Of a stretch of DNA of 64,000 nt, positions 1 through 64,000 are shown piece by piece. Location of the stretch: assembly GCF_041080675.1 (NCBI RefSeq), contig NZ_CP163520.1, forward strand, positions 4,154,001-4,218,000, in the 5' to 3' direction. The translations under genes and the position numbers were made by a program. How positions within the stretch are numbered: position 1 is the first letter of the stretch; each line of letters begins with the position of its first letter. The DNA is from Streptomyces sp. cg36 (GTDB lineage Bacteria > Actinomycetota > Actinomycetes > Streptomycetales > Streptomycetaceae). The notes beneath the pieces are model-generated. The model saw nothing but the letters and a program-made list of their open reading frames with translations. It was not told the origin of the DNA and ran no database searches.

Positions 1-1489
1 CCGCAATCGAACGGCAGGAAGCCGACTGCCGTGCCTGGGCCGAACGCAACGGACTGACCGTCCGCAAGGTCCACATAGACAGAGGGCGCTCCGGCTACAA
101 GACCATTGAGCGCAAGGGCTTCGACGCCGCGCTGGCGGCCGTCACGGCGGGCGTCGTCGGCACGCTGATCGTCTGGAAACTGGACCGCCTGTCCCGCAAG
201 GGCATCGGCCAGGTGGGCAAGGTGCTGGACGACATTGAGAACGCCGGCGGCCGTCTCGTCTCAGTCGTGGACGGCCTCGACACCTCGAACGACTCGGCGC
301 GCATGGTGGTCGCGATGCTCGCTGAGCTGGCCCGGTCCGAGTCGAAGAATCTCGGGACGCGTGTCGGGCACGCGAAGCGCTACCTCCGCAGCAAGGGGCA
401 GTGGACGGCGGACAGCCTCCGTACGGGCTGCTCATCGACCCGAAGACCAAGAAGCTCGTCCACGACCCGGAGCACGCCGTCTATGCCCGCCTGATCGCGG
501 ACGAAGCCCTCGCCGGGACATCGTTGGTCAAGATCGCTCGACTCCTCAACGAGTACGAGATCCTCTCGCCCAGGGGCGGGCAGTGGAACGCGGCCAGCAT
601 CATGCAGCTCTTGCGTTCCCCTGCGCTCGCTGGCCTGATGCCGGAGACCGAGAGCGTCGAGACGGATGACGGCGAGCGGAAGTACACAGGCAGGGTTTTT
701 CCGTACCGCGATCCCGAGACGCTGGACACTGTCGAGATCGGCGAGGGGATCATCACGGTCGGAGAACGTGAACAGATCATCCGCACCCTGGAATCCAGAA
801 CGTTCGTACACGCGGGAAAGCGGCGGCCGAAGCCGGAGGGGACGGCGCTGCTCACGGGACTCGTCTTCTGCGCGGTTCCTGGCTGCGGTCGCCGGATGCA
901 CCGTGTGGGCGGGAGCTATCAGTGCATGGCTCGCCGCGCGGGCAACCAGTGCATCGGAGCGTCGGCATTGGCTGAGGCGGTGGACCAGTACGTGACGGAA
1001 CAGTTCCTCACCAAGCTCCCGGCGCTTGAACCGGACGACCCGCTGCTTGTCGCCATCGCAGATCGCTGGGTGCACCGTGTGGACCCGGAGACCTTCGCGA
1101 AACGTGATGCCCTGACTGCGGAGATCCAGGACGAGGAAGCCCGCCTGGCCGATCTGGAGGATGCACGCTACGTGCGTGGCGAGTTCAGCGGCGCCGCAGC
1201 CGTGGAGCGCTACAACCGGCTTTCAGAGCGGCTGAGGGGGCGCATCGAGGGGCTTCGTAGCGATCTCCGTAAGCTCCCCATGCCGTCCGTGGACGTGTCA
1301 CCGATGCTCGATGGCCTCACCCTGCGTGAGGCGTGGGCTGACGCGACGAACGAAGACCGGCGCGATCGGTTGTCGCTCGCCATAGACCGGGTTGAGGTGA
1401 GCAAGGGGGTGCGTGGTCAGCGGATCATCCCCGAGCAACGCATCCAGGTCCATTGGGCGAAGCTGGCGGTCACCCACACGGCCGCCTGA
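1..1489 (+). pseudogene. Large serine recombinase, frameshifted and missing its N-terminus
   Basis: The frame beginning at base 3 encodes the C-terminal part of a resolvase catalytic domain, including the stretch KLDRLSRKG and the E-helix region RSESKNLGTRVGHAKR. The reading frame then shifts near 405-410, where a triplet of G appears reduced to two, and continues from about 411 to the stop at 1489 as the recombinase domain (GQPPYGLLID), a zinc-ribbon-like segment with CAVPGC and two later cysteines, and a helical coiled-coil tail. This is the architecture of phage or element-type large serine integrases. The catalytic serine lies before the window start. A single missing base explains the break, so it is either a pseudogene or a sequencing error. 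It suggests that an integrated element lies mainly to the left of the window. Confidence 0.85.
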
Positions 1490-1524
1490 GGACCCGGTAA
1501 GCGCCCCGCCGACAGCGGACAGGC

Positions 1525-1602
1525 GTGACGAAGTGACGGAATGACGCTCTCGTTGTTTCCATGAGTGGATCAGAACTCATCGTCATTCCGTCACTTCGTC
1601 AC
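1525..1602. repeat. 22-bp perfect inverted repeat with nested 8-bp TGACG repeats
   Basis: The arms at 1525-1546 and 1581-1602 are perfect reverse complements of 22 bp around a 34-nt centre. Inside each arm the motif TGACG recurs three times at an 8-bp step. The inner segment has a further 5-bp pair (ATGAG/CTCAT at 1561-1565 and 1576-1580). It lies directly after the recombinase stop and covers the stop codon of the convergent hypothetical gene, so it may be a bidirectional terminator. The ordered direct repeats also resemble a protein-binding or replication site of an element. There is no T tract. Confidence 0.8.
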
Positions 1603-2238
1603 TCGGCATACGCAAAGTTCGGGCGAATCCCTCGCAGCGACCCTGGCCCCAGCTCGAAAGACATGCGCTGGGTGTGGCTCCGTTTTTGGGCGGGCATTCA
1701 AGGCTGACCTGGAGGAATCCTCGGCCCTCACGGTTGCGGCGTCGTCGGGTTCCGCCGGACCGGTGGCTGCGGGGTGCTCCGCCCGTACGGTGGGCATGCG
1801 CAGGGGTAGACCCGACCAGTACCAGGCATTCGCCGCGCCCGCCCGCTCGAGGTCCGCGCCGGCCCGCAGGTATCCAAGCAGCGAGGCCTGGACCCGCCTG
1901 TGCCCGAACGCGTTCAGCGCCGGCTCGAGGAAATGGCGGTTGAAGCTTGGGTCGGGGTCGTAGACGGCTGCCTTGATCAACGTCTGGAAGGACTCCTCGG
2001 AAAGGATCAGCTCCCGGCGGCAGACCTTGTACAGCGCCGTCCGAGCATGGTTCACCCAGGTTCGTGGATCGCCGGGCTGCGGCTCCCGAGCGACATCGAG
2101 CCCGAGGACACGGACGACCTCCGCCACGCATCCGGCGAACACATCCCTATGGTCCTCCACCGGCCCCGGCAGCGCCAGGAACCCCTGAACCGTCCGCGCC
2201 GTCTCGCCGGCAGTCTTCTCGTCGTCGTCCGTAGTCAA
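1591..2238 (-). CDS. Hypothetical protein next to the recombinase relic
   Basis: A 215-residue protein with an acidic N-terminus (MTTDDDEK) and an aromatic segment YWSGLPLRMP at about residues 143-152; I do not recognise a domain. The predicted part runs to about residue 152, after which the sequence is low-complexity and its last codons and stop lie inside the inverted repeat at 1581-1602. The C-terminus may therefore have been replaced or extended by an insertion event at this point. Third-position GC is high, supporting coding. It diverges from the thioredoxin/NHL gene with 74 bp between the two starts, which therefore hold both promoters. Confidence 0.6.
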   Translation of the reverse strand: MTTDDDEKTAGETARTVQGFLALPGPVEDHRDVFAGCVAEVVRVLGLDVAREPQPGDPRTWVNHARTALYKVCRRELILSEESFQTLIKAAVYDPDPSFNRHFLEPALNAFGHRRVQASLLGYLRAGADLERAGAANAWYWSGLPLRMPTVRAEHPAATGPAEPDDAATVRAEDSSRSALNARPKTEPHPAHVFRAGARVAARDSPELCVCRVTK

Positions 2239-2312
2239 CCTTCGGTCCCCTGCCGTAGGTCCTGCCGTACGCGTGTGATCCGACGTTCATACCAGGATGG
2301 CAAGCTTGAAGG

Positions 2313-4133
2313 ATGAACGATGCTGCCCCGGCGCCCACCCCCGCGCCTGCGCCCCGCCGCCGTGCCCGTGTCCGTGCCCCCGAGCTGATCGGCAAGGGCG
2401 GCTGGCTCAATACCGGAGGCAAAGAGCTCACCCTCGCTGACCTGCGAGGTAAGTGCGTTGTCGTAGATTTCTGGACGTTCTGCTGCATCAACTGTCTCCA
2501 CGTCCTCGACGAGCTGCGCGAGCTGGAGGAGAAGCACCGGGACACCGTCGTGATCATCGGCGTGCACTCGCCGAAGTTCGTGCACGAGGCCGAGCACCAG
2601 GCCGTCGTCGACGCCGTCGAGCGCTACCAGGTGCACCACCCGGTCCTGGACGACCCGGAGCTCGCGACCTGGAAGCAGTACGCGGTACGGGCCTGGCCCA
2701 CGCTCGTCGTCATCGACCCCGAGGGGTACATCGTCGCCCAGCACGCGGGCGAGGGGCACGCGCACGCCATCGCCGCGCTGGTGGCGGAGCTGGAGGCCGA
2801 GCACGGGGCGAAGGGGACGCTGCGGCGCGGCGACGGGCCGTACGTGGCGCCGGAGCCCGTCGCCACCGATCTGCGCTTCCCCGGCAAGGCGCTCGTCCTG
2901 CCCGGCTCGGGCAACTTCCTGGTCTCCGACTCCACCCGGCACCAGCTGGTGGAGCTCGCGCCGGACGGCGAGAGCGTCGTGCGGCGGATCGGCGACGGCG
3001 ACTTCAAGGAGCCGCAGGGGCTCGCGCTGCTGCCCGACGGGCGCGTGATCGTCGCGGACACCGTCCACCACGCGCTGCGGGTCTTCGACCCGGAGAGCGG
3101 GACCGTCGAGCGGGTGGCGGGCACCGGCAGGCAGTGGTGGCAGGGCTCGCCCACCTCCGGCCCCGCCCTGGAGGTGGACCTCTCCTCGCCGTGGGACGTC
3201 GCCTGGTGGCAGGGCAAGGTGTGGATCGCCATGGCCGGGGTGCACCAGCTGTGGACGTACGACCCGGAGTCCGGCACGGTCGGGGTCGCGGCCGGTACGA
3301 CCCAGGAGGGCCTGGTCGACGGCCCGGCGGCCGAGGCGTGGTTCGCGCAGCCGTCGGGGCTCGCGGCGACGGAGGACCGCCTGTGGGTGGCGGACTCCGA
3401 GAACTCGGCGCTGCGGTACGTGGAGGCGGACGGCTCCGGCTACGCCGTGCGTACGGCGGTCGGGACCGGGCTCTTCGACTTCGGGCACCGGGACGGGGAG
3501 GCGGGGCAGGCGCTGCTCCAGCACGCGCTGGGCGTCACCGCCCTGCCGGACGGCTCGGTGGCGGTCTCCGACACGTACAACCACGCGCTGCGCCGGTACG
3601 ACCCGGCCTCCGGTGAAGTGACCACGCTGGCCACGGACCTGCGCGAGCCCAGCGACGCGGTGCTGGTCGGGGACGACATCGTCGTCGTCGAGTCGGCCCG
3701 CCACCGGCTGACGCGGCTGCGGCTGCCCGAGGAGGCGGTACGGGTCGACGCGGTCGCGCACCGCACCCAGCGGGCGGCGACGGAGGTCGCCCCCGGCGCG
3801 CTCCGCCTCGACGTGGTCTTCCAGGCCCCGTCCGGCCAGAAGCTGGACACCCGCTACGGCCCGTCGACGCGGCTGATCGTGTCCTCGACGCCGGTGGAGC
3901 TGCTGGTGTCCGGGGAGGGCACGGGCACGGACCTGTCCCGTGACCTGACGCTGAACCCGTCGGTGCCGGAGGGGGTCCTGCACGTCTCCGCGATGGCGGC
4001 GTCGTGCGACGACGACCCGGCGAACGAGTACCCGGCGTGCCATGTGCACCAGCAGGACTGGGGCGTCCCGGTGCGCCTGACGGAGGCCGGTGCCACGCGC
4101 CTGCCCCTGGTCCTGGCGGGCCTGGACGGTTAG
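2313..4133 (+). CDS. Thioredoxin-domain and NHL-repeat protein (NHLRC2-like)
   Basis: A 606-residue protein. Residues about 20-160 form a TlpA/DipZ-type thioredoxin fold with the redox motif FWTFCCINCLH (CINC is the CxxC). The rest holds NHL-like beta-propeller repeats such as LPDGRVIVADTVHHALRVFD and WVADSENSALRYVE, followed by a C-terminal beta domain. The order thioredoxin, NHL propeller, C-terminal domain is that of NHLRC2-like proteins. No signal peptide is visible, so it is probably cytoplasmic. The physiological substrate is unknown; a thiol-redox or scaffold role is an inference. The ATG at 2313 follows a purine-rich GAAGG that is too close for a classical ribosome binding site, so the transcript may be nearly leaderless. 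Confidence 0.9.
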   Translation: MNDAAPAPTPAPAPRRRARVRAPELIGKGGWLNTGGKELTLADLRGKCVVVDFWTFCCINCLHVLDELRELEEKHRDTVVIIGVHSPKFVHEAEHQAVVDAVERYQVHHPVLDDPELATWKQYAVRAWPTLVVIDPEGYIVAQHAGEGHAHAIAALVAELEAEHGAKGTLRRGDGPYVAPEPVATDLRFPGKALVLPGSGNFLVSDSTRHQLVELAPDGESVVRRIGDGDFKEPQGLALLPDGRVIVADTVHHALRVFDPESGTVERVAGTGRQWWQGSPTSGPALEVDLSSPWDVAWWQGKVWIAMAGVHQLWTYDPESGTVGVAAGTTQEGLVDGPAAEAWFAQPSGLAATEDRLWVADSENSALRYVEADGSGYAVRTAVGTGLFDFGHRDGEAGQALLQHALGVTALPDGSVAVSDTYNHALRRYDPASGEVTTLATDLREPSDAVLVGDDIVVVESARHRLTRLRLPEEAVRVDAVAHRTQRAATEVAPGALRLDVVFQAPSGQKLDTRYGPSTRLIVSSTPVELLVSGEGTGTDLSRDLTLNPSVPEGVLHVSAMAASCDDDPANEYPACHVHQQDWGVPVRLTEAGATRLPLVLAGLDG

Positions 4134-4142
4134 GCCCCGACT

Positions 4143-4192
4143 GCCCGCGCGGTTGCCCGGGCCCCGAAAGGGACGCGGGCAACCGCGCGGGC
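4143..4192. terminator. Bidirectional hairpin between convergent genes
   Basis: Arms 4143-4159 and 4176-4192 form a perfect 17-bp GC-rich stem with a 16-nt loop. It sits just after the NHL gene stop (4133) and before the convergent aminopeptidase stop (4242), so it can end transcripts from both sides. It lacks a U tract, as is usual in Streptomyces. Confidence 0.75.
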
Positions 4193-4241
4193 GACCCACC
4201 GCGGTCCGCGGACGAAGAACCAGCCCGGGAAGGGGCGGGGC

Positions 4242-5531
4242 TCAGCCCTGGAGGAACGCCAGCAGCGCGTTCGCCAGCAGGTACGGGTCGTCCGCCCCGC
4301 ACAGTTCGCGCGCGCTGTGCATCGACAGGATCGCCACCCCGATGTCCACCGTGTGGATCCCGTGGCGGGCCGCCGTGATGGGCCCGATCGTGGTCCCGCA
4401 GGGCATCGCGTTGTTGGACACGAACGTCTGCCACGGCACCCCCGCCCGCTCGCACGCCGCCGCGAACACCGCCCGCCCCGAACCGTCCGTCGCGTACCGC
4501 TGGTTGACGTTGACCTTGAGGATCGGGCCGCCGTTGGCGCGCGGGTGGTGCGTCGGGTCGTGGCGCTCCGCGTAGTTGGGGTGGATGGCGTGGCCGGTGT
4601 CGGAGGAGAGGCAGACCGTGCCCGCGAAGGCCCGCGCCTTGTCCTCGTAGGACCCGCCGCGCGCGAACACCGAGCGCTCCAGGACCGTGCCGAGCAGGGG
4701 GCCGTCCGCGCCGGTGTCGGCCTGCGAGCCGTTCTCCTCGTGGTCGAAGGCGGCCAGGACCGGGATGAAGTCCGGCTCGGCGGCGGTGGACGCGGCGGCC
4801 AGGGCGGCCGTGCCCGCGTGCACCGAGATCAGGTTGTCCATCCGGGGCCCGGCCACCAGCTCCTGGTCGCGGCCCAGGTACGACGGCGGCTCGATGGAGT
4901 GCACCATCAGGTCCCAGCCGGTGACCTCGCCCTCGGCCAGGCCCTCCTCCTGCTCCAGGAAGCGGATGAGGTCGCCCTCGGCGACGTCGCCGAGGCCCCA
5001 GATGGGCTGGAGGTGCTTCTGCCGGTCCAGCTTGAGGCCGTCGTTGGCCGAGCGGTCCAGGTGGATGGCGAGCTGGGGGACGCGCAGCAGGGCGCGGTCC
5101 ACGTTCACCAGGCGGTGGGTGCCGTCGCGCAGGGTGAGGCGGCCCGCGAGCCCGAGGTCGCGGTCGAGCCAGGTGTTGAGGAGCGTCCCGCCGTAGACCT
5201 CGACGGCGACCTGGCGCCAGCCGTGGGCGCCGGTGTCCGGCAGGGGCTTGACCCGCAGGTTGGGCGAGTCGGTGTGGGCCCCCACGATCCGGAACGGGGT
5301 GTGCGCCGCCGCCCCCTCCGGCACGTACCAGGCGATGATCGCGCCGCCGCGCAGCACGTACTTCCCGCCCGCGCTCGCGTCCCACGCGTCCGTCTCCCGC
5401 ACCTGCTGGAAGCCGGCCTTCTCCAGCCGCGCCGCCGCGTTCGCCACCGCGTGGTACGGGGACGGGCTGGCCGCCAGGAAGGACATCAGGTCGTCGGTGT
5501 GGCCGCGGTCGAAGCGGGGCGGAGTGCTCAT
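4242..5531 (-). CDS. M18 family aminopeptidase (aspartyl aminopeptidase type)
   Basis: A 429-residue cytoplasmic zinc metallopeptidase that removes N-terminal, typically acidic, residues from peptides. The M18 signatures are all visible: the metal-binding GAHTDSPNLRVKP near residue 85, DHEENGSQADTGADGPLL near 238, and SDTGHAIHPNY near 293, with a C-terminal TTIGPITAARHGIHTVDIG segment carrying the last metal ligand. Length is normal for bacterial M18 enzymes. It follows the acyl-CoA dehydrogenase gene on the same strand but is separated from it by a strong terminator at 5564-5595, so it probably has its own promoter. Confidence 0.95.
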   Translation of the reverse strand: MSTPPRFDRGHTDDLMSFLAASPSPYHAVANAAARLEKAGFQQVRETDAWDASAGGKYVLRGGAIIAWYVPEGAAAHTPFRIVGAHTDSPNLRVKPLPDTGAHGWRQVAVEVYGGTLLNTWLDRDLGLAGRLTLRDGTHRLVNVDRALLRVPQLAIHLDRSANDGLKLDRQKHLQPIWGLGDVAEGDLIRFLEQEEGLAEGEVTGWDLMVHSIEPPSYLGRDQELVAGPRMDNLISVHAGTAALAAASTAAEPDFIPVLAAFDHEENGSQADTGADGPLLGTVLERSVFARGGSYEDKARAFAGTVCLSSDTGHAIHPNYAERHDPTHHPRANGGPILKVNVNQRYATDGSGRAVFAAACERAGVPWQTFVSNNAMPCGTTIGPITAARHGIHTVDIGVAILSMHSARELCGADDPYLLANALLAFLQG

Positions 5532-5563
5532 GCGTTCACCTTAACCAGGGGCACCGACGGACA

Positions 5564-5595
5564 AGGGCCCGCTTCCCCAAGGGGATGCGGGCCCT
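5564..5595 (-). terminator. Terminator after the acyl-CoA dehydrogenase gene
   Basis: AGGGCCCGC (5564-5572) pairs perfectly with GCGGGCCCT (5587-5595). It lies 36 bp downstream of the dehydrogenase stop on the minus strand and upstream of the aminopeptidase start. Confidence 0.7.
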
Positions 5596-5631
5596 CCGTC
5601 CGGGGGGCCTGGAAGGAGGCCCGGGGACGTC

Positions 5632-7461
5632 CTAGAAGGCGGCCTCGTCCAGCTCCATCAGGGAGTTGTCGACGGTCTCGGCCAGCGCGCGGGCGGTGCC
5701 GACGCCGGGCAGGACGTTCGCGGCGAAGAACTTCGCGGCGGCGATCTTGCCGGTGTAGAAGGCGACGTCCTTGCCGGCGGCCGAGGGCAGCTTCTCGGCG
5801 GCGACGGCGGCGCTCTTGAGGAGCAGGTAGCCGACGACGACGTCACCGGAGGCCATCAGCAGGCGGGTGGTGTTGAGGCCCACCTTGTAGATGTTCTTGA
5901 CGTCCTCGCCGGTGGCGGTGAGGTCGGTGATCATCGTGCCGACGATCGCCTCCAGGTCGACCGCGGCCTTGGCCAGCGAGTCGAGCGCGCCGCCCAGCTC
6001 CTCGTGGCCCGACTGCTCGGCGAGGAACTTCTTGATCTCCTCGGAGAGGAGGTTCAGGGAGGCGCCCTGGTCGCGGACGATCTTCCGGAAGAAGAAGTCC
6101 TGGCCCTGGATCGCGGTGGTGCCCTCGTAGAGCGTGTCGATCTTGGCGTCGCGGATGTACTGCTCGATCGGGTACTCCTGGAGGTACCCGGAGCCGCCGA
6201 AGGTCTGCAGCGACTCGTGCGAGAGCTTCTCGTACGACTTCTCCGAGCCGTAGCCCTTCACGATCGGCAGCAGCAGGTCGTTGAGGCCCACCAGCGCCTT
6301 GGCGTCCTCGCCCGCGGCCTCCTTGAGCTGGATCGCGTCCTGGACGGCGGCGGTGTAGAGGACGAGGGAGCGCATGCCCTCGGCGTACGCCTTCTGCGTC
6401 ATCAGGGAGCGGCGCACGTCGGGGTGGTGCGTGATCGTCACCTTGGGCGCGGTCTTGTCCATGAACTGCGAGAGGTCGCTGCCCTGGACGCGCTCCTTGG
6501 CGTACTCCAGCGCGTTCAGGTAACCCGTCGACAGGGTCGCGATGGCCTTCGTGCCGACCATCATCCGGGCGAACTCGATGATCATGAACATCTGGCGGAT
6601 GCCGTCGTGCTTGTCGCCGATCAGCCAGCCCTTGGCGGGGTGCTTGTCGCCGAAGGTCATCTCGCACGTGTTGGACGCCTTGAGGCCCATCTTGTGCTCG
6701 ACGTTCGTCGCGTACACGCCGTTGCGCTCGCCCAGCTCGCCGGTCTCGAAGTCGAAGTGGAACTTCGGGACCAGGAAGAGGGAGAGGCCCTTGGTGCCGG
6801 GGCCGTGGCCCTCGGGGCGGGCGAGGACGTAGTGGAGGATGTTCTCCTCCATGTCGTGCTCGCCGGAGGTGATGAAGCGCTTCACGCCCTCGATGTGCCA
6901 GGAGCCGTCGTCCTGCTGGACGGCCTTGGTGCGGCCGGCGCCCACGTCCGAGCCGGCGTCCGGCTCGGTGAGGACCATGGTGGAGCCCCAGCGCTTCTCG
7001 ACGGCGATCTCGGCGATCTTCTTCTGGACCTCGTTGCCCTCCTCGAAGAGGATGCCGGCGAAGGCCGGGCCCGAGGAGTACATCCACACGGCCGGGTTGG
7101 CGCCCAGCAGCAGCTCGGCGTAGGCCCAGATGAGGGAGCGCGGGGAAACGGTTCCGCCGATCTCCTCCGGCAGGCCCAGGCGCCAGTACTCGCTGTCCAT
7201 GAACGCCTTGTAGGAGCTCTTGAAGGACGCCGGGACCGGCGCGGTGTTGGTCTCCGGGTCGAACACCGGCGGGTTGCGGTCGGCGTCGGCGAAGGAGTCG
7301 GCCAGCTCGTTCTCGGCGAGACGCGCGATCTCGTCGAGGATGGTCTTGGCGGTGTCGACGTCCATCTCGGCGAACGGGCCGGTGCCGTACAGCTTGTCGC
7401 GCCCGAGGACCTCGAAGAGGTTGAACTCGATGTCGCGGAGATTCGACTTGTAGTGCCCCAT
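5632..7461 (-). CDS. Acyl-CoA dehydrogenase (FadE-type, about 600 residues)
   Basis: A 609-residue FAD-dependent acyl-CoA dehydrogenase that would carry out the first oxidation of beta-oxidation. Visible landmarks are the flavin-binding segment [17 protein letters not shown] (about residues 163-179), the middle beta domain with [12 protein letters not shown], and the C-terminal catalytic region [20 protein letters not shown], whose terminal glutamate in YEGTTAIQ is the expected base. The extra C-terminal domain of about 130 residues places it with the long FadE/AidB-like group (DUF1974-like or N-terminally extended types) rather than the 380-residue short enzymes. It is divergent from the SseB-like gene, and the shared upstream region holds a palindrome at 7522-7533 that could be a fatty-acid-responsive operator. 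Confidence 0.92.
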
Positions 7462-7521
7462 GGCGACGGCTCCGTAAGCAGGATCGGTTACATCTCTACC
7501 AGCAAGTAGCTACGATGATGC

Positions 7522-7533
7522 TACCCACGGGTA
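7522..7533. promoter_or_regulatory. TACCC-N2-GGGTA palindrome in a divergent promoter region
   Basis: TACCCACGGGTA lies 61 bp upstream of the acyl-CoA dehydrogenase start and 51 bp upstream of the SseB-like start, in an unusually AT-rich stretch that also holds repeated GTAGC/GCTAC words (7506-7523). The arms are exact inverted repeats. A TetR-type or similar repressor site is a reasonable inference; there is no regulator gene alongside. Confidence 0.4.
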
Positions 7534-7583
7534 ATAAGACGCAACCCCTCTGGGCCCATATGTGGCGCACTACTCTTGCGCCC

Positions 7584-8033
7584 ATGTACGGCTACGACCA
7601 GAACCAGGGTGCTCAAGCGCAGTACGCCCAGCCGCAGCCCTCCTACGGGGAGCAGCCGCTGTACCCCGAGCCGTCGCCGCCCTCGCTCGCGGACGCGGTG
7701 CGGGCCTTCACCACGGGGTCCCTGTCCGCCGAGGACTTCCAGCAGATCTTCGCGGGCTCCAAGGTGTACTGCCCGCGCGGGGACAACCCCGGGTTCCTGG
7801 CGCTGCACAACACGCAGCAGCCGGTGATCCCCATGTTCACCTCGCTCAAGGAGCTGCGCCGGTACGCGGGCAAGGAGTCCAAGTACTTCGTCATCACCGG
7901 CGCGGAGGTCATCGACCTGCTCCCGACCGGGTACGGCTTCGTCCTCGACATGGAGGGCGACCACCGGATGGTGTTCGACGCCAAGGCCGTCGAGCAGATG
8001 GTGGACTTCGCGATGCGACGGATGTACGGGTAG
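7584..8033 (+). CDS. SseB-like domain protein
   Basis: A 149-residue protein with a Gln/Tyr/Pro-rich N-terminal 30 residues followed by an SseB-type alpha/beta domain (about residues 35-149) including FTSLKELRRYAG and a closing AVEQMVDFAMRRMYG. Such small proteins are common in Streptomyces, where their function is undefined; some SseB family members are type VII or type III secretion associated, but no secretion gene lies nearby. The ATG at 7584 is preferred over an in-frame ATG at 7515, because the upstream extension overlaps the divergent promoter region and has no coding bias. Confidence 0.8.
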   Translation: MYGYDQNQGAQAQYAQPQPSYGEQPLYPEPSPPSLADAVRAFTTGSLSAEDFQQIFAGSKVYCPRGDNPGFLALHNTQQPVIPMFTSLKELRRYAGKESKYFVITGAEVIDLLPTGYGFVLDMEGDHRMVFDAKAVEQMVDFAMRRMYG

Positions 8034-8045
8034 GGCGTGCCTCCC

Positions 8046-8099
8046 GGATCCCGTCGGCTCCGGTGCCGCCGCGTCGTCGTGGCGGCCGGGGCGGGATCC
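8046..8099 (+). terminator. Compound hairpin after the SseB-like gene
   Basis: Outer arms GGATCCCG (8046-8053) and CGGGATCC (8092-8099) enclose a second pair, GCCGCC and GGCGGC. It starts 13 bp after the stop codon and there is no other gene until the pirin gene, so it is a likely transcription terminator. Confidence 0.55.
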
Positions 8100-8208
8100 G
8101 CGCGCCGGTCCGGCAGGGGCCGTTTTCCGCCATTCGGGTGGTTTTGGGCGCCGGGTTCCGGCGTGGGAATGGCTGCGCCTTGCTAGCTGTTCACCATTCA
8201 ACTACTTT

Positions 8209-8223
8209 GGATGCTGAGCATCC
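8209..8223. promoter_or_regulatory. Small palindrome before the pirin gene
   Basis: GGATGC-TGA-GCATCC lies 18 bp upstream of the pirin start codon, just after an AT-rich stretch (TTCACCATTCAACTACTTT, 8190-8208) that would fit a promoter. It could be an operator or an RNA hairpin next to the ribosome binding site GAGGAGG at 8228-8234. Confidence 0.35.
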
Positions 8224-8241
8224 CGCGAGGAGGGCCGTCCC

Positions 8242-9198
8242 ATGCCTGCTGTGACCGTCGAAAACCCGCTCACCCTGCCGCGGGTCGCCGCGCCCGAGGG
8301 TGCCGTGCCGCGTCCCGTGCTCGCCGTGACCACGGCGCCGGCCGGGTTCGAGGGGGAGGGGTTCCCGGTGCGGCGCGCGTTCGCCGGGATCAACTACAAG
8401 TACCTCGACCCGTTCATCATGATGGACCAGATGGGTGAGGTGGAGTACGCGCCGGGCGAGCCCAAGGGCACCCCCTGGCACCCCCACCGCGGCTTCGAGA
8501 CCGTGACCTATCTGATCGACGGCACCTTCGTGCACCAGGACAGCAACGGTGGCGGCGGCACGATCATGAACGGCGACACCCAGTGGATGACGGCGGGCTC
8601 CGGCCTGCTCCACATCGAGGCGCCGCCGGAGTCGCTGGTCACCTCGGGCGGCCTCTTCCACGGCCTCCAGCTGTGGGTGAACCTGCCCGCCGCCGACAAG
8701 ATGATGGACCCCCGCTACCAGGACATCCGGGGCGGCCAGGTCCAGCTCCTCACCTCGCCCGACGGGGGTGCGCTGCTGCGGGTCATCGCCGGGTCGCTGG
8801 ACGGCCACGACGGGCCCGGCATCACGCACACGCCGATCACGATGATCCACGCGACCGTGCGGCCGGGGGCCGAGATCACGCTGCCGTGGCGGCAGGACTT
8901 CAACGGGCTGGCGTACGTGCTGGCCGGGCGGGGGTCGGTGGGCACCGACCGGCGGCCCGTCCACATGGGGCAGACCGCCGTGTTCGGCGACGGCGGGTCG
9001 CTGACGGTCCGTGCGGACGAGCGGCAGGACGCCCATACGCCGGACCTGGAGGTCGTGCTCCTCGGTGGGCGGCCCATCCGGGAGCCGATGGCGCACTACG
9101 GGCCGTTCGTGATGAACACGCGGGAGGAGTTGCAGCAGGCGTTCGAGGACTTTCAGAAGGGGCGGCTGGGGACGGTTCCGGCGGTCCACGGGATGTAG
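8242..9198 (+). CDS. Pirin family protein
   Basis: A 318-residue bicupin. The N-terminal cupin has the pirin metal site WHPHRGFETVTYLIDG (residues 80-95), with the histidines and glutamate expected to bind iron, and GLLHIEAPPE further on. The C-terminal cupin (about residues 190-300) is more divergent and lacks the metal histidines, as in most pirins. Bacterial pirins are reported as quercetin dioxygenases or as regulators of pyruvate metabolism and stress; which applies here cannot be told. The ATG at 8242 has a strong GAGGAGG ribosome binding site 7 nt upstream. Confidence 0.92.
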   Translation: MPAVTVENPLTLPRVAAPEGAVPRPVLAVTTAPAGFEGEGFPVRRAFAGINYKYLDPFIMMDQMGEVEYAPGEPKGTPWHPHRGFETVTYLIDGTFVHQDSNGGGGTIMNGDTQWMTAGSGLLHIEAPPESLVTSGGLFHGLQLWVNLPAADKMMDPRYQDIRGGQVQLLTSPDGGALLRVIAGSLDGHDGPGITHTPITMIHATVRPGAEITLPWRQDFNGLAYVLAGRGSVGTDRRPVHMGQTAVFGDGGSLTVRADERQDAHTPDLEVVLLGGRPIREPMAHYGPFVMNTREELQQAFEDFQKGRLGTVPAVHGM

Positions 9199-9235
9199 CC
9201 CCTCCCCGCCCCTTCCCCAAACCCTCCGGGGGTGG

Positions 9236-9660
9236 GTGGGGGTGGGCGTCTCTTTTCCCGGGGGCGGGGCCCCCGGCCCCCCCTCGCGGGGCCTGCGGCC
9301 CCTGCACCCCGCTGGGGCTCCGCCCCCGCACCCTGCGGGGCTTCGCCCCCGCCCCCCGCTGGGGGCTCTGCCCCCTCGCACCCTGCGGGGCTCCGCCCCT
9401 GCACCCCGCTGGGGGTCCCCCCCCCCCGCACCCTGCGGGGCTTCGCCCTTGCACCCTCCGCTGGGGCTCCGCCCCTGCACCCTCCGCTGGGGCTCCGCCC
9501 CCGCACCCTACGGGGCTTCGCCCTTGCACCCCTCGCTGGGGCTCCGCCCCCGCCCCCCCGCTCGGCCGGGCTTCGCCCCTGCACACCCCGCTCGGCCGGG
9601 CTTCGCCCCCGCCCCCCCGCTCGGCGGGCCTGCGGCCCCGCCCCCCGTCCGGTGCTTCGG
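9236..9660. repeat. GC-only hairpin-forming repeat array
   Basis: About 400 bp built from alternating words of the type GGGGCTCCGCCCC, CCCTGCGGGGCTTCGCCCC and CACCCCGCTGGGG. Neighbouring words pair with each other, so the RNA would be a string of hairpins, several with CUUCG-type loops. All six frames are open or nearly so because of composition only, and I see no gene. It fills the space between the pirin and AI-2E genes. Some units also carry GCTCGGCCGGGCTTCGCCCC (9570-9620). Confidence 0.85.
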
Positions 9661-9799
9661 CTGCGGGCCGTGGTGAGTGCTCGCGCCGTTCCCCGCGCCC
9701 CTCAAGGCCCGGGCCGGGGCTTCGGCTGTTGGGGGGTGGCGCAACCCGGGTGGGGGGTTTCCGGGGGCGGGGTGGGGGTGGGCGTGGTGACGTGGGGGC

Positions 9800-10912
9800 G
9801 TGGAGCGTGGGCACCTACTCCCCGAAGCCGCGCGGCGCCTCGCCGCGTGGTGCGTCGTCGTGCTGCTCGTCACCGGCGTCGGCGCCGTGGCCGTGTGGCT
9901 GTGCGTCGTGTTCAAGACCGCCGTCACCCCCGTACTGCTGGCCCTGCTCGGCACCGCCCTGCTCGGGCCCGTCTTCCGGCAGCTGCTGCGGCTGCGGCTG
10001 GGGCGGGGCGTCGCCGCCGGACTCACCTGCGTCGCCCTGGTCGCCGCCGTCGGCGGAGCCGGGTACGTCGTGGTCAGCGCGCTCATCGACACCGGCGACC
10101 AGATCATCGACTCCCTGCGGCAGGCCGGACAGTGGCTCGCCGACCACTTCGGGGTCGCCAGCGGCGACGGCGTGTCCAGCCTCGCCGACAACGCCAAGAA
10201 GCTGCTCGGCCGGTTCGGCGCCACCGCCGCCTCGGGGCTGCTCACCGGGCTCAGCATCGTCGGCTCGCTCATCGCGACGGGGGTGCTCTCCCTGCTGCTG
10301 ACCTTCTTCTTCCTCAAGGACTCCGACCGGGCCGTGCGGCTGGCACACTCACTGGCCCCGCGCGGCACCGGGCCCGTGGTCGAGGCCATGGCCCGGCGGG
10401 CGTTCGAGGCGGTGGAGGGGTTCATGCGGGGCACCACGCTGATCGCCCTGATCGACGCGGTCTGCATCACCGTGGGGCTGCTGGTGCTGGGCGTCCCGGG
10501 CGCGGTGGGGCTGGGCGCGCTGGTGTTCATGGGCGCGTACATCCCGTACCTCGGCGCCTTCGTCTCCGGCGCCGTCGCCGTCCTGGTGGCGCTCGCCGAC
10601 CGGGGCGTCGGGACCGCGCTGTGGACGCTCGGGGTCGTCCTCGCCGTGCAGCAGCTGGAGGGGCACATCCTGCAGCCGATGATCCAGAGCCGGACCGTGC
10701 AGATGCACCCGGCGATGGTGATGATCGCGATCACGGCGGGCGCCGGGGTCGCCGGGCTGCTCGGGATGCTCCTGGCGGTACCGGTGGCCGCCGCCGGCTT
10801 CGGTGTCCTGGGCGAGCTGCGCGGGCGTTACGGGACGGAGGAGCCGCCCGACTCCCCGGCGGCGCCTCCGGACGCCCCCGCCCCGCCCCCGCCCGGTGCG
10901 TCGCCCTCGTAG
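9800..10912 (+). CDS. AI-2E family transporter (PerM-like membrane protein)
   Basis: A 370-residue polytopic membrane protein with two hydrophobic segments at the N-terminus (about residues 15-60), a third near 70-90, an amphipathic region, a long hydrophobic stretch at 145-175, and a C-terminal cluster of four helices (about 205-335). GAYIPYLGAFVSG and the family motif LEGHILQPMIQSRTVQMHP near residues 290-308 identify the AI-2E/UPF0118 family. The substrate is unknown; the name derives from a few members linked to autoinducer-2 export. The start is taken as the GTG at 9800. The proline-rich tail overlaps the end of the convergent phosphatase gene by 85 bp. Confidence 0.88.
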   Translation: MERGHLLPEAARRLAAWCVVVLLVTGVGAVAVWLCVVFKTAVTPVLLALLGTALLGPVFRQLLRLRLGRGVAAGLTCVALVAAVGGAGYVVVSALIDTGDQIIDSLRQAGQWLADHFGVASGDGVSSLADNAKKLLGRFGATAASGLLTGLSIVGSLIATGVLSLLLTFFFLKDSDRAVRLAHSLAPRGTGPVVEAMARRAFEAVEGFMRGTTLIALIDAVCITVGLLVLGVPGAVGLGALVFMGAYIPYLGAFVSGAVAVLVALADRGVGTALWTLGVVLAVQQLEGHILQPMIQSRTVQMHPAMVMIAITAGAGVAGLLGMLLAVPVAAAGFGVLGELRGRYGTEEPPDSPAAPPDAPAPPPPGASPS

Positions 10913-13014
10913 AGTTCGAACCAGATCGACTTGCCCTCCCCCCGCGGGTCCACCCCCCAGCGGTCCGCCAGCATTTCCATCAGGATCAGGCCGCGCCCGC
11001 TCGACGCCATCTCGCCGGGGCGGCGCTTGTGGGGGAGGTCGTCGCTGGCGTCGGCCACCTCCACGCGCAGGCGCCGGGTGCCGGGCGGGCCGGCCGCCTC
11101 GGCGACCAGCAGGGCGTCGCCGTCGGTGTGGACCAGGACGTTGGTGACCATCTCGGAGACCATCAGGACCGCCGCGTCGACCTGTTCGGCGTCCGCCCAG
11201 TCGTGCAGCAGCTCGCGCAGCTGGCGGCGGGCGCCCGCGATGCGGTGCGGCTCCGCCTGGGCGACGGTCAGGGCGGTGCGGCGGGCCGGGGCGGCCCCGG
11301 CGGCGGTGACCGGCCCGCAGCCGCAGAGGTCGCTGTTGCGGCACAGCAGCAGCACCGCGATGTCGTCCTCGCGCCGGTCCGCCAGCGGGCCGACCGTGTG
11401 GTGCGAGGGCGGGCCGTGCACGGCCTGGACGAGCGCGTCGGCGAGCTTCTCCAGGCTGTCCCCGGCGTCCTCCTCCAGGACCGGCCGCAGCCGGGTCCAG
11501 CCGGAGGCCATGTCGTGGCCGCCGGTCTCGATCAGCCCGTCGGTGCAGATCATCATGGTCTCGCCGGGCTCCAGGAAGAGCCGGGTGGTGGGGTAGTCGG
11601 AGTCGGCCTCGATGCCCAGCGGCAGGCCGCCCGCGGTCTGCCGGATCAGGGCGGTGCCCTCGGCCGTGCGGATCACCGGGTCGGGATGGCCCGCGCGGGC
11701 GATGTCGAGGGTGCCGGTGGCGGGGTCGACCTCGATGTAGAGGCAGGTGGCGAAGCGGGGGTGGTCGTCGGCGTCGCCGTAGGACTCCCCGTACGACTCG
11801 GTGATCCCGTACAGGAAGCGGGAGGCGCGGGAGAGGACCGCGTCGGGGCGGTGGCCCTCGCTTGCGTAGGCCCGCAGGGCGATGCGGAGCTGGCCCATCA
11901 GCCCGGCGGCCCGTACGTCGTGCCCCTGCACGTCCCCGATGACCAGGGCGAACCGGCCGGACGGCAGCGGGATCATGTCGTACCAGTCGCCGCCGACCTG
12001 TAGCCCGCCGCCGGTGGGCACATAGCGGGCCGCCACCGTCATGCCGGGGATCTCCGGGCCGAGGGTGGGCATCATCGAGCGCTGGAGCCCCAGCGACAGC
12101 TCCCGCTCGGACTCGGCCTCGCCCGCCCGCGCCAGCGCCTGGGCCAGCATCCGGGCCACCGTGGTGAGGACCGAGCGCTCGTCGGGCGTGAACGCCACCG
12201 GCTGCTTGAAGGCGGCCATCCAGGTGCCCATCGTGCGCCCGGCCACGATCAGCGGCAGGAACGCCCAGGAGTGCCGGTCGAACCGCTGGGCCAGGGGCCA
12301 GGTGGCCGGATAGCGGCGGCGGTACTCCTCGGGGGTGGGCAGATAGATGGCCCGGCCGGTCCGTACGACGTCGGCGGCCGGATAGTCGGTGTCCAGCTGC
12401 ATGTCGGCGAAGGGGCCGTCGTCGCCGGGGTTGTGCCCGTGGTGGCCGATGATCGAGAGCCGGTCGCCCGCCACCCCGAAGACGGCGAGCCCGTCCGGCG
12501 AGAAGCCCGGCATGGAGAGCGAGGCGGCCACCCGCAGCACCTCGGCGGTCGAGCGGGCCTCGGCCAGCGCCCGCCCCGCGTCCAGCAGGAACGCCTCCCG
12601 GGAGCGGCGCCAGTCGCCGGTGATGGAGGTGTGGGCGGCGGTGGCGCCGGGCTGTGGCTCGGCCACCTCCTGGAGGGTGCCGACCAGCAGGTAGTCGAGG
12701 CCGTCGGCACTGTCCCGGCGCAGCGGCTTGGAGCGGCTGCGCACGGTCCGCAGCACCCGCCCGTTCTCGTCCATGATCCGCATGCGGGCCTCGGCGAGGG
12801 TGCCCTCGGCCAGGGCCAGCGCCACGATCTGGTCGACCTCGTTCCAGTCGACCGGGTGGAAGCGGGAGCGGACGGCGGCCTCGGTCAGCACGGCCCGCTC
12901 GGGGGGCAGCCCGAGGAGGCGGGCGGCCTCGGCGTCGAGCGTGACCGTCCCGGACGCGTTGTCCCAGCGCCACAGCCCGGTGGCGATCGCAGCCAGGACG
13001 TCCTCGGTGCGCAT
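10828..13014 (-). CDS. SpoIIE-type PP2C phosphatase with PAS, GAF and RsbW-like kinase domains
   Basis: A 728-residue cytoplasmic signalling protein. In order: an N-terminal PAS-like domain (IATGLWRWDNASG), a GAF domain (about residues 150-300), a SpoIIE/RsbU phosphatase with the metal-site motif VGGDWYDMIPLPSGRFALVIGDVQGHD (written here as positions near 340-365), and a C-terminal HATPase of the RsbW type with the N-box SEMVTNVLVHT and the G-box SSGRGLILMEML. Phosphatase plus anti-sigma kinase in one chain is a common Streptomyces arrangement for controlling a SigB-like sigma factor through STAS antagonists. The ATG at 13014 is chosen, since the upstream in-frame extension has no domain. The Gly/Ser-rich C-terminus overlaps the convergent transporter gene. 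Confidence 0.9.
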   Translation of the reverse strand: MRTEDVLAAIATGLWRWDNASGTVTLDAEAARLLGLPPERAVLTEAAVRSRFHPVDWNEVDQIVALALAEGTLAEARMRIMDENGRVLRTVRSRSKPLRRDSADGLDYLLVGTLQEVAEPQPGATAAHTSITGDWRRSREAFLLDAGRALAEARSTAEVLRVAASLSMPGFSPDGLAVFGVAGDRLSIIGHHGHNPGDDGPFADMQLDTDYPAADVVRTGRAIYLPTPEEYRRRYPATWPLAQRFDRHSWAFLPLIVAGRTMGTWMAAFKQPVAFTPDERSVLTTVARMLAQALARAGEAESERELSLGLQRSMMPTLGPEIPGMTVAARYVPTGGGLQVGGDWYDMIPLPSGRFALVIGDVQGHDVRAAGLMGQLRIALRAYASEGHRPDAVLSRASRFLYGITESYGESYGDADDHPRFATCLYIEVDPATGTLDIARAGHPDPVIRTAEGTALIRQTAGGLPLGIEADSDYPTTRLFLEPGETMMICTDGLIETGGHDMASGWTRLRPVLEEDAGDSLEKLADALVQAVHGPPSHHTVGPLADRREDDIAVLLLCRNSDLCGCGPVTAAGAAPARRTALTVAQAEPHRIAGARRQLRELLHDWADAEQVDAAVLMVSEMVTNVLVHTDGDALLVAEAAGPPGTRRLRVEVADASDDLPHKRRPGEMASSGRGLILMEMLADRWGVDPRGEGKSIWFELYEGDAPGGGGAGASGGAAGESGGSSVP

Positions 13015-13121
13015 GATCCCCACTGTAGGCAGCGCGTTTTGTACCGGCGAGAGCTGCTGGGCCCGGCCGGTAACCTGGAGGGACTGTTTCCCGCCTGTCA
13101 CGCGAAGAACTGGATGAAGAA

Positions 13122-14900
13122 ATGCATCGGTACAGGTCCCACACCTGCGGCGAGCTCCGCGCCTCCGACGTCGGCGCCGACGTCCGGCTGAGCGGCTGGC
13201 TGCACAATCGCCGAGACCTGGGCGGCATCCTCTTCATCGATCTGCGCGACCACTACGGCATCACCCAGTTGGTCGCCCGCCCCGGCACGGCCGGCGCGGA
13301 GGTGCTGGACAAGCTCTCCAAGGAGACCGTCGTCCGCATCGACGGCAAGGTCGTCTCGCGCGGCGCGGAGAACGTGAACGCGGACCTGCCGACCGGTGAG
13401 GTCGAGATCGAGGTCGGCGAGGTCGAGGTGCTCGGCGCGGCCGGCCCGCTGCCGTTCACGATCAACGCCGAGGACGGCGTCAACGAGGAGCGGCGCCTGG
13501 AGTACCGCTTCCTCGACCTGCGCCGCGAGCGCATGCACCGCAACATCATGCTGCGCTCGGCCGTGATCTCGGCGATGCGCCACAAGATGACGGCGCTCGG
13601 CTTCAACGAGATGGCGACCCCGATCCTCGCCGCGACCTCCCCCGAGGGCGCCCGCGACTTCGTGGTCCCCTCCCGGCTGAACCCCGGCAAGTTCTACGCG
13701 CTGCCGCAGGCCCCGCAGCAGTTCAAGCAGCTGCTGATGATCTCGGGCTTCGACCGCTACTTCCAGATCGCGCCCTGCTTCCGCGACGAGGACGCGCGCG
13801 CGGACCGCTCGCCGGGCGAGTTCTACCAGCTCGACATCGAGATGAGCTTCGTGGAGCAGGAAGACGTCTTCCAGCCCATCGAGAAGCTCATGACCGAGAT
13901 CTTCACGGAGTTCGGCGGCGGTCGCGAGGTCACCTCCCCGTTCCCGCGCATCCCGTTCCGCGAGTCGATGCTGAAGTACGGCAACGACAAGCCGGACCTG
14001 CGCGCCCAGCTGGAGCTCGTCGACATCACCGATGTCTTCGAGGGCTCGGAGTTCAAGGCGTTCGCGGGCAAGCACGTGCGCGCGCTGCCGGTCCCGGACA
14101 CCGCCGACCAGTCCCGCAAGTTCTTCGACGGCCTCGGCGAGTACGCGGTGGAGCACGGCGCCAAGGGCCTGGCCTGGATCCGGGTCGGCGCGGACGGCGC
14201 CTTCGCGGGCCCGATCGCCAAGTTCCTCACCGAGGAGAACGTCAAGGTCCTCACCGAGCGCCTGGGCCTGACGGCCGGGCACGCCGTCTTCTTCGGCGCG
14301 GGCGAGTACGACGAGGTCTCCAAGATCATGGGCGCGGTCCGCGTCGAGGCCGCCAAGCGCGCCGGCCACTTCGAGGAGAACGTCTTCCGGTTCTGCTGGA
14401 TCGTCGACTTCCCGATGTACGAGAAGGACGAGGAGACCGGGAAGATCGACTTCTCGCACAACCCCTTCTCGATGCCGCAGGGCGGCATGCGCGACCTGGA
14501 GGAGAAGGACCCGCTCGACATCCTCGCCTGGCAGTACGACATCGTCTGCAACGGCATCGAGCTGTCCTCCGGCGCGATCCGCAACCACGAGCCCGACATC
14601 ATGCTGAAGGCGTTCGCGATCGCGGGCTACGAGGCGGAGACCGTCGAGCGCGAGTTCGCCGGCATGCTGCGCGCCTTCCGCCTCGGCGCCCCGCCGCACG
14701 GCGGCATCGCCCCGGGCGTGGACCGCATCGTGATGCTGCTGGCCGACGAGCCCAACATCCGCGAGACCATCGCGTTCCCGCTCAACGGCAACGCGCAGGA
14801 CCTGATGATGGGCGCGCCCAGCGAGCTGGAGGAGGTCCGGCTGCGCGAGCTGAACATCCAGCTGCGCAAGCCGGTCGCCGCCAAGGGCACCGAGAAGTAG
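13122..14900 (+). CDS. aspS: Aspartyl-tRNA synthetase
   Basis: A 592-residue class II aminoacyl-tRNA synthetase that charges tRNA-Asp. It has the N-terminal OB-fold anticodon-binding domain ([19 protein letters not shown]), class II motif 2 ([15 protein letters not shown]), the bacterial GAD insertion domain (about residues 290-420), and motif 3 ([19 protein letters not shown]). Length fits the bacterial-type enzyme. It starts 107 bp from the divergent phosphatase gene and ends in a textbook terminator. Confidence 0.97.
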
Positions 14901-14942
14901 AGCCGCCCGTACGGCCGTTCCGTACGGCCGTTCCGCACGGAG

Positions 14943-14974
14943 AAGGACCCGGATCCCGGTGGATCCGGGTCCTT
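14943..14974 (+). terminator. Terminator after aspS
   Basis: AAGGACCCGGATCC (14943-14956) and GGATCCGGGTCCTT (14961-14974) form a perfect 14-bp stem with a CGGT loop, followed by T-rich CCTTT. It lies 43 bp after the aspS stop. Confidence 0.9.
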
Positions 14975-15067
14975 TCCGCATCCGGTCCGCCTCCCGGGGC
15001 AACCGACCGGGGACCCCACCGCGTTCGACAGGTGTGAGAACCCGTACGGACAGACGAGGACACGAGG

Positions 15068-15574
15068 ATGCACCCCGGAGGACCCGACGGATTCGAGGAG
15101 TTCGTCGCCGCCCGGGGCCCCCGGCTGCTGCGCATGGCCTGGCTGCTGACCGGCGACGCGCACCTCGCCGAGGACCTGTTGCAGACCGCGCTCGCCAAGG
15201 TGTGGCCCAAATGGCACCGGATAGCGGACGACCACCCCGAGGCGTACGTCCGCAAGACGCTGGTGACCACCTGCACCTCCTGGTGGCGCCGCCGCTGGCG
15301 GGGCGAGGTCCCGCACGGCGAACTCCCGGACGCGGCCGGGCAGGACGACCCGTACGAGGGCGTGGACCTGGAGCAGTCGCTGGCGGCGGCCGTGCGCGCG
15401 CTGCCCGCCCGGCAGCGCGCGGTGGTCGTGCTGCGCTACTTCGAGGACCTGGGCGTGGAGGAGACGGCGGCGGTGCTCGGCTGTGCGCCGGGCACCGTCA
15501 AGAGCCAGGCCGCCAAGGCGCTGCGCACCCTGCGCGGGCTGCTGCCCGTACCGATCGAGGAGCGCCGTGACTGA
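15068..15574 (+). CDS. SigE-family ECF RNA polymerase sigma factor
   Basis: A 168-residue extracytoplasmic-function sigma factor of the actinobacterial SigE subfamily (SCO-type, not E. coli RpoE). Region 2 is FVAARGPRLLRMAWLLTG followed by HLAEDLLQTALAKVW; region 4 is ALPARQRAVVVLRYFEDLGVEETAAVLGCAPGTVKSQAAKALRTLR (residues about 115-160), a helix-turn-helix. It heads a three-gene operon: the next gene starts inside its stop region (GTGACTGA, 8-bp overlap), so the two are translationally coupled. The partner is probably its membrane-bound modulator and the third gene a cell-envelope enzyme, pointing to an envelope stress role. Confidence 0.92.
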   Translation: MHPGGPDGFEEFVAARGPRLLRMAWLLTGDAHLAEDLLQTALAKVWPKWHRIADDHPEAYVRKTLVTTCTSWWRRRWRGEVPHGELPDAAGQDDPYEGVDLEQSLAAAVRALPARQRAVVVLRYFEDLGVEETAAVLGCAPGTVKSQAAKALRTLRGLLPVPIEERRD

Positions 15575-16382
15575 CCACCCGGGCCCCTCGGGGCCGGACG
15601 ACGACGAGCAGGCGCTGCGGGTCCTGCTGGAGCGGACCGTGCCCCGGCTGCCGGTGCCCGCGACCCGCCTGGACGCGGTGCGCGAACGGCTGGCGCGGCG
15701 CAGGCGCCGCCGGGCCGCCGGAGGCACCGCCACCGCGGTCGTCCTGCTGGTGGCGGCGGGCGCGCTGCTGCCGGACGCGCTGCGCACCGACGCGGACCGG
15801 ACGCCCCCGGCCGCGCCCCCGCGGGCGGTGACCGAACCCGCCGGGGTGCGGGCCGCCTTCCCCGAGCTCGGCGGTCTGGTGCTGCGGCTGCCCGCGAGCT
15901 GGGACGCGCTGCGGCTGCCCGACGGCCAGAAGCTCAAGACCCTGCCGTCCGGCTATCTGGCCGCGCAGCCGCTGCGCTCGTACGCGCAGGCGTGCCCGGA
16001 CCCGAAGAAGACCGCGGCAGGGGACGGCGCCGGGGTGCTGTGCGAGCCGCTGGAACGGCTGGCCCCCGGGGGCCTGCTGCTCACGCTGTGGGGGCTGCCG
16101 GGCGGTGCCGATCTCCCCGCGGCGCCGCCGGCGGGGACGCCGATGGAGCGCGTGCCGGAGGTCCCGGAGAGCTGCCGGAGCATGGGCGCCACCGCCTACT
16201 ACACCCTCAAGCGCGCCACGCCGGACCCCTCGACGGACCTGTACGCCACCCTGTGCGTCAACGGCAGCGGGGCCGACGGGCGCGCCGCCGAGGTCGCCGC
16301 GCTGCTGGACGGCGCGACCTACGAGAGCGCCTCCCCGGCCACCGAGCCCCCCACCCCCACCGCCAGGCGGAGGGGCCGATGA
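15567..16382 (+). CDS. Membrane-anchored protein coupled to the ECF sigma factor
   Basis: A 271-residue protein with a cytoplasmic N-terminal 50 residues (including RRRRRAAGGT), one transmembrane helix at about residues 52-72, and an extracytoplasmic domain with three cysteines that may form disulfides. No recognisable zinc anti-sigma motif (HxxxCxxC) is present, yet the topology and translational coupling to the sigma factor fit a regulator of it, as is usual for this sigma group. The GTG at 15567 is used because it overlaps the upstream stop. The L,D-transpeptidase gene follows 41 bp after its stop. Confidence 0.8.
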   Translation: MTDHPGPSGPDDDEQALRVLLERTVPRLPVPATRLDAVRERLARRRRRRAAGGTATAVVLLVAAGALLPDALRTDADRTPPAAPPRAVTEPAGVRAAFPELGGLVLRLPASWDALRLPDGQKLKTLPSGYLAAQPLRSYAQACPDPKKTAAGDGAGVLCEPLERLAPGGLLLTLWGLPGGADLPAAPPAGTPMERVPEVPESCRSMGATAYYTLKRATPDPSTDLYATLCVNGSGADGRAAEVAALLDGATYESASPATEPPTPTARRRGR

Positions 16383-16423
16383 CGCCCGCCGCCACCGGCC
16401 GCCCCGCGAAGAAAGGCTCCGCC

Positions 16424-17224
16424 ATGTCCGTCCGTGCCACCCGCGCCACCTGGGCCGCCGCCACCCTGGCGGCGCTGCTGCTCACCGGCTGCGGCCACAG
16501 CGGCGAGGGCGTGCGGGACGCGGGCGACGGCCCCGGCGCGCTCGCCGACGTGAACACCGACTCCGGCGGCGGCGCGCACGCGGGGCGGGCCGCCCCCGCA
16601 CCCGTACGCACCCGGCAGGCGCCCGCCCGGCTGCTGGAGATACCCGCGCTCGGCCCCGCCACCCGCGCCCGCGTCCCCGCCGCCAGCACCCAGGCGCTCG
16701 TCGTCACCGGCAAGGGGGCGGACGCCAGCGAGTCCACCGCCGTCCTCTACACCCGCGACCCGGTGAAGGGCTGGCAGCCCGCCGACGGCCCCTGGCCGGC
16801 CCGCAACGCGGCGCACGGCTGGACCGCCGAGCACCACCTGGGCGATCTGCGCTCGCCGGTCGGGGTGTTCGGCCTGACCGACGCGGGCGGCCTGCTCGCC
16901 GACCCCGGCACCCGGCTGCCCTACGACCGCACGTCCGCGTTCACCGCGAGCGGCACCGGGGTCGAGGGCGAACCGCTGGCCGGGTCCTTCGACTACGTGG
17001 TCGCGGTCAACTACAACCGCAGGCCCGGCACCACCCCGCTGGACTGGACCCGCCCGCTCGGCGCCGGACGCGGTGGCGGGATCTGGCTCCACGTCGACCA
17101 CGGCGGCCCCACGCACGGCTGTGTGGCGCTGCCCAAGGAACGGATGCGGCAGCTGCTGCGCGCCCTGGACCCGGCGCGCACCCCGGTGGTCGTGATGGGG
17201 GACGCGGCGGCCCTGGCCCGCTGA
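16424..17224 (+). CDS. Lipoprotein L,D-transpeptidase (YkuD domain)
   Basis: A 266-residue secreted lipoprotein predicted to form 3-3 crosslinks in peptidoglycan. The signal peptide ends in the lipobox LLTGC at about residues 19-23; a Gly/Ala-rich linker follows, and the YkuD domain ends with the catalytic motif HVDHGGPTHGC, in which the THGC cysteine is the nucleophile and the earlier histidine the partner. The usual SHGC is THGC here. The ATG at 16424 is preferred to one at 16379, because GAAAGG lies 8 nt upstream and the signal peptide begins there. It is the last gene of the sigma-factor operon. Confidence 0.9.
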   Translation: MSVRATRATWAAATLAALLLTGCGHSGEGVRDAGDGPGALADVNTDSGGGAHAGRAAPAPVRTRQAPARLLEIPALGPATRARVPAASTQALVVTGKGADASESTAVLYTRDPVKGWQPADGPWPARNAAHGWTAEHHLGDLRSPVGVFGLTDAGGLLADPGTRLPYDRTSAFTASGTGVEGEPLAGSFDYVVAVNYNRRPGTTPLDWTRPLGAGRGGGIWLHVDHGGPTHGCVALPKERMRQLLRALDPARTPVVVMGDAAALAR

Positions 17225-17270
17225 ACCCCGGGGCGCGTCGGCCCGCGCCCGCCGAGCCCGGTCGTGCCAC

Positions 17271-17420
17271 TCAGTCGTCCGCCGGGCCCAGCGGGTCCGG
17301 CGACGGTGGGCCGCACGGCCGGCTGGTGCTCTGCCGGTTCGCTTCCCGGACCTTCTCCAGTAGCTCCTCGCGGCGCCGCGCGTCCTCCTCGGCCTGCTGC
17401 TGTTCGGTACTCCTCGTCAC
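17271..17420 (-). CDS. Small Glu/Arg-rich helical protein
   Basis: A 49-residue protein with a strongly charged helix (QQQAEEDARRREELLEKVRE) and a Pro-rich tail. The GTG start at 17420 has GAGGGG about 8 nt upstream on the minus strand. Codon bias is Streptomyces-like. It lies between the L,D-transpeptidase and metG. Function unknown. Confidence 0.5.
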   Translation of the reverse strand: MTRSTEQQQAEEDARRREELLEKVREANRQSTSRPCGPPSPDPLGPADD

Positions 17421-17500
17421 TGTGCGCACCCCCTCGGTACGTGCCCCGTGTCCGCAGCGTGCGCGCACCGGGCGCGGCCCGCAACCCGGAGCGCGCACGC

Positions 17501-17535
17501 GAAGGGCCCGGGACCTGACTTGTCCCGGGCCCTTC
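17501..17535 (-). terminator. Terminator after metG
   Basis: GAAGGGCCCGGGAC (17501-17514) and GTCCCGGGCCCTTC (17522-17535) form a perfect 14-bp stem with a 7-nt loop, 16 bp beyond the metG stop on the minus strand. Confidence 0.9.
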
Positions 17536-17550
17536 ACACGTTCGCCACCC

Positions 17551-19158
17551 TTACGCGGGCTTCTCCTCCAGACGCGGGAACAGCACCGCGCCCTTCGTCA
17601 CCGTCGCGCCGGCGGGCAGCAGGCCCCAGCGGCCCGCGTCCTGCACCCGCTGGTCCGCCAGCGGACCCAGGTCCGCGGCCTCGGCGCCCAGCGAGTCCCA
17701 CAGCTTCTGCGAGGTGTCCGGCATCACCGGGTTCAGCAGCACGGCGACCGCGCGCAGCGCCTCGGCGGCCGTGTAGAGGACGGTCGCGAGCCGCGCCCGG
17801 CCCTCCTCCGACTCGTCCTTGGCCACCTTCCACGGCTCCTGCTCCGTGATGTAGCCGTTGACCTGCTTGACGAAGTCGAAGACGGCCAGGATGCCGCCCT
17901 GGAAGTCCAGCTCCTCGCCGATCCGGCGGTCGGCCTCGGCCACGGCCTTCGCCATGCCCTCGGCGATCGCCCGCTCGGCCGCGCCGGACGCGGTCGCCGC
18001 CGGGAGGGTGCCGCCGAAGTACTTGCCGACCATGGCGGCCACGCGGGAGGCGAGGTTGCCGTAGTCGTTGGCGAGCTCGGAGGTGTACCGGGCGGTGAAG
18101 TCCTCCCACGAGAACGAGCCGTCGCTGCCGAAGGCGATGGCGCGCAGGAAGTACCAGCGGTAGGCGTCGACGCCGAAGTGCGAGGTGAGGTCCTGCGGCT
18201 TGATGCCGGTCAGGTTGGACTTCGACATCTTCTCGCCGCCGACCATCAGCCAGCCGTTGGCCGCGACCCTGCCGGGCACCGGCAGGCCCTGCGCCATCAG
18301 CATGGCGGGCCAGATCACCGCGTGGAAGCGCAGGATGTCCTTGCCGACCAGGTGCACGCTGGCGGGGAACGTCTCGTCGAACTTCGCCTGGTTGGCGCCG
18401 TAGCCGACGGCCGTGGCGTAGTTCAGGAGCGCGTCCACCCACACGTAGATGACGTGCTTGTCGTCCCACGGGACCGGGACGCCCCAGTCGAAGGTGGAGC
18501 GGGAGATCGACAGGTCCTGGAGCCCCTGCTTGACGAAGTTCACGACCTCGTTGCGGGCCGACTCGGGCTGGATGAAGTCCGCGTTGGCCTCGTAGAACTC
18601 CAGCAGCTTCGGGCCGTACTCGCTGAGCTTGAAGAAGTAGTTCTCCTCCTTGAGGATCTCCACCGGCTTCTTGTGGATCGGGCACAGCTTGGTGCCGTCC
18701 TCGGCCTCGACGAGGTCGCCGGGGAGCTTGTACTCCTCGCAGCCCACGCAGTACGGGCCCTCGTAGCCGCCCTTGTAGATCTCGCCCTTGTCGTACAGGT
18801 CCTGCACGAACTCCTGCACCCGGTCGGTGTGCCGCTTCTCCGTGGTGCGGATGAAGTCGTCGTTCGCGATGTCCAGGTGCTCCCAGAGGGGCCGCCAGGC
18901 TTCCTCGACGAGCTTGTCGCACCACTCCTGCGGGGTGACCCCGTTCGCGTCGGCCGTGCGCATGATCTTCTGACCGTGCTCGTCCGTGCCGGTGAGGTAC
19001 CACACCTTCTCGCCGCGCTGACGGTGCCAGCGCGTGAGCACGTCGCCTGCGACGGTCGTGTAGGCGTGGCCCAGGTGAGGAGCGTCGTTGACGTAGTAGA
19101 TGGGGGTCGTGACGTAGTACGCCTTCGTCCCCTGCTTCTCGGATCCAGTGGCCGCCAT
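17551..19158 (-). CDS. metG: Methionyl-tRNA synthetase
   Basis: A 535-residue class I synthetase. The HIGH-like signature is PHLGHAYT near residue 26, and the KMSKS loop appears as GGEKMSKSNLTG near 315. The connective-peptide knuckle keeps CVGCEEYKLPGDLVEAEDG plus a downstream CPIHK, so it looks zinc-binding with a reduced second knuckle. The C-terminal helical anticodon-binding domain follows; there is no EMAP/OB extension. The ATG at 19158 (MAATGSEKQG) is chosen over an upstream ATG at 19191, which adds residues not expected in the family. Confidence 0.96.
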   Translation of the reverse strand: MAATGSEKQGTKAYYVTTPIYYVNDAPHLGHAYTTVAGDVLTRWHRQRGEKVWYLTGTDEHGQKIMRTADANGVTPQEWCDKLVEEAWRPLWEHLDIANDDFIRTTEKRHTDRVQEFVQDLYDKGEIYKGGYEGPYCVGCEEYKLPGDLVEAEDGTKLCPIHKKPVEILKEENYFFKLSEYGPKLLEFYEANADFIQPESARNEVVNFVKQGLQDLSISRSTFDWGVPVPWDDKHVIYVWVDALLNYATAVGYGANQAKFDETFPASVHLVGKDILRFHAVIWPAMLMAQGLPVPGRVAANGWLMVGGEKMSKSNLTGIKPQDLTSHFGVDAYRWYFLRAIAFGSDGSFSWEDFTARYTSELANDYGNLASRVAAMVGKYFGGTLPAATASGAAERAIAEGMAKAVAEADRRIGEELDFQGGILAVFDFVKQVNGYITEQEPWKVAKDESEEGRARLATVLYTAAEALRAVAVLLNPVMPDTSQKLWDSLGAEAADLGPLADQRVQDAGRWGLLPAGATVTKGAVLFPRLEEKPA

Positions 19159-19265
19159 GGTCGGAATTTTAACGGCCGCGCGAAGGTCCACTCACCTTCG
19201 CGCGGGGGACCCCGGTGCCGGACCGCTCCCCGGGGGCGGTCCGGCCCGGCCGGGTCCGCCGCCGG

Positions 19266-20468
19266 TTACCGCTCCCGCCGGGCGAACCCACCGACGAGCC
19301 CCGCGTGCAGGGCGGCGGCGGGCAGGTCCAGGGGCGCGGGCCCGGCGTGGAAGAACGCGGCGTTCTCGGCGTCCAGCCTGCGCAGGAAGTCGAACGCCTT
19401 GCTGTCGTCCTCGCCGAACGCCACGAACTGCCAGAACAGCGGCTTGCCGGCCGCGTCGGCCAGCGCCTGGCGGGCGGGCACCTTGGCGTCCGGGGCGCCG
19501 TCGGTCTGGAAGACGACCAGCGCGGGGCCCTCGTACTGGCTCTTCTCGTAGTGCTCCACCACCGCCTCCACCGCGCAGTGGTAGCTGGTGCGGCCCATCC
19601 GCCCGAGCCCGGCGTGCGTCTCGTCGACGACGCCCTCGTACGAGGTGAGGGAGAGGTCGGCGGTGCCGTCCAGCTCGGTCGAGAAGAAGACGGTGTGCAC
19701 GGTCGCGTCCTCGTCGAGGTGCGCGGCGAGCGCCAGCGCGTGCTCGGCCAGGTGCTGGGCGCTGCCGTCCTTGTAGAACGGCCGCATCGAGCCGGACCGG
19801 TCGAGCACCAGGTACACCCGGGCCCGCTCGCCGCCGAGCCCGGCCTTGCGCAGCTGCGCCCCGGCGGCCTTGTACGCCTCGGCGAGACCGGGGGCCCGGG
19901 ACTTGAGCCGGGCGAGGGAGAGGGCGGGGGACGCCTTGACGACGGCCTGCACGGCCTCGGCCTCGGCCACGACCGCCTCCGGCTCGGGCTCGGCGTCCGC
20001 GACGACGGGCTCGGGCTGTACGGGCTCGGGTTCCGGGGCGGGCTCGGCCACGACGGGCTCGGGCTCCGGCTCCGGGGCGGGCTCGGCCGCGACCGCTTCC
20101 GGCTCGGGCTCGGGCTCGGCCATGACCGGCTCCGGGGTCGGTTCCGTTCGCGGCTGGGGGACTTCGCTCGTCGGGGGCGTCGCCGGGGCGTCCTCGGCCG
20201 GGCGGGCCGGGGACGGGACCGCCGGGCGCGGGGCGGCGTCGAACGCCGCGGCCACCAGTTCCTCCGCCGGGGAGAGGTCGCGCCGGGCCGGAGCCGGCAC
20301 GGTCGGGGTCTCGGCGGCCGGTGCGGACTCCTCGGCGGGAGCGCGCTCGGCGGCCGGGGCCGGCACGGTGGCGGCCGGGGACGGAGCCTCCTCCGGAGCC
20401 GCCGTCGCGTCGGCGCGCTCCGCGCGATCGCGTCCGAACACTTTGCGCAGCAAGCTCCGAATGCCCAT
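19266..20468 (-). CDS. von Willebrand factor A domain protein with Pro/Glu repeats (TerF-like)
   Basis: A 400-residue protein. The first 20 residues ([20 protein letters not shown]) are basic; residues about 20-195 are a Pro/Ala/Glu-rich linker dominated by EPEPEP-type repeats; the C-terminal 200 residues are a vWA domain with the MIDAS-like [15 protein letters not shown] and FQTDGAPDA. The family is the TerF-like vWA group seen with tellurite-resistance TerD proteins, although no ter gene is nearby. The ATG at 20468 has GAAAGG 8 nt upstream, so it is preferred to two upstream in-frame ATGs. Role unknown; metal-dependent protein binding is inferred. Confidence 0.85.
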
Positions 20469-20605
20469 GGGCCTGGCCTTTCGCATGAGTTGGGTGCGAT
20501 GTTCGTGCATGTCCACGCCGCAGTGAGGGGGACACGGGCGTGGACACGTAAGGTTAGCGATCTGATCCGGTCATCCTCGGCAGGGGGCGGAGGGCGGCGT
20601 ACCGG

Positions 20606-21580
20606 TTACCCCGTCGGGCCCTGGGCCCGCGCCCGTTCCCGCCATCGCGCGATCTGCCGCTCCGGCTCGCCCGTGTACATCCACGGCACCCGGGCCACCC
20701 GCTCCCCGAGCAGCCCCATCAGTGCCCGCGCCTCCAGGTCCAGACCCGCGCAACACGCCGCGTGCGCCAGGTAGTTGAGCTCGGCCGCCTCGGCGACCGG
20801 GACCGGTCCGGGCGGCCGGGCGCCCAGCCAGCGGTCGTAGGTGCGGCGCAGCTCGGTCACCGCGAGCTCGCCGCTCCAGTGCTGTCCGAACCCCCGTACC
20901 GGCTGCCCCTTGGCGCCCTCGGCGGCGTACCGGTACTCCTCCACCCGCGCGATCTGCACCAGCACCGGCAGCGCCGAGCCCTGCGGCGCCGCGCCCGCCG
21001 CGTCCCGGGCGAAGTCGTACATGGTGCCGTGCGTGCCGTGCCAGCGGGCCGAGAAGTACCGCAGCATCTGCACATGGCCCTCCACGTGGTACGGGTCGCG
21101 CCGCCGCAACTCGTCCCACCAGCCGCGCAGATCGCGCCGCCCGACCCCGCCCGGGCAGAGCCGGGCCACCGTGAGCAGCGAGGCCCAGGGCATCGGGTCG
21201 GCCGGGTGCGCCTCGGCCGCGTCGAGGCAGGCCGTGGCCGCCGTGTCGAGGCGGTGCCGGTCGGGCCGGGCGCCGCGGCCCGCCGCGATGGCCCGGTTGA
21301 AGACCCGCACCACTTCGGTCGCGGCCCGCAGGACGGCCGCGTCGGCGCTGTCGGGTTCGGCCGCGCGCCACGCCTCGACGACGGAGGAGCCCGCGACGGC
21401 GGGGGCCAGCAGCCGGATGCGGTGGGTGCGCAGTGGCCAGTTCGCGCCGGTCGCCGCGAGCAGGTCGCGCACGCCCTGCCAGCGGCCGATGACGATGTCG
21501 TGGCGCGCGGCGGTCAGCGGGCGGTCGCCGAGGTCGGGGTCGAAGCGGACGGCCGGGGAGCGGCGGCGGGCAGCTGCCAT
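20606..21580 (-). CDS. Conserved hypothetical protein, Trp/Arg-rich helical
   Basis: A 324-residue soluble protein with many helical segments, for example DPYHVEGHVQMLRYFSARWHG (about residues 170-190). The pattern resembles TPR-like or DUF4034-type helical proteins, but I cannot assign a family with confidence. The ATG at 21580 is chosen because AAAGGGG lies 6 nt upstream; a much longer open frame runs on through the permease gene but is composition-driven. It lies 41 bp downstream of the permease gene and may be co-transcribed with it. Confidence 0.75.
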   Translation of the reverse strand: MAAARRRSPAVRFDPDLGDRPLTAARHDIVIGRWQGVRDLLAATGANWPLRTHRIRLLAPAVAGSSVVEAWRAAEPDSADAAVLRAATEVVRVFNRAIAAGRGARPDRHRLDTAATACLDAAEAHPADPMPWASLLTVARLCPGGVGRRDLRGWWDELRRRDPYHVEGHVQMLRYFSARWHGTHGTMYDFARDAAGAAPQGSALPVLVQIARVEEYRYAAEGAKGQPVRGFGQHWSGELAVTELRRTYDRWLGARPPGPVPVAEAAELNYLAHAACCAGLDLEARALMGLLGERVARVPWMYTGEPERQIARWRERARAQGPTG

Positions 21581-21621
21581 CGGCACCCCTTTCTGGGGGA
21601 GGGGCCGGGGAGGGGTGGGCG

Positions 21622-23136
21622 TCAGAAGTCGGTGGGGAGGGCGCCCGCGTGCCCGGCCGGGTGGCGGGCCGCGCCGGAGTCCGCGTATCCGTATCCGTAC
21701 CCGTGGTCGCGTCCGTGGCCGGCGTCGACCGCGATGGCCCGGCCGGCGTCCAGGGCGGCGGGCCGGTAGTAGCCGCTGCCGCGCCGCCAGTACCAGAGCA
21801 TCGGGCCGAGCCCGGCGGCCAGGCCGCCGACGCCGATGGCGATCGCGGCGCCGCTCAGCTCGGTGAGCGACAGGGCGAAGACGCAGAGCATGTACGCGGA
21901 GCCGAGCAGCGGCCACACCCCGCCGAAGACGAACGCGCCCACCGAGCGCGTCAGCGTGCCCCGGTACGCGACGACCGCGGCCAGGCCCGCGAGGCCGTAG
22001 TAGAACGTGGTCTGCAGCCCGATCGCGGCCAGCGCGTCCGTCATGATCTCCTCGACCGAGCCCAGGGCGTTGGAGGCGACGAAGAGCGCGAGGGCGACCG
22101 CGCCGACCACCACGACCGCGACCCACGGGGTGTTCCAGCGCCGGTGCACGGTGCCGAGGGCGGCGGGCATCGTGCGGTCGCGGCCCATCGCGAAGAGCGA
22201 GCGGGTGACCTGGAGCAGGGTGGTCTCCAAGGTGGCGATGGTGGACAGGACCACGGCCAGGACCATGAGTTTGCCGCCGACGCCCGGCCAGATGGTCTCG
22301 CCGAGCACCGCCAGCACATTGGTCTGGTGCTGCTCGATCTGGTCCGAGGTCAGCGTCATGTTGACGGCGACGGTGAAGCCGACGAAGAGCAGGAAGACGA
22401 CGGCGAGACCGGCGAGCGCGGCGACCCCGGCCGCGCGGCGGCTGTCGCGGGTCTCCTCGCTGAGGTTGCTGGTGACGTCCCAGCCCCAGTAGTAGAACGC
22501 GGCGACGAGCGTGCCGGAGGCGAAGCCGTGCACCCCGTCGAAGTGGCCGAAGCCCAGCCAGGACCAGTCGAAGGGGGCGGCGCCGCCGTGGTGGAGCACG
22601 GCGCCTACGGCGAAGACGACGAGGATGGTGAGCTCGACCCCGGAGACGATCACCTGGGCGCGGGCGGACAGGCGGGCGCCGCCCAGCACCACGAGCAGCA
22701 TCAGCAGGAACCAGAACGCGCCGGTGGCGGTGGCGAGCGCGGTGTGGTGCGCGAGGCCGGGGTCGAACAGGGCGAGGGTCATCTGTCCGGCGGGCAGGGA
22801 TCCGGCCACCATGAACAGGGTGGCGGCCACCACCAGGGCCCAGCCGCTGAGGAAGCCGAGGAAGGGGTGGAGGGTGCGGGCGACCCAGGAGTACGCGGCG
22901 CCCGCGTGGACGTCGAGCCGTCCGAGCCGGCCGAAGGCGAGGACGATGCCGAGCATGGGGATCGCGCAGTAGAGCAGGGCGGCGGGGCCGGCCAGGCCGA
23001 CCGCGCCGACCAGGACGGCGGTGGTGGCCGCCAGCGAGTACGCGGGGGCGCTGCCCGCGACGGCCATGACGGTGGTGTCGAACGTGCTGAGGGCGTTGGC
23101 GCGGAGCCCCCGGTCCGTACTGCGGCTGTGGTTCAT
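21622..23136 (-). CDS. APC family amino acid permease
   Basis: A 504-residue transporter with about 12 transmembrane helices. The first helix carries MAVAGSAPAYSLAATTAVLV, the APC-type unwound GSxPA region. Helices follow to about residue 465, and the C-terminus ends in an odd cytoplasmic tail rich in Gly, His and Tyr (RDHGYGYGYADSG). It would import amino acids or polyamines using a cation gradient; the substrate cannot be inferred. The gene downstream is the helical hypothetical protein. Confidence 0.9.
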   Translation of the reverse strand: MNHSRSTDRGLRANALSTFDTTVMAVAGSAPAYSLAATTAVLVGAVGLAGPAALLYCAIPMLGIVLAFGRLGRLDVHAGAAYSWVARTLHPFLGFLSGWALVVAATLFMVAGSLPAGQMTLALFDPGLAHHTALATATGAFWFLLMLLVVLGGARLSARAQVIVSGVELTILVVFAVGAVLHHGGAAPFDWSWLGFGHFDGVHGFASGTLVAAFYYWGWDVTSNLSEETRDSRRAAGVAALAGLAVVFLLFVGFTVAVNMTLTSDQIEQHQTNVLAVLGETIWPGVGGKLMVLAVVLSTIATLETTLLQVTRSLFAMGRDRTMPAALGTVHRRWNTPWVAVVVVGAVALALFVASNALGSVEEIMTDALAAIGLQTTFYYGLAGLAAVVAYRGTLTRSVGAFVFGGVWPLLGSAYMLCVFALSLTELSGAAIAIGVGGLAAGLGPMLWYWRRGSGYYRPAALDAGRAIAVDAGHGRDHGYGYGYADSGAARHPAGHAGALPTDF

Positions 23137-23330
23137 GGCCCGTACGTCCTTTGCGGCGTGACATATGGCGGTATGTCAGAACTGCGGTCGCCGGGGCGGG
23201 TGTTGTGTGTGGCCCCTGGGAGACGGGTGCATCGTAGTGGCCGAAACCGTGTGGTGGGGGGTCGTGATCAGGACGTGTCCCGGGGGGACCCGGGGGGGTG
23301 TCGTTCGGCCTCGGGCCGGTGGTGGGTCGC

Positions 23331-23530
23331 TCGCGCCGTTCCCCGCGCCCCTTTTGGGCCGGTCTTTGTCCGCGGGCCGGTGGGGGCTGGTCGCGCCGTT
23401 CCCCGCGCCCCTTTTGGGCCGGGGCTTCGTCTGCGGGTCGTGGTCGCTTCTCGCGCAGTTCCCCGCGCCCCTGGGAAACCCATCCTCGTCCGCGGGGTGT
23501 GGTGGGTTCTCGCGGCGTTCCCCGTGCCCC
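23331..23530. repeat. Direct repeats with 60-bp period (TCGCGCnGTTCCCCGCGCCCC)
   Basis: Four copies of the core TCGCGCCGTTCCCCGCGCCC-type word begin at 23331, 23391, 23451 and about 23512, i.e. almost exactly every 60 bp, with partly conserved spacers such as TTTTGGGCCGG and TCCGCGGG. The same word, inverted, makes the array at 30824-31200, and a single copy lies at 9681. It occupies the stretch between the permease start and the LysR gene end, where I see no gene. Confidence 0.9.
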
Positions 23531-23557
23531 TTCGGAGGGGGGTGCCCCCGTCGGGTG

Positions 23558-24532
23558 CTATGCCGGGATCAGGGTTCGGCCGTCTTCTCCGTGGTGGGGT
23601 TCTGCCAGCCAGGCCCGGTAGGGGGCCGACATTCGGGCCGCTTCCCAGTACGCCGCCTCCAGGGCCGCGTGGACCGTCGCGTGGATCGTGTCCTCGAAGG
23701 CGCCGGTGCGGGCCGCGAGGAGCAGGCGTACGGCCAGGGGGTCGCCGCGCAGCGGTCTGATCGCCATGTCGGAGCGCGGCCGGGACGTCGGCTGGCAGGG
23801 GGTGACGGCCTCGCCGGAGGCGACCAGGGAGGCGGCGGTGAGGTAGTCGCCGTGCAGGACGGGCGGGTTCACCCCGGCCGCCGCGAAGACCCGGCGCAGC
23901 CCGTCCCACTCCCCGTCCACGCTGGGGTCGACCATCCAGCGGTCGCCCGCGAGGTCGGCGAGCTCCACGGTCTCGTCGGCGGCGGCCGGATGGTCGGCGG
24001 CCAGCGAGATGAACTGCGGCTCCCGCTCGACCAGTACGCGGACGTCGAGCCCGTCGGGCATCCGCAGCGGGCACCCCTCCACCTGGTGGACGAAGGCCAC
24101 GTCGAGCTCGCCCGCCGCGACCAGGCCGAGCAGGGCGTTGGCGGAGACGGCGACGTTGAGCTGGGTGTCGGTGCCGGGCAGCCGTTCGCGCAGCCGCCGC
24201 AGCCAGCCGGGGATGGCGCGGCTGGCGGTGGAGCCGATGCGCAGCCGGGGCCGCCCGTCCACGCCGTTGACGGCCGCGCGCACCTCGGTGACCAGCGCGT
24301 CCATCCCGGCGAGCAGCGGCCGGGCGCGGCTGAGGACGGTGAGGCCGAGGGGGGTGGGGCGGCAGCCGGTGCGCTCGCGGGCGAAGAGCAATCCGCCCAG
24401 GGAGTGCTCGATGCGCCGCAGTTGGGTGGTCAGGGCCGGCTGGCTGGTGCCGAGCTGCCGGGCCGCTCTGTGCAGACTGCCCGTGTCGGCGATCGCGCAC
24501 AGAGCCCTCAGATGCCTCACGTCGAGCTCCAT
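23558..24532 (-). CDS. snpR: LysR-family regulator of the divergent snapalysin gene
   Basis: A 324-residue LysR regulator: N-terminal winged helix-turn-helix ([33 protein letters not shown] at about residues 10-42, partly shown) and a C-terminal effector domain. It is transcribed divergently from the M7 metalloprotease gene, the arrangement known for snpR/mprR and snpA in Streptomyces, where the regulator activates the protease gene. The 177-bp intergenic region has a T-N11-A palindrome. The gene name rests on this synteny as well as the family. Confidence 0.85.
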
Positions 24533-24586
24533 GGCACCGAGGGTAAAGCGCTTGTCATGTCCCGACTAGACGGCCGAATCACCAGT

Positions 24587-24603
24587 GATAGCGCGGAGTT
24601 ATC
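24587..24603. promoter_or_regulatory. LysR-type T-N11-A box between snpR and snpA
   Basis: GATA-N9-TATC contains the T(24589)-N11-A(24601) pattern expected for LysR proteins. It is 55 bp from the snpR start and 107 bp from the snpA start, a usual position for a shared activator and autoregulator site. Confidence 0.55.
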
Positions 24604-24709
24604 GCCGGTTGCCATCATCCGCGCGCCCGTCCCGCTCCCGGACACTCGGCCTGGTTCCCGGCAACCCACCGGGGACGCCCCCCATGAACGGACGAGCAGG
24701 AGCCCCCCC

Positions 24710-25372
24710 ATGAGACACCAGAAGACCGTCGTCCTGTCCACCGCCCTCGGCCTGGCGCTCGCCGGCCTCGGCGCGATCCCCGCCACCGCCGCCGCCCCCG
24801 CCCAGGGCGCCGCGACCGCCGCCACCGCGTCGCACGCCGACTACGCGGGTTCCGCGAAGGCCGCCGCGAACAACAAGGCGTTCTACGACGCCGTCATGAA
24901 GTCCGTGGCCAAGAAGCGGGCCGCCCACCCGCTGGCGGCCTCCGTCACCGTCTACTACAGCACCAGCAACGCCCCGAGCTTCCGTTCCCAGATATCGCAG
25001 TCCGCGCAGATCTGGAACTCCTCGGTGCAGAACGTCCGCCTCGCCGAGTCCTCCTCCGGCGCCGACTTCCAGTACTACGAGGGCAACGACCCGCAGAACG
25101 GCTCGTACGCCTCCACGGACGGGCACGGCAACGGCTACATCTTCCTGGACTACTCGCAGAACCAGCAGTACTACTCGGTCCGCGTGGTCGCCCACGAGAC
25201 CGGCCACGTGCTCGGCCTCCCCGACCACTACTCGGGCCCGTGCAGCGAGCTGATGTCCGGCGGCGGCCCCGGCACCTCGTGCCGCAACGCCTACCCGAAC
25301 AGCCAGGAGAAGTCGCGGGTGAACAGCCTGTGGCGCAACGGTCTGGCGTCGGCCTTCAAGCCCGCGGCCTGA
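24710..25372 (+). CDS. snpA: Snapalysin (M7 family extracellular metalloprotease)
   Basis: A 220-residue secreted protein. Residues 1-28 are a signal peptide with an AxA-type end (ATAAAPA); a propeptide to about residue 80 precedes the mature domain, which begins near VTVYYSTSN. The zinc site is [12 protein letters not shown], the HExxHxxGxxD form of snapalysin, with Asp as the third ligand. It is a small neutral protease specific to Streptomyces and relatives, cleaving before aromatic residues. Two cysteine pairs ([17 protein letters not shown]) match the family. The ATG at 24710 follows a GCAGGAG site. Confidence 0.95.
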
Positions 25373-25438
25373 ACCACGGCCCGGACCGCCGGGCGGTGAC
25401 CGCGGGGGTGCGGTGACCGCTCTGGCAGCATGACCCCC

Positions 25439-25651
25439 ATGAGTGTCTCTCCCCGTCGTCCCTGTCCCTTCTGCGGCCGTGCCGTGGCCGTGGTGGCGGG
25501 CCGGTACGTACGGCACGACCCCCGGACCCGTGACGGCGGGGAGCTGACACTGTGCCCCGGCTCCAAGCGGGGCGCCCCCTCGGACGCCGCGCAGCGCACC
25601 CTGGACGGCTTCGAACTCGCCCCGTTCCCGGGGCAGCTGCCGCTGTTCTGA
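25439..25651 (+). CDS. Small protein with a single CxxC
   Basis: A 70-residue protein, MSVSPRRPCPFCGRAVAV..., with one CPFC motif near residue 9, a further cysteine near residue 40 and a Pro/Phe-rich end (PFPGQLPLF). It would need a second ligand pair to be a full zinc ribbon. Coding bias is clear and it is probably conserved in Streptomyces. Function unknown. Confidence 0.6.
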   Translation: MSVSPRRPCPFCGRAVAVVAGRYVRHDPRTRDGGELTLCPGSKRGAPSDAAQRTLDGFELAPFPGQLPLF

Positions 25652-25673
25652 GGGCGGCGCGCGCCACCGGCCC

Positions 25674-27659
25674 TCACCGCCCGGCGGGCGCGCCCCGCAC
25701 CGGCGAGGCGATCGCGCGGGCCGCGCGGACCTCCTGGCGCAGGGGGCCGAGGACGCCCTCCTCGTCGCCGGGGAGCTCCGCCCGCACCTCCACCAGCGTC
25801 GCGGAGGCGCGCAGGCCCCCGGCCAGGGCGCGCAGTTCGCGGGCCGCGTCGGCCACTTCGGCCGCGGTCGGCCCGGGGGCGCCGTGGTTGACCCGGACCC
25901 GCGCCGCCGTCGTCGCGTCCACGATCCGTTCGGCCGCCACCACCAGCGGCCACCACGCGGCGGCCCGCGCCCCGGTGGGCGGCGGTTCGGTCAGGGCGCG
26001 CTGGAACTCGGAGCGCACCACGGACAGGTCCCGGTAGATGCGGCGGCGCCGCCGCACCCGTTCGGCCTGGTCGGCGCCCGCGAACGCGCACTCCACATAG
26101 CCCGCGGCCTCCTCGACCGCGTCGGCGAGCCGGTCCCCGATCCGGGTGTGCCAGCTCTCGGGCCACAGCAGATAGCCCGCCACCAGCGCGATGCCGCAGC
26201 CGATCAGGCTGTCCCACAGCCGGGGCAGCACGAGGGCGAAGCCCTGGTGGTTGAGGAGGTCCGAAAGCAGCAGGATGACGGGGGTGATGGCGGCGGTCTG
26301 GAAGGCGTACCCCTTGGCGGAGAACGCCGGGATCAGGGCCGCGAGCACCACCATCACCGGCACGTCCCACCAGCCGCGCGGCACCTCGGAGAGCACCGCG
26401 GCGGCCGTGACGAGGCCGAGGGCGGTGCCGAAGGCCCGCAGGACCGCGCGCGAGAACACCGAGCCGAAGTCGGGCTTGAGGACGAAGGTGACGGTCAGCG
26501 CCACCCAGTACGAGCGGGGCACCGCCACCAGCGACACCAGAGCCTGGGCGAGTCCGATGCAGAGCGCGAGGCGCAGCCCGTAGCGCCAGGACGCCTGGGA
26601 GAGCAGGACGTTGCGGGCGCCCCGGCGCAGCCGGATGCGCAGGGCGGCCGGACGGCCGAGCCGGTCGTCGACGTTGTACGGGTCGGGGTCGGGCTTGTGC
26701 ACGACGACGGCCGCGTGCCGCAGTGCCGTGTCCACGGCCCGCTCGGAGGGCTTGCCGGGTTCCGGCAGGGCGAGCTGGGGCACCGGCCCGGTCCGCTCGT
26801 TCGCCACGGCGTCGGCCAGCTCCCGTACGGCGGCGGGGATTTCGGGGGGCAGCGGCCGGCCGCGCAGATGGGCGGCGGGGGCGGCCTCGACGAGCGGGAT
26901 GACCACGTTGAGCTGGGCGAGCAGGCGCACCAGCGGGCTGCGCCGTCCGTGGTCGCGGGTGCGGCGGGCGAGCACCAGGTCGTAGGCGGTGTTGAGGGAC
27001 TGGGTCACCGCCTGCCGCTTCGCGTCGTACGCGCCGGTGCCCGCGGCCTCCAGGAGGTCGGCGGCGGCCCGGTAGGTGTCGGCGACGGCGGCGCGTTCGG
27101 GCCCGCGGCCCCGCAGCGGCCAGCCGAGCAGGGTGAGCAGCAGGACGAACAGGCCGCCGAGGGTGAGCAGCAGCGGCGCCTTCCACCACGGCGAGGGCAT
27201 CGGCAGTCCGGCGCCGACGACCGCGTTCAGCAACAGCAGCAGCCCCGAGACGGAGGCCACCGCGCCGATCGACGAGATCATCCCGGAGACCAGCGCCACC
27301 AGGGTGAGCGCGCCGACGGCGAGCCAGCCGTCGCCGTACACGAGGGTGCCGAGGGTGACGCCGATCGCGCCGAACAGCTGGGGCACGGCGATGTTGAAGA
27401 CGCGCATCCGGTAGGCGTCGGCGGTGTCGCCGATGACGCCGGAGAGGGCGCCCATGGAGACCAGGGCGCCGTAGGCGGGCCGGTCGGCGGCGAAGCCGAC
27501 GGCGAGGGGGACCGCGAGGCCGGCTCCGGCGCGGGCGACGGCGGGCCACGGGATGGGGGTGCGCTGCGGACGCAACCCGCTGACCAGCCACTCGGGCGGT
27601 GTGAGCCGTACTCGTCCCCGGCCCTGCGGGTCCTTGTCCACGTCGAGCTGTGCACCCAT
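25674..27659 (-). CDS. FUSC family membrane protein (aromatic-acid exporter like)
   Basis: A 661-residue protein with two halves. Each has about five to six transmembrane helices (roughly residues 40-185 and 360-500) followed by a soluble helical domain, the YccS/YhfK-AaeB (FUSC) architecture. Notable segments are LCIGLAQALVSLVAVPRSYW and TFVLKPDFGSVFSRAVLRAFGT, the latter being the conserved fusaric-acid-resistance motif. It probably exports aromatic acids or related toxic organic acids. A striking AT-rich palindrome lies 96 bp upstream of its start. Confidence 0.9.
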   Translation of the reverse strand: MGAQLDVDKDPQGRGRVRLTPPEWLVSGLRPQRTPIPWPAVARAGAGLAVPLAVGFAADRPAYGALVSMGALSGVIGDTADAYRMRVFNIAVPQLFGAIGVTLGTLVYGDGWLAVGALTLVALVSGMISSIGAVASVSGLLLLLNAVVGAGLPMPSPWWKAPLLLTLGGLFVLLLTLLGWPLRGRGPERAAVADTYRAAADLLEAAGTGAYDAKRQAVTQSLNTAYDLVLARRTRDHGRRSPLVRLLAQLNVVIPLVEAAPAAHLRGRPLPPEIPAAVRELADAVANERTGPVPQLALPEPGKPSERAVDTALRHAAVVVHKPDPDPYNVDDRLGRPAALRIRLRRGARNVLLSQASWRYGLRLALCIGLAQALVSLVAVPRSYWVALTVTFVLKPDFGSVFSRAVLRAFGTALGLVTAAAVLSEVPRGWWDVPVMVVLAALIPAFSAKGYAFQTAAITPVILLLSDLLNHQGFALVLPRLWDSLIGCGIALVAGYLLWPESWHTRIGDRLADAVEEAAGYVECAFAGADQAERVRRRRRIYRDLSVVRSEFQRALTEPPPTGARAAAWWPLVVAAERIVDATTAARVRVNHGAPGPTAAEVADAARELRALAGGLRASATLVEVRAELPGDEEGVLGPLRQEVRAARAIASPVRGAPAGR

Positions 27660-27754
27660 GGGATCAGTATGCGATCACGGCGATTGGACCCTTTTGGGCG
27701 GGTGTCCGGGGCACAATGGATCTTTGTGCCGCGAGTGGTGCGGGGTCGGTGGCC

Positions 27755-27787
27755 GAATTCTTTTCCACAACCTGTGGAAAAGAATTC
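27755..27787. promoter_or_regulatory. 15-bp perfect AT-rich palindrome with paired TTTTCCACA words
   Basis: Arms 27755-27769 and 27773-27787 are exact inverted repeats around ACC. Each contains TTTTCCACA, close to DnaA-box-like words, in a region otherwise free of A/T runs. It lies between the oxidoreductase stop (27862) and the FUSC start (27659), so it could be an operator for the FUSC gene, a terminator, or a DnaA-binding site. Confidence 0.6.
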
Positions 27788-27861
27788 ACGCCCGCGCGCA
27801 CGGCCCACGCGCCCGCACCCGGAACCGCCCGCACATCCGCACCCCGTCCCTCGCCCCGCCC

Positions 27862-28791
27862 CTACGGCACGAACAGCGTCTTCCCGCGCGCCCCGCCCGC
27901 GCGGTTGCGGGCCAGCGCCTCCGGGGCCTTCTCCAGCGGGTACTCGCCCTCCACCGGCATGTGCACCTGCCCCGCCCCGGCCGCGTCGGCGAGCGCTTCG
28001 AGCAGGGCGCCGTCCGCGCGGAGCTGGAAGTTCACCCCGCGTCCGGGCGGCGCGGCGGACCGGGTGCTCAGCGCGGTGCCGCCCGGCCGCAGCAGCGCGG
28101 CGTGCGCGGCGAACGACTCCGGGTCCGCCGACGCCAGGTCGACGACCGCGTCCAGGCCGCCCGGGAAGGCCCGCCGGCACGCCTCGCGCACCGACTCCTC
28201 GGTGGTGTCCACGGTGAACTCGGCGCCCAGGGCGCCCATCCGCTCGCGCTCGTCGCCGCGCACCGCCGCCACCACCCGCAGGTCGCGGGCGGCGGCCAGC
28301 TGGGTGAGGGCGCTGCCGATGCCGCCCGCCGCACCCACCACGAGCAGCGAGTCGCCCGGCTCCAGGGCGACCCCGGCCCGCAGGATCTGCAGGGCGGTCA
28401 TCCCGGCCGTGGGCAGCGCGGCGGCGGCCCGCAGGGCGAGCCCGTCCGGCACCCCGGCGATCGCCGCGTCCTGCGGCATGATCACGTACTCGGCGAAGGT
28501 GCCGGTGCCCAGCGGCGTCCGGCCCGCCTGCCCGTACACCGCGTCACCGACCACGAACCGGTGCTCGCCGGGCCCGACCACGTCCACCCGGCCGGCGAAG
28601 TCGACGCCGAGCACGAGCGGGAAGACGTGCGGGACGCGGCCGTCGAAGAACCCCTCGGCCACCTGCCAGTCGAACGGGTTGAGCGCGGCGTACTCGATCT
28701 TCACCAGCACTTCCCCCGGGCCGGGCTCCGGCTTGGGAACGTGGATCACTTCCGGGTCGGCCCTGAAGGCCCGTACCGCGACAGCGCGCAT
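27862..28791 (-). CDS. NADP-dependent zinc-free MDR oxidoreductase (quinone reductase type)
   Basis: A 309-residue medium-chain dehydrogenase/reductase. An N-terminal GroES-like domain (EPGPGEVLVKIEYAALNPFD) lacks the zinc-binding cysteines. The Rossmann domain carries the nucleotide motif VVGAAGGIGSALTQLA near residues 152-167, and the C-terminus closes the MDR fold. It would reduce quinones, enones or other electrophiles with NADPH. No partner operon is evident; the next gene upstream is the EEP protein, 82 bp away on the same strand. Confidence 0.9.
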   Translation of the reverse strand: MRAVAVRAFRADPEVIHVPKPEPGPGEVLVKIEYAALNPFDWQVAEGFFDGRVPHVFPLVLGVDFAGRVDVVGPGEHRFVVGDAVYGQAGRTPLGTGTFAEYVIMPQDAAIAGVPDGLALRAAAALPTAGMTALQILRAGVALEPGDSLLVVGAAGGIGSALTQLAAARDLRVVAAVRGDERERMGALGAEFTVDTTEESVREACRRAFPGGLDAVVDLASADPESFAAHAALLRPGGTALSTRSAAPPGRGVNFQLRADGALLEALADAAGAGQVHMPVEGEYPLEKAPEALARNRAGGARGKTLFVP

Positions 28792-28873
28792 GGTGACGCC
28801 TCCTGCTCGGGCCCCCCTCGCCTTCGACTGGTCCGATCCTGACCCACGGTGCGGCGGCGCGCACCCCGGGCAT

Positions 28874-29860
28874 TCACCCTCCGTACAGAGCGAGATCCAC
28901 CAGGAGCGCCCGGTGGTCGGTGCCGCGCAGCTTCAGGAACCGGGAGGAGCGGGCCCTGAAGTCGGCGCCGCTGACGAGCACATGGTCGATCTGGGTCCGA
29001 AAGGGTGTCGCCCGGTCGGCGGGCCAGGAGTACGTACGGGCGTGGCCGGTCAGCCGGGCGCTGTCGTGCAGGGCGCCCGCGGCGAGCACCGAACGGAACA
29101 CGGCGTGGTCCTGGGAGGCGTTGAAGTCCCCGGCCAGGATCACCGGCCGCCCCCGCGCCGCCGCCGCGAACTCCCGCACCCGGCCCAGCTCCCGGCGCCA
29201 CGTGCCCTCCTGCCCCGGCAGCGGCGGCATCGGATGCGCCAGCTGGAGCAGCACGTGGCGGCCCGCCACCACCGCGACCGCGCCCGGCATCGCCATCTCC
29301 GAGGGCAGTACGGGCCCGGCCCGCAGCGGGAAGCGGCTGAGGAGGGCGGACCCGGCCGAGCCGTCCTCGCGGACCACGTCGCGATACGGGTACGCCGCCC
29401 GTGGCACGCGCCGGGCCAGCGCGTCCGCGCAGCGGAAACCGCACTCCTGCACGAAGACGAGGTCGGGCCGCTCCCGGCCGATCGCGGTGATCAAGTCGTC
29501 GGTGGCGCCGCTGAATTCGACGTTCGAGGTCAGCACCCGCACCTCGGCCAGGAGCCGGCCGTCCGGGCGCGTGCCGTCGGCGCCGTACGGCTGAATGAAC
29601 CAGGCCGTCACCGCGAGCACGGCCGCCGCCCACCCCGTCCCGGTCCGCCACCGCCCGAACGCGGCCAGCGCCAGCGCGACCGCGCCCGGCGCCAGCAGCC
29701 ACGGCAGGAACGCGAGCAGCTGGGGTACGGGGGTGACGCCGTCGGAGCCGGCCGCCCGGCACCCCACGACCACGCTGACCACCGCGAGCAGCGGCGCGGC
29801 CGACACCGCCGAGACCCGCCGCCACGCGTGCGCCCGCGGTGCGGTGCCCAGGATGTCCAA
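28874..29860 (-). CDS. Membrane-anchored endonuclease/exonuclease/phosphatase family protein
   Basis: A 328-residue protein with three hydrophobic segments at about residues 18-36, 46-66 and 76-92, then an EEP (DNase I-like) domain outside the membrane. Catalytic landmarks are LTSNVEFSG, FVQECG (metal-binding Glu), ILAGDFNASQDHAVF, IDHVLVSG and the terminal GTDHRALLVDL. The family includes nucleases and phosphoinositide phosphatases; the substrate is open. Such membrane EEP proteins are frequent in Streptomyces. Confidence 0.88.
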   Translation of the reverse strand: MDILGTAPRAHAWRRVSAVSAAPLLAVVSVVVGCRAAGSDGVTPVPQLLAFLPWLLAPGAVALALAAFGRWRTGTGWAAAVLAVTAWFIQPYGADGTRPDGRLLAEVRVLTSNVEFSGATDDLITAIGRERPDLVFVQECGFRCADALARRVPRAAYPYRDVVREDGSAGSALLSRFPLRAGPVLPSEMAMPGAVAVVAGRHVLLQLAHPMPPLPGQEGTWRRELGRVREFAAAARGRPVILAGDFNASQDHAVFRSVLAAGALHDSARLTGHARTYSWPADRATPFRTQIDHVLVSGADFRARSSRFLKLRGTDHRALLVDLALYGG

Positions 29861-29987
29861 AGGGACCCTCCCCGTCTACGGGTCAGCCGTGCTCCGCGCA
29901 CCTCAAGTATCCGCTCCCCGGCCCCGGACGACGAGGAAGACGGCCGTACGGGGGAGACGGCCGTACGGGTCGGTGGTGCGGCAGGGC

Positions 29988-30254
29988 TCAGACGGCGGGC
30001 GGGGGCGGCGGGGCGCGCCGGGCCCGGCCACCGGCCCAGCAGGCCGCCGCCAGAGCGAGACCGACCGCGACCGCGCACCACGCGGAGGTGGACAGGGCGT
30101 CGGTGAGGGCGTCGTAGACGTCGGCCGCCGTGCCCGGGTCGGCGCGCGGCGGCAGGTCGGCGATGGTGAGGACCCGGCCGAGGGCGACGAGTGCGCGCAG
30201 CCCGAGACCGCCTGCGGCGAGGCCCAGGCCGACGGCGGTGACGGAGGTGCGCAC
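29988..30254 (-). CDS. Small membrane protein
   Basis: An 88-residue protein with a hydrophobic helix at about residues 7-27 and another at about 57-75, followed by a Pro/Arg-rich tail (RARRAPPPPPAV). The part between the helices is acidic (PGTAADVYDALTDAL). The gene is divergent from the next membrane protein. Function unknown. Confidence 0.6.
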   Translation of the reverse strand: MRTSVTAVGLGLAAGGLGLRALVALGRVLTIADLPPRADPGTAADVYDALTDALSTSAWCAVAVGLALAAACWAGGRARRAPPPPPAV

Positions 30255-30329
30255 CCGTCAAGGGAACCCCGGGTTGCCGGGCGGGGCGCGCGGGTGTGGG
30301 CTGTATGGGGGAACGGAAGGAGTCTCGCC

Positions 30330-30737
30330 ATGTCCGCACACGCAGCGATGCCCGCAGGTCCGGCGCGACGGCACAGGACCCCCGCGCTCGGCCTCTCCCC
30401 CGCGCTGATGGCCCTGCCGGTGGTGATCGGCGTCTGCTACGGCTTCTGGGCCGCGTCCATCAGCCGCCGGGGCGGCGAGGTCACCGGCGCGAACATCGCC
30501 CTCGGCCTGGTCTCGGGCGCGGTCGTCGCCGCCCTCGGCCTCGCCCTCCTGACGATCCAGAACCGCCTGCCGCGAGAGGCCCGTGCCCTGGCCTACGGAG
30601 CCCTGTTCGGCGCGGGCACGGGCTTCCTGTACGCCCAGTCCGGCGAGAGCGTGTTCGGCGCGTCGATGATGGGAGCACTACTGGGCGGAGGAATGCTGGC
30701 GGCGGCGTTCTACGTCTTCTACACGAGAGAACCCTGA
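30330..30737 (+). CDS. Membrane protein of four helices
   Basis: A 135-residue protein, MSAHAAMPAG..., with hydrophobic segments at about residues 27-45, 54-73, 85-104 and 108-128, the last two rich in Gly. The start ATG at 30330 has GGAAGGAG about 8 nt upstream, which decides it over longer frames. No family is recognised. Confidence 0.75.
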   Translation: MSAHAAMPAGPARRHRTPALGLSPALMALPVVIGVCYGFWAASISRRGGEVTGANIALGLVSGAVVAALGLALLTIQNRLPREARALAYGALFGAGTGFLYAQSGESVFGASMMGALLGGGMLAAAFYVFYTREP

Positions 30738-30767
30738 GCAGCCGCGCCTGCTGGAGCAGCGGGTTCG

Positions 30768-31260
30768 GGGGCACGGGGAACGACGCGAGAAGCGACCACG
30801 ACCCGCAGACGGGGTGCTTCTGAGGGGCGCGGGGAACTGCGCGAGCAACCCAGCACGGCCCGCAGGCGACGGCGGGTTTCCCAGGGGCGCGGGGAACTGC
30901 GCGAGAAGCGACCACGGCCCGCGGACGAAGGCGGGTTTAGAAGGGGCGCGGGGAACTGCGCGAGAAGCGAGCACGGCCCGCAGACGGGGTGCTTCTGAGG
31001 GGCGCGGGGAACTGCGCGAGCAACCCAGCACGGCCCGCAGGCGACGGCGGGTTTCCCAGGGGCGCGGGGAACTGCGCGAGAAGCGACCACGGCCCGCAGA
31101 CGAACCCCCGGCCTAGAAGGGGCGCGGGGAACGGCGCGAGGAGCGACCACCGGCCCGCGGACAAAGCCCCGGCCTAGAAGGGGCGCGGGGAACGGCGCGA
31201 GGAGCGACCACCGGCCCGCAGACGAACCCCCGGCCCAGGGAAAACCGCGCGACCAGCCAC
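30768..31260. repeat. Tandem array of about 60-bp GGGGCGCGGGGAAC repeats
   Basis: Seven good cores (GGGGCGCGGGGAACTGCGCG, later copies with AACGGCGCG) start at 30824, 30884, 30943, 30999, 31059, 31119 and 31180, with degenerate copies at both ends. Spacers carry GAAGCGACCACGGCCCGCAG-type text. A block of 121 bp (30802-30922) is repeated exactly at 30977-31097, showing recent duplication inside the array. No convincing gene is seen from 30738 to 31318. It is the inverted form of the repeats at 23331-23530. Confidence 0.92.
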
Positions 31261-31318
31261 AGGCGGCCCGCAGACAAACACCCAAGCCAAAGCACCGCAC
31301 CCCCGCTACACTCCCCCC

Positions 31319-31360
31319 ATGACCTCCATGCAGCCCCGATGCTGGCGGCGCTCCCCCTAG
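31319..31360 (+). CDS. Trp-containing leader peptide of trpS
   Basis: A 13-codon frame encoding MTSMQPRCWRRSP, with the Trp codon at 31343-31345 and a TAG stop at 31358-31360. The stop lies within a hairpin (31349-31354 pairs with 31360-31365) and a terminator follows at 31394-31420, then trpS. This is the layout of ribosome-mediated attenuation, which has been reported for an auxiliary TrpRS gene in Streptomyces. Confidence 0.75.
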   Translation: MTSMQPRCWRRSP

Positions 31361-31393
31361 GAGCGGCCACCCCACCTGCACGCCTGCATGACC

Positions 31394-31420
31394 AAGGGCC
31401 GTTCGCCACGGACGGCCCTT
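31394..31420 (+). terminator. Attenuator terminator in the trpS leader
   Basis: AAGGGCCGT (31394-31402) pairs with ACGGCCCTT (31412-31420) over a 9-nt loop and runs into TTCCC. It lies 33 bp after the leader-peptide stop and 104 bp before the trpS start, so it can abort transcription when the leader peptide is fully translated. Confidence 0.8.
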
Positions 31421-31524
31421 TCCCACGCCCGGACCCCGGCGCCGCACCCCGCACCGGAACCCCTCTGGACCCCGTGGCCGTCCCCCGGACCGCCCGCCAC
31501 CCACTCCAGAGAGGACCCGCGGAC

Positions 31525-32499
31525 ATGCCCCGCATCCTGACCGGCGACCGCCCCACCGGCCCCCTCCACCTCGGCCACTACTTCGGCACGCTCCAGAACC
31601 GCGTACGCCTCCAGGACGAGGGCGCGGAGGTGATCCTGGTCGTCGCCGACTACCAGGTGATCACCGACCGGGACCTGGCCGACGACCTGGTCGGCCACAC
31701 CCTCGGCCTGGTCCTGGACTATCTGGCCGCCGGCATCGACCCCGCCCGCACCACGGTCTTCAACCACAGCGCGGTCCCCGCCCTCAACCAGCTCCTGCTC
31801 CCCTTCCTCAGCCTGGTCTCGGTGGCCGAGCTGGGCCGCAACCCCACGGTCAAGGACGAGATCGCGCATTCGCGGCAGTCGGCGGTGAGCGGGCTGATGT
31901 ACACGTACCCGGCCCACCAGGCCGCCGACATCCTGTTCTGCAAGCCGGACCTGGTCCCGGTGGGCCAGGACCAGGCGCCCCACCTGGAGGTGACCCGGAC
32001 GATCGCGCGCCGCTTCAACGACCGTTACGGGCACGTCTTCCCCGAGCCCGACATCCTGCTGTCGGCGACCCCGCTCCTGCTCGGCACCGACGGCACCAAG
32101 ATGAGCAAGTCGCGCGGCAACTCGGTGCCCCTGGGCGCCACCGCCGACGAGACGGCCGCGGTCATCCGCCGCGCGACCACCGACGCCGACCGCCGCATCA
32201 CCTACGACCCCGAGAACCGGCCGAACGTCGCCAACCTGCTCCAGCTGGCCGCCCTCTGCGGGAACGGCGACCCGCACGAGATCGCGGCCGAGATCGGCGA
32301 CGGCGGCGCCGCCGCGCTGAAGGCGCGCGTCACGGACGCCGTGAACACCTTCCTCGCCCCGATGCGCGCCCGCCGCGCGGAGTACGCGCGCGACCTCCCG
32401 TACGTACGCGAGGTCCTGCGCGAGGGCAACAAGCGCGCCAACGACATCGCCGAGGCCACCCTCGACGAGGTGCGCGCCGCGATGGGCGGGTTCCGCTAG
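31525..32499 (+). CDS. trpS: Tryptophanyl-tRNA synthetase (auxiliary type with attenuator)
   Basis: A 324-residue class I TrpRS. The HIGH-like motif is TGPLHLGHYFG at residues 11-21, and KMSKS appears as GTKMSKSRGN near residue 192. The ATG at 31525 (MPRILTGDRPTG) follows GAGAGGAC. Streptomyces usually has two TrpRS genes; the auxiliary, often indolmycin-resistant one is regulated by a Trp leader peptide, and this gene has such a leader. That it confers resistance is an inference from the regulation and not visible in the sequence. Confidence 0.9.
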   Translation: MPRILTGDRPTGPLHLGHYFGTLQNRVRLQDEGAEVILVVADYQVITDRDLADDLVGHTLGLVLDYLAAGIDPARTTVFNHSAVPALNQLLLPFLSLVSVAELGRNPTVKDEIAHSRQSAVSGLMYTYPAHQAADILFCKPDLVPVGQDQAPHLEVTRTIARRFNDRYGHVFPEPDILLSATPLLLGTDGTKMSKSRGNSVPLGATADETAAVIRRATTDADRRITYDPENRPNVANLLQLAALCGNGDPHEIAAEIGDGGAAALKARVTDAVNTFLAPMRARRAEYARDLPYVREVLREGNKRANDIAEATLDEVRAAMGGFR

Positions 32500-32559
32500 C
32501 GGGCTCGCGGGCCGAAACGGGCGGGCGGGCGGGACCGCGGACGCCGCCGGCCGCCGGGC

Positions 32560-32778
32560 CGGACCGTCTCCGGGGCGCACCCGTCCGCACTCGAACAGGC
32601 GGCGCTGGCGGCCGGCCGGTCCCTGACCGACACTGTGGCGATGGTCGCGCTCGGACCGCCCGCCGAGCGCGACCGCACCCATCCGGACGCGCGCTCCGAG
32701 CTCGAAGTCGCCCTGCGGTTAAGGCTGTTGGGGCCGGAGGCGGGTGCGGTACGGGAGTGGCGGCCGGGGCGGATGTGA
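32560..32778 (+). other. Possible coding fragment after trpS, with a TTA codon
   Basis: The frame continuing after the trpS stop encodes a plausible helical stretch (SALEQAALAAGRSLTDTVAM, then RSELEVALRLRLLGPEAGAV) ending at TGA 32776-32778. It has no good start codon upstream of the helical part, and it contains a TTA codon (near 32717), which is rare in Streptomyces and read by bldA tRNA. It may be a decayed gene or chance. The rest of 32500-32948 shows no gene; the DHA2 promoter should lie at its end. Confidence 0.3.
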
Positions 32779-32948
32779 GCGGGGGGCGCGACACCCCCGT
32801 CGCCGTACCGTTCCCGGGCCCGCCCCCGTACCACCACCACCCTCCCCTCCCTCACCTTTTGTCCCCCCTCGTCACTCGCGTGGCGGAACGTCCCACCTCC
32901 ACTTAGCGTGAGGAAAGGGCGCCATCGTCCCGTGAGGAGACGTACGCC

Positions 32949-34571
32949 ATGGGCCGTCACACCAAGGACGCCGTCGAAGAAGGCAGGGCGGAACGCATCG
33001 CCGCAGCTTCCGGAGCCGAGGAGGATCCCGGCGCGGCGGGCACGGCCGCAGGACCGGCCACCGGCACCCGGGGAGCGGGCGCGGCCACGGCCGCCGCCGG
33101 GCAGACCTCCCACGCGGGCGCCGCCCACGAACACCGCTGGCTGGTCCTCGCGGTCATCGGGGTCGCCCAGCTGATGGTCGTCCTCGACGCCACCATCGTG
33201 AACATCGCGCTGCCCTCCGCGCAGAGCGATCTCGGCTTCAGCGACGGCAACCGCCAGTGGATCGTCACCGCGTACGCCCTCGCCTTCGGCTCGCTGCTGC
33301 TGCTCGGCGGGCGCGTCGCGGACCTGGTCGGGCGCAAGGCCGTCTTCCTGACCGGCCTGGTCGGCTTCGCCGTCGCCTCCGCGATCGGCGGCGCCGCGCC
33401 CAGCTTCACCGTCCTGGTCATCGCCCGCGCGCTCCAGGGCGTCTTCGGCGCGCTGCTCGCCCCGGCCGCGCTGTCCCTGCTGACCACGACCTTCACCGAC
33501 CCGAAGGAACGCGCCAAGGCGTTCGGCATCTACGGCGCCATCGCGGGCACCGGCGGCGCGGTGGGCCTGCTGCTCGGCGGCCTGCTCACCGAATACCTCA
33601 ACTGGCGCTGGTGCCTGTACGTCAACCTGCTCTTCGCGGCCGTCGCCTTCCTCGGCGGGCTGCGCCTGCTGCACCCGGGTGCCCCCGCCGACCGCCCTAA
33701 GCTCGACATCCCCGGCACCCTGCTGGTCTCGGCGGGCCTGTTCTGCATCGTGTACGGGTTCTCCAACGCCGAGAAGCACGACTGGAGTTCGCCCCAGACC
33801 TGGGGGTTCCTGGCGGCGGGCGCGGTCCTGCTGGTCGCGTTCGTGGCCTGGCAACTGCGGGCCGCGCACCCCCTGCTGCCGCTGCGCGTGGTCCTGGACC
33901 GGGACCGGGGCGCCTCGTTCCTGGGCATGTTCATCTCGGGCGCGGGCATGTTCGGCGTCTTCCTGTTCCTGACCTACTACCTCCAGCAGATCCTGCGCTA
34001 CTCCCCGGTGAAGACCGGCCTGGCCTTCCTGCCCATGGTCGCGGTGATGATCGTGTCCTCGGTGATCGCGCAGAACAAGTTCGTCCCCAAGCTGGGCGCC
34101 AGACCGATCGTGCCGCTGGGCATGGGGCTCGGCGCGGCCGGGCTGGTGTGGATGACGGCGCTGGACGTCGACAGCACCTACGCCGCCCACGTCCTGCCGC
34201 CGCTCCTGATCATGGGCATCGGCATGGGCCTGATCTTCGCCCCGGCGATGAACCTCGCCACCGCCGGAGTCGCCGCCCACGACGCGGGCGTGGCCTCCGC
34301 GATGGTCAACACCAGCCAGCAGGTGGGCGGTTCGGTCGGCACCTCACTGCTGAACACCCTCGCCACCAGCGCCGCCGCCAGCTATCTCGTCGGCAAGGAG
34401 CAGACCCCGCAGGCGCTGGCCAAGGCCCAGCTGCACAGCTACTCCACCGCGTACTGGTGGTCGGCGGGCTTCTTCGCCCTCGGCCTGCTGGTCACCGTGA
34501 TCCTCTACCGCAAGGGCCCACCCCACCCGCACCCCACGGAGGGCGGAGACGCGGGCCCGGTCCACATGTGA
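32949..34571 (+). CDS. DHA2-family multidrug efflux transporter (14 helices)
   Basis: A 540-residue major facilitator with a 60-residue Ala/Gly-rich cytoplasmic N-terminus and 14 predicted helices. The EmrB/QacA signatures are visible: LMVVLDATIVNIALPSAQSD (helix 1), the loop motif GGRVADLVGRK, and the antiporter motif GIYGAIAGTGGAVGLLLGG in helix 5. It would expel drugs or secondary metabolites with proton antiport. No TetR or MarR regulator is adjacent. It is followed by a shared terminator with the convergent PAP2-like gene. The ATG at 32949 follows GTGAGGAG. Confidence 0.93.
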   Translation: MGRHTKDAVEEGRAERIAAASGAEEDPGAAGTAAGPATGTRGAGAATAAAGQTSHAGAAHEHRWLVLAVIGVAQLMVVLDATIVNIALPSAQSDLGFSDGNRQWIVTAYALAFGSLLLLGGRVADLVGRKAVFLTGLVGFAVASAIGGAAPSFTVLVIARALQGVFGALLAPAALSLLTTTFTDPKERAKAFGIYGAIAGTGGAVGLLLGGLLTEYLNWRWCLYVNLLFAAVAFLGGLRLLHPGAPADRPKLDIPGTLLVSAGLFCIVYGFSNAEKHDWSSPQTWGFLAAGAVLLVAFVAWQLRAAHPLLPLRVVLDRDRGASFLGMFISGAGMFGVFLFLTYYLQQILRYSPVKTGLAFLPMVAVMIVSSVIAQNKFVPKLGARPIVPLGMGLGAAGLVWMTALDVDSTYAAHVLPPLLIMGIGMGLIFAPAMNLATAGVAAHDAGVASAMVNTSQQVGGSVGTSLLNTLATSAAASYLVGKEQTPQALAKAQLHSYSTAYWWSAGFFALGLLVTVILYRKGPPHPHPTEGGDAGPVHM

Positions 34572-34587
34572 CCCGCGCGGGGGCCCG

Positions 34588-34614
34588 AAGGGCCCGCCCC
34601 GGGGGCGGGCCCTT
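34588..34614. terminator. Bidirectional terminator between convergent genes
   Basis: AAGGGCCCGCCCC (34588-34600) pairs with GGGGCGGGCCCTT (34602-34614). It separates the DHA2 gene from the convergent PAP2-like gene, whose stop codon begins on its last base. Confidence 0.8.
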
Positions 34615-35231
34615 CAGACGAACAGGAACGCGGACGCCGTCGCGGCCCCCAGCCCCGCCCCCGCCACCACCTGCCCCACGGTGTGGTAGCTGAGCGCCAC
34701 CCGGGACCAGCACACGGCCACGACCGGCCCGTACGCGAGCAGCCACAGCGGCTGGTGCTGCACGGCGGCCAGCAGCGCCACCAGCGCCGACGCCACCGCC
34801 GAGTCCACCGAGATCTTCCAGACCGTGTTGACGGCCAGCAGCCCGATCGTCATCACCCACAGCGCCAGCATCGCCGCGAGGATGCCGACGGGGGCGTCCC
34901 CGAGGACCATGACCAGCGAGCCGGTGCCGATCGAGCCGAGGATGACGAAGAAGATCGGCGCCCGTTTCGTACGGTCGACCACGTGCCGGTCGCCCCAGGT
35001 GCCGCGCCCCCGCTCCCACTCGATGTACCCGGCCGGGATCAGCCCCGCGCAGAGCGCGCCCAGGAACCCCCACAGCAGCCCGGTCCAGTCGCCCGCCGCC
35101 GCGAGCCCGATGCCCAGCATGCCCACGAGCAGGCAGTTGCGGGGCTGGAGGACGTTGGTGACCGCGAGCGCCACGGGGCGCCGGGCGGGATCGTCCAGTC
35201 CGGACGTCCGGCTCTCGATGGTGTCGCTCAC
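34614..35231 (-). CDS. PAP2-like membrane phosphatase
   Basis: A 205-residue membrane protein with about six helices. The C-terminal part carries SRVALSYHTVGQVVAGAGLG, matching the third phosphatase motif (SRxxxxxHxxxQ/DxxxG) of PAP2 lipid phosphatases, and WKISVDSA may be a degenerate second motif; the first motif (KxxxxxxRP) is replaced by DRTKRAPIFF-type text. So it is PAP2-like with an altered first motif. The GTG start overlaps the stop of the upstream MAB_1171c-like gene (GTGA), so the two are coupled. It is the last gene of the module at 34.6-37.8 kb. Confidence 0.7.
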   Translation of the reverse strand: MSDTIESRTSGLDDPARRPVALAVTNVLQPRNCLLVGMLGIGLAAAGDWTGLLWGFLGALCAGLIPAGYIEWERGRGTWGDRHVVDRTKRAPIFFVILGSIGTGSLVMVLGDAPVGILAAMLALWVMTIGLLAVNTVWKISVDSAVASALVALLAAVQHQPLWLLAYGPVVAVCWSRVALSYHTVGQVVAGAGLGAATASAFLFV

Positions 35232-36520
35232 GCGGTGGCCTCCCGTTCCGCGGTCCGTTCTGGGGCCCGTTCCGCCGTCCCGTCGGCGGCCCGCGCCGCC
35301 GCCAGCACCGCGCGGGCCCGGCCGTCGTCGATCGTCCGGTACGCGGCGGCGACCCGCACCAGCCGGGCGACCTCGCCGTCCTGGTCCGTGGCGTGCTGCG
35401 GCTCGATGGCGGCGGCCGGACCGGCGGCGGCGCCCCCGGCCTTGGCGGCCAGCGCGGCCTTGATCCAGTGCGCGTCGGCGAGCGGCCCGTTCCGCTCGGG
35501 CCGGTCCTCGCGGGCCGCGCGCTTGGCGGCGTCCACGAGCCCGTCCGGCACATAGTGGCGCAGCTTCTCCACCGCGTCCGCGATGTCCGCGGCCCAGCGG
35601 TCGACGCGCAGGTCGGCGGGGGTGTCGAAGCGGGTCAGCTCACGCGCGAGCGAGGCCGGCGGCTCGAACGGCTGGTTAGGGAACGCCGTCATCAGCTCGT
35701 GCCAGAGCGGGTGCAGCCGCGCCTGCGCCCGCCACAGCCGCACCCGCCGCCAGCCCTTGCTGAACGCCGGGATGGACGCGCCCAGCGCGAAGAACGCGAA
35801 CAGCACGATCTGGGAGGCTTCGGTGATCTCGTCGAAGTGCAGCGCGAACCGCTTGCCCGGCTGGTCGACGACGCTCACCCACAGGAACAGCGTCCGGCTG
35901 AGCGTGTAGGCGACCCCGATGAACATGGCGAACGTCATCATGCCGAGCCCGGCCCGCAGATGCCGCACCCCGGTGTTCCGGGTGGCCAGCGCCCACTGGT
36001 ACGCGCACACCGCCGAGGACGCGCCCAAGTACAGGTAGAACACGCTCATGTAGAGCGTGGCGCCCCACTGCCCGGCGTGGTCCGACACGAACCGGTCGGA
36101 GGGCACCGAGCGGTCCACCACCGTGAAGAACAGCACGGTCAGCAGCACCAGCGTGGCCACGGACGCCTTGGCGGCGACCCGCTGCACGGTCCGCGCGAAC
36201 CGCACGTGCCGGGGGATCGCGCCCTCGTCCGGGAAGTGGCCGTAGATCGCCACGATGTAGCTGAGGATCGCCAGGATCGCGATCGTGGCGGTGTAGTGCT
36301 TGATGAGGACGGCGAGGTCGGTGACCTCGCTGTCGTTGAGCGTGATCCGTACGATCTTGGTCTTGGTCCACAGCGCGACCGCGAACCCGGCGTAACAGCC
36401 CCACAGGGCCCGCCGCCTTCTGTCTTCCTCGTCGCCCCACAGGGCGGCGGGCATCCGCCACAGGGCGACGGCGGTCATCAGCGCGGCTATGAGGTAGCCG
36501 GCGAGGTCGAGCGGAGTCAT
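35228..36520 (-). CDS. MAB_1171c-like multi-helix membrane protein
   Basis: A 430-residue protein with seven or so helices in the first 250 residues and a soluble C-terminal domain of about 170 residues containing DTPADLRVDRWAADIADAVE and a Glu/Arg-rich end. The layout and text such as LYMSVFYLYLGASSAV fit the actinobacterial group annotated MAB_1171c family putative transporter, which has no established function. It sits between an HExxH peptidase-like gene and a PAP2-like gene, an order that I recall recurring with XRE regulators in Streptomyces. Family recall without a search lowers my certainty. Confidence 0.7.
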   Translation of the reverse strand: MTPLDLAGYLIAALMTAVALWRMPAALWGDEEDRRRRALWGCYAGFAVALWTKTKIVRITLNDSEVTDLAVLIKHYTATIAILAILSYIVAIYGHFPDEGAIPRHVRFARTVQRVAAKASVATLVLLTVLFFTVVDRSVPSDRFVSDHAGQWGATLYMSVFYLYLGASSAVCAYQWALATRNTGVRHLRAGLGMMTFAMFIGVAYTLSRTLFLWVSVVDQPGKRFALHFDEITEASQIVLFAFFALGASIPAFSKGWRRVRLWRAQARLHPLWHELMTAFPNQPFEPPASLARELTRFDTPADLRVDRWAADIADAVEKLRHYVPDGLVDAAKRAAREDRPERNGPLADAHWIKAALAAKAGGAAAGPAAAIEPQHATDQDGEVARLVRVAAAYRTIDDGRARAVLAAARAADGTAERAPERTAEREATA

Positions 36521-36598
36521 CGGGGGGAATTCCTCGGGGGCAGGAATGGGGACGGGGGTCGTTCGCGGGGAAGGGCGGTTCTTGTGCGCGGGTGGGGA

Positions 36599-37153
36599 TC
36601 AGTCTCTGCGGAACAGCCGGCCGAGCCCGCGCCGCCGGTGCGCCACCGGCCGCGACAGCGAGTTCGCCAGCCGGCCGACCATGTCGTCGCTGGTCACGTC
36701 GAGCGCCATGCGGGGGATGAGGGAGGCCCCGAACTCGGCGACGCGCTCGTCGTGGGTGTCGTACTGGGCGCGGGCCTGGACCGTGGCGCCCGAGCTCACC
36801 ACCCGCTGGATCAGCGAGGTGTCGAAGACCGGCAGCAGCGCCTTGAGCTGCGCGGCGTCCAGCGTGGTGCCGTGGTCGAACCACTCGTGGCACAGCTCGT
36901 GCAGGATCACGTGCTGGGTCTGGTAGTCGGTGGGCCGCCGCCGGTAGAGGACGAAGCTGGTGTCGCCGGACTTCAGCCGCAGCCCGCAGGCCGCGTTGAC
37001 CCGGGCCAGCCGGTCGGGCAGCTCCCGCAGCACGATGGTCCGGCCGCGGGCCTCTTCCATGTTCTTCACCAGCGCGGGGACGCTGAACGGGGCCGGGATG
37101 GGGAGGTCGGCGAGTCCGGCCTCGCACTCTCTCCGCAGCTCCCGCATGGACAT
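36599..37153 (-). CDS. HExxH metallopeptidase-like protein (ImmA/IrrE type)
   Basis: A 184-residue cytoplasmic protein. The motif VILHELCHEWFDHGT near residue 83 gives HExxH, and a downstream acidic residue in HDERVAEFGASLI could be the third ligand. The ImmA/IrrE peptidases act on partner XRE regulators; here an XRE gene lies upstream on the same strand, 231 bp away, which fits such a pair. The Arg-rich C-terminus (RRRGLGRLFRRD) may bind membrane or nucleic acid. The ATG at 37153 is chosen over a start at 37222, since the extra residues are unusual. Confidence 0.75.
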   Translation of the reverse strand: MSMRELRRECEAGLADLPIPAPFSVPALVKNMEEARGRTIVLRELPDRLARVNAACGLRLKSGDTSFVLYRRRPTDYQTQHVILHELCHEWFDHGTTLDAAQLKALLPVFDTSLIQRVVSSGATVQARAQYDTHDERVAEFGASLIPRMALDVTSDDMVGRLANSLSRPVAHRRRGLGRLFRRD

Positions 37154-37384
37154 GGAAGTCTCTCGGTCCCTCTGGGCGTAGTCACGCTGTACGTATGGAC
37201 ATGCGATCGACCGGTTGGACATGTGAGCGATCGGCGCATCTTAACGAATCAGGGTGAATACGGGCTTACCGCGAAACGGGGATTCGGTGAAGGCGGACAC
37301 GGGCTGACACTTTCGTGAACCGCGTGCGGCGGCCGGGTCCCGCCCTGGCCGCGCACGGCCGGAGGGTGCGCGCGTCCGTGCTGT

Positions 37385-37846
37385 TCAGACGGTCGGGCCG
37401 CCGTCCCCCGGCGTTCCGTCGTCGTCCTTCCTGCCCTTCCCGCTGGTCTCCTCCAGCAGGGACAGCGCGAACTGGAGCAGCTCGGCCGAGAGCCCGTCGT
37501 CGTCGAGGCCGCGCCCGGCGATGCCTTTGATCTCTCCCGTACGCCGCTTGGCCAGGAACTGGAGTCCCGCCACGACGTCGTCGACGACCTCGGACTCCTC
37601 CTTGAAGAACCGCCAGTCGACCCCGAAGCCGAGTCCGAGGGCCTTCAGGATCTCCTCGGACGGATGGGTGACCTTGCCCGCCAGGATGTTGGAGAAGTAG
37701 CTGTGCGACAGGGAGCCGCCGCGCTCCTTCACGAGGTCGGAGAAGGTACGCCCGGAGACCTTCTCCCCGGGGAAGGTCTTCTCCACCATGTATTCGACCT
37801 TCTGCTGCAAGGTCGACAGCTCCGGCGTGTCGGGCGCTTCGTCCAT
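37385..37846 (-). CDS. XRE-family transcriptional regulator
   Basis: A 153-residue protein with an N-terminal helix-turn-helix (residues 12-70, VEYMVEKTFPGEKVSGRTFSD then SLSHSYFSNILAGKVTHPSEE) and an acidic C-terminal half. It heads the group XRE, HExxH peptidase, MAB_1171c-like, PAP2-like. The 560-bp region upstream has three ordered structures, which may be its operators. The ATG at 37846 follows GTGGGGA. Confidence 0.82.
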   Translation of the reverse strand: MDEAPDTPELSTLQQKVEYMVEKTFPGEKVSGRTFSDLVKERGGSLSHSYFSNILAGKVTHPSEEILKALGLGFGVDWRFFKEESEVVDDVVAGLQFLAKRRTGEIKGIAGRGLDDDGLSAELLQFALSLLEETSGKGRKDDDGTPGDGGPTV

Positions 37847-37916
37847 CGGGTCCCCACCCTGTCTGGTCAGAACTGGGCTTGCACAAACACTCTACGCCAC
37901 TGTTAACTCGAAAAAA

Positions 37917-37954
37917 CACGGGCAGGGGGCCACGAGGGGAGTCCCTTGCCCGTG
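37917..37954. promoter_or_regulatory. Hairpin upstream of the XRE gene
   Basis: CACGGGCAGGG (37917-37927) pairs with CCCTTGCCCGTG (37943-37954) with one bulged T. It is followed on the left by AAAAAA (37911-37916), which on the minus strand is a T tract, so it could be an intrinsic terminator or attenuator in the XRE leader. Confidence 0.5.
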
Positions 37955-37968
37955 TGAAAGCCGTGCCT

Positions 37969-38045
37969 TTCCGGGCCTCGCCGTGCCCGGTTCCGGACCG
38001 GTTCCGAGCCGATTCCGGCCCGCTTCCGGGCCCGGACCGGGTGCT
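37969..38045. repeat. 11-bp phased TTCCG repeats
   Basis: TTCCG occurs at 37969, 37991, 38002, 38013 and 38024, all on an exact 11-bp grid (37980 and 38035 hold weaker versions). Units read TTCCGGACCGG, TTCCGAGCCGA, TTCCGGCCCGC and TTCCGGGCCCG. The one-turn spacing fits cooperative protein binding on one DNA face. Confidence 0.75.
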
Positions 38046-38066
38046 CGGGCATGCCCGGAGAGAGGT

Positions 38067-38102
38067 GTAGCCCTTCGCGACGGGGGATGCACGAAGGGCT
38101 AC
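38067..38102. promoter_or_regulatory. 11-bp inverted repeat beside an AT-rich promoter-like stretch
   Basis: GTAGCCCTTCG (38067-38077) and CGAAGGGCTAC (38092-38102) are perfect inverted repeats. Immediately to the right, CATACATTATGACA (38104-38117) reads CATAAT on the minus strand, a good -10 box, which would put the repeat at the transcription start of the XRE operon. Confidence 0.55.
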
Positions 38103-38410
38103 CCATACATTATGACACCGAGTCAGCCCGCCGGGACAAGGCGGCCCGCCGATCGCGCATGCGTACACATGTACACACCTTGCCCCGGCCCCCGCCCCGG
38201 CGAACCCGGGCCGGGCGGTGTCCTCCGGCCGGTCGCCGCACCCGGAACGGGGTGGCCGCGGCTCCCGCCCGGCGGCGCCACCGCTCCCACCGGGTCCGTA
38301 GCAGATGCACAGACCGCACGGCCGCGCACTTCGCCCGGCTCCGCCGCCGGCGCACCCGGCGGGTCGGCCTCCCGGCGCAACTCCCGTACCAGGAACGTAA
38401 AATCAGGGCA

Positions 38411-38836
38411 ATGAACGAGCCCACGACGGCAGAGCCGCAGACCTCGCCCGCCTCCCTCGTGCGGGAGTTCCACGTCGCCTTCGGCCTGGACGCCCGCACC
38501 ACCCCCACCGAGGTCCCCGCCGACCTCGCCGCCCACCGCCGCGACCTGCTGGTGGAGGAGGCGGCGGAGGCGGCCGAGGCCGCGGTCGACGGCCCACTCG
38601 ACCATCTGGCGCACGAACTCGCGGACGTCGTCTACGTGGCGTACGGCACCGCCCTCGTCCACGGCATCGACCTGGACGCGGTCATCGCCGAGGTCCACCG
38701 CGCCAACATGACCAAGCTCGGCCCCGACGGCCGGCCGCTGCTGCGCGCGGACGGAAAGGTGCTGAAGGGCGAGCACTACCGGGCGCCGGACGTCTCCGAG
38801 GTACTGCGCCGCCAGGGCTGGCCCGAGCGGGCCTGA
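38411..38836 (+). CDS. MazG-like nucleotide pyrophosphohydrolase domain protein
   Basis: A 141-residue protein of the all-alpha NTP pyrophosphatase group. The metal-binding helix pairs are visible as LLVEEAAEAAEAAVDGPLDH and LAHELADVVYVAYGTALVHG (E-x2-E and E-x2-D patterns), followed by NMTKLGPDGRPLLRADGKVLKG, which is typical of phage-type and actinobacterial MazG-like proteins. Likely role: hydrolysis of a noncanonical or alarmone-type nucleotide. The ATG at 38411 is preferred to a long upstream extension. Its stop codon lies at the start of a 41-bp repeat array. Confidence 0.85.
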   Translation: MNEPTTAEPQTSPASLVREFHVAFGLDARTTPTEVPADLAAHRRDLLVEEAAEAAEAAVDGPLDHLAHELADVVYVAYGTALVHGIDLDAVIAEVHRANMTKLGPDGRPLLRADGKVLKGEHYRAPDVSEVLRRQGWPERA

Positions 38837-38955
38837 CGGGCCGGGCAGTCCGGGCGGGCACGCGGGGCGGCGCCTGACGGGCCGGGCAGCCCGGGCGGAC
38901 ACGCGGAGCCGCGCCTGACGGGCCGGGCGGGGCTGGCGGGCACGCGCGGCCGGGC
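38831..38955. repeat. Three copies of a 41-bp direct repeat
   Basis: GCCTGACGGGCCGGGC begins at 38831, 38872 and 38913, each followed by related text (CCGGGCGGGCACGCGG), so the period is exactly 41 bp; the third copy is degenerate. The first copy covers the MazG-like stop codon. From here to the photolyase start (39204) I see no gene. Confidence 0.85.
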
Positions 38956-39203
38956 TCCGAGCCCGAGCTCGGTGCCCGGCCCCTTCACCCGTTCCGGTCG
39001 TCCGCCGCTTTCTTTCGCGTACGGCGAATCCATTGGGGACACCCGCTCCGAATCACCTGTGTGACGGCGGGCGTCGAGGAGGATCGGCGGGGCGGGAGGA
39101 GCGGTGGTGCGGGCGGAGCGCCCGGCCACGGCCCGCCCGCCCCGGCCACCGCGCCGCCCGCCCCGATGAACGTCCCGGCCACGGCGTGAGGAGCCCGAGC
39201 CAA

Positions 39204-40562
39204 GTGAGTGTCTCCGTAGTCCTGTTCACCTCCGACCTGCGGCTCAACGACAACCCGGTCCTGCACACCGCGCTGCGCGAGGCGGACCGGATCGTGCCGC
39301 TGTTCGTCCTCGACGACGGCATCCGCAAGGCGGGGTTCGACGCCCCCAACCGGCGCGCCTTCCTCGCCGACTGCCTCGCCGACCTGGACGCCGGGCTGCG
39401 GGCGCGCGGCGGCCACCTCGTGGTCCGCTCCGGCGACCCGGCCGACCGGGTCCGGGCCGTGGTCACCGAGACCGGCGCCCGCCGGGTGCACGTGGCGGGC
39501 GGGGTCAGCGCGTACGCCGCGCGCCGGGAGAGCGCGCTGCGCGAGGCGCTGTCCGGCACCGGGTGCGCGCTCGCCGTGCACGACGGGGTGCTCACCGCGC
39601 TCGCCCCGGGCGCGGTCACCCCCGAGGGCCGCGACCACTACGCCGTGTTCACCCCGTACTTCAACCGCTGGTCGAGCACGGGCCTACGGGACGTGGTGGC
39701 GACCCCGCGCAAGGTGCGGGTCGCCGAGGTCGACTCGGAGCCGCTGCCCGACCGCGCCGACGTCGACGGCGTCTCGCCGGGACTGGCCGAGGGCGGCGAG
39801 ACCGCGGGCCGCGAGCGGCTGTGGCAGTGGCTCTCGGACGGGCTCGCCGGGTACGAGGACGGCCACGACGACCTCGGCGGCGACGTCACCTCCCGGCTCT
39901 CCCCCTACCTCCACTTCGGCGCCCTGTCGGCGGCCGAACTCGTCCAGCTGGCCCGGCGCGAGGGCTCCCCGGGCGCCGAGGCGTTCGTGCGCCAGCTGGC
40001 CTGGCGCGACTTCCACCACCAGGTCCTCGCGGCCCGCCCCGACGCCGCCCGCGCGGACTACCGCGCGCGCGGCGACGACTGGCACCACGACGAGGCGGAG
40101 TTCACCGCCTGGTCCTCCGGGCACACCGGATACCCGCTGGTCGACGCGGCGATGAGACAGCTCGCCCACGAGGGCTGGATCCACAACCGGGGCCGGATGC
40201 TGGCCGCGAGCTTCCTCGCCAAGACGCTGTACCTGGACTGGCGGCTCGGCGCCCGCCACTTCCTCGACCTGCTGGTCGACGGGGACCTCGCCAACAACCA
40301 GCTGAACTGGCAGTGGGTGGCGGGCACCGGCACCGACACCCGCCCCAACCGCGTCCTCAACCCCGTGGTGCAGGGCAAGCGCTTCGACCCGCGCGGCGTC
40401 TACGTACGCCGGTGGGTCCCCGAACTGGCCGGGGTGGACGACAAGTTCGTGCACGAGCCGTGGAAGCTGCCGGAGCGGGAACTGGCCCGCACCGGCTACC
40501 CGGAACCGGTCGTCGACCTGGCGGAGGGGCGGGCCCGGTTCGAACGGGGGCGGGGGCTGTGA
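39204..40562 (+). CDS. phr: Deoxyribodipyrimidine photolyase (class I CPD type)
   Basis: A 452-residue light-driven repair enzyme for pyrimidine dimers. The N-terminal antenna-binding Rossmann domain starts VSVVLFTSDLRLNDNPVL; the C-terminal FAD domain has SRLSPYLHFGALS, AWRDFHHQVL, WSSGHTGYPLVDAAMRQL and GWIHNRGRM, with ANNQLNWQWVAGTGTDTRPN near the end. These are photolyase signatures including the tryptophans used for electron transfer. The GTG at 39204 is chosen with GAGGAG upstream; an in-frame extension from 39033 has no similarity. Confidence 0.95.
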   Translation: MSVSVVLFTSDLRLNDNPVLHTALREADRIVPLFVLDDGIRKAGFDAPNRRAFLADCLADLDAGLRARGGHLVVRSGDPADRVRAVVTETGARRVHVAGGVSAYAARRESALREALSGTGCALAVHDGVLTALAPGAVTPEGRDHYAVFTPYFNRWSSTGLRDVVATPRKVRVAEVDSEPLPDRADVDGVSPGLAEGGETAGRERLWQWLSDGLAGYEDGHDDLGGDVTSRLSPYLHFGALSAAELVQLARREGSPGAEAFVRQLAWRDFHHQVLAARPDAARADYRARGDDWHHDEAEFTAWSSGHTGYPLVDAAMRQLAHEGWIHNRGRMLAASFLAKTLYLDWRLGARHFLDLLVDGDLANNQLNWQWVAGTGTDTRPNRVLNPVVQGKRFDPRGVYVRRWVPELAGVDDKFVHEPWKLPERELARTGYPEPVVDLAEGRARFERGRGL

Positions 40563-40618
40563 GGGGTGCCCCTCCCCGGGGGCGATGAGGGCGGGCCGCG
40601 GGCCGCGGCGGCCGGGCC

Positions 40619-40924
40619 TCAGCGAGCCGGGTGCAGGGCGGTGTGGGCGACGATGGCGAGCTGGACGCGGTTGCTGGTCCCCGTCTTGGACCGCAGCCGC
40701 CGCAGATACGTGTCCACCGTGTGCGGGCTGAGCGCCATGCGGCGGGCGATGGCGCGGTCGGTGGCGCCCTGCGCGAGGTGCCCGAGGAGTTCCCGCTCGC
40801 GGGCGGTGAAGGCGGGCGCGGGAGCAGGAGCAGGAGCGGGACCGGGACCGGGAGCGGGCGCCGGTGGGGACGCGTCCGGAGGTGCGTCCGGGGACGCGTC
40901 CGGAAGTGCGGCGGGCGTGGTCAT
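40619..40924 (-). CDS. Small LuxR-type helix-turn-helix protein
   Basis: A 101-residue protein. The first 38 residues are Pro/Ala-rich (PDASPDAPPDASPP, then PAPAPGPGPAPAPAP). The C-terminal 60 residues are a LuxR/GerE helix-turn-helix (ARERELLGHLAQGATDRAIA, MALSPHTVDTYLRRLRSKTG). No receiver or sensor domain is present, so it is a stand-alone DNA-binding regulator. The upstream gene on the same strand is the small secreted protein, 42 bp away. Confidence 0.85.
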   Translation of the reverse strand: MTTPAALPDASPDAPPDASPPAPAPGPGPAPAPAPAPAFTARERELLGHLAQGATDRAIARRMALSPHTVDTYLRRLRSKTGTSNRVQLAIVAHTALHPAR

Positions 40925-40966
40925 GGCTGGGCCTCCGTGGGGTTCGCAGGTTCCCGGGGGTGCGCG

Positions 40967-41260
40967 TCAGTCCTGCTCGCGCGGGGGGACGGGCCCCCAG
41001 CCGTTGCCGGTCCCGTCGCCGGTGCAGATCCGTACCGGGCCGACGGGCAGGGTCCCGTTCTCCTTCATGACGGCCAGCTCGGCCGGGGAGTACCGGCGCT
41101 GGAGCTCCTCGGTGGACGCCCAGTGGCACCTGCCCGTACCGCGGTCCGGGTCGATGGTGGTCGGCGGCGCGACATCGGCGTGCGCCACGGCCGGGGCGCC
41201 CACGGCGAAGAGGGCGGCGGTCATGGCGGTGAGGGCGAGGTGCTTCAGCTTGGTGTTCAC
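40967..41260 (-). CDS. Small secreted protein
   Basis: A 97-residue protein with a signal peptide (MNTKLKHLALTAMTAALFAV, ending near AVAHA at residue 28) and a mature part of about 68 residues with two cysteines (GRCHWAST and RICTGDG) likely to form a disulfide. No family is recognised. It lies between a LuxR-type gene and a tandem repeat in its upstream region. Confidence 0.78.
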   Translation of the reverse strand: MNTKLKHLALTAMTAALFAVGAPAVAHADVAPPTTIDPDRGTGRCHWASTEELQRRYSPAELAVMKENGTLPVGPVRICTGDGTGNGWGPVPPREQD

Positions 41261-41273
41261 GAGGACTCCCGTT

Positions 41274-41325
41274 GGTCATGCGGGTCGGTCATGCGGGTCG
41301 GTCGGGCGGGTCGGTCATGCGGGAC
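41274..41325. repeat. Four 13-bp tandem repeats (GGTCATGCGGGTC)
   Basis: GGTCATGCGGGTC at 41274-41286 and 41287-41299, then two variants at 41300-41312 and 41313-41325. The array begins 13 bp upstream of the small secreted protein's start codon, so it lies in its promoter or leader and could be a phase-variable or regulator-binding site. Confidence 0.85.
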
Positions 41326-41455
41326 AGGTGGGTCGGGGCCCGGCCGAATCGGCCGGGCTCCGGGATCCCTTTCAGCTTGGTCGCCGTCGCGCCCCCGCAC
41401 TACATGTCCCACCTGTCACTAAAGTTGTGTGGCAGGAAGGGGAGCGGGGGACGAA

Positions 41456-42475
41456 GTGGATGAAGGGCGTAGTTCCGGGGGCATAGCGGGCATCACCGCC
41501 GGTGAGGAAACGGACCGGGCGGTCTACGAGTGGGTGGCCGAGCACCGCCGGCTCGACGCCGCGGCGGTGGCGGAGGACCTCGGCCTCACGGCCGAGGAGA
41601 CGGTGGCCGCGCTGGATCGGCTGATCGCGGCCCGGCTGGTCCACGCCGACCCGCAGGAGCCGGGTACGGGATACGCCGTCGCCCCCGAGGTGGCCGCCGC
41701 GCAGCTGGCCGCCCCGGTGGAGGCGGAGATCCGCACCCGCCAGCAGCAACTGCTGCGGATGCGGCGGCAGTTGCAGCAGTTCACCACCTCGTACCAGCGC
41801 GGGGTGCAGGCGGCGGGCGGCGCGCTGGAGGTCGTCTCGGGCATGCACGCCGTGCGCACCCTGCTGACCCGGGCGGCGGCGGGCTGCCGCAGCGAGGTCT
41901 TCACCTGCCAGCCCGCCGGCGGCTTCCGCACCCCCGACACCCTGCGCGACACCCTGGAACGCGACCGCCCCCTGCTGGACCGGGGCATCCGGCTGCGCGT
42001 ACTGCACCCCCACACCTCCCGCTTCCACGCCCCGACGCAGGCGTACGTGGCCGCCGCCTCCGAACTGGGCGCCGAACACCGCACGGCGCACGAGCTGTTC
42101 GGACGGCTGGTCGTGTACGACCGGGAGACGGCGTTCCTGCCGCTGAGCGACGGCAGCTGGGGCGCGGTGGTGGTCCGAGAGCCGCACACGGTGGCCTACC
42201 TGTGCGAACTGTTCGAGCAGGCGTGGGAGCAGGCGGCGGTGTTCGAGGACGCGGCGAGCCAGGGGCTGGAGCAGGTGGCCCGCGAGATCGACCGCACGAT
42301 CCTGCGACTGCTGGGCGCGGGCCTGAAGGACGAGGCGATAGCCCGCCGCCTGGGCATGTCGCTGCGCACGGCACGCCGCCACATCGCGGACATCATGGAC
42401 GACCTGGGAGCGGACAGCCGCTTCCAGGCGGGCGCGGCGGCGGCTTGGGCGGGGCTGCTGTCCAGGGAGCGGTGA
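41456..42475 (+). CDS. TrmB/LuxR-type transcriptional regulator
   Basis: A 339-residue regulator. The N-terminal winged helix (ETDRAVYEWVAEHRRLDAAA, LGLTAEETVAALDRLIAARL) is TrmB-like; a helical linker follows (RTRQQQLLRMRRQLQQFTTS); the middle is a phospholipase D-like sensor region; and a C-terminal LuxR helix-turn-helix ends the protein (AGLKDEAIARRLGMSLRTAR). This two-HTH design is a known Streptomyces regulator type. The GTG at 41456 follows AGGAAGGGGAG; a GTG at 41429 is possible. Confidence 0.85.
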   Translation: MDEGRSSGGIAGITAGEETDRAVYEWVAEHRRLDAAAVAEDLGLTAEETVAALDRLIAARLVHADPQEPGTGYAVAPEVAAAQLAAPVEAEIRTRQQQLLRMRRQLQQFTTSYQRGVQAAGGALEVVSGMHAVRTLLTRAAAGCRSEVFTCQPAGGFRTPDTLRDTLERDRPLLDRGIRLRVLHPHTSRFHAPTQAYVAAASELGAEHRTAHELFGRLVVYDRETAFLPLSDGSWGAVVVREPHTVAYLCELFEQAWEQAAVFEDAASQGLEQVAREIDRTILRLLGAGLKDEAIARRLGMSLRTARRHIADIMDDLGADSRFQAGAAAAWAGLLSRER

Positions 42476-42805
42476 GGGGGGGAGGGGCTGCGGGGTGGGG
42501 GATCCCGGGCCCGGGGGGCGTGGCGGGGCGCGCGGTACGGGGTTTCGGGGGGCGGGGGTTGGTGGCGGGGCGCGTGGTCCGGGGTGTCCGGTGCCGGGGA
42601 TCCGTGACCGGGCACGCGGCACCGGCCACGCGGTAACGGGTTTCCGGGACCGGACGTACGGGACCGAGATCCCGGGACCGCCTTCTCGCGGATTTCCCCG
42701 AGCCCGCGCACGGCCCAGGATTCCGACCGTCACCCCGACCACCGAACGGGCCGCCGAAGCGGACAACTCGCCTCGCGGGGCCGGATTCCAGGAAGGCGGT
42801 CCCGG
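42476..42805. other. GC-rich intergenic stretch without a gene
   Basis: About 330 bp. It contains loosely repeated GGGGCGCG and GGTTTCCGGG-type words and no frame with convincing coding structure. The promoter of the cupin-like gene at 42806 should be at the right end. Confidence 0.6.
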
Positions 42806-43306
42806 ATGCCGAGCGCTACCGAGGTCCAGGAGAAGACGTACGGGAACGCGTACGAGGACGGTGCCGCGGGGACGGGGACGCAACGCCCCTTGGTGGAGGA
42901 GATCGTGCTGTTCCTCTCCGTCCACCGGGGCCGGCGCCCCGGCCTGATGTGGCTGGAGCACGAGCCGCTGGACCCGCGAGTGGTGGAACGCTCCCTGCCG
43001 AGCGCCCTGGCACACCGCCTGGCCCGGGGGATCACCGAACTGCCCCACCTCCCGGGCGAACCGGAGTACGGCTTCACGCACACCCCGCAGGACCTGCTGG
43101 TGTGCCAGCTGGGCGGCTCGGACACGTGGCACATAGCACCGCAGTCCGGAACGGCGCTGACCCTGCGCGTACAGACGGGTGCGGTCCTGTACGTCCCACC
43201 CCACGCCCTGTGCACCCGCCACAAATCCAAACGCTCCCGCACCCTGCTACTGGCCCTGGGGCCGGGCCGCAACGCCGACCCTGTGGCGTGGCGGGTGCCG
43301 GGCTGA
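42806..43306 (+). CDS. Cupin-like hypothetical protein
   Basis: A 166-residue protein. Its C-terminal half has a beta-rich pattern, HTPQDLLVCQLGGSDTWHIA then TGAVLYVPPHALCTRH, which looks like the end of a cupin/JmjC barrel; HxD iron ligands are not evident. No neighbour explains it. It is the last core gene before the tRNA-Gly island junction. Confidence 0.6.
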   Translation: MPSATEVQEKTYGNAYEDGAAGTGTQRPLVEEIVLFLSVHRGRRPGLMWLEHEPLDPRVVERSLPSALAHRLARGITELPHLPGEPEYGFTHTPQDLLVCQLGGSDTWHIAPQSGTALTLRVQTGAVLYVPPHALCTRHKSKRSRTLLLALGPGRNADPVAWRVPG

Positions 43307-43346
43307 CGCGAGCGGACGGACCGCGTCGATCGACGCACCCGCACAG

Positions 43347-43382
43347 CAACAAGGCCCCGGTCGTTGACCAGGGCCTTTGTTG
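43347..43382 (-). terminator. Terminator beside the left tRNA fragment
   Basis: AAGGCCC (43351-43357) pairs with GGGCCTT (43371-43377), with an inner GGT/ACC pair and outer CAAC/GTTG. It looks like the original terminator of the tRNA-Gly gene before insertion of the islands. An almost identical hairpin lies beside the middle fragment at 49643-49678. Confidence 0.75.
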
Positions 43383-43426
43383 TGGAGCGAGTGACGGGAA
43401 TCGAACCCGCGCTCTGAGCTTGGGAA
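43383..43426 (-). repeat. Left att-like fragment of tRNA-Gly (44 nt)
   Basis: The 44 bases are identical to 62785-62828, the 3' half of the intact tRNA-Gly(CCC) including CCA, T arm and anticodon. Sequence diverges abruptly after GGGAA in the anticodon loop, as expected for an integration crossover. Confidence 0.92.
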
Positions 43427-44390
43427 TCGCACGGTCCTCGGACGCCGATGTGGCCCCTGATCTGCAGGTATGCCTTCAGTGGGGGATCCCTGAGGGCGAT
43501 CGTGGGACGGGTCTGTCGGCCGCTGTTTACCGCCCTTTATGGCATGTCGTGGCACGGAGGTGCACGGCCCTCGGGAAGGTGCGACGCCGTTCGCCACATC
43601 GCCTCTGGGCGTCGGCCTCGCGGGGGCAGGCGCAGCAACACGATGGGCGCGAAGGGCCGGCAGCCGTCGCGCCTCCAGGAGGCTGTCGCTTCCTCTCCGC
43701 CACGGTCGGAACCCGCCCGCCGGGTCCTCGGTGCTCGGTCGCGTCGAGGACGGCTGATTCGTAGCCCTGTCAGGCGGGGTTGCCGAGGACTACCGTAGGG
43801 CTGTGCGGCCCAGGACCCCGGTCGACTCATTGCCTCCCGAACGCCTGCCGGGCTCTTGTTCCGCTGCCCGCCGTACCGGTTGAGGCGCAGCACCCTGGGC
43901 CTTGCGGCGGGCGCGCGGCGCGTCCGTTCGAACGGGCGCGGTGCGTCCGAGTCCGCAGCGTGCGGATGAACTCCCCAGTGGAATCCGCTCGTTGCGTGTG
44001 AAGGCCGCCGCCGGAGGCATGGGCCGACATCGGCGGCGGCCACGAGTGCGGGAACTGCACGGCTCCCCCTCCGTGAGGTCCTCGCACCCCACCGTCCTCA
44101 TCGGCACCCGGAGTGCGCGGGAGTACACCCCGGCTCGAACGTGCCAGGAGGACGAAGGGCCGGAACCGTCGTGATGCGGTGCATGTGCGGTTCCGGCCGC
44201 CCAGAGTGTGGAGCGTGCTGAAGCCCGGGGGCCGGGGGCCGCATCAGCGGGCGACGCACCGGCCGTCGATGGAACACGGTCCGGCGCTCTCCGAATACCT
44301 CACATGCTAGGACCGGTCGGGCCGGACGCAACACCGCGTGAACCGGCCGTGCTTCGCCGCCCGGTGCGGGCAGGCCCGTGACGGCCCGGC
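43427..44390. other. Island-end region without a recognisable gene
   Basis: About 960 bp. Open frames exist on both strands but lack family features and mostly reflect composition. Part of the frames crossing the tRNA fragment read like the well-known spurious translation of tRNA sequence. Base composition is slightly less extreme than in core genes. A decayed integrase could have been here, but I cannot see one. Confidence 0.5.
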
Positions 44391-45122
44391 TCACTGATCG
44401 GTGAGATCGGGATCCGCCCGGCCCTCGATCACCTCACGGGCCACGTCCCTCAGTGGCCGCTGCCGTGCGCGGGCGTGTCTGCGCAGCAGGTCGAAGGCTT
44501 CGTCCAGGGGCACGGCCCGGCGGTTCGCGAGCATCCCCTTGGCCTGTTCGATGACCACGCGGCTGGTCAGCGCCTGTTCCAGCTGGGCGGCGAGGGTCCG
44601 GCTGCGGTCGGCTTCGTGGGCGCGTTCCAGCATGACGGCGGTGAAGTCCGCGAGTGACCGCCCGAGCACCAGCGTCGCGGGGGAGAAGGTGTTCCGTGCG
44701 CCGGACAGCAGGGTGAGCACCCCTCGCGTCACGGTGTGTTCGCGCAGGGGGAGGGCCGCGACGTGGGTGTAGCCCAGCGTCAGTGCCTGCGGGGTGTAGT
44801 GCGGCCAGCGCTGCCTGGTGGGGTGGCTGGTGAGAGCGGTCTGTGCCCAGGGGCCCGCGTCGGCCCGGTGGCAGTCGTGGCCCGGGCCCTCCCGCCACCC
44901 GATGGCCTCGTGCTCCAGGCGGGACACCTGGGGGTTGGAGCCGGTCGCGCGCGCCGCCTCGTACTCCCCCGGGGCGAACACGACGGTCGCGGCACGAATG
45001 TTGAGCAGGGCCGGGGTGCGGTGTGCGAGGACGCTCAGCGGCCCGGGCACGTCCGACGAATCGTCCGCCGTGCTGTCGGCCAGGGCCACGAACGCGTCGG
45101 CCAGCCGCTGTTCGGCTGTCAT
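44391..45122 (-). CDS. GAF-ANTAR RNA-binding antiterminator
   Basis: A 243-residue regulator. An N-terminal GAF-like domain (about residues 25-165) is followed by an ANTAR domain (about 170-230) with LEQALTSRVVIEQAKGMLAN and DEAFDLLRRHARARQRPLRD, typical of proteins that bind RNA hairpins and stop termination. The island therefore has two such regulators in a row. The GAF ligand is unknown. It is the last gene of the run. Confidence 0.88.
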   Translation of the reverse strand: MTAEQRLADAFVALADSTADDSSDVPGPLSVLAHRTPALLNIRAATVVFAPGEYEAARATGSNPQVSRLEHEAIGWREGPGHDCHRADAGPWAQTALTSHPTRQRWPHYTPQALTLGYTHVAALPLREHTVTRGVLTLLSGARNTFSPATLVLGRSLADFTAVMLERAHEADRSRTLAAQLEQALTSRVVIEQAKGMLANRRAVPLDEAFDLLRRHARARQRPLRDVAREVIEGRADPDLTDQ

Positions 45123-45133
45123 GACACCTCATC

Positions 45134-45988
45134 TCAGATGATTTTCCGGTTTTCGTGCACGATCTGCCGGGCGACGGTGTCGGAGGAGACCGCCTCCGCG
45201 AAGGCCCGGGCCTTGATGAGTGCCAGCGCGTCCGAGACCGAGCAGCCGGTCTGTGCGGACACCATGCCGGCCGCCTGGTGCACGGTGGCCCGCATGTCCG
45301 TCCCGCCGTAGAGGTCCGGGTCGGCGTCGGGGTCGAGCAGGACGATGTGGGTGAGGGCCTCGGCGACCTCGGCGAGGTGGGCGGTTCCGGTATCCGTGGG
45401 CCCCGTGCCGAAGACCGTCAGCGCGCCGATGCAGCTGCTGCGTGCCCGCAGCGGTACGGCGGCCACCGAGGCGATGCCCAGCGAGAGAAGGGAAGGCCCG
45501 TACCACGGCCAGCGCGACTTCATCCCGGGCCCCGACACGTGTACCGGTCGGTGTCCAGCCGCCGCGTCCCGGCCCGGACCCTCGCCGAGGACGAACTCCA
45601 GGTCCTGGGCCGAACCCGCCAGGTGGTCGGACGCGGCCACCGCGAGCTGGTTCCGTTCGGCGTCGATCAGTGCGACTGCGGCGCTGCGGGTGCCGCACGC
45701 CTCCGCGACCACCGTCATGAACCGCGGCCGGACGTCGTGGCCTCCGGACCAGGTCGCGGCGCGCACGGCGAAGTCGTCCTGGAGGCGGGCCGACGCGCGA
45801 TGGCACTCGGCGGTTCTGCGATGGGTCTTCGCGATCTGGAGGTGGAACTCCTGACCGGGCTCCGCCGCCAGGAGTTCGTGCCGCTCGGCGACCGCGTCCG
45901 CCCGGTCCGCCCGTTCACGGGCCAGCGCGGCCCGCTGCCGGGCCACCGCTGTCAGGCCGAGGTCTTCCCTGCGCCCCTGAGCGTCCAT
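45134..45988 (-). CDS. GAF-ANTAR regulator with N-terminal coiled coil
   Basis: A 284-residue protein: an N-terminal helical segment (ARERADRADAVAERHELLAA; about residues 22-75), a GAF domain, and a C-terminal ANTAR domain ending HQAAGMVSAQTGCSVSDALA. The N-terminal coiled coil may pair with the long coiled coil of the adjacent CheR-PAS protein. It lies 24 bp after the CheR-PAS gene on the same strand. Confidence 0.85.
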   Translation of the reverse strand: MDAQGRREDLGLTAVARQRAALARERADRADAVAERHELLAAEPGQEFHLQIAKTHRRTAECHRASARLQDDFAVRAATWSGGHDVRPRFMTVVAEACGTRSAAVALIDAERNQLAVAASDHLAGSAQDLEFVLGEGPGRDAAAGHRPVHVSGPGMKSRWPWYGPSLLSLGIASVAAVPLRARSSCIGALTVFGTGPTDTGTAHLAEVAEALTHIVLLDPDADPDLYGGTDMRATVHQAAGMVSAQTGCSVSDALALIKARAFAEAVSSDTVARQIVHENRKII

Positions 45989-46012
45989 GAGTACGAAGCT
46001 ACGCCGCCTGGC

Positions 46013-47881
46013 TCAGTCGGAGGTGTTGTTTCGGCTCTCTTCCATCATCAGGACGACGCCGCCGTGGTTGCCGCCGAACGGGGAGAAGAACACGTCGCAG
46101 GTGATGGGCCGGCCGATGCGGCTGAGGGACTCCACACCGAGCGGGCCGGAGCGGGTGCGGGTCTCCATGCAGCGCTCCACGACGGGTCGCAGTTCCTTGG
46201 TGGGCAGGCCGAAGTCCAGGTCGAAGAAGGGCCGGTCCAGCACTTCGTCGGCGCGCAGTCCCCACAGGTCGACGGCGCCCCGGTTCCAGCTCTTCACCTT
46301 CAGGTCCTTGCCCAGGACCACCACACCCGCCGCGATGCTGGTGAGGACCGCCTCCAGAAACGCCCTGGCCTCGTCCAGTTCGTCCGTGCGGATGCGCATC
46401 TCCTCGTTCATCGTCTCCAGTTCCTCGTTGCCGGACTGGAGTTCCTCGTTCGTGGTCTCCAACTCCTCGTTGGTCGACTGGAGTTCCTCGTTGGTGGTCT
46501 CCAGTTCCTCAATGCTGGACTGGAGTTCCTCGTTGGTGGTCTCCAGTTCCTCATTGGTGGACTGGAGTTCCTCGTACGCCGTCTCCAGCTCCTCCCGGAC
46601 CCTTTTGACCTCGGCCTTCAGCTGCGTGGCGACGGTCACGTCGGTGAACGAGATCACGGTGGCGACGTGCAGCCCGTTGGGTCCGGAGAGTGGCTGGATA
46701 AGGATGTCGCAGTACTGGACGTCCTCGGCCCCGCGGCGCTCGACGCGGTTGACCCGCAGGGTCCGGCGCTCGTGCGTGGACTGGTCGATCAGGGAACGGA
46801 GTTCGACCGGCCGGTAGGAGACCTCCAGGTCCTGGAAGGGGCGGCCGATGTCGCTGGTGGTCAGGCCGAGCTGGATCCTCGCCTGGCTGTTGACCGCGAC
46901 GACGGTTCCGTCGGCGTCGAGGGCGATCAGCGGGGTGGGCCCGGCGTCGAGCACCAGGTCGCGCAGCTGGCGGGTGCGCGCCACCGAGTGCATCTCGGTG
47001 CCCGTGGCGGCCCTGAGCTTCAGGGGAGCGGGGCTGTAGGTCGGCCCCTTGCTGCCGGCCCGGCGGCGGAAGACGCGCTGGCGCATGTTCACGACCTCGA
47101 ACCGCTCGCTGTCGTTCAGCAGCATCTCGGCCTTGCCGAGGAAGAGGAAGCCGCCGGGGCGCAGGGCGAAGTGGAACCGGTCGACGATCTGCGTCTGGGC
47201 CTCGACGTTGAAGTACATCATCGTGTTCCGGCACACGAGCAGATCGAGCCGGGAGATCGGGGCGTCGCGGGTGATGTCGTGGCGCCCGAAGATCACCCGG
47301 CGCCGCAGGTCGAGGCGGAAGCTGAACTGCGCGCTGTTCTGCTCGAAGTACTTCTCCCGCAGATCGGCGGGCAGCGACTCCAGGGCCTTCGGCGTGTACA
47401 GCCCGGAACGGGCCTCGCGCAGCGCTTCCTCGTCGACGTCCGTCGCGTAGATCTTGACCCGGCGCAGGCACTCCTCGATGCCCAGCGTCTCCGCGAACAT
47501 CATGGCCAGCGAGTACGCCTCCTCGCCGCTGGAGCACCCCGCGCTCCACACCCTGATCTCCTCTTCCGGGTCGAGCGTCGTGAGCAGCTGGGGAACGACC
47601 TCGTCCTGGAGGAGCGTCCACGCCTCCGGGTCGCGGAAGAAGGAGGTGACGTTGATCAGGATGGTGTTGAAGAGGGCGCCGAACTCGTCGGTGTTGGTCT
47701 CCAGGAGATCCTGGTAGTCCGGGTACGAGTCGATGCCGACGTCCGTCATCCGCTTGTGGATGCGCCGGGCCAGCGTCGAGCGCTTGTAGCCGGTGAAGTC
47801 GAAGCCGCGGGCTTCCCTGATGAAGCCGAGCAGCTCCTCCAGCGCCTCGTTGCTCTCGGCGTCCTGCGGTCCGCCCATCAC
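46013..47881 (-). CDS. CheR-type methyltransferase with PAS domain and heptad coiled coil
   Basis: A 622-residue protein. Residues about 1-260 are a CheR methyltransferase (RVWSAGCSSGEEAYSLAMMF gives the SAM-binding motif; LDLLVCRNTMMYF the catalytic NxxxY-like loop). A PAS domain follows (about 320-430), then about 90 residues of heptad repeat (ETTNEELQSTNEELE and variants, about 12 units), then a C-terminal PAS domain (LGKDLKVKSWNRGAVDLWG). CheR proteins methylate chemoreceptors, yet none is present here; with the adjacent CheB this may act as a non-chemotactic methylation signalling module. The ATG at 47881 overlaps the CheB stop as ATGA. Confidence 0.9.
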   Translation of the reverse strand: MMGGPQDAESNEALEELLGFIREARGFDFTGYKRSTLARRIHKRMTDVGIDSYPDYQDLLETNTDEFGALFNTILINVTSFFRDPEAWTLLQDEVVPQLLTTLDPEEEIRVWSAGCSSGEEAYSLAMMFAETLGIEECLRRVKIYATDVDEEALREARSGLYTPKALESLPADLREKYFEQNSAQFSFRLDLRRRVIFGRHDITRDAPISRLDLLVCRNTMMYFNVEAQTQIVDRFHFALRPGGFLFLGKAEMLLNDSERFEVVNMRQRVFRRRAGSKGPTYSPAPLKLRAATGTEMHSVARTRQLRDLVLDAGPTPLIALDADGTVVAVNSQARIQLGLTTSDIGRPFQDLEVSYRPVELRSLIDQSTHERRTLRVNRVERRGAEDVQYCDILIQPLSGPNGLHVATVISFTDVTVATQLKAEVKRVREELETAYEELQSTNEELETTNEELQSSIEELETTNEELQSTNEELETTNEELQSGNEELETMNEEMRIRTDELDEARAFLEAVLTSIAAGVVVLGKDLKVKSWNRGAVDLWGLRADEVLDRPFFDLDFGLPTKELRPVVERCMETRTRSGPLGVESLSRIGRPITCDVFFSPFGGNHGGVVLMMEESRNNTSD

Positions 47882-48585
47882 TGCCTCTCGGCCTCGACAA
47901 GTCCGCGCACGACCGCGGCGATCTCCTCAAGAGGTAGCACGAAGTCCACCGCTCCCGTGTCCACGGCCGACTGCGGCATCCCGGGGAACTCCGCGGTCTT
48001 CGGGTCCTGGGCGATCACCGTGCCGCCGTGCGCCTTCACGGTGTCGACTCCGGTGGCTCCGTCCCGGCCGGTGCCGGTGAGGACGCAGGCGATCGCGGCC
48101 GGACCGTAGGCGCTGGCGACCGATGCGAAGAGGCGGTCGGCGGAGGGGCGTACGAAGTGGACGGCCTCGGTGGTGGACAGTCTCAGGAAGCCGCTGGATC
48201 CGACGAGGAGGTGCTGGCCGGGAGGGGCGATGTAGACGGTGCCGGGCCGCGCGCGCTCCCCCGCCTCGGCGAGTTTGACCGGGAGGGCGGTACGGCGCGC
48301 GAGGACCTGGGCGAGCACCGTCCGGTGCTTCGGATCGAGGTGCTGGACCACCAGCACGGGCACCGGCAGCTCCGGGTCGAGCGCCCCGAGCAGGGCGCTC
48401 AGTGCTTGGATGCCGCCTGCGGACGATGCGACGGCGAGGACGCCGTAGTGATCTGCGGGTGGCCGTTCGCGCGTCACCTCACGAGCGTAACCGAACCGGG
48501 CCGGTGGGTGAGGAGCCGAGGACGTCGACAGGCCCCCGTGCTTACGGCCTGCGCCGTCCGGGGTGACTGCCTGGTCTGATTGCAC
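47878..48585 (-). CDS. CheB-type methylesterase
   Basis: A 235-residue stand-alone CheB domain without receiver. VLAVASSAGGIQALSALLGAL carries the catalytic serine (SSAGG), PVLVVQHLDPKH the histidine, and LTGTGRDGATG the acidic residue. It would remove methyl groups from the targets of the neighbouring CheR. The GTG at 48585 has GAGGAG upstream, so it is preferred to one at 48477. It is the first gene of the minus-strand run and is divergent from the STAS gene. Confidence 0.9.
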   Translation of the reverse strand: MQSDQAVTPDGAGRKHGGLSTSSAPHPPARFGYAREVTRERPPADHYGVLAVASSAGGIQALSALLGALDPELPVPVLVVQHLDPKHRTVLAQVLARRTALPVKLAEAGERARPGTVYIAPPGQHLLVGSSGFLRLSTTEAVHFVRPSADRLFASVASAYGPAAIACVLTGTGRDGATGVDTVKAHGGTVIAQDPKTAEFPGMPQSAVDTGAVDFVLPLEEIAAVVRGLVEAERQ

Positions 48586-48803
48586 CCTTTGGGCTCCTCA
48601 TCAAGGTCATTCTCAAAAGTACACCCGAAAGGCGGAACGCCCGCCAAGGAGAAGCGTTTCTGTTCGAGAGGCGTCCTGTTCCTGACCTGGGTCGGCCTAG
48701 AGTCGCCCCGTCGTCACCCGTGCTCCCGGTGGCCGAGAACCTCCATCGACGCCCGCTTCGCCCTTGAGGCGGGCATCTCGCGACCCCCTACGGAGATGGC
48801 GCG

Positions 48804-49298
48804 ATGCCCCGGGAGCCCGTTCCCCCTGTCCAGTCCTCTGTCCACTCCTCTGTCCGCCAGATGCGTGTCCGTGAGACGGAAGGGCGCACCGTCGTCGAAC
48901 TGCTGGGTGAGATCGACATGGCCGTCGTCCTGCGCTTCACCGCCGAGATGGACGTACTCACGGAGGGGCCGCGTGTCGACATCGTGGTCGATCTCGGTCC
49001 TGTCGAGTTCATGGACTGCTGCGGGCTGGGGATGCTGTGCCGTGCACGGCGACGCGTCGAGGAACGGAGCGGACGCCTGACCCTCGTACGTCCCGGTCCC
49101 GGCATTCGCAGGATGCTCCGCGTCTTGGGGCTCGACGAGGTCTTCGCGGTGGCGGACACCTTGGACGAGGCGGTCGGGCGCCCTGGACGGGACGTTCGGC
49201 AGGCGCCCGCCAGTGAACCGGGGCCGGGCCTGCACGGGCTCGGTTTCCCGCCGCACAGTCCGATTCGCGGGCTGTTGCCCACGGAAGGTTCGCCCTAG
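48804..49298 (+). CDS. STAS-domain anti-sigma factor antagonist
   Basis: A 164-residue protein with a STAS domain (about residues 20-120): VRETEGRTVVELLGEIDMAV and VVDLGPVEFMDCCGLGMLCR, where the usual phosphorylated Ser (DSSGL) is replaced by Cys (DCCGL). That would make it insensitive to phosphorylation by an RsbW-type kinase, i.e. possibly constitutively active. The tail of 40 residues is Pro/Gly-rich. It may connect the CheB/CheR cluster to a SigB-like response, an inference. Confidence 0.85.
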   Translation: MPREPVPPVQSSVHSSVRQMRVRETEGRTVVELLGEIDMAVVLRFTAEMDVLTEGPRVDIVVDLGPVEFMDCCGLGMLCRARRRVEERSGRLTLVRPGPGIRRMLRVLGLDEVFAVADTLDEAVGRPGRDVRQAPASEPGPGLHGLGFPPHSPIRGLLPTEGSP

Positions 49299-49678
49299 GC
49301 TGCGGAGCAAGGAACTCCACGCCCATCGAGGCAGAGGCAGCAGTGTCGGCCTGTGCGGTGGGCGGTTTCCGACCCCCTGCCCCCGGGTCGGGAGAGACAC
49401 ATTCGTCAAGCGGCCGGAACCCGTCCCGCAAGGGACGTGGACGGCTCCCGGCCCGCGTCCTCCCGGTCTCTTCGAACTGGGGCCACACTCCCGCGCTGCC
49501 CCACTGGCCGCGAGGACGATCCGCGCGCGCGGATCCCGTGATGAGGGGGGCAACTCCGCGCGCAGGCGGCCGTCGCCGATACGCGGCGACGGCCGCCTCC
49601 AAAGCGCCGTTGAGCGCCGTCGGGCAGGGGTGCCTGAACAACAAACAAGGCCCCGGTCGTTGACCAGGGCCTTTGTCG
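49299..49678. other. Region between STAS gene and middle tRNA fragment
   Basis: About 380 bp. No gene is convincing; the frames here are composition artefacts or run through tRNA-derived text. The right end holds the hairpin AAGGCCC (49647-49653) with GGGCCTT (49667-49673), next to the tRNA fragment. Confidence 0.55.
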
Positions 49679-49723
49679 TGGAGCGAGTGACGGGAATCGA
49701 ACCCGCGCTCTGACGCTTGGGAA
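49679..49723 (-). repeat. Middle att-like fragment of tRNA-Gly (45 nt)
   Basis: It matches the 3' half of tRNA-Gly with a single inserted C (TGACGCTTGGG for TGAGCTTGGG), and ends in the anticodon loop at GGGAA like the left fragment. It marks the boundary between the two islands. Confidence 0.88.
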
Positions 49724-49956
49724 TGAAGGAGTACTTGAGCGCTTGCCTCCCCCTGACCAGCTGAAGCGTCCAATGGATGCCGCCTTGCAGGGTGGTGTGC
49801 CGAGGCACTTGGTCTCCCGCGCGGGCGCACTCCTGCGGGCTCTCGCCCTCCTCTGCCCGGCAACAGCGTTCCGTCGCGCGCGGTGGATGAGTGACCGGCA
49901 GCGACTCTGACCGGAATGCGGGCCCGTTCCCGGAAAGATGCAGCACGCTGGATGCG

Positions 49957-50362
49957 ACTTGCTCCCCGACCGCGGTCGGAAGTTGTAGGTGACCGTGAGC
50001 TTCGGCGGGTTGCTGGTGGCGTTCGCGGAGTTGACGCGCTTCCACTGGGCGACGGACGACTCGTCGGCCGCAGTCAGGCCCATAGTCGACTGCGGCGCCT
50101 TGGCCGAGGCCCAGGTCTGCACGAGCGAGGTGACGTCAGCGTTGATCCAGCCGTCCGCGCCGCAGGCGGGGTTGCCCTTCGTCTCGGTGGGCGTCGCATA
50201 TTTGGTGCGCATCGTGGGCCGGTTGGTCCAGCGGCTCGTCGTGGTGGCCGGGTCGGCCGCCCACACCTGCCAGGGCTGCGCCTTGCAGTCGGTGTTGGCC
50301 GAGTGGAGTCCAACGCCCTGTTGCCACCAGGCGATAGCGGCGCCATCCGCGGGATGGTGCAT
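49957..50362 (-). pseudogene. Fragment of a DNRLRE-domain secreted protein
   Basis: The minus strand encodes about 135 residues typical of a DNRLRE domain, for example SRWTNRPTMRTKYATPTETK, GWINADVTSLVQTWASAKAP and AWKRVNSANATS-like text (here QWKRVNSANATS) with PKLTVTYNFRPR. Such domains sit near the N-terminus of large cell-wall or RHS-like proteins, but neither the start nor the remainder is here, so this is a remnant. It lies just inside the right island. Confidence 0.7.
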
Positions 50363-50419
50363 CTGAGCCGCGGAGCCACGGAGAAGCGCCGGGGCCCGGA
50401 GGTGGGGTGCTGCTGCCGG

Positions 50420-51277
50420 TCAGGCGGTAGATGGAGCAGGAGCCGGGCTGGGAGGGCGGACCCCGGTCAGTTCCTCCGCGCGGTGCCGCAGGAGCGGGGC
50501 CAGCTTGCTGTACCAGCCGCGGCCCACGGCCTGGAGCATCTCGGCGAGGGCGATCTGTTCGGCGATCCGACCGGCGGGGGTGTCGAGTACGTGGGCGAAC
50601 TCGGCGCGGATGCGGTCGGCGACGGCGGGGACGCGGAGGCTGTTGACGTAGAGCATCGCGGGGTCGTAGCCGACGGGGACGGCGCCCCAGCGCTCCCAGT
50701 CCAGGATGACGAGCGGGTCATGGGTGAGGTTGGCCCACTGGAGATCGGCGTGGCCGGTGACGCGTTCGGTGATGGCCGGCGCGGGGATGCCCAGGAACTC
50801 GGGGAAGGCTCGGTCGGCCCAGGACTGACGGATGGTTTCGCGGGGCGGTTCGGCGGTGCTGAGGGCGTCCAGGCTTTCCCGCAAGGTGGTCCACCATGAG
50901 TCCGGTAGGTGCGGGTCGCGGGTGAGGTCGGGTGTTTCCGGCGAGATGACGGGCTGGGCGATGTAGTCGATCAGCTCTGCCTCGAAGATGTACTCGCCGC
51001 TGTCCCAGCGGTACAGCTCGTGGAGGTGCGGGCGGGGCACCTTGTCGGACACGCGTTCCTCGGCGAGTGCGATCCCCTCGTTCCGAGTGGTGGTGGTCTT
51101 GGCGGCCTCGCCGCAGTGGATGCGGAGCCAGTGTCCGCCCTCGGTGCGGCTGCCGATGGTGCGGCCCAGCCATCCCCACGCAGGCGCACCCATGGTCGTG
51201 GTGGACAGGCGGGCAGCGGCGTCGGCCAGGGCATTCTCCATGCGTGCCCTGGTGCTCTCATCCGTGGGCGAGTACAT
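50420..51277 (-). CDS. Phosphotransferase-fold protein (APH-like kinase)
   Basis: A 285-residue protein of the aminoglycoside phosphotransferase/protein-kinase-like fold. The catalytic loop is VTGHADLQWANLTHD (HxDxxxxN) and the metal site is VILDWERWG, with Asp-Trp-Glu in place of DFG. The N-terminal lobe has WLRIHCGEAAKTTTTRNEG. It is the last gene of a six-gene operon with a small peptide, an oxygenase and an aldo/keto reductase; its start overlaps the reductase gene by 20 bp. Substrate unknown: a small molecule or the peptide are the options. Confidence 0.8.
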   Translation of the reverse strand: MYSPTDESTRARMENALADAAARLSTTTMGAPAWGWLGRTIGSRTEGGHWLRIHCGEAAKTTTTRNEGIALAEERVSDKVPRPHLHELYRWDSGEYIFEAELIDYIAQPVISPETPDLTRDPHLPDSWWTTLRESLDALSTAEPPRETIRQSWADRAFPEFLGIPAPAITERVTGHADLQWANLTHDPLVILDWERWGAVPVGYDPAMLYVNSLRVPAVADRIRAEFAHVLDTPAGRIAEQIALAEMLQAVGRGWYSKLAPLLRHRAEELTGVRPPSPAPAPSTA

Positions 51278-52151
51278 CGGTGACCTTCCTGAGATGGCCC
51301 GGATCGAGCGGGGCGGTGATGGCGGCCTTTGCGGCGGCCCAGTGAGGGGCGGTGCTCGTAGACAGCAGTACCACGTCCAGGTTCGGACATGAGGCGGCGA
51401 CGAGGAGGCAGGAAGCGGCCGGTGAGGCACGCGGGCGGATGAAGTCGGCGAGTGCTGGTGTGACGAGGCCGGGCAGCTCGCCGCCGTGCAGGGGAGAGGA
51501 GCCGAAGTTGATCAGTCCCGCCGCATGTGCCAGGACGAGGGGGCCCCGGCTGTCGAGGGCGTGGGCGATCGGTCTTGCCATGACGAGGCTGACCGGCTGC
51601 TGGATGGCCCGCAGGTGATGTTCACCCGATCCAGCGGCCTCGGTGGCCAGGCCCAGGAGTTCGGGCACGGTGAAGGTGCCGTGCAGGAACCCCGACCAAG
51701 TAGCCACGCCGTACCCGCCGATCCTGCCCGCGCCGGCGAACTCCTCCAGGACCGCGAACGCCTCACGGAGCGCCGGGTGCAGTTCCCCGGGGCGCAGGCC
51801 GGCACGCTCCGGATTGTGGATGAACACCAGGTCGACCCGGCCGAGAGCGGCCAGGGACCTCTTTGTCTGCCAGCGGATGAAGGCGGCGTCGAGGCTGTGT
51901 CCGGTGCGGACTTGGGCAGCGGTGAGCAGTCCGGCCCGGAGAGCGGCCTCACCTTCTTCCGGCATGAAGAACCCCGTCTTCGTTGCCACCAGGGCGCTCG
52001 GGCAGTCGGAGATGACAGGGCCCAGCGCCTGGTGGGCGCCGCCGTAGTTGGGGGCGGTGTCGATCCAAACCGCCCCGTCGGCGCACGCGGTGCGGGCCGC
52101 CTGTTCGACAGCGCGCACCCGGTACGTCCCCAGTCCCAGGGAAGCGGTCAC
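51258..52151 (-). CDS. Aldo/keto reductase
   Basis: A 297-residue AKR-family TIM barrel. All four catalytic residues can be seen: Asp and Tyr in WIDTAPNYGGAHQ, Lys in ALVATKTGFF, and His in DLVFIHNPE. It would reduce carbonyls with NADPH. The GTG start overlaps the stop of the upstream cupin gene (GTGA), and its end overlaps the kinase start, so all three are translationally coupled. The coupling with a peptide gene and an oxygenase suggests a joint pathway. Confidence 0.88.
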   Translation of the reverse strand: MTASLGLGTYRVRAVEQAARTACADGAVWIDTAPNYGGAHQALGPVISDCPSALVATKTGFFMPEEGEAALRAGLLTAAQVRTGHSLDAAFIRWQTKRSLAALGRVDLVFIHNPERAGLRPGELHPALREAFAVLEEFAGAGRIGGYGVATWSGFLHGTFTVPELLGLATEAAGSGEHHLRAIQQPVSLVMARPIAHALDSRGPLVLAHAAGLINFGSSPLHGGELPGLVTPALADFIRPRASPAASCLLVAASCPNLDVVLLSTSTAPHWAAAKAAITAPLDPGHLRKVTDVLAHG

Positions 52152-53079
52152 GAGGCGCCCCCGACCACGGCGACGGCCTGACCGGCAACCAACGCGGAGA
52201 CGACCTCTGCCACCTGAGCAAGGGTGAGATCGGACTCGGCGGCCAGGTCCGCCATGGTGGTTGGCCCGCCACGTGCGAGGAGGCGGAGAACCGGGGCGAC
52301 GGGCAGGGCGAAGGTCCACTCGTTCCCCGCCCCGGCGAAGGTCACAGTCTCGTCGTCCTGGTCGATCCGGGCACGGGGCACCGTGGCCTGGACGGTGATG
52401 CGCGGCTCGGCAGGAACGCCGGTGAGGTGTGGCAGCGACAGACGTGGACGCCCGGGGTGCGTGGTGTCCAGTGACGTCTGCCAGCGGTCCAGAACCCCCG
52501 GGTCGTCCAGGGCGGCCAGAACCTCCTTCCGTACCGCGGCCAGGCAGTCCGCCCGCTCCTGCGAAGTCCCGAAACGCGGTACGTCTGCCCGGACTGTCGC
52601 GCTCGCCCGGAGGCTGTCGCACAGCCAGCCCAGGAACTCGGCGCCGGACTGAGTGGCGAGCCCGAAAGTGAGGTGAAGCGAGGCGGTGCCCCGGTCGGCG
52701 CTGACGGCGTGCCACCAGCCACGCGGCAGATAGAGCACGTCCCCCGGCGCCAGGACGAGATCCGCGATCGGGTCGCCAGCAGGGGCCTGGGGTGCTTCGA
52801 CGTCCCGCCAGGCAGGTGCCACGCGGGTGGGGCTGTAGATCTTCCACCGCTTGGAGCCTTCGAGTAGGCCGTGGCAGCCACGGCTTCCCCGGCGCGGGAG
52901 AGCCGCATCCGAGGCGGTTCGAGCCGGTGAGCGGCCACGATCTCGTTGAGGTCGTCCCAGCCCAGTAGCGGGGGACGGATGATGCCGTCGGAGGGGATCA
53001 TTTTGTGGGCCCGGAAGCACGTCTGGGCGAGGAACGTGTCCCCGCCCAGACGCTCGGCCCACGATGCGGAATCAGTCAC
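52148..53079 (-). pseudogene. JmjC/cupin-type oxygenase with internal deletion
   Basis: The N-terminal part (from the ATG at 53079: MTDSASWAERLGG, LRLSRAGEAVA-like text) and the C-terminal part (GSKRWKIYSPTRVAPAWRDV, GDVLYLPRGWWHAV, then a terminal winged-helix with LARGGPTTMADLAAESDLTL) belong to a ribosomal-oxygenase-like cupin_4 protein, but lie in different frames. The join is near 52860-52868, and comparison with the family suggests that about 80 residues including the HxD iron ligands are missing. So the enzyme is inactive here. In intact relatives it is a 2-oxoglutarate/Fe(II) hydroxylase. Confidence 0.78.
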
Positions 53080-53098
53080 CGTGGGTCTCCTGGGTTGA

Positions 53099-53230
53099 TC
53101 AGGTGTCGTTCATGTCCGACCTGCCGCCCGTGTTGTCCGAGGCTTCCTCGGTGCGCGAGCGGTCTGCGGCGATGCGGCGGACACCGATCACCAGACTGCT
53201 GTTCTCTTCGGTGGGAGCGTTCTCGTTCAT
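53099..53230 (-). CDS. 43-residue peptide, possible precursor
   Basis: A 43-residue peptide beginning MNENAPTEENSSLVIGVRR and ending GGRSDMNDT. The ribosome binding site AGAGAGGAG sits 6 nt before the ATG and is the best in the area. It is acidic at the N-terminus, then carries a hydrophobic VIGVRRIAADRS stretch, a Ser/Thr/Asp-rich middle and a GG before the last seven residues. It lies 19 bp upstream of the oxygenase gene, in an operon with a reductase and a kinase, so it may be a ribosomally made precursor that these enzymes modify. Otherwise it could be a small regulator. No known precursor family is recognised. Confidence 0.6.
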   Translation of the reverse strand: MNENAPTEENSSLVIGVRRIAADRSRTEEASDNTGGRSDMNDT

Positions 53231-53338
53231 TCCGTACTCCTCTCTGATCTCGATGAGTTCCGCCGGGAACCCGACGGGGCACTGCGGTGGTGCCTCCGCC
53301 CCGTGACGTGCGGGGATCTCGGGACGGACGTCCGTGGG

Positions 53339-53473
53339 TCAGCGACTGGGATCCCCGGCCATGGCCAGGGTGATCACAAGGGCGCTGACGGCGATGACGT
53401 ACAGGAGAACGGCGAGCGGCTGGCGCCAGCCCCGGGGGCCACGGGCACGGGGCCGGGGGCAGCCGCCCCTCAC
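53339..53473 (-). CDS. One-helix membrane protein
   Basis: A 44-residue protein: a basic N-terminus (RPRARGPRGWRQ) and one hydrophobic helix, PLAVLLYVIAVSALVITLAM, ending GDPSR. The GTG start overlaps the stop of the upstream zinc-ribbon gene as GTGA, which supports a real, coupled gene. Confidence 0.6.
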   Translation of the reverse strand: MRGGCPRPRARGPRGWRQPLAVLLYVIAVSALVITLAMAGDPSR

Positions 53474-53769
53474 GCCGCCCCCGTCTCGACGGGGGCCGGT
53501 CGCAGGGATCGGGCCGACAAGGCCGTGCCGCCGCAACGCGGGCACTTGCACGGGGGGTAGCGCCCGGGGTTGGAGAGGAGGTCGTAGCGGTCTCCTTCCA
53601 GGACCCGCGTCCCCGGTGACCACGTTCGGCCCGAGTCCCGTGACACCCGGATGCTCATGAGGACGCGGGGCTTGAAGCCCGGGCCAGGGGTCTTCCCGAT
53701 CGTCGTTCGCTGCGTGTCAGGAGTGCCCGCCGAGTCGTTCGAGGCGGTCGTCCTCGGTCGCTTCGCCAT
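53470..53769 (-). CDS. Small zinc-ribbon-like protein at the head of the cargo operon
   Basis: A 99-residue protein with a basic N-terminus (MAKRPRTTASND), a beta-like middle (RVLMSIRVSRDSGRTWSPGT) and CKCPRCGGT near residue 76, one CxxC preceded by another Cys. It is divergent from the XRE-TPR regulator, and the operator palindrome (53819-53833) lies 50 bp upstream. Function unknown. Confidence 0.65.
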   Translation of the reverse strand: MAKRPRTTASNDSAGTPDTQRTTIGKTPGPGFKPRVLMSIRVSRDSGRTWSPGTRVLEGDRYDLLSNPGRYPPCKCPRCGGTALSARSLRPAPVETGAA

Positions 53770-53818
53770 GTGCAGAAGGATCGCGATCAGGGCCAGGGGG
53801 CAGAAAGGTCCAGCGGAT

Positions 53819-53833
53819 TACCCAACTTGGGTA
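53819..53833. promoter_or_regulatory. TACCCAA-C-TTGGGTA palindrome between divergent cargo genes
   Basis: A perfect palindrome with 7-bp arms and a single-base centre. It is 50 bp from the minus-strand operon start (53769) and 58 bp from the XRE-TPR start (53891). The position fits a shared operator bound by the XRE-TPR regulator. Confidence 0.65.
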
Positions 53834-53890
53834 CCATCACGCTCGGTTGAGCCCTTGAAGCCATCCGTAGACTCCTCCGGAGCGTGCCCG

Positions 53891-55249
53891 ATGCCCGAGT
53901 CACGTCATGCGAAGGAACTCCCGGCGAGTCTGCTCACCGATCCGGAGATGCTGGAGGCGTGCCGCGTACGCGACTTCGCGACAATCTTCCGACTGCTCAA
54001 GGCCCGCGCGGGCATCTACCCGTCCATGATCGCGCGGCAGTGCGAGCTGACACCGAGCCGGGTGGGTGAGGTCATCGCGGGCCAGCGGCAACTTCTCCAC
54101 ATGGACGTGATCGAGCGGATCGCCGACGGCTTGCGCATCCCGGGGCACATGCTCGGGCTGGCACGACGGGAGTGGGAGACGCCGACCGCGCTCGCCGTTG
54201 CCGAGCGCAATCCAGCGGAGCCCGTTCATCCGCCGGCCGCGCCCAGTCCCCTGGCCGCCTTACCAGGGGCCGAAGTGGACGGCATCCTGACCCTGGCCAC
54301 CGGTAGCAATCTGAGCCCGTCCACTCTCCAGGCTTTCCGGTCCTCCATCGAGGACTACTGGCGGCATGACGACGAGCACGGGGGCGAGACCCTACGCCCC
54401 GCCGTTGTCGGCCAGCTGCGTTATGTCGAGGGGCTGCTGAAGGATCAGCGGCCGATGTCACTACGGCACGGCCTGTACGGCATCGCCGCGGAACTGGCAC
54501 GGCTCACCGGGTGGACGTACTTCGACGCCCGCCAGTACCACCAGGCGCGTACCTACTTCTCGGAGGCCCTGCAACTGGCACGGGAAATCAACGACCACCC
54601 GTTCATGGCCAACGTGCTCGCCTGCCTGAGCCTGCAAGCGACCTACCAGGACAAGCCGGCGGATGCCCTTGCGCTGGCGTCCGCCGCCCAGGACCAGGCC
54701 CGCGTCGCGAGCGGAACGACGCCGAGAGTGCAGGCCATGCTGACCATGCGCGAAGCATTCGCCCACGCCACCTTGGGCGACAAGAGGGCCGCGCACACGG
54801 CGATCTCCGAGGCACACGGCCAGTTCGAGCACATCAGGCCCGGGGACCCGGACCCGGCATGGGTGGCGTATTTCGACGAGCCGAAGCTCATCGTGGACAC
54901 CGGCATCGCACATGCCCGTCTGGGGGAGCCCGCCATCGCCGAACCACTGATCGCGGATGCGCTGGAGCGCGAGGGCCAAGCCAACCAGCGAGGCCGTGCC
55001 TTTCACGCCTTCTGGCTCGCCCGTACGCAGCTCCAGCAGGGCAAGGTCGACCAGGCGTGCCATACGGCGACGCAGGCGCTGGCGCCCGCCGCCGCAGTGA
55101 CCTCGGAGCGGGTGGCCGGGCACCTTCGCGAGTTCTACGAGCAACTTGCGCCGCATCGCGAAGTGCCGGCCGCGGTGGCCTTCGAGGCGCGACTGCGTGA
55201 AGTGCTGCCGGTACCCGGTCAGCGGACGCCTTCCTCCATGAGGACGTAG
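53891..55249 (+). CDS. XRE-TPR transcriptional regulator
   Basis: A 452-residue regulator: N-terminal helix-turn-helix at about residues 25-80 (MIARQCELTPSRVGEVIAGQ) and a C-terminal array of tetratricopeptide-like helices (for example YHQARTYFSEALQLAREIND, ALASAAQDQARVASGTTPRV). The TPR part usually senses a peptide or small molecule in related regulators. It is divergent from the peptide operon and probably controls it. The ATG at 53891 is chosen; a longer frame from 53651 runs over the operator. Its end overlaps the convergent NUDIX gene by 31 bp. Confidence 0.85.
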   Translation: MPESRHAKELPASLLTDPEMLEACRVRDFATIFRLLKARAGIYPSMIARQCELTPSRVGEVIAGQRQLLHMDVIERIADGLRIPGHMLGLARREWETPTALAVAERNPAEPVHPPAAPSPLAALPGAEVDGILTLATGSNLSPSTLQAFRSSIEDYWRHDDEHGGETLRPAVVGQLRYVEGLLKDQRPMSLRHGLYGIAAELARLTGWTYFDARQYHQARTYFSEALQLAREINDHPFMANVLACLSLQATYQDKPADALALASAAQDQARVASGTTPRVQAMLTMREAFAHATLGDKRAAHTAISEAHGQFEHIRPGDPDPAWVAYFDEPKLIVDTGIAHARLGEPAIAEPLIADALEREGQANQRGRAFHAFWLARTQLQQGKVDQACHTATQALAPAAAVTSERVAGHLREFYEQLAPHREVPAAVAFEARLREVLPVPGQRTPSSMRT

Positions 55250-55752
55250 AGCAGGCCGACGAGGGAACCGCTGCTGACGATCTCCCGGCGGTCGATCATG
55301 CCCCGGATGTCGGTCAACGGGATCCACTCGATGCGGTCCGACTCGTTCTTCTCGGTCGGCGGCCCCTCGTACGTCGCACCGTCGGCACGGAACAGGTGGT
55401 GCTGGGAGTCAGTGATGCCGTTCGCCGGTTCTGCGTAGATGAGGGGCTTCACGGGACCTGGCCGCCAGCCGGTCTCTTCCAGGACTTCACGGGCGGCAGC
55501 CTCGCCAGGGGTCTCGTCCGCTTCCACCAGGCCCATCGGGAGTTCCCAGGCCCAGGCGTCCGTAATGAACCGGTGGCGCCACATCATCAGGACCTCCTGG
55601 TGGTCGTTGACGACGGCGGCCACGGCCAGGTGGCGGAGCTTGACGACGTGGTGTTCCCAGCGGTGCCCGTCCGGCGTCTCCACGTCGGTGAGCCAGAGGT
55701 TCACCCACTTGTTCTCGTAGATCGGACGTTCCCCGTGGATCTTCCACTGCAT
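55219..55752 (-). CDS. NUDIX hydrolase
   Basis: A 177-residue NUDIX enzyme, MQWKIHGERPIYENKWVNLW..., with the full box GLVEADETPGEAAAREVLEE followed by TGW. The sequence resembles ADP-ribose pyrophosphatase-like NUDIX proteins that Streptomyces carries next to XRE-TPR regulators. It would cleave a nucleoside diphosphate linked to another group. The ATG at 55752 is chosen; upstream in-frame sequence belongs to the relaxase remnant. Confidence 0.88.
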   Translation of the reverse strand: MQWKIHGERPIYENKWVNLWLTDVETPDGHRWEHHVVKLRHLAVAAVVNDHQEVLMMWRHRFITDAWAWELPMGLVEADETPGEAAAREVLEETGWRPGPVKPLIYAEPANGITDSQHHLFRADGATYEGPPTEKNESDRIEWIPLTDIRGMIDRREIVSSGSLVGLLYVLMEEGVR

Positions 55753-55826
55753 TGCTGCGGCCCCTCTCGATCGGCCTCCAGCATCGCAGACTTGTGCTGA
55801 ACAGCAGCCGGGTTCAGTCAAGTTGA

Positions 55827-55839
55827 CGTCACAGTGACG
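55827..55839. promoter_or_regulatory. CGTCAC-A-GTGACG palindrome before the NUDIX gene
   Basis: A perfect 13-bp palindrome, 75 bp upstream of the NUDIX start, in the gap between that gene and the relaxase remnant. Possibly an operator. Confidence 0.4.
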
Positions 55840-55865
55840 AATACGGTGGGCGCCTTGAGGCGAAC

Positions 55866-56134
55866 TCAGGGCACGAGCCAGGGTGTGGTCGTTGGCGTGG
55901 CGCGGGCCACCCGTGGGCCGCCCGCGCCCAGTCCGGGGCCGTCGATCCCGGCAGCGGTCACCGTGCGGCGGGCGACCTTTGTCCACTCGTCGTCGATGAG
56001 GTGCCGGTCGGTGGCGGCGTGGTTCCAGGCGCCACGGGGTGAGGGTCGGTGTGCTCTTCGACGTTGCCCGGTCCGTAGAGGTAGGCGTGCAGGCCGAGGG
56101 TGCGCGTTCCGGGCTTGTGGATCTTGGGGGCCAT
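55866..56134 (-). pseudogene. Relaxase (mobilization nuclease) N-terminal remnant
   Basis: It begins MAPKIHKPGTRTLGLHAYLYGPG and EEHTDPH, the usual start of actinobacterial relaxases. A frameshift near 56023-56035 moves the frame so that the following text (HAATDRHLIDDEWTKVARRT) is read in a different frame, and the region near 55900 has a further shift with RHANDHTLARAL, a damaged form of the RHxxDHIHI metal motif. The rest of the protein is missing. It starts 16 bp after MobC. Transfer by its own relaxase is impossible here. Confidence 0.82.
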
Positions 56135-56150
56135 GAGATGTGGATTGTTC

Positions 56151-56837
56151 CTAGCGGTGCTGGAGGAGGTGGTCGGTGGCGGCCTGGACGCGAGTGGTGG
56201 CCCGCTGCACTGCATCGAGGACCGCGTCGAGGTGGGTATCAGTGGGGCGGTCACCGGAGTTGATGGCTCTGGCTATCTGGTTGAGGTTGTTGCCGACGTG
56301 GCCGAGGTGGCGGCGGGCGGCGAACAGTTCCGCGACCAGTTCGCGTTCACCGGCCACCGCAGCGGCGGCGCGGTCGAGATCACGGGCGGCACCGAGCGCG
56401 GCGCGGGCGAGGAAGCCGGCGACGGTGACGCCCGCAGCCTGGGCGGCGGCGGTGATGTGGGCAAGTTCGTCGTTGCTCAGGCGCGTGGTGCGCACATGGG
56501 GACGCTGGCGGCGCTGGTAGGGACGGCGGCGCGCACGCGACGACGCAGACGACGGTGCGCTGCGCGGCGGCGCGGCGGGCTGCTGGTTATCTCCTGGCTG
56601 TGGGCCGCCCCCGGTCACAGCCTCCTCGTCCGGCGTCCCCCGGCGCCGGACGAGCCCCCGCCCTCCCGGGGCGGGGGGCCCTTTGGAGACTCCGCCACCG
56701 GTGGAGTCTCCAAAGGGATAACTTGCTCCGCTTGGGAGCGCGATGCCGTGTGGAGAACTGCCGTCCATAGCAAGGGATTCGACCCGCGTCATGGGCTGGT
56801 ATGGGCTCGGCGTGCCGGGCGGTGTTGCGTTGTTCAT
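56151..56837 (-). CDS. mobC: MobC-like plasmid mobilization relaxosome protein
   Basis: A frame of up to 228 residues. The C-terminal half is a MobC relaxosome protein, with HVRTTRLSNDELAHITAAAQ, GFLARAALGA and the family's GNNLNQIARAINSGD. The first 80 residues are Pro/Gly-rich and lie over an inverted repeat, so the actual start may be further in (for example the GTG at 56618, giving 155 residues). It would bind the origin of transfer beside a relaxase, and the relaxase remnant follows immediately. Confidence 0.85.
   Translation of the reverse strand: MNNATPPGTPSPYQPMTRVESLAMDGSSPHGIALPSGASYPFGDSTGGGVSKGPPAPGGRGLVRRRGTPDEEAVTGGGPQPGDNQQPAAPPRSAPSSASSRARRRPYQRRQRPHVRTTRLSNDELAHITAAAQAAGVTVAGFLARAALGAARDLDRAAAAVAGERELVAELFAARRHLGHVGNNLNQIARAINSGDRPTDTHLDAVLDAVQRATTRVQAATDHLLQHR
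56679..56717. repeat. 15-bp perfect inverted repeat, candidate oriT
   Basis: Arms 56679-56693 and 56703-56717 are exact 15-bp inverted repeats around a 9-nt centre. It lies in the 5' part of the MobC frame, just upstream of the MobC domain, which is where oriT inverted repeats are found in mobilizable plasmids. It could also be a terminator of the upstream replication genes. Confidence 0.5.
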
Positions 56838-56855
56838 CGGGTGGTTCGGGCCCTA

Positions 56856-57522
56856 TCAACGAGGGGTGGGGGTGGTGAATTCGGTGCGCTGGCGTTTGCG
56901 GACCGGGCCGAGGTGGTCATTACTGAGCGGGATGCCCTGGGCGCGCATGCTGCGCCGCAGTTGGTCCCGGGTCAGCTGGGTGTTGCCGTCTTCGGCCAGG
57001 ACGGCGGGGATGTGGGGCAGGAGTCGGGCGACGGCCTCGTCCTCGGACAGCCGGACCGGTCCGGAGCGGTGCTGGCACCCGGCGGCGACCTTCGCCCGGA
57101 CCGTCCGTGGACGCGGCGCCGTCCGGGTACGGACCGGTTCCCGCTCCCGTCCGGGTTCGTTCCGGTCTGGGTTGTCGGCCGGGTTCGGTGGGGCTGTCCG
57201 GCCTGGCTCCGGGCGCCGTCCGGGTTCGCCGTCGTCCGGGTTAGGACCGGTCCGGGTTGCCGTCTGGGCTCGGTGGGGCCGTCCGGCCTGCTTCCGGGGT
57301 CGTCCGGGTTCGGCGCACCGGACCGTCCCCGTCCTTGTCCGGGTTCCCTTCGGTTTCTGTCCCGTCCGGGTTCGGTCCGGTCCAGGTTGTCGGACGCGGT
57401 CCGGGTTCCCTCCGGTCCGGGTTCGCCGTGGCCCAGGTTCGGTGCGGCGGCCCGGCCGGGCGCCGGTTTGCGTCCGGGTTCGGTCCGGTCCGGGTTGATG
57501 CGGCGCGTGGGCGCGATCGCGC
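56856..57522 (-). other. Low-complexity region with a coding-like end (unassigned)
   Basis: From about 57500 to 57080 the DNA is a series of CCGGGTTCGG-type words that read as NPDR/TEPGR-like repeats in every minus-strand frame. The final 65 residues (57060-56856), in the frame with VRLSEDEAVARLLPHIPAVL, QLTRDQLRRSMRAQGIPLSN and a stop at 56856, look like genuine protein. There is no start codon in this frame inside the repeat part, so the upstream part may have shifted frame. I cannot name it. Confidence 0.45.
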
Positions 57523-58285
57523 TCAGGCGGCGATGCGGTACCGGCGGTCGGGGCCGTCCAGATGGACCGGCGTGCACATGCCGGACAGGCGGGAGAGGAT
57601 CCGGTCGCCGACCCGGTCGCGCAGGACCGGCTGGCGGGGGTCCGTGTGCTCGGTGCGCAGGGGGGGCGAGGTTGGTGGTGATCAGGGTGGGCAGGTGGTG
57701 CTCGGCCCGCCGGCTCAGCAGCCGGAAGTTGATCTCCTCGGTCCACTCGCTGTTCTTCGCCGCCCCCAGATCGTCGAGGAGCAGCAGCGGGGTGCGCGCG
57801 ATGCGGCGCAGCAGGGATTCGGGGTCGGTGCCGCTGCGGGGGCGCATCTGCCCGTACAGGTCGGCGGCTTTGACGGCCTGCCAGTGCACGCCGCACCCGG
57901 CCGCGGTAAGCGCCCGGATCGCCGCGTATGCCTGGTGGGTCTTGCCCGCACCGGTGTCGCCCCACAGCAGCAGGCTGGGCCCGTGGGCGATCCGGCGCCG
58001 CCCCGTGGTGCCGAAGTGTGGCGCCAGCGGATCATCGCCCGGCGCCACCGCCGCACCGGCGACAGCCTCCACCCACGTAGCCACCTGCGGGTGGGTGACG
58101 CGGGCGGTGCGGTAGGCGAGGGGGATGCGCAGTTGCGCGGCCTCCAGCGCCGGAGAGGGCTCCGGGGTGTCCGCCTCGGGGGTGGTGGGGTCGAGGGTGA
58201 TGTGGCGTTCGGCGAGTTTGCGGGCGATCCAGGCCATCGCCGGGCTCTCGCCGCTCGTGCGCGGGCCAGCTGCGAGGGTGGTCAC
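57523..58285 (-). pseudogene. DnaC-like ATP-binding protein, frameshifted
   Basis: The gene starts with the GTG at 58285, overlapping the stop of the preceding gene (GTGA). It has Walker A in LLLWGDTGAGKTHQAYAAIR and Walker B in PLLLLDDLGAAKN. After TLITTNL the frame breaks at a run of seven G on the plus strand (57660-57666); reading on in the other frame gives RTEHTDPRQPVLRDRVGDRI and a proper end at 57523. One extra base thus explains it: total length 763 nt, i.e. 253 codons plus one. It would load a helicase in element replication. Confidence 0.82.
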
Positions 58286-59757
58286 AGGGCGACTCCGAAG
58301 ATCCCGGTCGGCTCGCTGGCGTTGAGGTACGGCGTGTACGCCGTGGGGGAGGAGGCGTGGCCCCAGGGCCCCGCGCCGGAGGCGGACGACAGGCTCCAGC
58401 CCGGCGACGGCGCGGGGACGGGCTCGGCGTTGAGGACCTCGTTCACCAGTGAGGGCAGCACGCTGGGGTGCAGGCCCTTGGCCCGCAGCCGCTCCAGGGC
58501 CGGGCGCAGCACGTCGGGCCCGTAGCCCTCCTCCAGCAGCAGCCGTATCTGCTTGCCCAGGTGGCCCAGGAACGCTTTCGGCGCGCGACCGCCGGGGCAG
58601 GCCCGGATGTACTCGCTCATCAGCCGCTTGGCCGACCACGCACCCGCACCCACCCCATCCGGCAGTTGCTGCTCGGCGGCGGCATCGGGCGCGGGCGCCT
58701 CGCGCCCCCTACGGGAAGATCCAGGATCCAAGATCCTAGATCCAGTACCTGAAGCCTCACTGAATGCGGCCCCCATCACCACACCCTCGTCCCCTGGAAG
58801 GCTCTGAGCTGCGGATTCGTCATCCGGCGGGACAGTGGCGGCGGGCGCGGGAGCACGGCGCGCGCCAATCGTCTCGACTGCGGCCTCGACCGGGACGGTG
58901 GCCTGGATCACCATGGGCTTGGTGGCCTGGGTCATAGTCGGCGCCGTCATGGTGACCTGGGTCACCATGGCAGGGGCGCCCTGGACCACGATGGGTGTGG
59001 ACGTCTGGGGTGCGTCGGTGGCTGGGGCGTCGGTGCTCAGGGGGGCCGGCGGCTCGACGGCGAAGCGGGGTGCCCCCGCCTCGCCGTCCGCTCCGGGGGC
59101 TGCGCTCGCGGCGGCGTCGAGCAGCTCCCGGGTGTCCGCGGCAGGTGCGAGTGCGCGGTGTGCGGTGGGGCACTGGGGGCGCTCGCATTCCCCGCACGCC
59201 TTCACGGCGTCGTGGGCCGGGCAGCGCGGCAGACGGGAATCGCTCGGCCGGTTGATGCGCTGGTGGCGGTCCCAGGTGACGATGTGCAGCCACCGCTTGC
59301 CGTCGCACCCGGTGTAGCGGCAGACCAGCCCCGCCCGGGCCAGCTGCTCCAGATCGTCGGCGACGTCAGTGGGGGTGTGCTCGCGGCGCAGCGCCCACAG
59401 CCGCCCGGCGATGACCGCCGGATGGTCCCGGAAGCGCCCGGCGTCGTCGGACTGGGTGAGCAGCCCGAAGAACGTCACCATCGCGGTGACCGAGACACTC
59501 GCGAGGTCCTCGGACTCGAAGGCTTCGGGCTTGATGGTGCGGATACGGGCGATGTCGATCGACCGCCTTTCGAAGTCGGTGGCAGCGAAACCGGCGGAGC
59601 CGGGGTGGATGGACAACACAGCCACACTCGGTGCGTGAAAGTCCAGACTCGGCTCTGAAATCCAAGAAAACCGGGATGCCGGTCTGCGGACTGTAAACCC
59701 GAAAACCCGGTCACCGAAATCTCCCGGAAAATACCCGACGTTCGGGACATCGCTCAC
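58282..59757 (-). CDS. Replication-initiation-like protein with an N-terminal winged helix
   Basis: An open frame of 491 residues. Recognisable similarity starts about residue 69 (IARIRTIKPEAFESEDLASV), typical of phage and element replication-type proteins, with a zinc-like cluster CPAHDAVKACGECERPQCPT, a long Ala/Thr/Pro linker and a helical end (GDVL-less; YIRACPGGRAPKAFLGHLGK). The first 68 residues run through an AT-richer upstream region and are probably not translated, so the real start should be near 59560-59620 (GTG/TTG candidates there). It is coupled to the DnaC-like ATPase and would act with it. Confidence 0.72.
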   Translation of the reverse strand: MSDVPNVGYFPGDFGDRVFGFTVRRPASRFSWISEPSLDFHAPSVAVLSIHPGSAGFAATDFERRSIDIARIRTIKPEAFESEDLASVSVTAMVTFFGLLTQSDDAGRFRDHPAVIAGRLWALRREHTPTDVADDLEQLARAGLVCRYTGCDGKRWLHIVTWDRHQRINRPSDSRLPRCPAHDAVKACGECERPQCPTAHRALAPAADTRELLDAAASAAPGADGEAGAPRFAVEPPAPLSTDAPATDAPQTSTPIVVQGAPAMVTQVTMTAPTMTQATKPMVIQATVPVEAAVETIGARRAPAPAATVPPDDESAAQSLPGDEGVVMGAAFSEASGTGSRILDPGSSRRGREAPAPDAAAEQQLPDGVGAGAWSAKRLMSEYIRACPGGRAPKAFLGHLGKQIRLLLEEGYGPDVLRPALERLRAKGLHPSVLPSLVNEVLNAEPVPAPSPGWSLSSASGAGPWGHASSPTAYTPYLNASEPTGIFGVAL

Positions 59758-59809
59758 AGCAGACGGGAATGCCTTTCCCAGCGCCCGGCGCGCAAGCTAC
59801 AACACATCC

Positions 59810-60253
59810 ATGCCGCCACGCCCCCTCGAAATCGGACCCGCCGGACAGGCCGCCGCCCACGCCATCGAACGCGCCCGCGTCGCCCGCGGCTACTCCCAGC
59901 GCCAGCTCGCCGCCCGCGTCACCGCACTCGGCCGGCCCATGACTTTCACCGCGCTCTCCCGCATCGAACGCACGGTCAGGCGCTGCGACATCGACGATCT
60001 CGTCGCCATCGCCGCAGCCCTCGGAACCCTTCCTCAGACCTTGCTCGCGGACCTTCCCGTGTGGCCGGAGCCGGTCGGGGCGGGGCGCAACATAGCCGAC
60101 GATCGCCGGTTTCCGAAACCGGGGCTTCTCCGGACCATTGCGGTTCCCGGTGCGATTGCCGGTTCGCCCTATGCCATATCCATGCCTATTTCACGAGAGA
60201 AAACTCTTGCGCCGATCGCCCTTCATCCCTGTCCGGAACACCCACTCTGCTGA
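59810..60253 (+). CDS. XRE-family helix-turn-helix protein
   Basis: A 147-residue protein with an N-terminal XRE domain (AIERARVARGYSQRQLAARV, then ALSRIERTVRRCDIDDLVAI) and a C-terminal part without a visible domain. It is divergent from the replication gene and placed before xis and int, as typical of element repressors or activators. The ATG at 59810 is used. Confidence 0.82.
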   Translation: MPPRPLEIGPAGQAAAHAIERARVARGYSQRQLAARVTALGRPMTFTALSRIERTVRRCDIDDLVAIAAALGTLPQTLLADLPVWPEPVGAGRNIADDRRFPKPGLLRTIAVPGAIAGSPYAISMPISREKTLAPIALHPCPEHPLC

Positions 60254-60321
60254 TTGAACAAGCGGGAAGAGTGGGAAAGCGGCATGCGACGGTCCCCGCT
60301 CGGTAAAGGGGGCGACCCTGA

Positions 60322-60534
60322 ATGGCTGACCGTCTCTTGAGTGTCGTCGAGGCCGCCGAGCGCCTTGGTGTCGGCGAGCGCTTTATCCGCCGCCTCGTGT
60401 CCGAGCGCCGAATTCGCTACGTCAAGGTCGGCAAACACGTCCGCATCGCCGACAGCGTCCTGGCCGCGTACATCGAGGAGCGGACGGTCGAGCCGGTCCG
60501 CACCCGGCGCTCCCGCTACGGGCGGGCGGCCTAG
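60322..60534 (+). CDS. xis: Excisionase-like helix-turn-helix protein
   Basis: A 70-residue MerR/excisionase-type DNA-binding protein: LLSVVEAAERLGVGERFIRR with ERRIRYVKVGKHVRI, the signature of the helix-turn-helix excisionase family. Its stop overlaps the integrase start by one base (TAGTG), so the two are coupled. It would direct the integrase towards excision. Confidence 0.88.
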   Translation: MADRLLSVVEAAERLGVGERFIRRLVSERRIRYVKVGKHVRIADSVLAAYIEERTVEPVRTRRSRYGRAA

Positions 60535-61754
60535 TGGGGCGCCCGCGCCAGAAGGCGCCGCGCCGCAGCTTCGGCGCGATACGCAAGCTGCCCTCCGGGC
60601 GTTACCAGGCCCGGTACCCCGGCACGGACGGAATTCTGCGCCCGGCCCCGGAGACCTTCGAGACGAAGAAGGACGCCGAGGTCTTCCTCTCACAGATACA
60701 GGCCGACCAGTCGCGCGGTGACTGGCTCGACCCTAGTGCCGGTGAGGTGCTGTTCGCCGACTACGCCAAGCGCTGGATCGACGAGCGCGGCGTCGCGCCG
60801 ACGACCGACGAGCTCTACCGCCGCCTGCTGCGGCTCCACCTCGCCCCGGCGTTCGGACAGCAGTACGTCAACGTCATCAGCCCTGCCAAGGTCCGCACCT
60901 GGCGGGCTGAGCGTCTCCAGGCCACGGGCAAGACGCAGGTGGCCAAGGCATACCGGCTGCTGAAGGCCGTCATGGAGGCTGCCGTCGACGACGACATGAT
61001 CCGCCGCAACCCCTGCAGGATCCGTGGCGCGGGCAAGGAGGAGGCGGACGAGCGCCCGGTCGCCTCGGTCGAGCAGGTCTTCGCGGTGGCCGAGGCGATC
61101 GGCATCCGCTGGCGGCTGATGATTCTCCTCGGAGCCTTCGCCTCGATGCGACCGGAGGAACTGGCCGAGCTGCGCCGTAAGGACATCGCCCCGGACGGCA
61201 GTGCCCTCTACGTGCGCAGGGCCGCGCCCGAGCTGAACGTCGGCCGCCGGGTGATCGGCGCCCCCAAGTCCCGTGCGGGGAAACGGGAGATCGCGCTTCC
61301 CGGCTTCATGCACCTGGACGTGCGCCGCCACCTCGACTGGTTCGCCGAGGCCGGCCCCGAGGGGCTGGTCTTCGTCGGCGAGCGCGGGGCCCGGTTGCGC
61401 GGGACGACCTTCGGCCGCAAGTGGCGCAAAGCCCGCGACCTGGTCGGCCTGCCCGAAGGCTTCCGCTTCTACGACCTGCGGCACACCGGCAACACCATCG
61501 CCGCCGACACCGGCGCGAAGATGAAGGACCTCATGGTCCGCGCCGGCCACTCCTCGGAGCGGGCCCAGCTGATCTACCAGCACTCGACGCGCAAGCACCA
61601 GCGCAAGCTCGCCGGAGCCATCGACGTCGACGTGCGTCGCCAGCGCGCGGAAGCGGAGGCGGCCGAGCACGCGGGGGACGAAGGGGCGACCGTCCACCCC
61701 CTCGTCCCGCGCGCACACGACACAACCGACGACTCCGTCGTGCGGGAAGCATGA
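60534..61754 (+). CDS. int: Tyrosine integrase
   Basis: A 406-residue site-specific recombinase. The N-terminal arm-binding region begins RQKAPRRSFGAIRKLPSGRYQ; the core-binding domain covers about residues 75-165; the catalytic domain has the first Arg in GAFASMRPEELAELR, HxxR-region RFYDLRHTGNT, GHSS and the nucleophile Tyr in LIYQHSTRKHQ. It is the usual integrase of Streptomyces elements that insert into tRNA genes, and lies 1.0 kb from the tRNA-Gly. The GTG at 60534 overlaps the xis stop. Confidence 0.93.
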   Translation: MGRPRQKAPRRSFGAIRKLPSGRYQARYPGTDGILRPAPETFETKKDAEVFLSQIQADQSRGDWLDPSAGEVLFADYAKRWIDERGVAPTTDELYRRLLRLHLAPAFGQQYVNVISPAKVRTWRAERLQATGKTQVAKAYRLLKAVMEAAVDDDMIRRNPCRIRGAGKEEADERPVASVEQVFAVAEAIGIRWRLMILLGAFASMRPEELAELRRKDIAPDGSALYVRRAAPELNVGRRVIGAPKSRAGKREIALPGFMHLDVRRHLDWFAEAGPEGLVFVGERGARLRGTTFGRKWRKARDLVGLPEGFRFYDLRHTGNTIAADTGAKMKDLMVRAGHSSERAQLIYQHSTRKHQRKLAGAIDVDVRRQRAEAEAAEHAGDEGATVHPLVPRAHDTTDDSVVREA

Positions 61755-61878
61755 GTACCCGCAGGGCTGGTCGGGTGCCCCGCTGGTCCCGCTCCCGCGG
61801 TGTGTCGCCTGACGACCCTCGTCCAGTGACGGTTCGGTTCGGATCGGCTCGGAGCCGCGCCGTGGCAGGGCCGGCGTG

Positions 61879-62352
61879 TCAGGCGATCGGGAGCAGCACC
61901 TGTTCGGGGCGGGCGGGGCATACCCAGGCCGCAGAGTCATCCACTGCGGCAGCGGACATCGGGTGCGGGTGCCCTGGACACGGTGGCAGGGCTTGGCCAT
62001 GTGTCAGCTCGATGGCCCAGTTCTGAAGCCGGTCAGCCAGGAGCACCACAGCTTCGACGTCATCCATGCCCGGTGGCAGGTGGACCCGTGTCGACTCGTC
62101 AGCGGCGGTCACCAGCAAGTGAATGCCGTCGTCCAGGGGAGGCTCGTCGTCGAGCGGTCCTGACTGCACAGCAAGCCGGGAGCTGTAGGCCCCCGCGGGG
62201 AAGGGCGGCGGAGTGCTGGGGTGCCCCAGTTCCCCCGCGATGGCTGTTGAGGCGTATCCAACGGTTACGACCGAGATCTCGCACCGGCCCGTCAGGCCGA
62301 GACGGTTCACGATCGCCTCGGCCTGACGGGTCACCAACTCAGTGGGATGCAT
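61879..62352 (-). CDS. Hypothetical protein at the right end of the island
   Basis: A 157-residue protein, MHPTELVTRQAEAIVNRLGL..., with an acidic middle and CPGHPHPMSAAAVDDSAAWV near the end, two cysteines (CPGH, VCPARPE) that may bind metal. No family known. An inverted repeat (62355-62361 with 62375-62381) and TATTAG-like -10 sit immediately upstream, so the transcript may be leaderless. It converges with int. Confidence 0.65.
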   Translation of the reverse strand: MHPTELVTRQAEAIVNRLGLTGRCEISVVTVGYASTAIAGELGHPSTPPPFPAGAYSSRLAVQSGPLDDEPPLDDGIHLLVTAADESTRVHLPPGMDDVEAVVLLADRLQNWAIELTHGQALPPCPGHPHPMSAAAVDDSAAWVCPARPEQVLLPIA

Positions 62353-62784
62353 GCGGGAATCATCCGCGAAGCGGGATTCCCTAATAGGTTCCTCGCCAGA
62401 TCGGATGCTGGGCTTCCGTCAGGCGAAGGGGGACCGCCCACCCCGTCCTCCCGTGCGGCACTGCGGAGGACGCGGCTTTCCGAGGGGCGTGACCAGTGCG
62501 GCGCCGGGACCGATGCTCGTCGAGTCTGGCGCTGTCACGTTCCTGTCGTCGGACATGAAGACACTTCGCGCCTGCGCACGAGCCTCAGTCCACCGCGCGA
62601 GTGGCGCAGGTCACATGAAATGCGTCTCAGGATTCGAGACGATCCGTCGATGTGCCTCCATGAAGGGGCTTGCGCCGCCCAGTTCGGGGCGGTAATCGGC
62701 GCCTTGTGGCACGTAAATGGCACGCGCCCCGCAAGTGGTCTAGACAACAAACAAACCCCAGATCGATGACCTGGGGTTTCTCTA
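62353..62784. other. End of the right island before the tRNA
   Basis: About 430 bp. The left end has the inverted repeat GGGAATC/GATTCCC (62355-62361 and 62375-62381) upstream of the hypothetical gene. The right end has the tRNA terminator. No gene is seen in between; this would be the arm-site region of attP for the integrase. Confidence 0.55.
62753..62779 (-). terminator. Terminator after tRNA-Gly
   Basis: AAACCCCAG (62753-62761) pairs with CTGGGGTTT (62771-62779) over a 9-nt loop; on the minus strand it ends in a T run. It differs from the hairpins beside the two tRNA fragments, so it came in with the right island. Confidence 0.85.
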
Positions 62785-62858
62785 TGGAGCGAGTGACGGG
62801 AATCGAACCCGCGCTCTGAGCTTGGGAAGCTCATGTTCTACCATTAAACTACACTCGC
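62785..62858 (-). tRNA. tRNA-Gly (anticodon CCC)
   Basis: The minus strand folds into a complete cloverleaf: acceptor GCGAGTG/CACTCGC, D arm with GGTAG, anticodon stem TGAGC/GCTCA around TTCCCAA (anticodon CCC), T arm GCGGG-TTCGATT-CCCGT, and encoded CCA. The 3' half from the anticodon loop is duplicated at 43383-43426 and 49679-49723, which identifies it as the attachment site of the islands. Confidence 0.97.
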
Positions 62859-63130
62859 GTGCGCCATCCCCCGGAAGGGAATCGCATCGCTGCTCACCTT
62901 ACCCCATGCCGGCCCCCGCGCGTATGAGCCCGGGGGTCTTGTGCTGTTCGGGTGGGGGTGGAGTGGCTGGATCCCGGCGCGGGGGGCGGGAGTTGGGGCG
63001 TAGCGTGTGGGGCGTTCGAGGGGGGTCTCGGGGTGGTCGGAGTGCCGCCTGGAGGGGCGTCCTGTTCATCCCTTAATGTGGTGGTTTCTTCGTCCATGAT
63101 TGCTGTTGGGGAAGGGACTTGAGCCACTTG

Positions 63131-63304
63131 ATGGACTCGCTGGAGCGCACCGTCGTCCGCTGTGCCGAGGGGCACGTCTTCGCCACCGACTCGTTCCCGA
63201 TGCAGCAGCTCGGGGCCGAGCGCCTCGGGCCCGGTCGGCTGATCCGGTGCCCCCGTTGCGCCCGCCTGCGGCACGCCGTCCCCGTGGGGGAGCGGCGCCG
63301 CTAG
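63131..63304 (+). CDS. Small zinc-ribbon-type protein
   Basis: A 57-residue protein, MDSLERTVVRCAEGHVFATD..., with two cysteine pairs arranged CAEGH and CPRCARLRH, a probable zinc ribbon. The ATG at 63131 has GAAGGGA upstream; a TTG at 63119 is possible. It is common in Streptomyces near dcd-type housekeeping genes. Function unknown. Confidence 0.65.
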   Translation: MDSLERTVVRCAEGHVFATDSFPMQQLGAERLGPGRLIRCPRCARLRHAVPVGERRR

Positions 63305-63309
63305 GGCCC

Positions 63310-63480
63310 GTCCCACGCAGTGCCGTCCGACGCGGTTCTGTCCGGGGGCGGTCCGCCGACGCAGTTCCGCCGGGGTCGGTCCGACGGGTCGGTCCGCCGG
63401 GGTCCTCCGCCGAGTCGGTCCGCCGGGGTCCGTCCGCCGGGGCGGTCCGGCCGGGGGGGGCGTTCCGTCCGAGGTAGGTC
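63310..63480. repeat. GGTCCGCCGGGGTC-type short repeats
   Basis: Irregular tandem words of the kind GGTCCGCCGGGGTC, GTTCCGCCGGGGTC and CGTCCGCCGGGGC follow one another for about 170 bp between the zinc-ribbon gene and dcd. No gene is seen in 63305-63644. Confidence 0.75.
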
Positions 63481-63644
63481 CGCCGCGCCGCGTGCCGATC
63501 GCGCGCGGCCCGGCGGGATCCCGTCCGGGGCGCCGCGGCCGGCCCCGCTGCACGGCCCCCGCCGCACCCCCGACCCCTTCGCCGTGGCGCGCGCGGATCT
63601 GTCCGATTACGGGCGGCCCGCGCACCCTGCGTATCCTCGGGACG

Positions 63645-64000
63645 TGCTTCTCTCAGACAAGGACATCCGGGCCGAGATCGACGCGGGTCGCGTCCGTATC
63701 GATCCGTACGACGAATCCATGGTCCAGCCATCCAGCATTGATGTGCGGCTCGACCGCTATTTCCGGGTGTTCGAGAATCACCGGTACCCGCACATCGACC
63801 CCGCCGTCGAGCAGGCCGACCTCACCCGGCTGGTGGAGCCCGACGGGGACGAGGCGTTCATCCTGCACCCGGGTGAGTTCGTGCTCGCCTCGACCTACGA
63901 GGTCATTTCCCTCCCCGACGACCTGGCGTCGCGCCTGGAGGGCAAGAGCTCGCTGGGACGGCTCGGACTGGTCACGCACTCCACGGCCGGCTTCATCGAC
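63645..64000 (+). CDS. dcd: dCTP deaminase, partial (cut by the window end)
   Basis: 118 codons from the GTG at 63645: [50 protein letters not shown] and [20 protein letters not shown]. These match dCTP deaminase, in which the SSLGR motif and the downstream region bind the nucleotide. The enzyme makes dUTP from dCTP (or dUMP in the bifunctional form). The catalytic glutamate and the C-terminus lie beyond the window. Confidence 0.95.

Follow-up and report, generated by a model that had tools for sequence, protein, structure and literature searches.

The window analysed here is a stretch of 64,000 nucleotides from Streptomyces sp. cg36 (contig NZ_CP163520.1). Six minus-strand genes are found where the preliminary description placed them, with overlaps of 4, 4 and 20 bp and gaps of 108 and 19 bp. 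The features of the locus and its surroundings are as follows (window coordinates, strand, description).

49679..49706 (-), copy (28 bp) of the 3' end of tRNA-Gly, the likely left boundary of the cassette island
50420..51277 (-), APH-fold kinase, 285 aa
51258..52151 (-), aldo/keto reductase of 297 aa that retains its catalytic residues (Pfam and alignment)
52148..53079 (-), JmjC (PF08007) ribosomal-oxygenase-like hydroxylase with a C-terminal winged helix; pseudogene over two frames
53099..53230 (-), putative type A precursor peptide, 43 aa; leader spanning roughly residues 1-30, core proposed as SDNTGGRSDMNDT
53339..53473 (-), one-helix membrane protein, accessory
53470..53769 (-), zinc-ribbon-like protein, accessory (family searches gave nothing above cut-off)
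53819..53833 (no strand), palindrome TACCCAACTTGGGTA, likely operator
53891..55249 (+), divergent HTH-TPR regulator, NsdA family
60534..61754 (+), tyrosine integrase that presumably belongs to the island
62785..62858 (-), tRNA-Gly(CCC), likely the target site; the right-hand repeat is formed by its 3' end

The six genes had been described as one set, of which the peptide, oxygenase, reductase and kinase genes proved to be general and the other two optional. Relatives of the zinc-ribbon-like protein were detected at 13 loci and those of the one-helix protein at 4 (E <= 1e-3 for both), the latter number rising by a few in a laxer search, and the six-gene operon was accordingly rejected as the general unit. 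The zinc ribbon itself drew no supporting match in Pfam-type family searches. The general unit is the peptide with the oxygenase, reductase and kinase, usually accompanied by an HTH-TPR regulator. All 33 full-length reductases from 246 Streptomyces genomes have the peptide upstream, and the peptide motif accompanies the reductase at 61 of 71 loci. A short encoded peptide beside dedicated enzymes, the arrangement of a RiPP precursor, is thus found repeatedly.

The window cassette lies in a tRNA-Gly island, in line with the mobile setting proposed earlier; the 28-bp repeat occurs in exact form three times in the genome, each time inside the window. The reductase is encoded on 23 Streptomyces plasmids, genome G064 carries cassette copies near both chromosome ends, and broken copies occur, that of the window among them. 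The plasmids, the island, the G064 copies and the broken cassettes would all suit a toxin-antitoxin or addiction pair kept by mobile elements, with a toxic peptide neutralised by the enzymes or the reverse. We regard such a pair as very improbable, because the enzymes have decayed at two loci (the window and L096) where the peptide frame is still open, the peptide stands alone at L090, where the 13 kb examined contain none of these enzymes, and three enzymes exceed the needs of an antitoxin.

The 43-aa peptide gene is preceded by the ribosome-binding site AGAGAGGAG, as had been claimed. The peptide has 446 relatives in the database, and type A peptides are present in 53 of 392 Streptomyces genomes (about one in seven; E <= 5.5e-8). 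Its conservation in alignment, a dN/dS of 0.30 among 11 close sequences and gene annotation on four plasmid records exclude a chance or spurious reading frame. A match in G136 (E 8e-4, within a 427-residue frame) was regarded as chance, as were, provisionally, 14 further matches with E of 0.002 to 0.01. In the window peptide, alignment places an Asp where the AARxR leader motif has its near-invariant Ala23. The GG suggested as a cleavage site was dropped, since only its second G is invariant.

A second peptide family (type B), encoded with related enzymes, has the same leader as type A, GLL-x-A-x-x-x-I-x-A-x-x-R ... SD, and an unrelated C-terminus. A conserved leader with a variable core is a mark of RiPPs, and this pattern holds between types A and B. 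At 8 of 20 type B loci, a beta-lactamase-like serine hydrolase gene was noted by eye about 3-4 kb upstream on the opposite strand. Within type A, the mean conservation of the C-terminus is 0.77 versus 0.43 for the N-terminus. A core more conserved than its leader is unlike most RiPP antibiotics and counts against the RiPP reading, as does the orphan peptide of L090. The near-invariant type A C-terminus would instead suit a small protein that serves regulation or scaffolding in a small-molecule pathway, binding one of the three enzymes or the TPR regulator without itself being modified. Consistent with such a protein, and likewise counting against the RiPP reading, no protease, exporter or other transporter was recognised among the scanned gene families common to several type A loci. 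It is nevertheless an unlikely explanation, as type B exchanges the core and retains the leader and related enzymes, a swap for which a scaffold has no need.

The second frame of the window oxygenase matches Pfam JmjC_2 (E 2.8e-15). The gene had been reported as broken, and relative to the intact gene of locus L003 it lacks 253 bp (junction near 52864), a deletion that takes out the iron-binding HxD block and causes a frame shift. The relatives have the JmjC fold, the HxD...H residues and the C-terminal winged helix, and the predicted structure of the intact L003 enzyme shows the full-length ribosomal-oxygenase fold with the winged helix anticipated from the sequence. In structure comparison this model matches NO66, MINA53 and YcfD, which likewise combine JmjC_2 with a ROXA-like winged helix, at 16-22% identity in the structural alignments. 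This predicted fold is that of protein side-chain hydroxylases, a further point against an unmodified scaffold. Unlike the genes of those three proteins, the cassette oxygenase genes adjoin genes for a short peptide, a reductase and a kinase, and because of this genomic context the substrate is presumably the peptide and not a ribosomal protein. The modelled winged helix has the element order (beta3-alpha3) of a RiPP recognition element (RRE), a leader-binding domain present in some but not all RiPP systems. Profile searches of 20 C-terminal domains matched the ROXA-like winged helix in 10, HTH_15 in 15 and no named RRE, with one weak match to a PqqD-type model (E 0.007), and RRE structures are absent from the best 50 structural matches listed for the oxygenase model. 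Since this two-domain layout is also that of ribosomal oxygenases, the winged helix alone is no proof of leader binding.

The reductase belongs to Pfam Aldo_ket_red (E 1e-9). D31, Y36, K58 and H112, which we take to be the Asp-Tyr-Lys-His catalytic tetrad of aldo/keto reductases, show no variation among 15 aligned sequences, that of the window included, so the full tetrad reported earlier is present. Four cassettes (L078, L079, L086 and L087) lack the reductase, and in all of them Gly precedes the DxND of the peptide; Ser or Thr stands there at all 20 reductase-bearing loci of one count and at all 59 loci matched in another, both of which left this position free. An earlier peptide motif had required Ser/Thr at the position and hence was no test of the link. 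A role for the reductase at the Ser/Thr preceding DxND is suggestive only: the reductase-less cassettes form a single clade whose leader also differs, and reductase matches, either partial or distant, turn up elsewhere in three of the four genomes (in G733, a partial one at 6e-95).

The kinase matches Pfam APH below the cut-off (E 0.009). The assignment to the APH fold was upheld by the predicted model, and HADLQWAN (HxDxxxxN) and LDWE, with the second Asp, presumably represent the kinase motifs. Its best fold matches are small-molecule kinases, and the enzyme could therefore also serve self-protection; the same matches would fit the small-molecule pathway of the scaffold explanation. The model also matches the fold of LxmK. 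Class V lanthipeptides and thioamitides likewise encode an APH-fold kinase (CaoK, LxmK, TvaC) beside the precursor, as described in the sections consulted of PMC9486802. A cassette related to them, in which the kinase dehydrates Ser/Thr for ring formation, is extremely improbable. The HopA1-type lyase is absent from 13 of 15 chosen cassette genomes, and in the remaining 2 it is either 1.2 Mb distant or on different contigs, so that none adjoins the cassette in the tested genomes. The 62 type A reading frames, in which the frame-shifted and misread L065 is counted, include one with any Cys; Cys is also present in 1 of 120 relatives from the database and in 7 of 98 relatives of type B. With no lyase in the cluster and almost no Cys for thioether rings, a class V lanthipeptide identity was discarded.

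The regulator matches the NsdA family (E 3.9e-103), and the palindrome TACCCAA-C-TTGGGTA lies beside it at 53819-53833, in agreement with the earlier assignment of an XRE-TPR regulator and its putative operator. HTH-TPR regulators are found within 3.5 kb upstream at 57 of 86 loci. Among 149 loci the palindrome occurs only at that of the cg36 genome and at L013, L117 and L118, and the regulators of the last three are 82-84% identical.

The calcium-dependent antibiotic is a product of a nonribosomal synthetase in which an oxygenase and then a kinase act on Asn, a chemical logic that the cassette would share. The compound is reported to hold phosphorylated hydroxyasparagine (PMC12473245, in part). 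The biphenomycin pathway, also present in a Streptomyces, likewise has a JmjC hydroxylase (BipG) that acts on a ribosomal precursor, but as described in the portions consulted of PMC12707348 its bip cluster differs in encoding a radical SAM enzyme, an MNIO, a peptide arginase and a TldD-related protease; in the main text on the cluster the terms 'aldo' and 'kinase' do not appear. PF08007 JmjC proteins with an RRE-like beta3-alpha3 winged helix have bacterial homologues (~30% identity) in RiPP-like contexts, according to the main text of PMC12710340, in which 'aldo', 'aph', 'phosphotransferase' and 'cupin' are absent and no description of the cassette or its peptide was found. In the literature searched, as the preliminary description had supposed, no named RiPP class combines a JmjC enzyme, an aldo/keto reductase and an APH-fold kinase, and the cassette family is apparently not yet named.

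Peptide conservation, co-occurrence of the enzymes and the shared leader with differing C-termini of types A and B support the RiPP-like reading, and the conditions under which the preliminary description would have given it up did not hold. The window locus is quite probably a degenerate copy of a putative RiPP cassette that is mobile and widespread, and the cassette is best read, from sequence and predicted structure, as a putative new RiPP family with a JmjC hydroxylase, an aldo/keto reductase and an APH-fold kinase. The oxygenase winged helix, with its RRE-like element order, would bind the leader helix, and the JmjC centre would add a hydroxyl group to an Asp, Asn, Ser or Thr of the core, which is rich in Asp and Asn. 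The kinase may then phosphorylate a new or native core hydroxyl and the reductase alter an oxidised residue, possibly the Ser/Thr before DxND, with release of the product by host enzymes. The divergent regulator would control the operon through the palindrome, with possible feedback from the product. In Streptomyces sp. cg36, judging from the gene sequences, the oxygenase is dead and the peptide is starting to drift.

More doubtfully, the hydroxylated and phosphorylated peptide could be a signal for the adjacent HTH-TPR regulator in communication between mobile elements. The near-invariant core would then be the common signal, the regulator an actinobacterial counterpart of RRNPP pheromone receptors with a RiPP ligand, and core types A and B separate dialects swapped behind the same regulator and operator.

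If true, the putative RiPP assignment would add a family that unites ribosomal-oxygenase-type hydroxylases, aldo/keto reduction and phosphorylation, and a type of enzyme that modifies ribosomes would thereby be linked to peptide natural products. The leader motif together with JmjC_2 offers a ready search handle, and the natural swap of cassettes behind one regulator provides a route to ask whether such products are signals.

A cassette encoding a short peptide, a JmjC_2 oxygenase, an aldo/keto reductase and an APH-fold kinase recurs as a unit across genomes. When 246 Streptomyces genomes were scanned with profiles, the peptide was found at 38 places and the reductase at 60, and 41 of the reductase rows (33 full-length and 8 others) were compared with the peptide places. 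The reductase lies downstream of the peptide on the same strand in 35 of the 38 places, at a distance of 1.18–1.22 kb in 33 of these. The distance is 957 bp in the window because of a deletion in the oxygenase, and 3.7 kb in genome G241 because of an insertion. A peptide accompanies all 33 full-length reductases and is absent from six of the eight other rows, namely five partial ones and one on contig C113 of genome G046 (E 6e-46). The co-occurrence of peptide and enzymes, which the preliminary description had proposed to check, is borne out. Three peptide places have no reductase (G191, G175 and G136); the match in G136 looks like chance and was discarded as a member. Genome G064 carries the cassette twice, approximately 22 kb from either end of one chromosome, with the reductase split (one copy is locus L082). 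At locus L090, a type A peptide (the family of the window), starting at 4048, has no detectable oxygenase, reductase or kinase within the 13 kb examined, and is either an orphan precursor or a relic.

A separate reductase scan yielded 71 loci. In 61 of them a short ORF carries the motif SD-x(2-5)-G-x-[ST]-D-x-[NS]-D, usually preceded by a ribosome-binding site; in L065 this ORF is frame-shifted. The ten loci without the motif comprise distant or partial reductase matches (L068 and L071–L073), sequences starting within the oxygenase at a contig end (L011 and L055), 5'-truncated oxygenases (L035, L042 and L054) and one locus with no family oxygenase upstream of the reductase (L070). Querying the ten with every peptide known by then gave no match. 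Alignment of 35 peptides revealed invariant Leu13, Arg24, Arg26, Ser31, Asp32, Gly36, Asp39, Asn41 and Asp42, the dN/dS of 11 close sequences is 0.30, and a large protein collection contains 446 relatives. These observations agree with the earlier expectation that the peptide is conserved between homologous loci. Where the best 120 of the 446 bear a name, it is "hypothetical" or "uncharacterized".

An oxygenase search in 293 genomes of the order gave weaker tiers of matches, and 40 neighborhoods were examined (39 from part of these tiers and one from another search). The oxygenase ORF is present in 39, and 20 of the 39 also contain relatives of the reductase and kinase; all 20 have a peptide. 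These peptides are exemplified by MAEPTTPPPARSGLLVAVQELTAVHDRYDSLRSDNQGSSGDAPWPGGDGNLHDSE (type B1) and ...PALLIAVEELATAHDRSESERSDITSSQNSAGDDGENRDLNLPKE (type B2). Among the 19 neighborhoods without reductase and kinase, three have a type C peptide (L115, L116 and L120) and L139 has another candidate, while no peptide was recognized in the other 15. When profiles built from 57 type A and 18 type B peptides were compared, the leader alone aligned, over 33 columns up to "SD" (score 34.1, E 3.5e-7; best of 50 column shuffles, 12.5). Type A versus type C scored 9.0. The shared leader, related enzymes and differing cores of types A and B support the pattern of a RiPP family. Type B1 has 98 database relatives, and the named ones are hypothetical or uncharacterized. 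By eye, a beta-lactamase-like serine hydrolase lies on the opposite strand, approximately 3–4 kb upstream of the oxygenase, in 8 of 20 type B loci. In L139, the unrelated 46-residue peptide MTKVPAAAKTESHVALRPKRIGFSVETVKTAQVKSVPNLEVDQKDV (4493–4633, oxygenase orientation) is upstream of the JmjC_2 relative. In L120 (4716–10473; approximately 257.7–263.5 kb of contig C1 in the window's own genome), the type C peptide adjoins a JmjC_2 oxygenase, followed by a second JmjC/Cupin_8 protein and an aldo/keto reductase, possibly a further RiPP-like cluster within strain cg36.

Four cassettes (L078, L079, L086 and L087) consist of peptide, oxygenase and kinase without the reductase. All four have Gly at the peptide position that holds Ser/Thr in reductase-bearing loci (20/20 and 59/59 in two partly overlapping sets) and in 120/120 of the database relatives listed. 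The four form one clade in both trees and their leader is also altered, so the Gly and the reductase loss are a single event. Distant or partial reductase matches occur elsewhere in three of these four genomes, that of G733 being strong but partial. The pattern gives a hint on the role of the reductase.

In a larger draw of 392 genomes, the peptide was found at 57 places in 53 genomes (E ≤ 5.5e-8). A phylum-wide draw of 396 genomes gave four matches, three in Streptomyces and a weak fourth. The reductase scan also found loci in Kitasatospora, Actinacidiphila and Catenulispora. Gene clustering of 74 sequences placed the oxygenase in 65 and the kinase in 62, followed by two clusters of HTH-TPR regulators, present in 20 and 13 sequences. 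No remaining cluster occurs in more than 9, except an antisense shadow of the reductase. With regulator profiles, an HTH-TPR regulator was detected at most 3.5 kb upstream in 57 of 86 loci, mainly divergent. In Catenulispora (L031 and L033, 2988–4553), the neighbors of the type A cassette are an asparagine-synthase-like protein (L031 scanned) and, on the opposite strand, a short ORF read from DNA, perhaps another RiPP locus.

In the window, part of a 9.02-Mb genome with close relatives among Streptomyces in the searches, the six minus-strand genes are arranged as first described, with overlaps of 4, 4 and 20 bp and gaps of 108 and 19 bp. The oxygenase, already reported as broken, is indeed in two frames and lacks 253 bp relative to the intact locus L003, with the junction near 52864. 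The deleted part includes the HWDDHD block, which carries iron ligands in intact relatives. Residue 23 of the window peptide is Asp in place of the Ala found in 97% of the 35 aligned peptides, so the peptide seems to be drifting since the loss of the oxygenase. Loci L117 and L118 repeat the front of the window operon (NUDIX hydrolase, 94–96%; regulator, 82–84%; zinc-ribbon-like protein, 71–73%; and the palindrome), while their back half is a type B2 cassette, unlike the window. The NUDIX hydrolase (window 55219–55698; 94–96% identity to the copies in L013, L117 and L118) accompanies the regulator of this island regardless of the cassette type behind it.

The window contains the following features.
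43383–43410: 28-bp tRNA-Gly 3'-end sequence, first exact copy
49679–49706: 28-bp tRNA-Gly 3'-end sequence, second exact copy
60534–61754: integrase
62785–62812: 28-bp tRNA-Gly 3'-end sequence, third exact copy, the end of tRNA-Gly(CCC)
The genome has no other exact copy of the 28-bp sequence. The cassette, the integrase and a NikA/MobC-like gene lie in the 13.1 kb that separate the second copy from the third, and the three copies suggest a tandem integration of two elements at a single tRNA gene. The 43.4–49.7 kb element contains genes that appear CheB/CheR-PAS-like by eye. Elsewhere, the reductase is found on 23 plasmid records, all from Streptomyces, 22 of them with at least 80% of its length. 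The four records examined contain the regulator, peptide, cupin, reductase and a kinase-sized hypothetical protein, and all four annotations include the peptide gene, directly upstream of the cupin gene. Three of the four are linear plasmids with a MOBF relaxase, and one of these three is pSV2.

No paper describing the cassette was found in searches, largely of non-subscription literature, for the enzyme set, motifs and families; a description may exist in subscription papers. The parts consulted of PMC12707348, PMC12710340, PMC9486802, PMC7794033 and PMC12473245 do not describe the cassette.

The leader helix of the peptide would be bound by the winged helix of the oxygenase, whose JmjC center would hydroxylate a residue of the core. 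The kinase may phosphorylate a hydroxyl, or phosphorylate the product to protect the producer, and the reductase would work on an oxidized residue. In the biosynthesis of calcium-dependent antibiotic, an oxygenase and then a kinase act on Asn. This antibiotic contains hydroxyasparagine or its phosphorylated form, according to the part consulted of PMC12473245. By likeness, the same order on Asn is suggested for the cassette. The genomic evidence strongly indicates that the cassette represents a new putative RiPP family.
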